A stretch of DNA of 32,247 nucleotides from a virus. The stretch is taken from the IMG/VR virus record IMGVR_UViG_3300022750_000001, positions 64,001 through 96,247 of that record; one strand, given 5' to 3'. Position numbers and translations under genes: made by a program. This document shows positions 1-32,247 of the stretch, in pieces. Positions within the stretch are counted from its first letter, which is position 1; the number at the start of each line of letters is the position of its first letter. The notes under the pieces are model-generated. The model ran no database searches and was not told the DNA's origin. It saw nothing but the letters and a program-made list of their open reading frames with translations.

Positions 1-823
1 ACCTAAAATTACTCTTGACCTGTTTTCCCTAGTGGATTCATTGACTAACTTGCACTGATACTTGTAGGCAGCTACCTCTGATTGCATGAAACGGTTCTTC
101 TTATTACCTGCTTCTATCACTGGTTCTGTGCCTAGTTGTACACCTACCAATACCATATCATAAGGTGCTATTAGTCTTAAAGCTATAGCCTCATCTGTTG
201 TTACAGTATAGTCTGTCTTTAATTCTAACTTGTCAAGTATCTTACTCTTATCAGTATTGGCTTTAGGTCTAGTAGCTGTTAGTGCTAATAATTCAGCATA
301 ACTATTACCATGTTCTCTAAAGAAAGATAAGTTACCATCAGTTATATTCTGAACCTCATCAAGATAAATCTTATTATAGTGTTTGTCTCTCATGTTCTTT
401 AATGAATCATAACAGACTAACTCTATTTTAGAATATATATTTGATGCTCCCCATTTCTCAAATTCCTCTTTCCAACCTGTATCTCTAAGCTTTTGTGTTG
501 GCACTACTATTAGCACATCACCTTGCTCTAAGTTTTCAGTCTCAAGTAAATCCATAATGGCTGTTCTACTTTTACCCACACCTGTAGCTAAAGATAGTAA
601 ACCATTTCTTCCGTTGGCATACCAATAAAGCCTAGCTTCATATTGTACCCTAGTTTTCACCAGATTAACTGCTTCTTGGAGTAATTCATGGTCTCCACTC
701 TGTTCTATAAGTGTAAGTATTGGTTCAATGTACTCTAATCTCTTAGGTATAGGTGCTAACTCATCTATATCTACATAAGTTAATAAATCGAGTTGTTCAA
801 TTAGTGTGTTGTTATTTTCCATG
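1..823 (-). CDS. SF2 (SNF2/DEAD-like) helicase, C-terminus outside window
   Basis: This reading frame starts at the ATG at 823-821 and runs off the left edge, giving 274 residues. Visible motifs are Walker A (ATGVGKSRTA, about residues 79-88), a Walker B of DExx type (YLDEVQNI, about 153-160) and motif III (LTATRP, about 181-186). These define the first RecA-like domain of a superfamily 2 ATPase; the second domain would lie outside the window. DEVQ differs from classical DEAD/DEAH, and the SNF2-type helicase found in crAss-like replication modules is the natural comparison. It probably unwinds or remodels DNA during phage replication. The gene follows the DNA polymerase with a 24-nt gap in the same direction, so it is likely co-transcribed with it. 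SF2 membership is well supported; the subfamily is inferred. Confidence 0.85.
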
Positions 824-847
824 TGTTATTAAACAAGATGATTAAAC

Positions 848-2788
848 TTAGTGAATATCTGAATAGTGAGTGCCATAGTCTATCGAAATCCCTAAAGGAA
901 CATTGAGATTAACCATTTGGTTTACTTCAATGATGGACTGGTTTAGCTTCGCTTCTACTTCCTCTTTTTGACTAGGTAATAGTGGGAATGCAATCTCATC
1001 ATGAAACTGACCACATATCTTGATTCCTTTGGCTCTTACTTGACGTACTTGTAAATCAAAACAATATACACCTGTAGATTGATTAAGAGTTGAAAATCTA
1101 TCTTTATCAAACCTGAGTGTATACCAAAAGCCTGATACTGGGTTGTGTAGCCACATTTGACCATCAACTGTTATGACTTTAGCTGCTTTAGCTACCTTCT
1201 TAACTGCCTTATTACGTTGCCAATATGTTACATGTAGCTTCTTAGCTTCTTCTAAAGGCATACCTGAAGATAAAGCTATCTTAGGTGGACCTGCCCCATA
1301 GACTGCTGCAAAGTTAACCTTCTTACCTTTATCCTGTCTTACCTTTTTAATAGCTTTTAATCTATCTTTCTCTCCTTCTGCATAGACAAAATCATCTCCA
1401 AGGTCTTTCTGCTCCTTATTAATTCTCTTGAAGAAATCACTGTCACTTTCTGTGATTAGATTAGCTAACAATGAAATATCAATATGAGGGTCAAAACCTG
1501 GTGTTCTCATCTCTTTTACATACTCAGGGTCAAAATAATACATATAATGTTGCTTAGTTGTATCTTCTAATGAAGCCATATCTGAACCACATAATATATA
1601 ACCTTCAGGACAAGTTAAACTACCTCTAGCATGCATTCCATAAGGTCTAGTTATCTTAGGTAAGTTAACAATAATCTTATGCTTAAATCTCATGGTATTT
1701 GTAAAGCCATTAATCTCTGCCTTAAGATAATCATCGTCTGACTTATTTTCTAAGAAGCCTTTAAGTATACCCATCCTATGACGTATCATTGATAGTGATT
1801 CTAAGTTTTGTAATGCAGGTTCTCTCTCATATAATAATGGTATACTGTCACATATATTACCACTATCATCGTCCTTAGTTATTTGAGGTATCTCTCTTTG
1901 ACCTATAGTATTACCATTCTCATCCTTAACTGGCTTATACTTTATAGTTTGAGGAACCCAACCTATTGAGTAAAGCCAAGCTTTAATTTGAGTAAATGAG
2001 TTAGGGTTACCTGCAATCCTAGTAACTTCAACTTTAAGGGGGTCTTGGTATGATTCGGGTAATCCTCTTTCTCTTAGGAGAGAGTGCCAATTCTCTCCCC
2101 CTGCTGATAATGTGCCATCCTTTTTATAAGGCTTTGCAGGGTATTTGGCTGTCCGATATTTTATCTCTAATGGCATTGCTTCCCTAAGAGCAGAAGTTTT
2201 AATCTCCTCCTCCGCAGTTAATTCAGCTAGATAATTAGTACACTTTGGTACATCAAGCTTCCATCGGATTTCTTCTTGCTCCCTTGCACAATCTAATTTG
2301 AATGCTAAGTATGCAAATAATCTGTCGATTTCCTCTACACTATCATAGATTCTTAATAGCTTCTCTATAAAGTAATCAAATAACCTAGTATTAATATCAA
2401 CATCGACTTCACATCTATTGTCATACTCTGCTTGAGTTAAGTTCTCCCAATCATCAATAATAGGTTTCTGTATGCCAAAGAAATCTCCCCACCATTCTAA
2501 ACCATGTATTTTCTGTTGAGGAAACATGTACCAACTTATACCTAAAGTATCAATCAGTGTGCCAGTAAAGTTAAGATTGGGTAGTAATTTGTGTAATACA
2601 GGCATATCATAAGTGATTATCTTATGCCCGATGAGAGTTATGTTTGGAGTTTCGATAAAGGCTCTAATAGCCTCTCTACCATGTATAGTATATCTAATCT
2701 TTGTATCATAATCCCTGTAACTTAAACAATGTATTCGACCAACTTCATCAAGTAATCCATCAGTCTCAATATCAAATACTGCCCTCAT
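848..2788 (-). CDS. Family A (PolI/T7-like) DNA polymerase with 3'-5' exonuclease
   Basis: The product is the 646-aa phage replicative polymerase. The N-terminal DnaQ-like exonuclease shows ExoI FDIETDG (D6, E8), ExoII GHKIITYDMPVL (D61) and ExoIII RCEVDVDIN (about 125-133). The polymerase domain shows motif A GSDMASLED, motif B built on RQDKGKK followed by VNFAAVYGAG, and motif C QFHDEIAF with HDE at about 596-598. The length is close to that of T7 gp5 (704 aa). The usual Tyr of ExoIII is Arg here and the usual Asn of ExoII is Lys; the metal-binding Asp and Glu residues remain, so proofreading is probably intact. The gene sits between small hypothetical genes and the SF2 helicase on the same strand, in the replication cluster. 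The family assignment is secure. Confidence 0.95.
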   Translation of the reverse strand: MRAVFDIETDGLLDEVGRIHCLSYRDYDTKIRYTIHGREAIRAFIETPNITLIGHKIITYDMPVLHKLLPNLNFTGTLIDTLGISWYMFPQQKIHGLEWWGDFFGIQKPIIDDWENLTQAEYDNRCEVDVDINTRLFDYFIEKLLRIYDSVEEIDRLFAYLAFKLDCAREQEEIRWKLDVPKCTNYLAELTAEEEIKTSALREAMPLEIKYRTAKYPAKPYKKDGTLSAGGENWHSLLRERGLPESYQDPLKVEVTRIAGNPNSFTQIKAWLYSIGWVPQTIKYKPVKDENGNTIGQREIPQITKDDDSGNICDSIPLLYEREPALQNLESLSMIRHRMGILKGFLENKSDDDYLKAEINGFTNTMRFKHKIIVNLPKITRPYGMHARGSLTCPEGYILCGSDMASLEDTTKQHYMYYFDPEYVKEMRTPGFDPHIDISLLANLITESDSDFFKRINKEQKDLGDDFVYAEGEKDRLKAIKKVRQDKGKKVNFAAVYGAGPPKIALSSGMPLEEAKKLHVTYWQRNKAVKKVAKAAKVITVDGQMWLHNPVSGFWYTLRFDKDRFSTLNQSTGVYCFDLQVRQVRAKGIKICGQFHDEIAFPLLPSQKEEVEAKLNQSIIEVNQMVNLNVPLGISIDYGTHYSDIH

Positions 2789-2797
2789 AAAATCTAA

Positions 2798-3004
2798 TTA
2801 GCTTCCTGTGTACTCCCAACCTTTAAATAACTCTACAGTGTCGGGTAATCTGTAGTCTTTGTTGTTTGTTGTGTCCCTAATGATAATAGGATTTAATGTT
2901 GCTCCACCACTATCATAGTAACCTATAAAGTCAGTCCCATCAACTAGATAGAACTTACACTCTACTCCTTGCCTAGGATAATAGTTAAGTAATGGGTACT
3001 TCAT
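2798..3004 (-). CDS. Hypothetical protein, 68 aa
   Basis: This small soluble protein has a beta-rich pattern (FYLVDGTDFIGYYDSGG, then a TNNKDYRLPDTVELFKGWEY tail). I do not recognise the family. It ends 9 nt before the DNA polymerase start. Its ATG shares one base with the stop of the 60-aa membrane gene upstream (TAATG), so the two are probably translationally coupled in the replication operon. No signal peptide or membrane segment is seen. Confidence 0.7.
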   Translation of the reverse strand: MKYPLLNYYPRQGVECKFYLVDGTDFIGYYDSGGATLNPIIIRDTTNNKDYRLPDTVELFKGWEYTGS

Positions 3005-3186
3005 TATACTTGTTTTTGTTTGTTAGACTTCTCTACCTCTGAAGCTATTACACATAATATATGTAGTATAGCCATAAGTAGTAATATTATCAAGTTTTCA
3101 ATCTTTTGTCCTTTATCACTATAATGATACACTAGACCACCCACTATTAACCATAGGTAATATAATATTGTTACTCCTTTTGTCAT
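3004..3186 (-). CDS. Small two-helix membrane protein, 60 aa
   Basis: Two hydrophobic segments are visible, ILYYLWLIVGGLVY (about residues 7-20) and NLIILLLMAILHILCVIA (about 31-48). They are separated by a short charged loop (HYSDKGQKIE) and followed by a basic tail. This fits a hairpin inner-membrane protein. Its ATG overlaps the TGA of the preceding 49-aa gene by 4 nt (ATGA), a coupling signature. The function is unknown. Confidence 0.65.
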   Translation of the reverse strand: MTKGVTILYYLWLIVGGLVYHYSDKGQKIENLIILLLMAILHILCVIASEVEKSNKQKQV

Positions 3187-3332
3187 AATTCGGTTATTGA
3201 AATGATTACTCGGTAATTACCTTTAAAACTAACTAGAGCATCCATGACATCTCTAGCCTCAACATCAGTGAACTCACCAGTGCTTGCTGTTATTCTAAAT
3301 TGTCTTAGGGACAAGGTCTGAAAATTGCTCAT
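3183..3332 (-). CDS. Small hypothetical protein, 49 aa
   Basis: The frame begins MSNFQTLSLRQF and ends VIISITEL. A strong Shine-Dalgarno-like AGAAGGAG lies 6 nt before the ATG at 3332-3330. The start lies inside the last 38 nt of the upstream DUF6283-like gene in another frame, and the TGA overlaps the next gene's ATG by 4 nt. A purine-rich RBS plus exact coupling at the downstream end make this a probable real gene that fills an otherwise empty 108-nt gap. The content is soluble with mixed helix and strand. Function unknown. Confidence 0.6.
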   Translation of the reverse strand: MSNFQTLSLRQFRITASTGEFTDVEARDVMDALVSFKGNYRVIISITEL

Positions 3333-3648
3333 GTTGTTCTCCTTCTACTTTAATGTATTTGACATTTTCACAACTCATCATCTTAATCCTAAGAGCGATG
3401 TTATTACCAATACCTAACTGATTATATAGGTAGCCTATACAAAACATATTATCATTATCATTTGAATGATGACAAGCCATTACAGCTTGTTGTTTATCTA
3501 AGTTAGATATATCATTTGGCTTTGTTAATACTAATAGTTTATCATGTGCTTCATAGTCATAACCATTAGGTATAGTATTTATGTCTACTGATTTTTTCCA
3601 AGGACAACCTTCACATTGCTTTACCCTTGGTAATTTAAACTTTGCCAT
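3295..3648 (-). CDS. DUF6283-like Cys-rich protein, 117 aa
   Basis: The N-terminus has CEGCPWKKS (about residues 13-21). This is followed by an ACHHSNDN segment and a CIGYLYNQLG segment, a C-x2-CPW ... CHxS ... CxG arrangement. I associate that pattern with the DUF6283 family, common in phages and actinobacteria and of unknown function. The conserved Cys and His residues suggest metal binding or a redox centre. The gene starts one base before the SF1 helicase stop region on the same strand and overlaps the 49-aa gene downstream, so it belongs to the replication operon. The family call rests on motif recognition only. Confidence 0.7.
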   Translation of the reverse strand: MAKFKLPRVKQCEGCPWKKSVDINTIPNGYDYEAHDKLLVLTKPNDISNLDKQQAVMACHHSNDNDNMFCIGYLYNQLGIGNNIALRIKMMSCENVKYIKVEGEQHEQFSDLVPKTI

Positions 3649-3649
3649 A

Positions 3650-5005
3650 CTAACTAAATAATGCTACCAACTTAGATGCTCTAGTAATAGCTGTATAATA
3701 CATTGCTTCCATCTCTTTAGGTTTCTTTTTATTAAAACCTATGTTAGGTACATCAACTATTACAGTTTCAAATGTACTACCTTGAGACTTATGTACTGTT
3801 AAAGCATGATTATACTTCATCTGAGCAAATGCTGACCTCTCAACAAACCAATAGTAACCTGGGTATGATTGTAATTTCATATCACACTTAGCTTTCATAG
3901 CTGTACATACAGATTTAACCTCGGCTTCTGAGTCTTCATGTAGTACATGGAAATCATTGTTAACAAAATATAGCTTGACAGTCATAATATCATACGTAGG
4001 TATAACAGTAATCTTGTCTTCTGCATACTTCTCTTTGATTTCAGGTACTCCACCATTCTTGTATGTGATGGTAGTATACTCATTAGGTACTCTAAGTCTT
4101 CTAGTCTCTGTTGTTAATGATTCAACTAAGATTTCTTGAGATGTTGTGTAATTTTCTGCCAGTCCAAAATAAGGTTCGTCAAAGATAAGAGATTCTCCCA
4201 ATTCTATCTTACGTGGGTCACCATAAATTTTACGACGTACAGCAAGATTTATGGCATCAGCGGCATCATTTGTCCAAGAAAGATATTTTAGTTGGTCTGT
4301 GCCATTAATTTCAGCCAATTTTTCAATAATCCTTGGTCTATTAGTTTCGAAAAAATATCCCTCTTGATTTTCGTTAATATTATTAACTCTACTCTTAAGT
4401 AGATTTAAGTTATAACTCAAATCTAAGATAGGACTACCAACTGATTGCCTAATTGGTTCTGTAATCTCAACTGTTGCAAAACCTTGAGTAAATATAGGTG
4501 AAATGTCTTCTCCTATTGGTGGTAATTGCTTGAAGTCTCCTACAAATATAAATACTATATCAGGATATTCTTCAATCTTACCTTTACCAAACATCAAGTT
4601 AGAGCCTACCATTGAAGACTCATCAAGTATTACTATTTGAGCATTCTTTAATGGTGGGTCTTTAGGATTAACATACTTATCAAGTTCAAATGTAATCTCA
4701 CCTGTATGATAATTCTTCTTTTGTTTTAACTTTAAACCTGAATGTATCGTTCTAAACTCTACATAACTTCTAGGTGTAATCTTTTGTCTTACGACATTTA
4801 AAGCTTTACCTGTTGGAGCGCATACATATATGACACCCCAACTATATAATGCTCCACTCTTTAAACTTGTAATCAATTCATCAACTAAGTAAGTTTTACC
4901 TGTACCTGCTGAACCTTGGAGAACTATTCTCTTCTCTCCTAAGGCAATATAATTACAGATTTCATCGTGGGCTATTTGCTGAGATGGTCTTAATGTGTTG
5001 CTCAT
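3650..5005 (-). CDS. SF1B Dda/RecD2-like DNA helicase
   Basis: This is a 451-aa superfamily 1 helicase. Walker A is GSAGTGKT (31-38), Walker B is VILDESSM (about 125-132), and motif III is VGDFKQLPPI (about 155-164). The C-terminal UvrD-like motifs are VHKSQGSTFE (about 404-413) and YYTAITRAS (about 436-444). This set and the length match the 5'-3' helicase T4 Dda and RecD2 families (Dda is about 440 aa). It probably unwinds duplex DNA at the fork or during recombination, alongside the polymerase encoded downstream. Its ATG overlaps the stop of the preceding 118-aa gene by 4 nt. Confidence 0.93.
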   Translation of the reverse strand: MSNTLRPSQQIAHDEICNYIALGEKRIVLQGSAGTGKTYLVDELITSLKSGALYSWGVIYVCAPTGKALNVVRQKITPRSYVEFRTIHSGLKLKQKKNYHTGEITFELDKYVNPKDPPLKNAQIVILDESSMVGSNLMFGKGKIEEYPDIVFIFVGDFKQLPPIGEDISPIFTQGFATVEITEPIRQSVGSPILDLSYNLNLLKSRVNNINENQEGYFFETNRPRIIEKLAEINGTDQLKYLSWTNDAADAINLAVRRKIYGDPRKIELGESLIFDEPYFGLAENYTTSQEILVESLTTETRRLRVPNEYTTITYKNGGVPEIKEKYAEDKITVIPTYDIMTVKLYFVNNDFHVLHEDSEAEVKSVCTAMKAKCDMKLQSYPGYYWFVERSAFAQMKYNHALTVHKSQGSTFETVIVDVPNIGFNKKKPKEMEAMYYTAITRASKLVALFS

Positions 5006-5358
5006 TGGTCTTTGTCTAAAAATATAACATCTGAATTAGCTACTTCTTCCAACATAGCTATCCTTTTCTTACTTAATTCAATTATTGTGTCTACTCTCTC
5101 CATTGCACTAGCAATCATGTAATCTTTACCTGCTTTGTAAGTCCAACCATGAAAGTATAGTCTCTCCATCTGTGTACTAGGTATCAACTCTACACTAAAT
5201 AGTTTTCCTATCTTTTCAGGTAATATTTGCATAGGTAAATCACCTACCATATATACAGTTATTACATCATTGACTCTACCTATGATTATCTTCTCCTCGA
5301 CTATAACCCTGTATCTACTATCTAGTATAACCTGTATTTGAAATATTGTGTTTTCCAT
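5002..5358 (-). CDS. Hypothetical protein, 118 aa
   Basis: The N-terminal half is beta-rich (IFQIQVILDSRYRVIVEEKI), and the C-terminus is a likely amphipathic helix (RVDTIIELSKKRIAMLEEVA). No recognised domain. It is the first gene after a clear terminator (5381-5418) and overlaps the SF1 helicase start by 4 nt, so it probably opens the replication operon that runs to the left edge. A role linked to the helicase is possible from context only. Confidence 0.75.
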   Translation of the reverse strand: MENTIFQIQVILDSRYRVIVEEKIIIGRVNDVITVYMVGDLPMQILPEKIGKLFSVELIPSTQMERLYFHGWTYKAGKDYMIASAMERVDTIIELSKKRIAMLEEVANSDVIFLDKDQ

Positions 5359-5378
5359 TTGTAAGGTATAACAGGTAA

Positions 5379-5418
5379 AAGAAAAATAAACAGCAAGCCT
5401 TACGACCTACTGTTTATT
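5379..5418 (-). terminator. Rho-independent terminator of the 233-aa gene
   Basis: On the minus strand a 9-bp perfect stem (AATAAACAG / CTGTTTATT, loop 16 nt) is followed directly by TTTTTCTTTT. It lies 7 nt beyond the stop of the 233-aa gene and before the next operon start. Confidence 0.8.
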
Positions 5419-5425
5419 CGAATTA

Positions 5426-6127
5426 CTAAAGTGTTTGACCAGTTACAACTGTTGCTACACCCTGCACACCTGCCAATTCAGCAGTGATTTCAGGAGTGGT
5501 GTAGGTATTAGCCATATCAGCATTTCTGTCATCAATATCTTCAGAACCTTTGCCTGAAAATAATACACGACGATACTGAGGTTTGCCATGCCTATCTAAG
5601 ATAATCTGACCCGCTTTTTCGTGGGTTGCACTATATCTTACAACTTGTTGATTAGCGTAATCATCCATTGTTTTAGTAGTCAAACCTGCACTGATAGCAT
5701 AGATTTGATTTTCATCTAAAATTGGACGATTACTCAAGTACTTGTACAAACAAGCATTTGGTGCTGCGGCTAAACGTGCTATAGCTTGCTCATAAGTTAA
5801 ACTTGCAGGTACTTCAATCCAAGCTACTCTTTGCTCTGTTGAAGTAAATACTTGCTCTTCAAAGCCAAAATCACTTGGTGCAAACAATGAGTCACTTAAG
5901 TTACTACCAACTCTTGCACTTGGATATGCTGAAGTTGAATTAATAGCTTGACGTACCTCTAATGTTAGCGTACCTTCTTTCTGATATTCTTCATTGAATA
6001 CATAAAGACCTTTTTCAGCATTACCTATCAAAGCTGATTTAGTAATTACTGGTTTAACTGCTGAACCTTGTGCAATAGCTACTACTGCTGCTCCGTTTTG
6101 AACTGTGTTTGAAGTGTTAGCTTCCAT
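5426..6127 (-). CDS. 233-aa protein in its own transcription unit, function unknown
   Basis: The N-terminus is low-complexity (MEANTSNTVQNGAAVVAIAQ). The middle includes SLTYEQAIARLAAAPNACLY and RPILDENQIYAISAGLTTKT, and the tail is ATVVTGQTL. There is no signal peptide or membrane helix. It is insulated on both sides: three minus-strand terminator-like hairpins lie upstream (6182-6562) and a strong terminator lies downstream. That implies its own promoter, within 6128-6182. Dedicated transcription and its place beside the helicase/polymerase operon fit an abundant replication-associated protein such as a single-strand DNA-binding protein, but I see no diagnostic motif. A structural protein is the alternative. 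Confidence 0.75.
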   Translation of the reverse strand: MEANTSNTVQNGAAVVAIAQGSAVKPVITKSALIGNAEKGLYVFNEEYQKEGTLTLEVRQAINSTSAYPSARVGSNLSDSLFAPSDFGFEEQVFTSTEQRVAWIEVPASLTYEQAIARLAAAPNACLYKYLSNRPILDENQIYAISAGLTTKTMDDYANQQVVRYSATHEKAGQIILDRHGKPQYRRVLFSGKGSEDIDDRNADMANTYTTPEITAELAGVQGVATVVTGQTL

Positions 6128-6181
6128 GATTTTAAATTTTAATTGTGAATGAAATATATAATTGATTTGAATAAATCCTAA

Positions 6182-6215
6182 TTAAAAAGCCTGACAGCAC
6201 CTCTGCCATCAGGCT
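6182..6215 (-). terminator. Terminator-like hairpin
   Basis: The minus-strand stem AGCCTGA / TCAGGCT (7 bp) has an inner CAG/CTG stem and is followed by TTTTTAAT. It is the last of three terminator-like hairpins between the 116-aa and 233-aa genes. Confidence 0.65.
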
Positions 6216-6247
6216 AAACCCTAAAATATACCTATGAAAGTATGGGG

Positions 6248-6308
6248 TTAAGTATAGCGTAGTCTATTTCCTCACGAAAGGTCTTTTACTACTTGATGCT
6301 ATACTTAA
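6248..6308. ncRNA. Nested 61-nt stem-loop, candidate structured RNA
   Basis: The outer stem is an 11-bp perfect match (TTAAGTATAGC at 6248-6258 with GCTATACTTAA at 6298-6308). Inside are a 5-bp stem (GTAGT/ACTAC) and a 4-bp stem (TTTC/GAAA). There is no U-tract, so it looks less like a terminator than its neighbours. The strand of any transcript is probably minus, like the flanking genes. Confidence 0.4.
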
Positions 6309-6311
6309 TAT

Positions 6312-6350
6312 TTTAAAAACTGGTGTGGTCTCTAAACCGCTGCACCAGTT
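6312..6350 (-). terminator. Terminator-like hairpin
   Basis: On the minus strand, the 8-bp stem AACTGGTG / CACCAGTT is followed by TTTAAAAT. It is the second of three stacked terminator candidates. Confidence 0.55.
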
Positions 6351-6361
6351 GTAGACAGAAA

Positions 6362-6408
6362 TACTTATGGGGATGACTATAAGGAATTAGCCCTTATACC
6401 TATAAGTA
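6362..6408. repeat. Nested inverted repeat
   Basis: The outer 7-bp stem TACTTAT/ATAAGTA encloses an inner 7-bp stem TATAAGG/CCTTATA with a 7-nt loop. It is part of the hairpin-dense region and its role is unknown. Confidence 0.4.
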
Positions 6409-6526
6409 AGCTTAACGACCTGTTCAGTGGTTCATCACTCACACAACTTTTATATAAGAGTTCTCTTAAGGTGTATGCTACATTGACTGTCTAGTGTTTT
6501 TACTGTGTAGTTAGTTGTTTTGGTAA

Positions 6527-6562
6527 TAACAAAACCCTCTAATTGTTAGTTAGAGGGTTTTA
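6527..6562 (-). terminator. Strong terminator after the 116-aa gene
   Basis: A 12-bp stem AAAACCCTCTAA / TTAGAGGGTTTT has a short loop, with T-runs on both strands, so it could work in either direction. It lies about 40 nt beyond the stop of the exported 116-aa protein gene. Confidence 0.8.
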
Positions 6563-6601
6563 GGTATGTGTTGCACCATAAGTGCCGCGGATGTTATCTT
6601 C

Positions 6602-6952
6602 TTATGTTAATATGACTGTACTGGACTTCTGTCGTCTCCGTTCATTGAGAATACCATTGATATATGTATTATCGTATTTGGCATCGTTCTTTGAAATATA
6701 CATTACAGTGCCACTAAAGCTGTACTCATGCGTGACGGGTACGTCAAACAACGGGCTAAGGTCTTTCTGTAAGGTTAAGGCGGATTTCGCAACTGAAGCA
6801 TCAGCTACCAACAAAATATAAGATTTCTCAACTGAGATTTTCGATAAACTCTTGCTATCGTAGGAGACTCGCCCATAAGATGCAAAGCTTAACGTCACTA
6901 ATAAGATTGCTCCAAGCAACCCTACTGCGAATTTGTTAAACAACGTTTTCAT
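6602..6952 (-). CDS. Exported 116-aa protein with signal peptide
   Basis: The N-terminus MKTLFNKFAVGLLGAILLVT is a basic stretch plus a hydrophobic core, with a likely cleavage near FASYG (about residues 23-27). The mature part, about 90 residues, is charged (SLSKISVEKSYILLVADASV, then NGILNERRRQKSS). The ATG at 6952-6950 is preceded by minus TATAATTGTACA, a promoter-like -7 box 4 nt upstream. The gene has its own terminator. By eye its codons are richer in G and C than its neighbours'. An autonomous promoter-gene-terminator cassette with an export signal fits a moron. Surface modification or superinfection exclusion is possible but unproven. Confidence 0.75.
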   Translation of the reverse strand: MKTLFNKFAVGLLGAILLVTLSFASYGRVSYDSKSLSKISVEKSYILLVADASVAKSALTLQKDLSPLFDVPVTHEYSFSGTVMYISKNDAKYDNTYINGILNERRRQKSSTVILT

Positions 6953-6981
6953 TGTACAATTATAGATAAAGATTTTTGTAT

Positions 6982-7293
6982 TTAAAACTTTTTATGGTAA
7001 ATGGCATCAATTAGCTTTGTACCACTCTCAAAGTAGAATAAAGTCCTATTACCATTAACTAAGTTAATAGACTCTCTCCAACTACCTGATATATACCTAG
7101 CTGTATCATCACCACCTGATATAGGTATGAATCCCCAAGACTCTTTATAAAGGTTCTCTCTAGTACCTTTAGTTAACTTCTTAAGTATACAATAGTTCTT
7201 ACCATCTTTAGATTTATATGCTACTATAGCAGCACAACATATATCATCTACAGATATAGTATCTTTAGGTTGACTGATTAATATTTTCTGCAT
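6982..7293 (-). CDS. Hypothetical protein, 103 aa
   Basis: No recognised family. The sequence starts MQKILISQPKDTISVDDICC and includes an aromatic-rich centre (LYKESWGFIPISGG) and a basic end (YHKKF). Two adjacent Cys occur at about 19-20. No export or membrane signal. Its ATG overlaps the stop of the upstream 60-aa gene by one base, so they form a two-gene unit. Confidence 0.65.
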   Translation of the reverse strand: MQKILISQPKDTISVDDICCAAIVAYKSKDGKNYCILKKLTKGTRENLYKESWGFIPISGGDDTARYISGSWRESINLVNGNRTLFYFESGTKLIDAIYHKKF

Positions 7294-7475
7294 TATCCGT
7301 ATATCTTATTATAGTAATATTGAATTAGTACTAAAGCCTCTTTAGACTCTTTTGTCCTAGCACTACTAATATTCATTTGTAGAATATCTTTGAATGCATC
7401 TTCTTTAGTCCTTGGTTTTGATAATATAGTCCCGATACCTTGTATCTCACTATTAGTTCTTTGTAGTTTATCCAT
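7293..7475 (-). CDS. Hypothetical protein, 60 aa
   Basis: I start it at the ATG at 7475 (MDKLQRTNSEIQG). The longer frame would need a TTG at 7499 that lies inside a terminator hairpin. The protein is mostly helical and charged (TKEDAFKDILQMNI, then ESKEALVLIQYYYNKIYG). It is coupled by a 1-base overlap to the 103-aa gene. Function unknown. Confidence 0.6.
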   Translation of the reverse strand: MDKLQRTNSEIQGIGTILSKPRTKEDAFKDILQMNISSARTKESKEALVLIQYYYNKIYG

Positions 7476-7490
7476 GTTAGGTTTATAAAG

Positions 7491-7515
7491 TAAGCCCAAG
7501 AACTAACTTGGGCTT
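7491..7515 (-). terminator. Hairpin upstream of the 60-aa gene
   Basis: The perfect 9-bp stem AAGCCCAAG/CTTGGGCTT has a 6-7 nt loop. The minus-strand continuation TTACTTTATAAA is only moderately T-rich. It separates the 60-aa gene unit from the non-coding stretch upstream. Confidence 0.55.
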
Positions 7516-7624
7516 GGTAATACAAGTAAATAGTTATTCGTGTTCCTCTCCTGCCATACTCAGGAAAACTTGTACAATTAGACTAATTGTGTATGGTAAG
7601 TATATAGATGTGTTACTTATGTGT

Positions 7625-7657
7625 GGAAAAAGTATAGGGGCAACTACTCCCCTATAC
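7625..7657 (-). terminator. Rho-independent terminator
   Basis: The minus-strand perfect 9-bp stem GTATAGGGG / CCCCTATAC with an 8-nt loop is followed by TTTTTCC. Confidence 0.7.
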
Positions 7658-7706
7658 GCTATAAACCAAAACATAATCGGTAACTACCACTGATTATCGT
7701 GTTAAT

Positions 7707-7768
7707 AAGGGCTAACTAGTTCCAGTTAAAAAACTTAAATATGATTAAACAATTTATTGTTAGCCCTT
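7707..7768. repeat. Long-range inverted repeat closing a 62-nt domain
   Basis: AAGGGCTAAC (7707-7716) pairs perfectly with GTTAGCCCTT (7759-7768). Inside on the minus strand are AACAAT/ATTGTT and the palindrome AACTAGTT. It lies just after the stop of the 106-aa gene, so it may be a 3' structure of that transcript. Confidence 0.5.
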
Positions 7769-7773
7769 AGTTC

Positions 7774-8094
7774 TTATCGGAAGTGTGATGGATATGATGC
7801 TGCATGAATTGATAATTCAGCATGGTTTTCGCATGATTCCTCTTCCTTAGGGGAGATAGCCAATAACCTATTAATATAGGTATGACCTAAGTCCGTTACT
7901 TTAATAGAACCCATGATTATGGTTCCATCTTCTCTACCACTAGTGCTAATTAAGCCTAATGCTAAGAGTCTTGTAATATCTTCTTTTGTTGTGCCCATTA
8001 CTTGAGCATCTAGTTGCGTACCTCTGTACGATTCTAGTAATAAGATAAGTTGGTTGCAACTTAACTCATGATGTGTTAATTCTTTTATATCCAC
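7774..8094 (-). CDS. Possible winged-helix protein, 106 aa
   Basis: The centre reads like a small wHTH domain. NQLILLLESYRGTQ (about 14-27) is a helix, TTKEDITRLLALGLIS is a recognition-helix-like segment, and a GTIIMGSIKVTDLG hairpin resembling a wing leads into a final helix (HTYINRLLAI). The tail is His/Ser-rich. This suggests a DNA-binding regulator, on pattern only. Its start overlaps the end of the upstream membrane gene by 10 nt, indicating co-transcription. The stop is followed by a 62-nt inverted-repeat structure. Confidence 0.55.
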   Translation of the reverse strand: MDIKELTHHELSCNQLILLLESYRGTQLDAQVMGTTKEDITRLLALGLISTSGREDGTIIMGSIKVTDLGHTYINRLLAISPKEEESCENHAELSIHAASYPSHFR

Positions 8095-8342
8095 AGGATT
8101 ACATAGCTTGCGGTCACCACTGCTATGAATAATACTAAGCCAAACCTATTAAACATTGTTATGTTAGGTTTAATGTTACTTATAGTTATCTGTAAGAACA
8201 TCAGCCATAGTGCTATCACTATTGTTAGGTGTACCAGTTTAAATAATATTTCCACTTGATTTAGTTTAAAATAAATACACACATAAAAGGTAATAAATGT
8301 GTGTACTCGATGCAAAAATACATAACCCAAATGCAGCTTCAT
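8085..8342 (-). CDS. Membrane protein, 85 aa
   Basis: Three hydrophobic segments are visible: TFITFYVCIYF, LTIVIALWLMFLQITI and FGLVLFIAVVTASYVILWI. Few charges lie between them, so it is an integral inner-membrane protein. The start at 8342 is the first ATG of the frame; internal ATGs are possible. It overlaps the 106-aa gene by 10 nt. A holin-like or superinfection-related role cannot be separated from sequence. Confidence 0.55.
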   Translation of the reverse strand: MKLHLGYVFLHRVHTFITFYVCIYFKLNQVEILFKLVHLTIVIALWLMFLQITISNIKPNITMFNRFGLVLFIAVVTASYVILWI

Positions 8343-8427
8343 GCTACACTATAAGATAAAGATAGTTTCAGTATATCTTTAGTTTGTTTACCTTTCTAAT
8401 ACTATGCATTATAATACTATCCAGTAT

Positions 8428-8601
8428 TTATGCATTAGTATTGACTGCTTCTTGTTTAGGTACTACGATACCGAGTAATTCGATACCTCTTCTCTGTACA
8501 TATCTAGCAATTACTTTAGAAGCACTAACTTCAGTGCCTTTGATGACTGTAGCGATATACCCTCTCTTAGAGTTACTTCGCTCAAAAATGATTGAGTTCA
8601 T
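8428..8601 (-). CDS. Small basic protein, 57 aa
   Basis: The frame reads MNSIIFERSNSKRGYIATVI through a basic centre (VIARYVQRRGIELLGIVV) to VPKQEAVNTNA. Codon use and composition look like real coding sequence, and the opposite-strand frame over the same bases is a Leu/Ile-rich shadow. The upstream minus TAATTATAACTACAAT resembles the phage's promoter boxes close to the ATG. Function unknown; the basic, compact design could bind nucleic acid. Confidence 0.65.
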   Translation of the reverse strand: MNSIIFERSNSKRGYIATVIKGTEVSASKVIARYVQRRGIELLGIVVPKQEAVNTNA

Positions 8602-8632
8602 ATTGTAGTTATAATTAGTTTTGATTTAAAAT

Positions 8633-8744
8633 AAGTAACACACTTCCAATTCCTATCCTTAGCTAGCCACTAACTCAGAGTGTATAGGCGTTGTACGACA
8701 TTAGGTATAAATACTTTCTCTGTACTGGGTATCATGTGTTACTT
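8633..8744. ncRNA. 112-nt domain closed by a perfect 10-bp stem
   Basis: AAGTAACACA (8633-8642) pairs with TGTGTTACTT (8735-8744). It fills almost the whole gap between the 127-aa and 57-aa genes. No gene longer than 21 codons fits inside. It may be a structured leader or intercistronic RNA, probably minus strand. Confidence 0.4.
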
Positions 8745-8750
8745 AAGTTG

Positions 8751-9134
8751 TTAGTAGAAGTGTTTAATAATGATTCTGATAGTTCTTTCAGTAAACTTAG
8801 GTTCATCTGCTTTAATCTCTTCCATTGACATAAATCTAAATGACTTGTGTCTAGTTAAGTCTAAAGTAATATCTTCACCTGGGTTTACTAATACTTTGTA
8901 ATAAAGAATATCAGCAGCATCAATACTCACTGTTGACAAATACTTAGCATTAAGTAGAGTTAATCCTGTAGTTTCATCTACTACTCTTTGTAATGCATCT
9001 ACTATAGTATCGTCCTCACCTTGTTTAAACATACCATCAGGTAAACAGTAGCTACCATCAAGTTTCTCTAGTACAAGGATTTTTGTTACGCCATCACCTA
9101 TGATAGCTACAACTGCTTGCTTTTTATTTGACAT
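8751..9134 (-). CDS. Degenerate Nudix-like protein, 127 aa
   Basis: The start chosen is the ATG at 9134 (MSNKKQAVVAIIGDG), which begins the beta strand typical of Nudix domains. A longer frame adds a poor N-terminus. The loop DGMFKQGEDD followed by ALQRVVDETTGLTL aligns with the Nudix box. However, there are two extra residues before the Arg, and the REUxEE segment reads RVVDET, so two of the three core Glu are missing. The fold is likely Nudix, but pyrophosphohydrolase activity may be lost or altered; it could act as a binding domain. It stands alone between non-coding stretches. Confidence 0.65.
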   Translation of the reverse strand: MSNKKQAVVAIIGDGVTKILVLEKLDGSYCLPDGMFKQGEDDTIVDALQRVVDETTGLTLLNAKYLSTVSIDAADILYYKVLVNPGEDITLDLTRHKSFRFMSMEEIKADEPKFTERTIRIIIKHFY

Positions 9135-9388
9135 TTGATATAGATTTATTAAATTAACTCTCTTTATTTCGTTCAACTTATATTGAAATAACACCTATTT
9201 TTCATCTATTACAATACTTCAGCTTTCCCTTATATGACTAGATACTATACTATCACTATATTATCTATAACTAAAACGAATAACACGCAGGTTTTCGATT
9301 TATATAGTAAATGATACTTACTTTAATTGTCTCAAGAGTATATTCCGTTCTTATGTCGCAAAGTATTATTACCTTTATAAGAGTTAAT

Positions 9389-9775
9389 TTAATGCATTGG
9401 GTAATTCTTTGGTAGTATGATAACATACTTAACACCTTCTTTATATTCCATGCTATAACTACCATCACGATATTCTTTATAATCGTATGTAATAGTAATA
9501 GTTGGTGGTATTGGTAAGTATACTTGTTCTCTCATCTCTAAGATATACAAGTCAGGTGTTAAATTATCAAATGTATCAGTCTTACCATCTTTTAATTGAT
9601 AGCTAACTAATAAACGTTTATCCGAGATTTTGTTAACCTCAAGGATAGGGTACTTAACAACTAATACATCTTGGAATAAGATGTCTTTGCTATTGTCTTC
9701 TTGCTTCTTGCACCCCGTGAAAGACATTAGTACATAACATACAGTTAGCACTAAGATTGTGTATATTTTCTTCAT
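9389..9775 (-). CDS. Lipoprotein, 128 aa
   Basis: The signal sequence MKKIYTILVLTVCYVLMSFT ends in a lipobox-type FTGC, with the lipidated Cys at residue 22, followed by KKQEDNSKD. The mature part is beta-rich (LVVKYPILEVNKI, LLVSYQLKDGKTDTFDNLTP, TITITYDYKEYRDGSYSMEY). A lipoprotein of this size in a phage accessory block fits a superinfection-exclusion or surface role, which is inference. A terminator lies just upstream (9804-9838), and minus TAATTTTA lies 5 nt before the ATG as a promoter-like box, so it appears to be an independent cassette. Confidence 0.75.
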   Translation of the reverse strand: MKKIYTILVLTVCYVLMSFTGCKKQEDNSKDILFQDVLVVKYPILEVNKISDKRLLVSYQLKDGKTDTFDNLTPDLYILEMREQVYLPIPPTITITYDYKEYRDGSYSMEYKEGVKYVIILPKNYPMH

Positions 9776-9780
9776 AGTTG

Positions 9781-9788
9781 TAAAATTA
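9781..9788 (-). promoter_or_regulatory. Promoter-like -7 box for the lipoprotein gene
   Basis: Minus TAATTTTA (7 of 8 to TAnnTTTG) lies immediately upstream of the lipoprotein ATG and just after a terminator. No clear -33 TTG is seen. Confidence 0.3.
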
Positions 9789-9799
9789 GTGTTTTTGGT

Positions 9800-9838
9800 T
9801 TAATAAAAACTAGCACAAGGATTACTCCCTGCACTAGT
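9800..9838 (-). terminator. Rho-independent terminator
   Basis: On the minus strand ACTAG and CAGGG stems pair with CCTTG and CTAGT across a small internal loop and a 6-nt apical loop. This is followed by TTTTATTAAA. It separates the SLOG/methyltransferase operon from the lipoprotein gene. Confidence 0.75.
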
Positions 9839-9922
9839 CATCTAAATTAACGCTCTCGATATTTATATTTCGTCTAGCCCTCATCAGGAGATTGTTATAC
9901 TCTTGCTAGTTGAGTGTAGTTA

Positions 9923-9964
9923 AACCAGTAGCGGGAGAATTTTACTCATTTGCCACTACTGGTT
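9923..9964. repeat. 9-bp stem-loop
   Basis: AACCAGTAG (9923-9931) pairs perfectly with CTACTGGTT (9956-9964), and GAG/CTC pairs inside the loop. It lies between the 165-aa gene stop and the terminator at 9800-9838; it may be a 3' end or processing structure. Confidence 0.45.
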
Positions 9965-10025
9965 GCTTGTGTTACTTCACATAATTGATAACCTCCTATT
10001 GGTTAAACTGTTAATTACTGGACTA

Positions 10026-10523
10026 TTACTTGCGATTATCTTGAAGGAGACTTAAATAATGCTCCCATATATTGTAAATTGGTTTTTTAGTTGTTTTAGC
10101 GTATTTGACACAATTATGTGTACCTCCACTAGTACCATCCCATAAAGCTAGTATGCCTTGTGAGTTATCTACCATCCAAATATTACGTAATTGCATTTTT
10201 TGTGAACTATACCCTCCCTCACATACTATAACTATATCTTTAGCCTTACTTAAAAGTAAGTTGTACTTATCCTGTGATTTCTGAGGCCACATTTCCTCTT
10301 GACCTCTAAAAGGTATTGCTGCTGTATATGGTATACCTAGATTATAACTGGATATAGCTAATGCTGTGTCCCAACCTAGTGCCATACCTGTTATTACTTC
10401 TTTAGGTCTATTAGCTGATAACCACCAATTTGCTAAAGTATGTAACATAGCTTCAGCTTCATGTGTATAACCACCAAGCTTATTAGGTCTATGACCTGTA
10501 CCACAAACGATTAAATCTTTCAT
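10026..10523 (-). CDS. SLOG-family (YpsA/DUF1273-like) Rossmann protein
   Basis: The 165-aa protein starts with a nucleotide-binding beta strand and loop (LIVCGTGHRPNKLGGY). It continues with VITGMALGWDTALA (about 43-56), AAIPFRGQEEMWP, CEGGYSSQKMQLRN and ILALWDGTSGGTHNCVKYA. These are the conserved features of the SLOG superfamily (YpsA, DprA/LOG relatives), which bind nucleotide-type ligands. Such proteins are common in phages and can act in nucleotide signalling or metabolism; the ligand is unknown. It is encoded 1 nt after the methyltransferase gene, so the two are co-expressed and may act on related substrates. Confidence 0.85.
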   Translation of the reverse strand: MKDLIVCGTGHRPNKLGGYTHEAEAMLHTLANWWLSANRPKEVITGMALGWDTALAISSYNLGIPYTAAIPFRGQEEMWPQKSQDKYNLLLSKAKDIVIVCEGGYSSQKMQLRNIWMVDNSQGILALWDGTSGGTHNCVKYAKTTKKPIYNIWEHYLSLLQDNRK

Positions 10524-10524
10524 G

Positions 10525-11184
10525 TTAGTCTACTTTATAGATTTGTAATTCTGAACATCCACCAACTAATTTGATTCTCTTAGTTAGTTGCATCTCGCTA
10601 CCAATACTACCTGCTTGAGCATAAAAGATATATTGCCCACTGGTACATACTTTGTTTAACCTTTGAGCAAACTGTTTAGCTAAGCCTCTATCATAGAATG
10701 GTTCATAGAAGAATATACAATCTCTATCAGCTAACTGTTTCTTAGTTACTTTAAGTATATCTTGATATTTAATATTACCGAAACCTAAGACACTGTGATT
10801 AATTAACTCTTTCTCTATTTCAAAGCCTAATACATTAGCTTTATCAACCATGTATTTGATACCATACATTACAAACCCTGGACCACTACCTAAATCAACT
10901 ATAGACTTTAAATTAAGTCTGGTCATTAATATAGCTAATGTAGTTACAGTTTGAACATATACACCATAGAAACCCCATTGACCTTTATTAATACCTTCAC
11001 GTTTTTGATTGTGTACTAAAGGTTTAAGTTCAGGTATACGCAAAGCTAACTCTTTGAACATATAAGTCATAGTACCTAGAAATCTTTCTCTGATATAATA
11101 TGGCTCACGCTCTTCTTTCGTTATCTCTCTAAGTGGGTCTAATACAACTGTATCAGACTCCACTATTTTAAGTGCTGTATTCAT
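10525..11184 (-). CDS. Class I SAM-dependent methyltransferase
   Basis: In this 219-aa protein motif I is VDLGSGPGF (about 96-104), the SAM-ribose acidic strand is LGFEIEKE, and a motif IV-like segment reads CIFFYEPFYD (about 156-165). EPFYD is not the NPPY or DPPY of typical adenine DNA methyltransferases, so the target could be protein, RNA or a small molecule. The N-terminal 90 residues are helical and may give substrate specificity. It overlaps the upstream exported-protein gene by one base and is followed 1 nt later by the SLOG gene. The class is secure; the substrate is unknown. Confidence 0.85.
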   Translation of the reverse strand: MNTALKIVESDTVVLDPLREITKEEREPYYIRERFLGTMTYMFKELALRIPELKPLVHNQKREGINKGQWGFYGVYVQTVTTLAILMTRLNLKSIVDLGSGPGFVMYGIKYMVDKANVLGFEIEKELINHSVLGFGNIKYQDILKVTKKQLADRDCIFFYEPFYDRGLAKQFAQRLNKVCTSGQYIFYAQAGSIGSEMQLTKRIKLVGGCSELQIYKVD

Positions 11185-11450
11185 TAGTTCTTAGGTTTAT
11201 CAAACTCTAAATACTTACGATACTCTTTACCACTCTTTTTAGATTTCATGTTAATGAACATCTTACCAGTACCAGTTTCAAATACAGGGTATTTGTCACC
11301 TTTACTATTGGTATAAGTCTTGTTTGTTGACTTAGGTGGTGTTTTAGATTTAGATGTCTGATAGAAATTACCATCTTTGTCTACACCTGTTTGTGCGTGT
11401 AATGTCATAGTACCTAGTACCAAGAGCATTAATGTGATTAAAGTTTTCAT
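11184..11450 (-). CDS. Small secreted protein with signal peptide, 88 aa
   Basis: The signal peptide MKTLITLMLLVLGTMTLHAQ has a cleavage-type HAQ. The mature region starts VDKDGNFYQTSKSK and ends in a KYPVFETGTGKMFINMKSKK then GKEYRKYLEF pattern. From memory, this DKYPVY...GKxF...SKKSGKEYRKYL layout recurs in short exported proteins of Bacteroidota phages. It is probably periplasmic or cell-surface. Its stop shares a base with the methyltransferase start, so it lies upstream of that gene in the same operon. Confidence 0.75.
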   Translation of the reverse strand: MKTLITLMLLVLGTMTLHAQTGVDKDGNFYQTSKSKTPPKSTNKTYTNSKGDKYPVFETGTGKMFINMKSKKSGKEYRKYLEFDKPKN

Positions 11451-11468
11451 GTAGTTACTTGTTATTGG

Positions 11469-11687
11469 TTATTTGATTTGATTAATAAACATTCTTACAA
11501 TATCATCCTTACTATGATAAACTTTACCTAACATATAGCCATTATTAGTCTTAGTAAATTTATGACTATATGTAACCATACCTTTAAGTAAGTTTTCAAT
11601 TGTAGACTCTATTCCTTCTATGTCAACATCTGTACCCTCATAAGGGTATTCTGTTATACTCTTCTGTATTAAGTCTCTTAGTGGCAT
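11469..11687 (-). CDS. Hypothetical protein, 72 aa
   Basis: Charged and soluble, with an acidic middle (EGTDVDIEGIESTIENLLKG) and a C-terminal helix (SKDDIVRMFINQIK). No known family. It shares one base with the upstream 93-aa gene, indicating an operon. Confidence 0.65.
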   Translation of the reverse strand: MPLRDLIQKSITEYPYEGTDVDIEGIESTIENLLKGMVTYSHKFTKTNNGYMLGKVYHSKDDIVRMFINQIK

Positions 11688-11968
11688 TATTCTTGTGTTC
11701 TTAAGTTTTCAATTTGTGTTGGTATTTTAAATACAAACTCACCTATAGTTTTATCAGGCTTATCTATTAATGAAAGACCATACTCTAAGCAAATGTTATT
11801 AGCTATTTCACGAGCATCCTTAGCATCTTCAAACTCACCTGTTACTATCATTACTGTTACTATTGAATGACCATCCTCTTGTTTAAGTTTGATTTCTTCT
11901 ACAGTAAAGTCTTGTATTCTTTTAAGTCTTGCTGACTTGGCTGCTAGGTTTACAAATAGTTTTGCCAT
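11687..11968 (-). CDS. Hypothetical protein, 93 aa
   Basis: The protein has an alternating beta/helix pattern (FTVEEIKLKQEDGHSIVTVM, then GEFEDAKDAREIANNICLEY) resembling a small ferredoxin-like or ACT-size fold, without diagnostic residues. It starts within the 3' end of the 63-aa frame and runs directly into the 72-aa gene. Function unknown. Confidence 0.65.
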   Translation of the reverse strand: MAKLFVNLAAKSARLKRIQDFTVEEIKLKQEDGHSIVTVMIVTGEFEDAKDAREIANNICLEYGLSLIDKPDKTIGEFVFKIPTQIENLRTQE

Positions 11969-12113
11969 TGTTTATGTGTTTAATATAACGGAGTATCATG
12001 GGGTAGCTTTTTAAACATCGGTTAACTTTATAGTGTTCGCATATAATTACTATACATAGACTATTATAAGTATAACCTCGATAGACATCTCTATCTCTCG
12101 TAGTCACTTTCAT
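11922..12113 (-). CDS. Possible small basic protein, 63 aa
   Basis: The frame begins at the ATG at 12113 (MKVTTRDRDVYRGYTYNSLC) with a purine-rich AAGGGG 8 nt upstream, and ends SSQVSKT. It is Lys/Arg/Cys-rich. It overlaps the next gene by 47 nt, which is more than usual in this phage. The region also carries a distant 8-bp inverted repeat (GTATCATG / CATGATAC) around it. It may be a real gene or a structured leader; I lean weakly to a gene. Confidence 0.4.
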   Translation of the reverse strand: MKVTTRDRDVYRGYTYNSLCIVIICEHYKVNRCLKSYPMILRYIKHINNGKTICKPSSQVSKT

Positions 12114-12173
12114 TAATTTTCCCCTTGAATGACTATCGCTCAACTATGTCTAGCATGATACCCTGTTATATTG

Positions 12174-12557
12174 TTATTTCTTAAAATGTCTTTGTTGTCT
12201 TGCTCTCATTTCTCTTGATGAAAACTCACTATGAGGTTTAGGATTAAAGTTTCTACTATAAAACTTATCATAATCAGCTATCTTCATATTGATAACATCA
12301 TCATCAAGTCTCTCCTTAACTGTCTCATTAATATCATAACCTAGACTTCTTGGTGTATAATCACCTAATATTAATATAGGCTTATGTATATTTAGAGATG
12401 GTTCATCTTCTATTAAGGTAAACTTACTAACATCATCCTTATCCATATCAAGTGTTACTAGTTGATAGCCTACTTGGTGTTTATAAAGTAGTTCAAGTAA
12501 GTCTGCTGTATCATTTAGTCCTAGACCATTGACAGCTATTGTTAATACTCTGGACAT
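12174..12557 (-). CDS. Hypothetical protein, 127 aa
   Basis: A Rossmann-like start (VLTIAVNGLGLNDTADLLEL) is followed by a second strand (YQLVTLDMD) and HKPILILGDYTPRSLG. The tail is very basic (SREMRARQQRHFKK). No catalytic motif is recognised. The pattern would suit a small alpha/beta domain with a nucleic-acid-binding tail. Its ATG overlaps the stop of the upstream 71-aa gene. Confidence 0.7.
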   Translation of the reverse strand: MSRVLTIAVNGLGLNDTADLLELLYKHQVGYQLVTLDMDKDDVSKFTLIEDEPSLNIHKPILILGDYTPRSLGYDINETVKERLDDDVINMKIADYDKFYSRNFNPKPHSEFSSREMRARQQRHFKK

Positions 12558-12772
12558 TACTGATTAGATATGTGATTAGTTAAACCATGTGCTTTAACAA
12601 ACTCAAAGTATTCTCTAGCTTTACTGCCATCATAATACTCAAGTAATAACTTAATAGCTTTAGTATGATACATAATCTTATCAACTTGACCTGATACTTT
12701 AGCTAAAGTTACGCAATAGTCTATATCTCTAAGATGTAGGGCTATTGCATTTAGTTGTAAGTCTGAGGTCAT
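12557..12772 (-). CDS. Hypothetical helical protein, 71 aa
   Basis: I start it at the ATG at 12772 (MTSDLQLNAIALHLRDIDYC), which overlaps the upstream stop by 4 nt (ATGA). The longer frame would overlap the neighbour by 67 nt. All-helical look, with KVSGQVDKIMYHTKAIKLLL in the middle. Function unknown. Confidence 0.65.
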   Translation of the reverse strand: MTSDLQLNAIALHLRDIDYCVTLAKVSGQVDKIMYHTKAIKLLLEYYDGSKAREYFEFVKAHGLTNHISNQ

Positions 12773-12987
12773 GGTGTCTTTAATATTTGTATTATAATCA
12801 AAGTAGATATAAAGTATAATATTATGTGTAACCATAGAAAATGATATGCCTCTAAAAGCTTAAGTTGTTTCTCAAACTTACGTGTATCACCATTGTATTC
12901 TTTAGCTAGATAATATACTTTATAGTATGAAGCTAAGTATACCCATAATCCGTAGAAAGGTATAAAGTAAATGAATTTAAGTTTCAT
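12769..12987 (-). CDS. Two-helix membrane protein, 72 aa
   Basis: The N-terminal hydrophobic stretch FIYFIPFYGLWVYLASYY and the C-terminal FLWLHIILYFISTLIIIQIL flank a charged cytoplasmic-type segment (KEYNGDTRKFEKQLKLLEAY). It is a small inner-membrane hairpin protein. It is the first gene of a coupled run that continues to 10,026. Confidence 0.65.
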   Translation of the reverse strand: MKLKFIYFIPFYGLWVYLASYYKVYYLAKEYNGDTRKFEKQLKLLEAYHFLWLHIILYFISTLIIIQILKTP

Positions 12988-13133
12988 GTGAGGTTAATTT
13001 AAAGGGTTAATTAATAGTTAGTCCTGTAGAGCATTTCACTCTCTCCATTCCTCCTCTCATCTGAGGTGTTAACTAGGTTTGCTTTAGGCTACTTGCTAGT
13101 GATTGTTTAATGTGGACTTGTTTTTATATAGTA

Positions 13134-13358
13134 TTATGGTGCTTGATTATATCTATGTGGTGTTGGTATTAACTCATACATAACAACAGCTGAATACACT
13201 AAATGTCTATCATTGTTTATGTATATAGTATGACTAATAGATATTGCTTTATAGTTCTGAGTACTAAAACGTTTAATATCTGCACTAATAACATCTAATA
13301 GGTTATACATACTATGTGTTGATGCATAGTTCTGTAGTGAAATTGCTTGTTCTGCCAT
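13134..13358 (-). CDS. Hypothetical protein, 74 aa, paralogue of the next gene
   Basis: The core ADIKRFSTQNYKAISISHTI, then an NDRHLVYSAVVMYE strand, aligns with the 57-aa protein at 13378-13551. Shared features are DI, F-x-T-x-N, I-x-ISH, Y, and a final strand ending in MY. The ISHxxY...SA...MYE pattern is one I associate with short proteins scattered through Bacteroidota phages. Likely an all-beta domain of unknown function. Confidence 0.7.
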   Translation of the reverse strand: MAEQAISLQNYASTHSMYNLLDVISADIKRFSTQNYKAISISHTIYINNDRHLVYSAVVMYELIPTPHRYNQAP

Positions 13359-13377
13359 AGTCTTAAGATTTATAATG

Positions 13378-13551
13378 TTATCCTGTATACATTAGTATAG
13401 CTGTACTTATTATACAACCCTCATCAGCCTTATAATGTGAGTGACTAATATTAACTATTGTAAAGTCATTGTTAGTGACAAATACTTGAATATCTCCTGC
13501 TAATATGGTTAGACTATATGCTTCAAATGTTTGTAAAAATATCTTTTTCAT
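13378..13551 (-). CDS. Hypothetical protein, 57 aa, paralogue of the previous gene
   Basis: The ATG at 13551 (MKKIFLQTFEAYSL) is chosen because the longer frame overlaps the upstream gene by 77 nt, while this one leaves 4 nt. Its GDIQVFVTNNDFTIVNISHS segment followed by an ISTAILMY strand matches the 74-aa neighbour, so the two probably arose by tandem duplication. Confidence 0.7.
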   Translation of the reverse strand: MKKIFLQTFEAYSLTILAGDIQVFVTNNDFTIVNISHSHYKADEGCIISTAILMYTG

Positions 13552-13555
13552 GGTA

Positions 13556-13807
13556 TTATGATTTATAACAGTAACTATTATATATTTTAACTGCTTCACT
13601 AAGTAGCTTAATATCTGTAATCCATGTAACATCTGTTAGATTAGTATATATATAGTAGCTAGCTTGATGTCTGTCATCTATAACTAATAAATGCATATAC
13701 AATGAAGCACCAGTTGCAGCATCATAAGCTATCTGTGTACCACTAAATGTATTAGGGTTCATTGCATCTTTGGCTATTTTAGTGAGTTTTTTAACTGATG
13801 TTTTCAT
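13556..13807 (-). CDS. Hypothetical protein, 83 aa
   Basis: The basic N-terminal helix MKTSVKKLTKIAKDAM is followed by a mixed alpha/beta region with YMHLLVIDDRHQASYYIYTN and an aromatic tail (YNSYCYKS). I see no relation to the two paralogues beside it. Four-nt spacing on each side places it in the same operon. Confidence 0.65.
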   Translation of the reverse strand: MKTSVKKLTKIAKDAMNPNTFSGTQIAYDAATGASLYMHLLVIDDRHQASYYIYTNLTDVTWITDIKLLSEAVKIYNSYCYKS

Positions 13808-13811
13808 GGTC

Positions 13812-14069
13812 TTATTGATTAATGTCTACTCTTAGTAGTGTGAGTATTAAATCTCTTAATTGAAATGTAGTACCTATTGATACATTATAATCTCTTGGGT
13901 TTGACTCTGACCAACTGAATATAAACATCTTACTGAATGTAGAATAGAATATTTCTATCCCTCTAGTTCTATATTTATAAAAGTAGGCATTAGTTTTACC
14001 CTCTCTTGGTGGTAGTTTTATGAAGCCATACTGCAACAGTAATTGTTCTGTTAATGGTTGATTTTCCAT
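13812..14069 (-). CDS. Hypothetical protein, 85 aa
   Basis: The sequence MENQPLTEQLLLQYGFIKLP begins a layout (LLxxxGF...YF...I...F...V) that many small phage proteins share: a short helix followed by beta strands. Middle: GIEIFYSTFSKMFIFSWSES. The end contains TTFQLRDLILTLLRV. Function unknown. It sits near the upstream end of the left operon. Confidence 0.7.
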   Translation of the reverse strand: MENQPLTEQLLLQYGFIKLPPREGKTNAYFYKYRTRGIEIFYSTFSKMFIFSWSESNPRDYNVSIGTTFQLRDLILTLLRVDINQ

Positions 14070-14193
14070 AGGTGTAGAGTATTAGTGATTACGGTTTAGT
14101 GTATTAGGATGCTGTGAATTTAGGGGTTTTGTGTGACTGTGGTATTAGTGAGATATAGTGGGGTTTGTTTCTCCCTTCCATACTCTCATTAAC

Positions 14194-14352
14194 TTATACT
14201 TTTCTCTTAACTATTTTAAAATAGTCTTCATCAGTAAAGCTTATACCATTAACACCTGACACTAATCCCCCAAAACAATCAAATAGGTGACCTACCTTGT
14301 AGATACCTATTGGCTTAAGTAATCTAAACCATATTTCATATTTATTTTCCAT
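14194..14352 (-). CDS. Small hypothetical protein, 52 aa
   Basis: The frame reads MENKYEIWFRLLKPIGIYKV through HLFDCFGGLVSGVNGISFT to a basic end (YFKIVKRKV). It fills an otherwise empty gap and has phage-like codon use. Box copy A lies 157 nt upstream and could drive it together with the downstream genes. Confidence 0.6.
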   Translation of the reverse strand: MENKYEIWFRLLKPIGIYKVGHLFDCFGGLVSGVNGISFTDEDYFKIVKRKV

Positions 14353-14873
14353 CGGTATTAGTATTAGATATATGTTTTACCCTAAGAACATAGTGAGTAT
14401 TAATAGCCGCTCTCTATTACTACCAATATCACTATATTCTATCTAAGGGTTAGGATAGTATTACTATGTCACTGATTATTCAATGAGATTGCAGAGTAAT
14501 GAGATTATCCAAAGATTAGTGGGGGTTTTGAGGGAAGGGAGCGTGAGTACTATAATTAAGCATCGGTATTACTCCATTTCTTAGGAGACAATACTCAATA
14601 CTTAATAACTCCTAAGTAACCAATAAGTAACTTCTATGGGGGTCACACAAGGTCTCAACTTAACCTCAATTACCCTACCACCATAGTATCAAATTATAAA
14701 ACTGACAAACTCAACAAAGAAAAGAAGCAAAAGAAATCTTCTTTATTCAAGAAAAAAATACAAATTATATTTAGATTATTTATATAAGTATTTAATAAGT
14801 ATAGGGAAATGACATTCCCATGACAAAAGTAGGCTAAGTGTAGCAAATTGCTCTCCTACCTAATAATATAATG
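14353..14873. other. About 520-nt non-coding region with box copy A and an A-rich tract
   Basis: No minus or plus frame of more than about 15 codons with a credible start was found. Contents: an 8-bp inverted repeat CTTAGGAG/CTCCTAAG (about 14580-14616), the G5T4 box at 14509-14530, an A-rich tract at 14,700-14,760 and the hairpin GGGAA/TTCCC near 14,805. The 11-mer CATCGGTATTA occurs twice (14350 and 14561). Confidence 0.6.
14509..14530 (-). promoter_or_regulatory. G5T4 box, copy A
   Basis: On the plus strand it reads CCAAAGATTAGTGGGGG then TTTTG. No TAAATA follows at the 18-nt distance seen for copies B and C, so it may be an operator-like half or use another -7. It points toward the 52-aa gene and the left operon. 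Confidence 0.5.
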
Positions 14874-14906
14874 TAATACCACTAGACATGTAGCCTAGTG
14901 GTATTA
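14868..14906 (-). terminator. Terminator of the 131-aa gene
   Basis: The perfect 12-bp stem TAATACCACTAG / CTAGTGGTATTA has a 9-nt loop and lies 5 nt after the stop. The minus continuation CATTATATTATT is only moderately T-rich. Confidence 0.65.
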
Positions 14907-14910
14907 AGGA

Positions 14911-15306
14911 TTAGTTTACTGGTGCTGCAACAACTGGTTGTGCTACTGGTAATACTTGTGCTTGAACTGCATTAACTGGTTGAACTGCTAATGCTGCAAC
15001 TCTTGCTGCTTCGGCTTCTTTAGCTATTTGGTCTTGAGATTTCAACTCCAACCATTTACACATGATAGTGTCACCATGATTCTCTGAACTTGGGTCATCA
15101 ATAGTGTATGGTCTATCAATGGTATTAAACATCTCCAAAGGTAAATCACCTTTAGTACCTACAGGCACTTGGTCTTTAGTCTTCATGTAATAGGTAATTT
15201 GACTATCCTTATTGCCAAAGACTGTAGCCATAGATGTTTTGCTCTGTAACTTGTTAATGAAGCCGCCATTAACTGATGAAGTTGATTTAATTAATTCTAA
15301 TAACAT
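14911..15306 (-). CDS. 131-aa protein with Ala/Pro/Gln tail, single-gene unit
   Basis: The N-terminal domain (about 1-85) is beta-rich: ELIKSTSSVNGGFINKL, ATVFGNKDSQITYYMKTKDQ, then GDTIMCKWLEL. The C-terminal 45 residues are low-complexity Ala/Pro/Val/Gln (AVQPVNAVQAQVLPVAQPVV). The compact beta domain plus flexible tail recalls single-strand DNA-binding proteins, but I see no diagnostic residues. It has its own box-type promoter (copy B, TTG-18-TAAATA-9-ATG) and its own terminator. It is likely expressed strongly as a monocistronic unit. Confidence 0.7.
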   Translation of the reverse strand: MLLELIKSTSSVNGGFINKLQSKTSMATVFGNKDSQITYYMKTKDQVPVGTKGDLPLEMFNTIDRPYTIDDPSSENHGDTIMCKWLELKSQDQIAKEAEAARVAALAVQPVNAVQAQVLPVAQPVVAAPVN

Positions 15307-15315
15307 AATAATAGG

Positions 15316-15360
15316 TATTTAGGGTTATGGCACTATTGCCAAGAATTAGTGGGGGTTTTG
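15316..15360 (-). promoter_or_regulatory. Box copy B and promoter of the 131-aa gene
   Basis: The 22-bp box (15339-15360) reads CCAAGAATTAGTGGGGG then TTTTG on the plus strand. On the minus strand its TTG (15342-15340) is followed 18 nt later by TAAATA (15321-15316) and 9 nt later by the ATG. This resembles the Bacteroidota TTG / TAnnTTTG promoter, though the -7 match is partial. The spacing is identical to copy C. Confidence 0.65.
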
Positions 15361-15378
15361 ATTGTAATGGTTATGCAA

Positions 15379-15405
15379 CAAATAAGGACAAGCCGAAGCC
15401 TGTCC
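15379..15405 (-). terminator. UUCG-loop terminator of the 99-aa lipoprotein gene
   Basis: The minus-strand stem GGACAGGC-TTCG-GCTTGTCC (8 bp with one G-U) is followed by TTATTTG. It lies a few nt after the stop. UUCG is an unusually stable tetraloop. Confidence 0.75.
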
Positions 15406-15411
15406 CTTATG

Positions 15412-15711
15412 TTATAAGTCATTGTCAGTATCAGGGTCAATAGCTAGTTGTTTTATAACTATAGCCTTGATGGTATTAGTACTGTCAAATGAGTTATCAA
15501 TTCTTTGGTTGATTTTGCTGATGAACACACTGTCACCAACTAAGTATTGGAAACTATCTAATACTTTAGGTTCAATGTTGGTAGTCATCATTGTGGTATT
15601 GTCAATAGTCAATACTTTGTAGTATACTAAGTTAGTTTTAGACTTAGTAGAACAAGATGATAATAGTGCAATGAATGCAACAATAGCGATAATAAGGTGT
15701 AATCTTTTCAT
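15412..15711 (-). CDS. Lipoprotein, 99 aa, single-gene unit
   Basis: The signal sequence MKRLHLIIAIVAFIALLSSC carries the lipobox LSSC, with the lipidated Cys at residue 20. The mature domain (about 80 residues) is Thr/Asp/Ile-rich with beta character (VYYKVLTIDNTTMMTTNIEP). It is the first left-arm gene beside the divergence region. It is preceded by box copy C and ended by a UUCG terminator. First position and membrane anchoring suit an early superinfection-exclusion or host-envelope protein, which is inference. Confidence 0.75.
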   Translation of the reverse strand: MKRLHLIIAIVAFIALLSSCSTKSKTNLVYYKVLTIDNTTMMTTNIEPKVLDSFQYLVGDSVFISKINQRIDNSFDSTNTIKAIVIKQLAIDPDTDNDL

Positions 15712-15720
15712 GATAAGGGT

Positions 15721-15765
15721 TATTTAGGGTTTAGTGGATTATTCCAAGCATTTGTGGGGGTTTTG
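15721..15765 (-). promoter_or_regulatory. Box copy C and promoter of the 99-aa lipoprotein gene
   Basis: The 22-bp box (15744-15765) reads CCAAGCATTTGTGGGGG then TTTTG on plus. On the minus strand TTG is followed 18 nt later by TAAATA (15726-15721) and 9 nt later by the ATG at 15711. This is the same geometry as copy B. AACCCTAAATA is also shared between the two. Confidence 0.65.
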
Positions 15766-15771
15766 GTATTA

Positions 15772-15824
15772 GTGTAGCCTATACCTAGAGGGCCTTCGTC
15801 TCTAGGTATGGGGTTAGGCTACAC
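15772..15824. repeat. Double 10-bp stem-loop
   Basis: The outer stem is GTGTAGCCTA (15772-15781) with TAGGCTACAC (15815-15824). The inner stem is ATACCTAGAG (15781-15790) with CTCTAGGTAT (15800-15809), sharing one base at the junction. No T-tract follows on either strand, so a structural or processing role is more likely than termination. Confidence 0.55.
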
Positions 15825-15860
15825 ATCCATAGGCTGTTTATTCCCTATATCACCTATGGG

Positions 15861-15897
15861 ATGCGGTATTAGCATGATATAACATGCGGTATTAGCA
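15861..15897. repeat. Two 14-bp direct repeats flanking an inverted repeat
   Basis: ATGCGGTATTAGCA occurs at 15861-15874 and 15884-15897, a 23-bp period close to two helical turns. Between and across them lies GCATG-atataa-CATGC. The arrangement resembles iterons. Confidence 0.55.
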
Positions 15898-15913
15898 AGT
15901 ATCAAATGATACA

Positions 15914-15968
15914 ATGATAGATAGTAGAACTGTTGAGTGACACTGTGTGATGGATGATGATAGATAGT
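15914..15968. repeat. 12-bp direct repeat pair
   Basis: ATGATAGATAGT occurs at 15914-15925 and 15957-15968, with a 43-bp period (about four helical turns). Confidence 0.5.
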
Positions 15969-16019
15969 CTATACATAGTAGCTTATGCTATGCTAACCAT
16001 GTTGTTGTGAAGCACCACC

Positions 16020-16031
16020 TGACCTAGGTCA
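16020..16031. repeat. Perfect 12-bp palindrome
   Basis: TGACCTAGGTCA is fully self-complementary, as expected of a dimeric repressor or initiator site. It is enclosed by CATGTT/AACATG. Confidence 0.5.
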
Positions 16032-16117
16032 TTAAGGTAACATGATTGAATAGATTATCTATATATTCCTGCCGAGAAAAACTTGAATGTGATTACAAGG
16101 GTGGGGGAGTTCGAAAT

Positions 16118-16139
16118 CCAAAAATTGGTGGGGGGTTTG
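16118..16139 (-). promoter_or_regulatory. G5T4 box, copy D (no gene downstream)
   Basis: On plus it reads CCAAAAATTGGTGGGGGG then TTTG. It points left into about 350 nt of repeat-rich DNA without a gene. No TAAATA lies at the 18-nt distance. Confidence 0.4.
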
Positions 16140-16239
16140 AATGGAGGACACTCACTAACCCATAAACTTCCCACCAAAATAATTTTCCCAAAAAATTTTT
16201 TATCACTTCCATAATACCTACCTTTACCCTGTTCCCCAT

Positions 16240-16350
16240 CATGACTTAACTCAGTTGGGAAAGGCTTATCTTATACTACACCTATACTATAAGCACGTGA
16301 GAGTTTCACCTATCAGTAGGTAGTCCTAGGTTCGAATCCTAGAGGAAGAT
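16240..16350 (+). ncRNA. tRNA-like structured element
   Basis: The 3' part has a perfect T-arm: stem CTAGG/CCTAG around TTCGAAT (16326-16342). The 5' part has TA then ACTCAGTTGGGAAAGG (16247-16264), which reads like U8-A9 and a D-arm with AGTTGGGA. Between them are stems GCTTAT/ATAAGC (16264-16294), GTGA/TCAC and ACCTA/TAGGT. I could not find a consistent acceptor stem or a 7-nt anticodon loop, so a normal tRNA is not supported. It may be a decayed or insertion-split tRNA or a tRNA-mimic RNA. A terminator follows directly. Confidence 0.4.
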
Positions 16351-16355
16351 GGATT

Positions 16356-16392
16356 AGCCTATACCTTAAACAAGTATAGGCTTCTTATTAAC
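16356..16392 (+). terminator. Plus-strand terminator after the tRNA-like element
   Basis: The perfect 9-bp stem AGCCTATAC / GTATAGGCT (9-nt loop) is followed by TCTTATTAACTT. Its left arm with flanks (TAGCCTATACCT) repeats the sequence at 15775-15786. Confidence 0.6.
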
Positions 16393-16406
16393 TTAACTTA
16401 ATTAAC

Positions 16407-16721
16407 ATGAAATCACTAGAACAACTCTTATTTATAGCTATAGAGGCTGAGTTATCTATAAGCATAGTACCTACTCAAATTGATACTACTATAGAGGTCA
16501 GAAGAATGCATCTTATGCCTAATAGAATTGACTACGAGAAAACTATAATTAACAATATTATGTATAGGCAGAACTATGATTTTGCTCTAAGGTCTATATT
16601 AGAACAGCTTATATCTCGAATACTTACACCACCTGAAAGAGATAAGGTTAATATACCTGAACATCCTCATCAAGGTAAGCTAGAATTTATTGATAATACT
16701 AACTTGCAATCCTCAGAATAA
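16407..16721 (+). CDS. Hypothetical protein, 104 aa, first right-arm gene
   Basis: The start MKSLEQLLFIAIEAELSISI is helical, not a signal peptide. A basic middle (IEVRRMHLMPNRIDYEKTII) is followed by YDFALRSILEQLISRIL and a polar tail. No family recognised. It lies between two plus-strand terminators (16356-16392 and 16807-16845), so it is its own transcription unit. Its promoter would have to lie within a few bases of the ATG (minimal leader) or further upstream by read-through. Confidence 0.7.
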   Translation: MKSLEQLLFIAIEAELSISIVPTQIDTTIEVRRMHLMPNRIDYEKTIINNIMYRQNYDFALRSILEQLISRILTPPERDKVNIPEHPHQGKLEFIDNTNLQSSE

Positions 16722-16806
16722 TTATTACCTTTGACTCATTGACTCTTTTTAAGCTGTTAAACGAAACTTGCCAGTTTACCCAAACGTTTAATTGATTTCT
16801 TCCAAT

Positions 16807-16846
16807 AAACCCTGTAGCTTCCTGCTTACAGGGTTTCTTTATTTAA
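16807..16846 (+). terminator. Strong rho-independent terminator
   Basis: The perfect 10-bp stem AAACCCTGTA / TACAGGGTTT (10-nt loop) is followed by CTTTATTTAA. It ends the 104-aa gene unit. Confidence 0.85.
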
Positions 16847-16876
16847 TAGCAATTCTTAAAAAATCTTCATAAATAT

Positions 16877-16910
16877 TTGTAGTGTATTCTTAATTTTTAT
16901 CTTAACTTTG
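16877..16910 (+). promoter_or_regulatory. Bacteroidota-type promoter for the right-arm operon
   Basis: TAACTTTG (16903-16910) matches the TAnnTTTG -7 consensus exactly. An upstream TTG at 16877-16879 is 23 nt away, a little longer than the usual 19-21. It lies between a terminator and the 102-aa gene, the first gene of a long co-directional run. Confidence 0.6.
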
Positions 16911-16930
16911 TTTAAGAAGAAAAATTAATT

Positions 16931-17239
16931 ATGGCAAGAATTGAAAATTTAGAAGAATGGCATAAGATAGGTGATAGACTATGCAAGTATTTAGGTATAT
17001 GCCCCTGTCAAAGAAAGATTAAAAGCTTTATAGATATATTAGCTAATATCTATAAGAAGAAAGAATATCTAAAAACAGGTGAGCAGTTCACTATAGAGGA
17101 GTATATGATACTTGCAGTTTTAGATAGTTTAAACTTAGTAGTTCATGGTACTAATTGTGAATACCCAATCATACTTGAAAATGAGTTTTGGGATTTCATT
17201 AATGAAGTTAAAGATAGTCCTTACCTAGAAGATAATTAA
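16931..17239 (+). CDS. Hypothetical protein, 102 aa
   Basis: Mostly helical and acidic. MARIENLEEWHKIGDRLCKY leads to a CPCQRKIKSFIDILANIYKK segment, then GEQFTIEEYMILAVLDSLNL. Three Cys fall within about 10 residues (LCKYLGICPC), possibly a metal site. It is the first gene behind the TAACTTTG promoter; its A-rich leader (AAGAAGAAAAATTAATT) is typical of Bacteroidota translation starts without a strong Shine-Dalgarno. Confidence 0.7.
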   Translation: MARIENLEEWHKIGDRLCKYLGICPCQRKIKSFIDILANIYKKKEYLKTGEQFTIEEYMILAVLDSLNLVVHGTNCEYPIILENEFWDFINEVKDSPYLEDN

Positions 17240-17240
17240 T

Positions 17241-17636
17241 ATGTCAGCAAGAAGAGTACAATTAGCAAGACCTTATACAGAAAAGGAATTGCAAGCACAT
17301 CAACAATTAATCGAAGCTAATCCTGAGGTTAAGATGTATTTAGAAGAGTTATTTGATATGTATACACCTATACATTATCCCTATCACAAGTCTACTTTAA
17401 CACCCAATAGTCTAACTTTTATGGTTCATCAGTATGAAAACTGTGGAGCAACTTTTGGATTTATACTAGATGTATTTTATGTTAATGTAGAAGATGGTAT
17501 AGGTAATTGGATGTATGAGTTAAAGACTTATTTGGAGAGTGGGTATGCAGAGGGTGATAAGATAATAAGAGGTCAAATAACAGATATAGAGAAAGTAACA
17601 CAGGCTTTTGGACCAACAAGATATGAACAAGGTTAA
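17241..17636 (+). CDS. Hypothetical protein, 131 aa
   Basis: Soluble, with N-terminal helices (YTEKELQAHQQLIEANPEVK) and a central YENCGATFGFILDVFYVNVE strand region. It starts 1 nt after the previous stop. No family recognised; no export or membrane signal. Confidence 0.7.
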   Translation: MSARRVQLARPYTEKELQAHQQLIEANPEVKMYLEELFDMYTPIHYPYHKSTLTPNSLTFMVHQYENCGATFGFILDVFYVNVEDGIGNWMYELKTYLESGYAEGDKIIRGQITDIEKVTQAFGPTRYEQG

Positions 17637-17655
17637 ACACTAAATAAAAATAATC

Positions 17656-17919
17656 ATGACAAACTTACAGAAAGAGTTAAACGAAACTGAGAATAAAGTA
17701 GTACCATCACTAAGTGATGATAAAGGTACGGTAATACAAACTACTAAAGGGTCTAGTATTAGATTCTTAGTACATAAGCCTGAGAATATGGACTATAAAG
17801 TAATCATCTTCTATAATGATGAAGAGAATACTTTAGATAAGACTAAGGGTGATGATGCTATCTTATTGGATAAAGTTAAGATAGCTAAAGAACAGTTAGC
17901 TGAACTTAAAGTTATTTAG
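17656..17919 (+). CDS. Hypothetical protein, 87 aa
   Basis: Charged and soluble (MTNLQKELNETENKVVPSLS). It includes IRFLVHKPENMDYKVIIFYN, which looks like two beta strands, and a C-terminal helix (KIAKEQLAELKVI). No diagnostic motif. It sits in the same operon, with 19 nt before it and 2 nt after it. Confidence 0.7.
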   Translation: MTNLQKELNETENKVVPSLSDDKGTVIQTTKGSSIRFLVHKPENMDYKVIIFYNDEENTLDKTKGDDAILLDKVKIAKEQLAELKVI

Positions 17920-17921
17920 TC

Positions 17922-18212
17922 ATGCAGAAGTTTAATATAGGTGATAGAGTTAGAGTGATTAAATATGGTCATCGTATATGGGAAAGAGAAGACGAGAATC
18001 TGAATGTTGTTAAGGTTATAGACTTAGCCCCTGAGTTAGTGGGACAAATAGGTATGGTAGAAGGTTCTTATGCAGATTTATCTGAAAAGAATAATTGGGG
18101 TTCACCTAGAAATCATAACTCTGAAAAAAGTTATACATTATCAGGTATAAAAGGTAAGACAGCTTGGTATGATGAAAGTCAATTAGAATTAGTAGAAGAT
18201 GGAAAAGTTTAG
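17922..18212 (+). CDS. SH3-like small phage protein, 96 aa
   Basis: FNIGDRVRVIKYGHRIWERE opens a KOW/SH3-barrel-like pattern. It continues with VIDLAPELVGQIGMVEGSYA, then SYTLSGIKGKTAWYDESQLE. The iGDxVrVikYG ... PELVGqxGxV ... AWYdexQLE layout recurs in small phage proteins of unknown function. SH3-like barrels often mediate protein or nucleic-acid contacts. It overlaps the next gene by 14 nt. Confidence 0.75.
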   Translation: MQKFNIGDRVRVIKYGHRIWEREDENLNVVKVIDLAPELVGQIGMVEGSYADLSEKNNWGSPRNHNSEKSYTLSGIKGKTAWYDESQLELVEDGKV

Positions 18213-18498
18213 ACTACCTATATTAGCTAGTAAGAGACCTTTAATGGTTACATACTTTTTAAGTAATGGAGCAACGTGTACAAGTACGATATTACCTTAT
18301 CCTTGGGACCACAAAACTATTAGGTTTATTGAGGATAATAATATACAAGTAGGTGAGGAACTTAAAAAGAGAATACTTATACCACAGTGGGCAGAGAGTT
18401 TACATAAAGGGAGATTACTGTTAAGTGTAAATGGTGTAAAGTATTTCTTTGATTGGGAATCATATAAAAGAGAGCAAGAATTTTATGGAACAAGATAA
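18199..18498 (+). CDS. Hypothetical protein, 99 aa
   Basis: The start MEKFRLPILASKRPLMVTYF and a WDHKTIRFIEDNNIQVGEEL segment suggest an alpha/beta fold. No family recognised. Both ends overlap neighbours by 14 nt, a translational-coupling arrangement. Confidence 0.65.
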   Translation: MEKFRLPILASKRPLMVTYFLSNGATCTSTILPYPWDHKTIRFIEDNNIQVGEELKKRILIPQWAESLHKGRLLLSVNGVKYFFDWESYKREQEFYGTR

Positions 18499-19153
18499 AG
18501 ACAATATCCCAGGCATAGGTAGAACATCTTTCACAATAAGATTTGATGCTAAGTCTTGGATGAGTAATGACATATTTGGTAAGGATTTACCAACTCAAAT
18601 TAAAGTGGTAGGTATGTATAGACCTACATGGTGGGAGAAGTTTAAAGCTTGGTTTGGGTATGAATATCCTTTGTATATAGCTGAGAGAGTTGAGCCTAGA
18701 GATTTGACTTGGGTTGAGAAGAAAGAGATAGAGTATACTAAAGTATGGCAAAGGGAGTTTGAAAATTTAATACAGTACCCACTAACACCAACTGAGTGTT
18801 ATAGTAAGGATGGTATATTAGGTACAAGGTTACCTAATAGTGATGAAGTATTAACATCAAACAATCCTGATTACGGTAAAATAAAATTTAAAGATAATCA
18901 GGGTAATTCCTCTTCTTTAGGGGACAACATCCAAGCTACATATTTAGGTAAAGCTAACAACATAGGTTTATGTAATATGATAATTGATGTAAATTACTTT
19001 CAAGTAGGTGATAGAATACAAACTGAAGAGCAAGTAATTGTTATATTAAGTAAGCCTCAAATGTGGAGTGAGGGTAGTTATAGTGGGTGGCTTTATGAAA
19101 TAGACACTAATATTAATAATATTTCAGTTGGACATAAAGTAGTAAAGCTATGA
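18485..19153 (+). CDS. Hypothetical protein, 222 aa
   Basis: The start is the ATG at 18485 (MEQDKDNIPGIGRTSFTIRF), inside the end of the previous gene; the longer frame would need a TTG. The N-terminal half has a Trp-rich segment (MYRPTWWEKFKAWFGYEYPL). The C-terminal half has a beta-rich run (YGKIKFKDNQGNSSSLGDNI, then VGDRIQTEEQVIVILSKPQM) that could be a small beta-barrel. No signal or membrane helix stands out. Function unknown; it overlaps the next gene by 4 nt. Confidence 0.7.
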   Translation: MEQDKDNIPGIGRTSFTIRFDAKSWMSNDIFGKDLPTQIKVVGMYRPTWWEKFKAWFGYEYPLYIAERVEPRDLTWVEKKEIEYTKVWQREFENLIQYPLTPTECYSKDGILGTRLPNSDEVLTSNNPDYGKIKFKDNQGNSSSLGDNIQATYLGKANNIGLCNMIIDVNYFQVGDRIQTEEQVIVILSKPQMWSEGSYSGWLYEIDTNINNISVGHKVVKL

Positions 19154-19344
19154 TATACGAGAAAGATGATGAACCAGTTCATGTATACCCTATAAATGAT
19201 ATACATGAACATACCTTTGAAGGAGATACTTGTGCATGTAATCCTTCAGTACAAACACAAGAAGGTGGTGGAGTAGTTATAGTACATAACTCTTGGGATG
19301 GTAGGGAAGGTCTTGAATTAGCAAACGAAATACTAGAACAATAA
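19150..19344 (+). CDS. Small conserved phage protein (CxC / HNSxDGRE type), 64 aa
   Basis: The sequence has VHVYPINDIHEHTFEGDTCA, a C-x-C pair (DTCACNPSV) and IVHNSWDGREGLELAN. I recognise this HxxPxND...H...CxCxP...HNSxDGRE layout from many small phage proteins of unknown function. The two Cys and His residues hint at metal binding. It starts 4 nt inside the preceding gene. Confidence 0.75.
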   Translation: MIYEKDDEPVHVYPINDIHEHTFEGDTCACNPSVQTQEGGGVVIVHNSWDGREGLELANEILEQ

Positions 19345-19346
19345 CT

Positions 19347-19706
19347 ATGAGTGAAGAAAACGAAAATAACAGTATTAAAATCATGAACATGCCTAGACCT
19401 TTATATGAAGGTAAAACTGTTAATAGGTTTTATGATAGAGATGTAGAGAAAGGTGATGTAGATTATAAGAGTTGGGACCAAAGACCTGAGACTACTGGTA
19501 AGATTAGATTCTATCTTGATGCTGTAGCTGTATGGGAGTTGTTTATTGACCCATTTGAAATATATAATATACAAGAAACTAAAGAGGTCATAACAGTTAC
19601 ATTAGATTTAGGTAGTCGTAGTGTTACTTATAATATCATAGAGTCTTTAGAGGTGTTTGATGCTTTAATGGATGATATGAATAATAATAGAAAATTAGAT
19701 GTATAA
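19347..19706 (+). CDS. Hypothetical protein, 119 aa
   Basis: After a polar start (MSEENENNSIKIMNMPRPLY) comes a beta-rich centre (IRFYLDAVAVWELFIDPFEI, then VITVTLDLGSRSVTYNIIES) and a C-terminal helix (FDALMDDMNNNRKLD). No family recognised. It shares one base with the next gene (TAATG). Confidence 0.7.
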   Translation: MSEENENNSIKIMNMPRPLYEGKTVNRFYDRDVEKGDVDYKSWDQRPETTGKIRFYLDAVAVWELFIDPFEIYNIQETKEVITVTLDLGSRSVTYNIIESLEVFDALMDDMNNNRKLDV

Positions 19707-20062
19707 TGAGAGTATTATCACAGATAAAGACACTACCTAAGAACAAGTACTATGAAATGCACTTGAATATCTTAAATGCTTTTATACCTGATACAGTTAA
19801 GCTTACACCTAAAGAGATAGAAGTGTTAGCAATGTTTATGGGAATGGAAGGAGATATTGCAAATGATAGATTTGGTACTACTGCTAAAAAGATGGTAAAG
19901 GAGGAACTTAACTTATCCGATGGTGGCTTAGGTAACTATATGAAAGCCTTGAGGAAAAAGAATTTCATAACCACAATTAACAATACTCTACAGGTACACC
20001 CATCATTACAGTGTTCCCCTACAGAGCAAGAATACAGTTTTAAACTTAATAGACAACAATAA
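19706..20062 (+). CDS. Winged-helix/HTH-like protein, 118 aa
   Basis: The pattern KLTPKEIEVLAMFMGM (helix), TTAKKMVKEELNLSDGGLGN (helix-turn-helix), then YMKALRKKNFITTINNTLQV (recognition helix and wing) is typical of small wHTH DNA-binding proteins. A role as transcription regulator or terminase small subunit is possible; its position well before the large terminase is compatible with either. The N-terminal 30 residues are basic. Confidence 0.65.
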   Translation: MRVLSQIKTLPKNKYYEMHLNILNAFIPDTVKLTPKEIEVLAMFMGMEGDIANDRFGTTAKKMVKEELNLSDGGLGNYMKALRKKNFITTINNTLQVHPSLQCSPTEQEYSFKLNRQQ

Positions 20063-20063
20063 T

Positions 20064-20606
20064 ATGGATTTATCAAGAAGACCAGTTGAGTATGCTAACC
20101 TAAGAAATAAGGTTTTGATACTAGAAAATATAAGAAATAACTTTACTGCTGATAGAGTTATGAAAATAAATAGTACCTTTGTGTATACATTGTTGGATGA
20201 CGATGATAACGACATACTTTTTATAGACTATGAGAAGCTATTGTTTGAAAGACCGTATGAAGAAGTGTTACAGCTATCAAAATTACTCGTTGCCGAGGAT
20301 ATGGAAGCTATCTCATCAGCTAAGAAAAGGACTGGTGTATTAGCAGCTATGTCACAAGACAAACAGAGAGCCTTAAGAGAAGAATTGGATAGTAATCCAA
20401 ACGCAAGTATAGATGACATTGCTTTTCCTGAGCCAAGCAAAGATGCTTTGGATTTAATGGAAGAGGTTAAGGCTGTTGAAAATGGTGAGATAGGTAAAGG
20501 TATATTAGAAATCATAGCAGAAAATCCTGATATGATTAAACCATTCGGACAAGATGTCAAAGATGGTAAACCTGTACCAATGACTGTACACAAATCAGAG
20601 GAGTAG
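20064..20606 (+). CDS. Hypothetical protein, 180 aa
   Basis: The N-terminal third has a DDDDNDILFIDYEKLLF segment, followed by long charged helices (DKQRALREELDSNPNASIDD) and a C-terminal part (GILEIIAENPDMIKPFGQDV). Highly acidic overall. No family recognised. It lies 1 nt from each neighbour and belongs to the operon leading to lysis and packaging genes. Confidence 0.7.
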   Translation: MDLSRRPVEYANLRNKVLILENIRNNFTADRVMKINSTFVYTLLDDDDNDILFIDYEKLLFERPYEEVLQLSKLLVAEDMEAISSAKKRTGVLAAMSQDKQRALREELDSNPNASIDDIAFPEPSKDALDLMEEVKAVENGEIGKGILEIIAENPDMIKPFGQDVKDGKPVPMTVHKSEE

Positions 20607-20607
20607 T

Positions 20608-20928
20608 ATGCAATTAACTACAGACAACTTAATAAAAGAATATTATGAGACCATCAAGGATGAGTACCCTAATATACCATTTAAGCAGATAGAGTTAATG
20701 TGTAAGACACCTTGGACATTCTTACGTCATCAAATGCGAAAATCTAGTCTACCTATAGTGAAGTTCATGTATCTTGGCATGTTTATTGTGAAACGTGGAG
20801 TGTTGGATAGCATAGAACCTACGGCTGATAGGCTCATAGAACAGAATAGGATAACACCTAGGAAGTATGAAAAGTTGAAAAAAATTGTAGAACACCATAA
20901 TCAAAATCAAGATGAGAGCAACAGTTAG
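20608..20928 (+). CDS. Hypothetical helical protein, 106 aa
   Basis: The protein has a conserved-looking segment (YPNIPFKQIELMCKTPWTFL, then RHQMRKSSLPIVKFMYLGMF). This is the layout of short helical proteins placed ahead of lysis and packaging genes in Bacteroidota phages; that is a recollection. The KFMYLGMF stretch is too short for a membrane span. The basic C-terminus (RKYEKLKKIVEHHNQN) could bind nucleic acid. It overlaps the next gene by 17 nt. Confidence 0.7.
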   Translation: MQLTTDNLIKEYYETIKDEYPNIPFKQIELMCKTPWTFLRHQMRKSSLPIVKFMYLGMFIVKRGVLDSIEPTADRLIEQNRITPRKYEKLKKIVEHHNQNQDESNS

Positions 20929-21322
20929 TTTAAACAACGTCATCGCTTACATCACTGGTAACTTGAGATACTTCTTATATTACAGTAAGTGGTTTAAGTT
21001 TTTGATTAGAACACATATCCGAGAACAAATAGACTTTCGTATAAAGTTTATGGATAAAGCATGTTATGAAAATGGACAATGTGTAATTTGTGGATGTTCA
21101 ACTACTGCTTTGCAAATGGCTGATAAAGCCTGTGACAAACCTTGCTATCCGAGAATGATGACGAAGCAAGAGTGGGACAATTTTGCCAACATGGATAAGT
21201 ACTGTAAATGGTTCGTTGATGCTAATTATAGTTGGAGATACTATAAGGAAGATGGTGACCTATTCAGAGAAGACAGTGAAGGTAGTATACTTTGTATGGG
21301 GAGGACTAAGAATGTGGGTTAG
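20912..21322 (+). CDS. Cys-rich (zinc-site type) protein, 136 aa
   Basis: A Cys cluster in the centre reads KACYENGQCVICGCSTTALQ, then ADKACDKPCYPRMMTKQEW. This C-x5-C-x2-CGC ... C-x3-CYP array is likely to bind zinc and recurs in short phage proteins I associate with Bacteroidota phages. The N-terminal 50 residues are basic and helical (KWFKFLIRTHIREQIDFRIK), possibly membrane- or nucleic-acid-facing. It precedes the DUF1573-like gene, overlapping it by 11 nt. Confidence 0.75.
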   Translation: MRATVSLNNVIAYITGNLRYFLYYSKWFKFLIRTHIREQIDFRIKFMDKACYENGQCVICGCSTTALQMADKACDKPCYPRMMTKQEWDNFANMDKYCKWFVDANYSWRYYKEDGDLFREDSEGSILCMGRTKNVG

Positions 21323-21611
21323 TACATCAGTAGACTTAGGTAATCTTAAGGCTAAGAGATCTCAAATGGTAGAGTTTATACATAAAGGTATACTTGACAT
21401 ACAGACTGTAGTACCTACTTGTAGTTGTTCAGAAGCTGAACATTGTGTGCAAGATGGTAATACTATTGTAAAGATAGTGTATACACCAACACCTGTACCT
21501 GAGCATTTCAAGTTAGCAAAGAGATTCAGTTACCAATCAGTAAAAAAAATTATTGTAAATACAAAAGATTCATCAGAAGTTCTTACTTTTACTGCACTTA
21601 TTGCAGATTAA
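21312..21611 (+). CDS. DUF1573-like Ig-fold protein, 99 aa
   Basis: The ATG at 21312 (MWVSTSVDLGNLKAKRSQMV) is chosen; the longer frame overlaps the previous gene by 140 nt. The pattern TVVPTCSCSEAEHC, then IVKIVYTPTPVPEHFK, KKIIVNTKDSSEVLTF and a terminal strand matches DUF1573, a domain common in Bacteroidota with the PTCSCT motif before a beta sandwich. There is no signal peptide, so it is probably cytoplasmic or virion-associated. The role is unknown. Confidence 0.7.
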   Translation: MWVSTSVDLGNLKAKRSQMVEFIHKGILDIQTVVPTCSCSEAEHCVQDGNTIVKIVYTPTPVPEHFKLAKRFSYQSVKKIIVNTKDSSEVLTFTALIAD

Positions 21612-21623
21612 AAGTAAAGAAAG

Positions 21624-21977
21624 ATGAACTTAATTAAACTTTTGTGGTTAGTGGTACTTCTGTTAGATGTTCTAACAGTTGTAGTGTTAGTGTATCAAGC
21701 TGTAAACTATATACTAACTAACTTAACAAGTAAGTTTACTTCACATATATATGTGAAAGATACCATTGATTTAAAACTCAATAGGAAGATAATACTACAG
21801 AACATCTTAATGATAGTTATAGTATTGCTTTCAGGGAGCAAGAACTTCATAAATTATTATGAGGGTGCTTCATTGGGTTTAGAGTCAATGGTATTTTTTG
21901 TTTGTAGCAAAACCTTATTTGTAGTTTATCTATTTCTCAATAAGAATATAATAGATAGTATTAAACCTAAACTTTAA
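21624..21977 (+). CDS. Membrane protein, holin candidate, 117 aa
   Basis: Hydrophobic segments are IKLLWLVVLLLDVLTVVVLV (about 4-23), IILQNILMIVIVLLSG (about 56-71) and SMVFFVCSKTLFVVYLFL (about 88-105). The tail is basic (NKNIIDSIKPKL). Three spans, about 117 residues and a position directly before the endolysin gene (4 nt) fit a holin, by context only. Confidence 0.7.
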   Translation: MNLIKLLWLVVLLLDVLTVVVLVYQAVNYILTNLTSKFTSHIYVKDTIDLKLNRKIILQNILMIVIVLLSGSKNFINYYEGASLGLESMVFFVCSKTLFVVYLFLNKNIIDSIKPKL

Positions 21978-21981
21978 TAAC

Positions 21982-22578
21982 ATGAGTATTACAATGAAGA
22001 CACCTTTACCTACTATAGACCAGTGGGTATTGACAGCAGAGGGATTACCCTTAGAGTTACAATTAGCTTTATCTCATAATGGTGAGATGGAAATTAAGGG
22101 TAAAGATAATAACCCAAATATTATGAAGTGGGCTAAAGAGTTAGGTATACTTGGATGGTATCCTAATGATGATATAGCTTGGTGTGGAGTGTTTAAAGGT
22201 ATCAATGCTTTAAGGGCAGGATGGATTAAGTTTGAAGCAAGTGTAGCATCCGCACTATGGTGGTTAAAGTGGGGTAAAAAGATTGCAGTAGAAGATGCTT
22301 GCGTTGGAGATACAATGATTTATGCTAGATATAATAGTAAAGGTCAACAGATAGGTGGACACGTAGCTTACTTGTTAGGTCACGTTGCAGGTAATAAAGT
22401 CCATAGAATCTTCGGTGGTAATCAATCTGATAAGGTTTGTCCTATATGGAAAACTGCTACTACACTAGTTGGAGTACGTAGGGCTATATGGAAAAGTTCT
22501 CAACCTAAAGGAGTAGTAAGACACGAATACCCTGCAAGCCAAGTTCCTAAAACTATCATAGCCGCAAGTGAAGCTTAA
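21982..22578 (+). CDS. Endolysin, TIGR02594/CHAP-like peptidase
   Basis: The 198-aa protein shows the TIGR02594 layout: an NNPNIMKWAKELGILGWYPN segment, DIAWCGVFKG with the putative nucleophile Cys68, WGKKI, VGDTMIYARY, GGHVAYLLG with His127, and IFGGNQSDKV. Cys and His form the NlpC/P60-CHAP-type pair that cleaves peptidoglycan peptides or amides. There is no signal peptide, so release needs a holin; the membrane gene 4 nt upstream is the candidate. It shares one base with the next gene. Confidence 0.88.
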   Translation: MSITMKTPLPTIDQWVLTAEGLPLELQLALSHNGEMEIKGKDNNPNIMKWAKELGILGWYPNDDIAWCGVFKGINALRAGWIKFEASVASALWWLKWGKKIAVEDACVGDTMIYARYNSKGQQIGGHVAYLLGHVAGNKVHRIFGGNQSDKVCPIWKTATTLVGVRRAIWKSSQPKGVVRHEYPASQVPKTIIAASEA

Positions 22579-23153
22579 TGAAATTATTTGAATTATCGGG
22601 AGATATTGAGAATAGGATTGTCAAGCCCACAGAAGAAGCTTTGATGGTAACTCCATTTGGAGATATATATCAAAGAGATTCTCATAGACAGAAAGATTTG
22701 GCTATGAGGGAGTTCGCGTATATTGAGTTTATGGTATCACCTAAAGATACTAATCCCTTCTTTGGTTATCCTGTAGCAGGAGGAATTAGACATCAGAAGA
22801 TATATGAGAATAAGTTCAAAGATTTATATGAGACTTGGACACCTGATGAATTAGTTAGGGTAGGTATAGAAGTATATAATGAGTTTTATTATAATGCATC
22901 ACCTAGTTTAGGATTCTATAACTCTGTAGTAGGTGCAGTTAAGAAACTCCAAACATTCTTTGATAACCTAGATATGGATAAAGTGAACTCTAGGGATATG
23001 CCTTTATATAAACCTAAGGAGATTACTAGTGCTATCATAGATGCTGAGAACTTACTAACTAAGCTTGCAGCAATGAAAGAGAAAGTTAATCAGGAGATAT
23101 TTACAACTGTTAAGACTAAAGGCGCAAGACAGATTAACTTCTTTGAACAATAG
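22578..23153 (+). CDS. Conserved pre-terminase protein, 191 aa (small-terminase candidate)
   Basis: The layout EEALMVTPFGDIYQRDSHRQ, then MREFAYIEFMVSPKDTNPFF, GYPVAGGIRHQKIY and a helical C-terminus (AENLLTKLAAMKEKVNQEIF) matches a family I recall directly upstream of the large terminase in Bacteroidota and other large phages. Position suggests a packaging role such as terminase small subunit, but no DNA-binding motif is visible. It lies 3 nt before the large terminase ATG. Confidence 0.75.
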   Translation: MKLFELSGDIENRIVKPTEEALMVTPFGDIYQRDSHRQKDLAMREFAYIEFMVSPKDTNPFFGYPVAGGIRHQKIYENKFKDLYETWTPDELVRVGIEVYNEFYYNASPSLGFYNSVVGAVKKLQTFFDNLDMDKVNSRDMPLYKPKEITSAIIDAENLLTKLAAMKEKVNQEIFTTVKTKGARQINFFEQ

Positions 23154-23156
23154 TAT

Positions 23157-25388
23157 ATGGTAGGTGTAGCAGATAACTTATTACAAGAGGCTGTAGCTAG
23201 GGTTACTAATGTAGTAGCACCTAGCTTACATGAGGTTGATACAATCAGAGATGCTGCTACAGGGAAATGGCTTAATACCTCTGTCTTTAGGGAAGAAGCA
23301 ATTAATCATGATGCAAATGGTTACTACTGTTCAGAACCTTATGGGTCTCCTGCATGGTTGCATTATTGGCAGATGCAACTTGATAGATGTGATAAAGGTT
23401 ATCGAGTAGGTAACTGGGAGATTACAGGAGACCATTATTGTTATCTTAACTTTACTAAGATTGAGGTAGCTGTACAAATATCAGAAGATGTAGCTGAGAA
23501 AGAGACTAAATTCCCTGACTTTTGGGATGGTGACTATGATTACTTTTGGTCACTTAAGATAGCTAGATTTGGTGTAGTGCCTAGACCTGAAATCTCTGAG
23601 ATGTTCTCGGTAGATGAGAAAGGTGTTATTAAAGAGGAAAAAGACTTACATGCTGCAAGGATAATAACCTTAGACAGACTTAAGCTTAGAGTAAAACCCC
23701 ACCCTGATTATCTTACAGGTGGACATAACCTATGTGTAGGTAAAGCTAGACGTAAAGGTTATTCTTATAAGAATGGTGCTATATGTGCCAACACCTACAA
23801 CAGAAAACGTAAGTCATTAACTATCATTGGTGCGCATGAGAAAAAGTTCTTGTACCCTACAGGAACAATGCAAATGGCATCAGATTATCTTAACTGGTTT
23901 AACCAAGAGACTGGTTGGGCTAAGGGTAGAGAATATGTAGATAGAGTTGACCATAGAAAAGCATCTTACAAAGAGAGTGCAGGTGGGGTTGATATTGAGA
24001 AAGGATATAAGTCTGAAATCATGGCTTTATCCTTTATGGATAATGAAGATGCTGCAAGGGGTAAAGATAGTTACTATGTATTACTTGAGGAAGCAGGAGC
24101 ATTCCCTAATCTTGAAGCAAGTTATAAAGCAACAGCCCCAGGTTTAAGAGCAGGTAAGTTTGCTACTGGACAGATTATTATCTTTGGTACAGGTGGTGAT
24201 ATGCAATCAGGAACAGTAGACTTTGCTAAGATGTTCTATAATCCTATAGCTTACAACTTGATGCCATTCATTAATATATGGGATGAGAATGCTGAGAATA
24301 GTGTATGTGGATTCTTCCATCCATTCTATTGGAACTTTGAGGGCTACTATGATGCACAAGGTAATAGTGATGTAGACAAAGCTATTGAGGATGAATTAGA
24401 GGAACGTAAGAAAATCCTTAGACAATCAGCAGGTAGTAATGTACTACAAGGTAGAGTTCAAGAGTTTCCGATGTCACCATCTGAAGCTTTCTTAACTGTA
24501 TCACATAATGATTTCCCAATTATAGAATTAAGAAATCACTATAATAAAGTAATCAGAGAAAGATTACATACTAAGAGAGGTCAAGCAGTACACTTATTCA
24601 GAGATGATAAGGGTAAAGCATCTATGAGACCTGACCTTAAAGGTGAGTTAGAACCTATATGGGATTATGTACCTAAGACAAATAACTTAGCAGGTGCCAC
24701 TGTTATATACGAAGCACCTATATCAGAGATACCTAAGGGACTATATAAGATAGGTTATGACCCTTACAGACAAGTAAATGGTTCTTCACTAGCCAGTATT
24801 ATAGTATACAAATCTGTAGCTAGACACTCTATGTCTAACTACAATACTATAGTAGCTGAGTTTACAGGAAGACCAAGAGACCCCGATGATGTTAACAGAA
24901 TAGCAGAGTTATTAGCTGAGTTATACAAGGCTGAGATTATGCATGAGAATGAGGTAACTCATGTTGTTAACTACTTTAAACGTCGTAAGAAGTTAGACTT
25001 ACTTGCTGCTCAACCTGATGAGGTTATTAGTGCAAATATTCAAAATTCTAAAGTAGCTAGGATTTGGGGTATGCACATGGTTGATAAACTTAAGGATGCA
25101 GGAGAGAAATATATCAAACAGTGGTTACTTGAAGAGAGAACTACAGATGAGTATGGTAATAGTATACTTAACTTAGAGACAATCAACTGCCCAGGTTTAC
25201 TTGAGGAGTTAATACTTTATAACAGAAAAGGTAACTTTGATAGGGTTATGGCTTTCATGCAAGTAATGTTCCAAATAGAAGAAGAGGATTTAGAGAAAGT
25301 TTATGATAAACCTGACGATGCAGATAATCCTAATAGTATGGCAGCACAGTTACAAGCTATGATGGAGAAACAGTTCAGAAAGAATTAA
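23157..25388 (+). CDS. terL: Terminase large subunit (TerL), 743 aa
   Basis: Packaging ATPase/nuclease. Motifs in order: an EITGDHYCYLNFTKI segment (about 88-102) typical of this TerL group; an adenine/Walker-A-like loop GKARRKGYSYKNGA (about 195-208); Walker B with catalytic Glu, YYVLLEEAGAF (about 306-316); a coupling-type FGTGGDMQSG (about 343-352); and an RNase H-like nuclease domain starting at YKIGYDPYRQV with D535. The length is near that of crAss-like TerL. It would drive DNA into the head through the portal encoded next. Confidence 0.93.
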   Translation: MVGVADNLLQEAVARVTNVVAPSLHEVDTIRDAATGKWLNTSVFREEAINHDANGYYCSEPYGSPAWLHYWQMQLDRCDKGYRVGNWEITGDHYCYLNFTKIEVAVQISEDVAEKETKFPDFWDGDYDYFWSLKIARFGVVPRPEISEMFSVDEKGVIKEEKDLHAARIITLDRLKLRVKPHPDYLTGGHNLCVGKARRKGYSYKNGAICANTYNRKRKSLTIIGAHEKKFLYPTGTMQMASDYLNWFNQETGWAKGREYVDRVDHRKASYKESAGGVDIEKGYKSEIMALSFMDNEDAARGKDSYYVLLEEAGAFPNLEASYKATAPGLRAGKFATGQIIIFGTGGDMQSGTVDFAKMFYNPIAYNLMPFINIWDENAENSVCGFFHPFYWNFEGYYDAQGNSDVDKAIEDELEERKKILRQSAGSNVLQGRVQEFPMSPSEAFLTVSHNDFPIIELRNHYNKVIRERLHTKRGQAVHLFRDDKGKASMRPDLKGELEPIWDYVPKTNNLAGATVIYEAPISEIPKGLYKIGYDPYRQVNGSSLASIIVYKSVARHSMSNYNTIVAEFTGRPRDPDDVNRIAELLAELYKAEIMHENEVTHVVNYFKRRKKLDLLAAQPDEVISANIQNSKVARIWGMHMVDKLKDAGEKYIKQWLLEERTTDEYGNSILNLETINCPGLLEELILYNRKGNFDRVMAFMQVMFQIEEEDLEKVYDKPDDADNPNSMAAQLQAMMEKQFRKN

Positions 25389-25421
25389 TTAAACATTAAG
25401 ATAAATATTAAATAATTTTAA

Positions 25422-25429
25422 TAGTTTTG
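25422..25429 (+). promoter_or_regulatory. Promoter-like -7 box before the portal gene
   Basis: TAGTTTTG matches TAnnTTTG, 17 nt before the portal ATG, in the only sizeable gap of this block so far. No good -33 TTG is seen. Confidence 0.4.
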
Positions 25430-25446
25430 TATAAAGTTTAAATTAG

Positions 25447-27915
25447 ATGGCTAAGATACATAAAAATCAAAGGGTTACTCAAAATCAGAAAGAGGCTAAT
25501 AACCATGAGTACTATAGACAGCACTTGGATGATTTGGATTCCCAAGCATTTTCTAGGGGTAGCTATGTAAATGGTATATCCGAATTTCATAATATGCAAG
25601 TCAATTATGATTTGTTAGCCAATCAGATTAACATATCTGATTTCGATTATGTATGTAAGCCGTTTGGTGAAAACGTAGGAGAGATGCCTGCTGATATGTC
25701 AAACAAGGATATTATCACAGGTAAGTTCAAGAAGGTTATTGGCATGGAAGCTAAGAGACCTTTTGGTTGGACTTGTCTTGCAGTTAACGAAGATGCTACT
25801 ACTAGAAAGGAGCAAGCTGAGTTTGGACTACTACAAGACTTTGTTATGAGTAATATCATGACACCACTACAACAACAAGCTGAAATCAAATACCAACAGT
25901 CTATTAATCCTAATATGTCTGAGGATGAGAAGCAAGCTATCTTAAAACAAATACAAGAAGAGACCGCAGCTTTAACTCCACCTGAAGTTAAGAACTATAT
26001 GAAGAGGGAACACCAAGACCCTGCTGAGGCTTTAGGTAATCAACTCCTTAACTACCTAAGACAAAAGGAGAAAATCAAAGATAAATTTCTTAAAGGCTTC
26101 AAGCATGCAATGGCATCAGCTAGAGAAGTCTATCTCGTTAGGATAATAAATGGTGAACCTACGTTACACGTAATTAACTCTTTATATTTTGATTATGGTA
26201 AAACTATTGATAACGATTTAATCGAAGACAGTGATTGGGGTGTTACAGAGTTACATCTTACTCCATCTCAAGTTATAACACAATTCAGGAAAGAATTAAC
26301 AGATAAAGAAGTTGATGACATCTATGAACTATTTGGCGATACAGGTACAGCAAATAGGATGGAGAAAGCTTGGGTTAATGACGAGAAAGTATTTAACTTC
26401 ACTGAAAACCAAACAGAAGATAATTCAATAAGAGTACTATATGCTGCATGGAAGTCAGAAAGAAAAGTAGGTTTCCTTACTTTCTATGATGACAATGAGG
26501 AACCTGATATTATGCTAGTATCAGAGAACTATAAGTTCAATGAGGCTATGGGTGATATATCTATAGAGTATGAATGGATTCCTGAAGTACATCATGGATA
26601 TAAAATCTGCTTAGGTGCTGAACCTATATATATAGGTATGGGTGCAGTCCCAGGTCAACACAGAGACTTAGATACTTTACATGAATGTAAGTTACCTTTT
26701 ATTGGTGTTGACTATGATGACTTAAACTCTAATGCTACATCGTTAGTAGATAGGATGAAAGTATATCAGTACTACTATAATATTATCATGTATAGAATTG
26801 AGGCTTTAATGGCTTCTGATAAAGGTAAGATTCTTGCAATGAATCTTAATGCTATACCTACATCTGCTAATATTAACCTAGAGAAGTTCCAGTATTACTT
26901 AGAAGCTAATAAGCTACTATACTTTAACCCTAACGAAGAGAAAAACAAAAGAGGGCAACATGATGTCAATATGATTGCTAAAAGTATTGACTTAAGTTTA
27001 GCTTCTGATATTAATCAATATATTCAAATAGCTGAGTATATTGAGAGAAGATGTGGTGAGTCAGTTGGAATCCCTAAAGCAGCAGAAGGACAAGTATCTG
27101 CCAATGAATCTGTAAGAAACGTGCAACAAAGTCTTACTCAGTCTTCAGATATATTAGAGCCTTACTTCCAATTACATAATTCGGTTAAACAAAATGTATT
27201 ACAAGCTTTAGTAGATTTAGCTAAGGTAGCTTATAGTACAGGTAAACCTCGTAAGTTAACTTATGCTTTAGATGATATGTCTAATGCTATGTTAGATTTG
27301 AATGCTACTAATCTAGCTTTATTAGCTAACTCTACTTTAGGTATCTTTGTTACTGATAGTACAATGGCATCTCAAGCTAAACAAGTAGTAGAGCAATTAG
27401 CACATGCTGCAATGCAGACTAGTCAAATTGATTTATTAGATGTTGTTAAAGTAATTAGAGCAGAATCTATTCAAGAAGCAGAAGAGAAATTAGAAGTTGG
27501 TACTGCTAAGAAAGCTGAGACTCTTGGTCAACAACAACAACAAGCACAAGTTGCTCAACAACAACAAGCTGAGGCTGAAAGAGCAGCTAAGTTTGAAATC
27601 ATGGAGAAAGAGCATCAGTTTAGAATGGACGAGATTGAAGCTAAAGGTAAAATCGACTTACAAAAACAAGTTATCTTATCTCTTGGATTTAATGAGGATA
27701 AAGATATGGATGCCGATGGTACACCTGATATTCTTGAAATCTATAAAGCAGGTTTAGATGCTGAAATTCAGAGAAGAGAGCAAGGTAGAAAAGAGAGAGC
27801 CGATATAGCTAAATTCAATATTGACCAACAAAAGGTTGATAATGACAAAGAAAGTAACAGAATAGCAGAGAAAAAAGCTAATAATGAGGTGCGTAAGAAG
27901 GTTGTAACGGCTTAA
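25447..27915 (+). CDS. Portal protein, 822 aa
   Basis: Its size and position directly after TerL, and its composition, mark it as the portal. It has a long mixed N-terminal region, an acidic core with NQTEDNSIRVLYAAWKSERK, a wing/stem part including YQYYYNIIMYRIEALMASDK, and a C-terminal Gln-rich coiled coil (LGQQQQQAQVAQQQQAEAER) then long charged helices. Portals form the 12-subunit ring at the packaging vertex. The Gln-rich tail could be the barrel region projecting into the head. No single catalytic motif exists for this family; the call rests on order, size and pattern. Confidence 0.88.
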   Translation: MAKIHKNQRVTQNQKEANNHEYYRQHLDDLDSQAFSRGSYVNGISEFHNMQVNYDLLANQINISDFDYVCKPFGENVGEMPADMSNKDIITGKFKKVIGMEAKRPFGWTCLAVNEDATTRKEQAEFGLLQDFVMSNIMTPLQQQAEIKYQQSINPNMSEDEKQAILKQIQEETAALTPPEVKNYMKREHQDPAEALGNQLLNYLRQKEKIKDKFLKGFKHAMASAREVYLVRIINGEPTLHVINSLYFDYGKTIDNDLIEDSDWGVTELHLTPSQVITQFRKELTDKEVDDIYELFGDTGTANRMEKAWVNDEKVFNFTENQTEDNSIRVLYAAWKSERKVGFLTFYDDNEEPDIMLVSENYKFNEAMGDISIEYEWIPEVHHGYKICLGAEPIYIGMGAVPGQHRDLDTLHECKLPFIGVDYDDLNSNATSLVDRMKVYQYYYNIIMYRIEALMASDKGKILAMNLNAIPTSANINLEKFQYYLEANKLLYFNPNEEKNKRGQHDVNMIAKSIDLSLASDINQYIQIAEYIERRCGESVGIPKAAEGQVSANESVRNVQQSLTQSSDILEPYFQLHNSVKQNVLQALVDLAKVAYSTGKPRKLTYALDDMSNAMLDLNATNLALLANSTLGIFVTDSTMASQAKQVVEQLAHAAMQTSQIDLLDVVKVIRAESIQEAEEKLEVGTAKKAETLGQQQQQAQVAQQQQAEAERAAKFEIMEKEHQFRMDEIEAKGKIDLQKQVILSLGFNEDKDMDADGTPDILEIYKAGLDAEIQRREQGRKERADIAKFNIDQQKVDNDKESNRIAEKKANNEVRKKVVTA

Positions 27916-27963
27916 TTACGGGATAGCGCATTACAAACTATTTTCATAACTTAAGATTAGAAC

Positions 27964-27995
27964 TTGAATATAATTAATATTAAAACTTAAATTTG
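27964..27995 (+). promoter_or_regulatory. Bacteroidota-type promoter before the scaffold candidate
   Basis: TTG (27964-27966) is followed 21 nt later by TAAATTTG (27988-27995), an exact TAnnTTTG. The ATG at 28005 is only 9 nt downstream, implying a nearly leaderless mRNA. Confidence 0.6.
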
Positions 27996-28004
27996 TACAG
28001 AACA

Positions 28005-29234
28005 ATGGCACTAAATGAAAATGCTGAAGGAACAGCAGAAGAACAGTTTAATGGATTTGATTGGGACCAAACTGACGAGAACCCCTTAGATATTATGTCT
28101 CAAGTAGAGACAGCAGAGATAGCAGAAGAGGAGATAGTCGAAGGTGCTACACCTAAACCAAAACTAACTACTACTAAAGTAGAGAAGCCCTTTGAGGACT
28201 TAGAGGAAGAAGAGGTTAATGATAACGTAATTAACTTTGGTGAAGAAGGTAATGAAGTAGTAGTTGAAGAAGAAGAAGAGGTTGTTAATGAGGAGGGTGA
28301 TGTTGATAAGAAGACCACACCTAAACCTAAAGGTATTAAACCTGCTAGTCCAGTACTAGAAGATGACAAAAAATTCTTCACAAGTCTTGCTAAGGATTTA
28401 CAAGAGAAGGGAATCTTCACACAAGAGATTGCCGAAGATGCTGAAATAGATGAAGAGGCTTTCTTTGAATTACATGATAAGGAGATTGAAGCAGGAATTA
28501 ATGATGCTGTTGAAGGTATCATTGAGGAGTTAAAAGGTGATGATGATGCTGCGGCATTAATCAAGTATGTTAAGAGTGGTGGCAAAACACATGACTTTTT
28601 AGCTGCTTACAAACCTTTATCTTCTAATAGTTTCCCTGAGGACTTCGACTTAGATGATGTAAAGAATCAAAAGAAGATTATCAAACACTACAGAATGACT
28701 GTAGAGGGTGAGTCTGAGGAAGAAGCTAATGAAGCTATTGAATGGTTAGAGACTAAGGATAAAGTCGAAGACACAGCAAAGAAATTGCATACTAAGATTC
28801 TAGCTAATGATAAACAAGTTAAAGCTAACTTGCAGAAACAGTTAGAAGATAGAAATAAAGAGAGATTAGAAAAACAAAAACTATTCTCTAGTACTTTACA
28901 AACTACCTTGGATGAGGTAGAAGAAGTAGGAAAGTTTAAGTTTAGCGCAGTAGACAAGAAAAGTCTAGTAGGTGCTATCACTAAAGCTACAGTTAAGGTA
29001 GGTGATAAAATGGCTACACCTTTACAGGTTAAGTTAAATGAAGCTTACAACGACCCTAAAAAGTTGTTAGTCTTAACTAAATTCTTACTTGATGATATGG
29101 ATGTAACTGATGTGGTGAAGAAAGCTAAGACTGATACAGTTAAGGCAGTTCAATCTAAGGTTGCTGCTTTAGGTAGAGAATCCAAATCAGGTAGTAAAGC
29201 AATTAAGAAGACTTATCTATCAGATAACTTTTAA
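28005..29234 (+). CDS. Acidic scaffold-type capsid assembly protein, 409 aa
   Basis: The start is the ATG at 28005 (MALNENAEGTAEEQ); a TTG 12 nt upstream would sit inside the promoter box. The first 130 residues are extremely Glu-rich (TAEIAEEEIVEGATPKPKLT, then VVVEEEEEVVNEEGDVDKK). The rest is charged helix and coiled coil (KQLEDRNKERLEKQKLFSST). It lies between portal and major capsid genes, the usual place of scaffolding proteins. This is a positional call; an internal core protein is the alternative. Confidence 0.78.
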   Translation: MALNENAEGTAEEQFNGFDWDQTDENPLDIMSQVETAEIAEEEIVEGATPKPKLTTTKVEKPFEDLEEEEVNDNVINFGEEGNEVVVEEEEEVVNEEGDVDKKTTPKPKGIKPASPVLEDDKKFFTSLAKDLQEKGIFTQEIAEDAEIDEEAFFELHDKEIEAGINDAVEGIIEELKGDDDAAALIKYVKSGGKTHDFLAAYKPLSSNSFPEDFDLDDVKNQKKIIKHYRMTVEGESEEEANEAIEWLETKDKVEDTAKKLHTKILANDKQVKANLQKQLEDRNKERLEKQKLFSSTLQTTLDEVEEVGKFKFSAVDKKSLVGAITKATVKVGDKMATPLQVKLNEAYNDPKKLLVLTKFLLDDMDVTDVVKKAKTDTVKAVQSKVAALGRESKSGSKAIKKTYLSDNF

Positions 29235-29265
29235 AGACTAACAAAATAATTAACAATTAACAACT

Positions 29266-29273
29266 TAAAATTT
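29266..29273 (+). promoter_or_regulatory. Promoter-like box before the capsid gene
   Basis: TAAAATTT then TTACACG lies 7 nt before the capsid ATG. It is a weak TAnnTTTG match, with the surrounding AACTTAAA shared with the scaffold promoter region. Confidence 0.3.
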
Positions 29274-29280
29274 TTACACG

Positions 29281-30726
29281 ATGAAAGTAGAAAATAAGCT
29301 AGTTACTAAGAGAATGCCTTGGCATGCTAACATGACAGAGCGTAATCACTTAGGTAAGGCATTAATCATCAAACCTCAAGTATTCGAGCCTAAGGTAACT
29401 CAGGTATTTACTGCTCAACAATATTCAGAGAATCCTTTGACATCTATCCTAGCAGGACAAGGTAGAGAAGAGACTATCACAAGTACTGAATGGGAATGGA
29501 GTTTACGTGGTGCTAACGCGAGACCTTTAGTGAGTATGGAGAACATTGAGCCTAGCCCACAGCCAGGTAAATTCAAGACTACGTTCTTACTTAAGTTAGA
29601 TGAGAACTGGTTTTTGCCGGGAGATGTTCTAACCCCAGGTACTTCTAACAAGAAGAATCAAGTACGTATTCAAGAGTTAGGTTTCAAACATGGTAATGGT
29701 TGGGCTTACAGAGTACGTTTAATGTCAGATGACCCTAATGCTTTCTTACAAGTTAAGTATTTAGCAGCAGGTCAACAATGGGCTAAGTTATTCTCTATGT
29801 ACGGAGAAGCGGGACACCAATCAGGTTCAACTCAGTACAGTATGCCAATCTCAATGAGAAACAGAATGTCTCGTTTCCGTAAAGAGTATGGTGTTACTGG
29901 TGATGTGTTCAATGAGGTGTTAGCGGTAGCTATCCCTGACAGTAAAGGTAAATACCACAGTTCATGGGTTAACTATGCTGAGGTAGAGTATTGGCAACAA
30001 TGGTACAAAGAAGATGAGAGAGCTAAATGGTATGCTCGTTCAACTGATACTGTACTTGATGATAACGGAAGACCTATCTTATCAGGTCCAGGTATTCACG
30101 AACAGTTAGAGGATAGTCACGTTCACTATTACTCACACTTAAGTGCTACCTTGATTGAAGAGTACTTGATGGACATCTTCTATAACAGAATTGCCCCAGG
30201 CACTCAACGCCAAATCAAAGCCTTTACAGGTGAGTATGGTATGATTCAGTTCCACAGAGCAATTCAAGCTTGGCAACAAAAATCAGGGTTTATCACTATG
30301 GTTGATAATACTTTCATTGAGAAAGGTAGTTCACCATACAATGCTAATGCTTTAACAGCAGGTTACCAGTTCACTAAGTATCGTATGTCTAATGGCTCTA
30401 CTTTAGAGTTAGTACACTTACCTGCTTATGATGATAAGGAAATCAACTTTGAGATTGACCCAATCACAGGTTTCCCAGTAGAGTCACAACGTTTCACATT
30501 CTTAGATTTCTCAGGTCAAGGTGCTAGTTCAAACATCAGATTCAAGAAAAAACAAGGTGGTTACAAATTAGGTTACGTTTCAGGTTTAACTACACCTTAC
30601 GGTCCAGTTAACAAAGAAATGATGTCTCACACAGGTGATTACTACACTATGGTAGTAGGTGACCAAAAAGGTGTACACATTGAAGATGTTACACGTTGTG
30701 GTGAGTTAATCTTAGCACGTAACTAA
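29281..30726 (+). CDS. Major capsid protein, 481 aa
   Basis: This is the main shell protein, expected to have an HK97-like fold. Evidence: its position after portal and scaffold, 481 residues (near the crAss-like MCP length), and segments such as EETITSTEWEWSLRGANARP and VNYAEVEYWQQWYKEDERAK (about 226-245), with FTGEYGMIQFHRAIQAW further on. These are the layout I expect for this group of capsid proteins. The codons are richer in preferred C-ending forms than in neighbours, consistent with high expression. Two hairpin terminators follow the gene. Confidence 0.88.
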   Translation: MKVENKLVTKRMPWHANMTERNHLGKALIIKPQVFEPKVTQVFTAQQYSENPLTSILAGQGREETITSTEWEWSLRGANARPLVSMENIEPSPQPGKFKTTFLLKLDENWFLPGDVLTPGTSNKKNQVRIQELGFKHGNGWAYRVRLMSDDPNAFLQVKYLAAGQQWAKLFSMYGEAGHQSGSTQYSMPISMRNRMSRFRKEYGVTGDVFNEVLAVAIPDSKGKYHSSWVNYAEVEYWQQWYKEDERAKWYARSTDTVLDDNGRPILSGPGIHEQLEDSHVHYYSHLSATLIEEYLMDIFYNRIAPGTQRQIKAFTGEYGMIQFHRAIQAWQQKSGFITMVDNTFIEKGSSPYNANALTAGYQFTKYRMSNGSTLELVHLPAYDDKEINFEIDPITGFPVESQRFTFLDFSGQGASSNIRFKKKQGGYKLGYVSGLTTPYGPVNKEMMSHTGDYYTMVVGDQKGVHIEDVTRCGELILARN

Positions 30727-30737
30727 TATAGTACTAT

Positions 30738-30762
30738 AGGGTGTAGTAGTACACCCTTAATT
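30738..30762 (+). terminator. Terminator 1 after the capsid gene
   Basis: The stem AGGGTGT / ACACCCT (7 bp, short loop) is followed by TAATTTAAG. It lies about 12 nt after the capsid stop. Confidence 0.6.
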
Positions 30763-30805
30763 TAAGTTCTTTATATTCATGTATAAGTTAAGTTAGGTTT
30801 AGTAA

Positions 30806-30838
30806 GTGGGTAGATTGATTCTATCCACTTTCTTTAGA
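30806..30838 (+). terminator. Terminator 2 after the capsid gene
   Basis: The 10-bp stem AGTGGGTAGA / TCTATCCACT (one G-U) with a 5-nt loop is followed by TTCTTTAG. Confidence 0.7.
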
Positions 30839-30879
30839 CTAACTGTATATTAAGGTAAATAAGTAGAAAAGTAGAAAAT

Positions 30880-31680
30880 ATGCAAGTTATTATTAAACCG
30901 CTACCTAATAAAAGGTGGCATGATAAAGAAGGTAAAGATGCCTTTGCAAGACCAAACAGTACTGAGGTACTAATTGATGCTGAAAAAGGTGTGTATGCCA
31001 CAGGCTTAACTGATGAAGAAGCTGAAGAGTATGGTAAGAAGTTAGGGTTAAACCTATCTAATACTGTAAGCTACACAGAGGGACACCCATATTGGGCTAG
31101 TGTTCCTGCTAAATTAGCTTTACCATTGTCAACGTTAATCTTTAATACAGAGAAACCACATGACTTTGTTAAGGTTAAAAACTATAAAGCACACAAGCTT
31201 GTAGCTAATTCATTCAAAGAGTGGGAAGATGGTAATTGGCCAGAGGCTACTCACTATATCTTTGATGAAGAAGAGGAGACTAGTGCTAAAGCAAGCAAGG
31301 TACAAAATCGTAATAAAGCTGTTAAAGCTATTATGGGTATGTCTCTTGATGAAAAAGTTAACATGGTGAGGTTACTGTCCACCAAATCAGTATCAGGTAG
31401 AAGTCAAGACTTCATTGATGTTGAGTTAGATGCTGTTATTAATACAGATGATGGTTTAAGAGACTTTATCTTATACTATCAAATGGATAAAGCTGAGATG
31501 AATATCAGGGCTAAGGTAACAGAAGCATTAAGTAAAAACATCTTAACCAAAGAGGGCAACGCAGTCCTTTATATGGGAGAGAAATTAGGTTATGATTTTG
31601 ATGATACTGTTAAGTACTTCTTAGACCCTAATAACCAAAACATTAAGTTGGTTATTTTTGATAAGATTACTACTAACTAA
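30880..31680 (+). CDS. Conserved post-capsid virion protein, 266 aa
   Basis: The N-terminal domain shows a pattern I recall from genes directly after the MCP in Bacteroidota phages. It reads KPLPNKRWHDKEGKDAFARP, then GVYATGLTDEEAEEYGKKLG, SYTEGHPYWASVPAKLALPL, KNYKAHKLVANSFKEWEDGN and ATHYIFDEEEE. The C-terminal 120 residues are helical (KAIMGMSLDEKVNMVRLLST). A structural or assembly role is likely by position; the exact role is unknown. Confidence 0.75.
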   Translation: MQVIIKPLPNKRWHDKEGKDAFARPNSTEVLIDAEKGVYATGLTDEEAEEYGKKLGLNLSNTVSYTEGHPYWASVPAKLALPLSTLIFNTEKPHDFVKVKNYKAHKLVANSFKEWEDGNWPEATHYIFDEEEETSAKASKVQNRNKAVKAIMGMSLDEKVNMVRLLSTKSVSGRSQDFIDVELDAVINTDDGLRDFILYYQMDKAEMNIRAKVTEALSKNILTKEGNAVLYMGEKLGYDFDDTVKYFLDPNNQNIKLVIFDKITTN

Positions 31681-31688
31681 AGATAAAG

Positions 31689-32247
31689 ATGAGTATTCAA
31701 AATATGCACTATGACTTCAAGATGAAGTTAAATAAGATAGATAGTCAAAAGTACAGGAACTTTAGGGTTCAGGAAATTGACTGGAAGCTTAATCAGGCAT
31801 TAAGAATACGAATCAAAACTATAGCCCAACCAAGATTTGCTAGTCAGTTGGGAGTTGAAGTAAATCAAAGGACTATACAAGATATAAGACCTTTGGTTGT
31901 TGAAAATAAACGTCAAGATGTAGCAGAGTTCGGTGATAATAAATCTTACTCTGTTGCTCTTCCTGACGACCACTGGTTCACATTGAGTCTCTCTTCTTTA
32001 GGGAACAAAGGCAGATGTACAGAGTTACTTGATGTAAATGAGGTAACACATGATGACAGAGTGGAAGGTGATAGTTTTGCAGAGTCTTCCTTTGAATGGA
32101 GAGAGATTAATGCTAAATACTATTCAGCAGGAATACGTTTATACACAGATGGGAGTTTTTCCCTAAGTGCAATGTATATAGACTATATTAAAAAAGTAGA
32201 TTATATACACAATGCAGCAGCTTCCCAAACAGGTCAGTATAAATTGG
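31689..32247 (+). CDS. Head-tail connector/ring-type protein, C-terminus outside window
   Basis: A frame starting at the ATG at 31689 stays open to the window edge (186 codons). The start MSIQNMHYDFKMKLNKIDSQ, then FRVQEIDWKLNQALRIRIKT and VEVNQRTIQDIRPLVVENKR follows the motif YDFKxKxNKIDS...EIDWxLNxA of a conserved family. That family lies after the MCP of crAss-like phages and is associated with the head-to-tail ring or stub. A short 8-nt gap after the previous gene indicates co-transcription. Confidence 0.75.
   Translation, partial: MSIQNMHYDFKMKLNKIDSQKYRNFRVQEIDWKLNQALRIRIKTIAQPRFASQLGVEVNQRTIQDIRPLVVENKRQDVAEFGDNKSYSVALPDDHWFTLSLSSLGNKGRCTELLDVNEVTHDDRVEGDSFAESSFEWREINAKYYSAGIRLYTDGSFSLSAMYIDYIKKVDYIHNAAASQTGQYKL

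Follow-up and report, generated by a model that had tools for sequence, protein, structure and literature searches.

A contiguous box before early-arm genes in one lineage of crAss-like phages, a probable promoter of the virion RNA polymerase

Described early promoters and the phage considered here

Few phages of the human gut are as abundant as the crAss-like phages, whose giant RNA polymerase is very unlike other enzymes. The bacterial phylum presumed to contain the host of the phage considered here, the Bacteroidota, has promoters for its primary sigma factor with the elements TTTG at -33 and TAnnTTTG at -7. The virion RNA polymerase of the Thermus phage P23-45 initiates at a short motif that precedes the first genes; the motif is kept in relatives that have the polymerase and absent from those without it (PMC10770324). 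Closer at hand is phi14:2, in which the virion polymerase transcribes the early genes; the early genes of crAss001 lie at the equivalent end of the genome (PMC8375218, PMC10136315).

The DNA examined in this study is a window of 32,247 nt, positions 64001 to 96247 of a viral contig of 96,247 bases. The contig is that of a crAss-like phage, its TerL, portal and major capsid protein matching PHROGs families of those functions. TerL shares about 48-49% identity with its counterpart in cultured phages of Flavobacterium psychrophilum in the genus Fipvunavirus (FpV4 and Fpv20), and its kinship to gut crAss-like phages is more distant. Replication genes occupy the minus strand and structural genes the plus strand, and at the switch between the strands lie the copies of a repeated box that is the subject of this report.

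The box resembles the P23-45 motif in being short, contiguous and placed before the starts of the first genes, in a phage with a giant virion polymerase of the two-barrel DxDxD type; it differs in that the P23-45 motif is AT-rich, while the box has an invariant ACCC/CAC core and starts that are predicted only. Phi14:2 shares with the present phage its crAss-like nature, the genome plan, the polymerase motif (DFDxDK) and an early arm by the strand switch, but the box is absent from its early strand. Promoters of T3 and T7 likewise consist of a single block adjoining the start, and the T3 core, AACCCTCACTAA, matches the box, but the predicted start here lies 4 nt further downstream and no gene for a T7-type polymerase was found. 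Bacteroidota sigma promoters find their likeness in the TTG and TA-rich words of two copies in the window, but elements at -33 and -7 are not conserved among 61 copies.

The box and its predicted start

The initial annotation of the window had noticed two copies of the box, B (15339-15361) and C (15744-15766), both of which contain AACCCTAAATA. There are two more, A (14509-14531) and D (16118-16140), so placed that all four (at 14509, 15339, 15744 and 16118 when the box is read on the plus strand) have the same orientation and lie no further than 1.6 kb from the divergence of the early and late arms. The whole contig holds the same four copies and no others. With up to three mismatches allowed, the expectation is 0.66 matches where four were found, a number that was not attained in any of 100 shuffled sequences. 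A blind search for repeated 20-mers ranked the box at the top in all four genomes tested, above shuffles in each (in the present phage, a score of 79.0 as compared to 44.2 for the shuffle).

On the strand of the early genes, the consensus of 57 non-redundant copies is C(-27)...TTCAAnACCCYCACTnATTTTT-[G/A]G, one contiguous block with conservation from -28 to +2 and none beyond +2. The purine that follows the block often has G next to it. Positions -12, -11, -8 and -7 of the box are variable. To avoid circularity, the model was rebuilt on positions -22 to -5 only, with +1 excluded, and a purine nonetheless stands at +1 in 59 of the 61 non-redundant copies, as against 3 to 75% at neighboring positions. 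At a threshold above 13 bits, this model finds 73 copies in the sense orientation and none in the antisense, over about 530 kb in 16 sequence sets. The proposal in the initial annotation of a promoter-type element upstream of early-arm genes gains from this polarity, and from a search of the full genome and of related phages, the very search it had recommended, in which the box recurs in the early arm only.

A purine held at a constant distance from the core, after a T-rich stretch, looks like a transcription start, and by that token the starts are predicted at 14510, 15340, 15745 and 16119. Since the conserved core comprises the box up to the fixed purine, the starts of B and C move to 15340 and 15745, upstream of where they had been placed before. 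The corresponding putative promoters, from -28 to +2 on the minus strand, are copy A at 14509-14538 (29.2 bits by the position weight matrix), copy B at 15339-15368 (26.9 bits; sense strand attacaatcaaaacccccactaattctt followed by GG), copy C at 15744-15773 (18.8 bits; actaataccaaaacccccacaaatgctt followed by GG) and copy D, the one nearest the divergence point, at 16118-16147 (24.0 bits).

Two features adjoin the box. A small stem that begins exactly at +1 is seen in many leaders (GGCAATAGTGCC, GACGA..TCGTC) and has the appearance of covariation. A hairpin promoter like that of N4 was considered and set aside, the excess of stems over shuffles being marginal (15 against 9.0, sd 2.7), and I do not rely on it. 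Also, the divergence-proximal copy has, 26-28 nt downstream, a further C-rich core that can often be recognized as a second box; this is so in about 10 of 14 genomes (D18, G001, G002, G004, G005, G010, G013, G019, L007 and the present window at 16098-16147). In the window it is degenerate (CGAACTCCCCCACCCT, 16098-16113 on the minus strand, downstream of D, with a spacing of 27 nt between C-runs). The second core may mark either tandem promoters or a regulatory site.

Units headed by the box, here and in relatives

The early-arm genes B (14911-15306; 131 aa) and C (15412-15711; 99 aa), both on the minus strand and both without a match in PHROGs, form single-gene units as described in the initial annotation, and past each comes a stem-loop that ends in a T-rich tail. 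The terminator-like hairpin of unit B, at 14874-14906 on the minus strand, has a 14-bp stem (-20.5 kcal/mol, z -6.7), and that of unit C, at 15384-15407 on the same strand, has a UUCG loop on a 10-bp stem (-15.6 kcal/mol, z -3.8). The product of gene C has an N-terminus like that of a signal peptide or lipoprotein (MKRLHLIIAIVAFIALLSSC). Copy A heads the long early/replication arm, in which the first ORF (52 aa) comes 158 nt downstream. Past copy D, about 350 nt following the predicted start at 16119 are without an appreciable ORF, and this unit (15772-16119, minus strand) is possibly a non-coding early RNA; an Rfam scan of the region gave no match. The D transcript may have its 3' end at a long hairpin (15772-15824, minus strand; -27.7 kcal/mol, z -5.2), without a T tract, that lies between the unit and promoter C. 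In the box region, neither Rfam nor tRNA scans gave a match. Beyond D, at 16325-16342, is a sequence like the T-arm of a tRNA (CCTAGGTTCGAATCCTAG), perhaps a degenerate tRNA, where ARAGORN and Rfam call none.

The predicted leaders of B (15307-15340) and C (15712-15745), both on the minus strand, contain TAAATA at 15316-15321 and 15721-15726, respectively. Rereading of the sequence confirmed the identical geometry that had been reported for the two copies on the minus strand, TTG followed by 18 nt, TAAATA, 9 nt and ATG. The identity comes about by coincidence, both predicted leaders being 34 nt in length, and the spacing does not hold in relatives. The initial annotation had taken TTG and TAAATA to be the promoter core, resembling those of Bacteroidota, and the box to be accessory, a view I have had to abandon: of 61 copies, 15 have TTG at that position, and the place of TAAATA is set by the start codon rather than by the predicted start of transcription. 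TAAA[AT] lies mostly 13-17 nt before ATG, but anywhere from +9 to +51 relative to the predicted start. TAAATA precedes 32% of box-led genes, compared to 5.5% of other ORFs, a comparison set that includes spurious ORFs. Bacteroidota do without Shine-Dalgarno sequences, and Flavobacterium johnsoniae is A-rich at -14 to -11 (PMC6847099). Given this preference for A and the anchoring of TAAA[AT] to ATG, a role of TAAATA as context for translation initiation would fit better than one as promoter element.

Relatives carry 2-9 copies of the box in the same place and on the same strand. FpV4 has five, all intergenic, with the predicted start purines at about 83,692, 87,790, 88,307, 258 and 375 of its record on the minus strand, and the box is present too in relatives from IMG/VR. 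A search of viral contigs for the exact 22-bp box of the window found no match, because the flanking CCAA is not conserved; once CCAA was relaxed, the family came to light. Scanning IMG/VR by the box alone, with no protein information, yielded four new contigs with at least two copies (G013, G017, G018 and G019), and all four encode the capsid protein of the present phage, at 61-63% identity. The capsid protein is absent from contigs with a single match, some of which are fragments.

G002 has a succession of small units, headed by nine copies that lie within about 3.4 kb (concatenated coordinates 55.4-58.7 kb), and the region has nine terminator-like hairpins where 1.5 are expected, several of them directly upstream of the next box. 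In G017, copies extend across about 16 kb of the early arm, and one lies 21 nt before a helicase-like gene of 423 aa, so the box may serve replication genes too. Two families of orthologues are led by the box in different phages, one of 82-89 aa (five phages) and one of 136-148 aa (four phages). For the 131-aa protein of unit B, neither tblastn in phages nor peptide patterns in viral contigs produced a homologue. Homologues were found only by comparison among box-led genes: two genes of G010 (the better at E 1e-13), both of them preceded by the box. Absence of the box from the same genes in close relatives, which would have spoken against the element, was thus not what was seen.

Outside this group the box disappears. 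It was not found in relatives whose TerL is 41-47% identical, nor in the early regions of crAss001 and p-crAssphage; G009 has one weak match, and the early arm of phi14:2 has none, its one match lying on the strand opposite to the early genes. Present in relatives and absent from more distant crAss-like phages, the box marks one lineage. A simple repeat search of the early regions of p-crAssphage, crAss001 and phi14:2 revealed no counterpart of the box, and in phi14:2 no outstanding repeated motif. Repeats of other kinds occur in distant phages. The early region of p-crAssphage (BK010471; L099/L098) contains CTCATTATCAACATTAAATA three times exactly and TATAACCTCTAGTTATATCA three times nearly so, in the early arm, possible elements of an early promoter or an origin. 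The crAss001 early arm (L095) has four related copies of GTATAATAGACTTACTTCAA near tRNA-like sequences. In a distant relative, G008 (L100), GGTGATGGTTATGGTGATGG is repeated in tandem within the early arm, some 16 kb from the beginning of the fragment.

Copies from one genome resemble one another more closely than copies from different genomes do (3.3 versus 4.8 mismatches in 19 positions; 0 of 2000 permutations), while for their downstream flanks the difference is slight (13.4 versus 14.0 of 20). This likeness fits a phage-encoded reader that drifts along with its sites. Comparison of the genomes shows the element, its strand and place, the start-like purine, the lineage specificity and the presence of the box at homologous genes.

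Which polymerase reads the box

On the evidence as a whole, the box is very probably a promoter. The early genes of many phages use the polymerase of their host, and the box might be an early promoter of that kind, recognized through an alternative sigma factor or through an activator, from host or phage, that binds the box. I consider this unlikely. Window copies B and C do show TTG and TAAATA at a distance of 18 nt, but across the family there are no -10 and -33 elements conserved at a fixed distance, TTG occurring in 15 of 61 copies and TAAATA being anchored to ATG, and conservation reaches to -4 and +1, beyond what a separate activator site would reach. A host sigma factor or activator should have sites in host genomes. 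The 84,980 bacterial and archaeal genomes searched contain 54 single matches in scattered taxa, against an estimated 60 or so by chance (2 x 257 Gb / 8.6e9), and a host factor, including the host activator proposed earlier, is accordingly disfavored. An operator for a phage regulator, serving for example the autoregulation of early genes, would be repeated as the box is, and the tandem second core at 26-28 nt by the divergence-proximal copy suits it, but with strict polarity (73 to 0), a fixed purine and no other conserved promoter element for it to regulate, that reading is improbable.

The clustering of copies at the strand switch might also suggest a signal at the level of DNA, for recombination or packaging or as an iteron of a replication origin. 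Units are headed by most of the copies, however, with purine and strand fixed, and those of G017 are scattered along some 16 kb of early arm, one of them before the helicase-like gene, so that a DNA signal is very improbable. Least probable is the promoter of a single-subunit polymerase of the T7 type. Some copies (e.g., in G002) are identical over 12 nt to the T3 consensus, the box sharing AACCCTCACTAA with the T3 promoter, but in the T3 register +1 would be T, and PF00940 is absent from the present genome and eight relatives (nine genomes), in a search where the T7 control scored E=1e-109. A promoter of the T3/T7 type was rejected on these two grounds.

The reader that fits best, and is likely the right one on circumstantial grounds, is the phage's own virion RNA polymerase of the crAss type, an instance of the phage polymerase that the initial annotation had named among its candidates. 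A 4207-aa ORF (genome coordinates 24947-37570) carries KGLDFDVDK, the crAss-type DxDxD motif, evidence at the level of the motif only; aligned to it are KGLDYDIDK in FpV4 and MGQDFDVDK in G002. Its DFDVD resembles the DFDID of GSDFDIDK in gp077 of phi14:2, a protein of 2180 aa, the size of the solved polymerase. By sequence, the 4207-aa ORF matched no solved structure, unsurprising at such divergence.

Against a virion-polymerase promoter stand copy D, which has no recognizable ORF after it, and copy A, which lies 158 nt before its first small ORF. Nor is the box common to phages with a characterized crAss polymerase: it is missing from the early arms of phi14:2, crAss001 and p-crAssphage, and phi14:2 belongs to the very group for which there are data on the virion polymerase. 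Such sharing would not strictly be required if promoter and polymerase co-evolve.

The reading I favor, and hold to be probably correct, is that the box is a lineage-specific early promoter of crAss-like phages (Fipvunavirus and relatives) read by the virion polymerase. The polymerase, injected with the DNA, would read the boxes and so switch on the first genes. The core of the promoter would be the contiguous box, the transcript would begin at the fixed purine, and the units transcribed, short and mostly of a single gene, would lie close before the divergence point and in many cases have a hairpin terminator of their own. That these units are expressed early I infer by analogy with crAss001 and phi14:2.

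A literature search found no paper naming a promoter sequence for the virion polymerase of a crAss-like phage; the primary paper on phi14:2 lay outside its scope and may contain a motif. On balance, I lean slightly towards the box being a promoter, and the first to be described, of a crAss-type virion RNA polymerase, a sigma-free two-barrel enzyme; the element it recognizes would be contiguous and 30 bp long, and between lineages its sequence would drift along with the polymerase. If that reading is true, it gives a poorly understood virion polymerase a concrete target that can be tested, and as cultured Flavobacterium phages carry the 30-bp candidate, for which the start nucleotide is predicted, the question comes within reach of experiments in vitro and of 5'-end mapping. 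For this lineage of crAss-like phages, the box would serve besides as a marker for early genes, most of them of unknown function.
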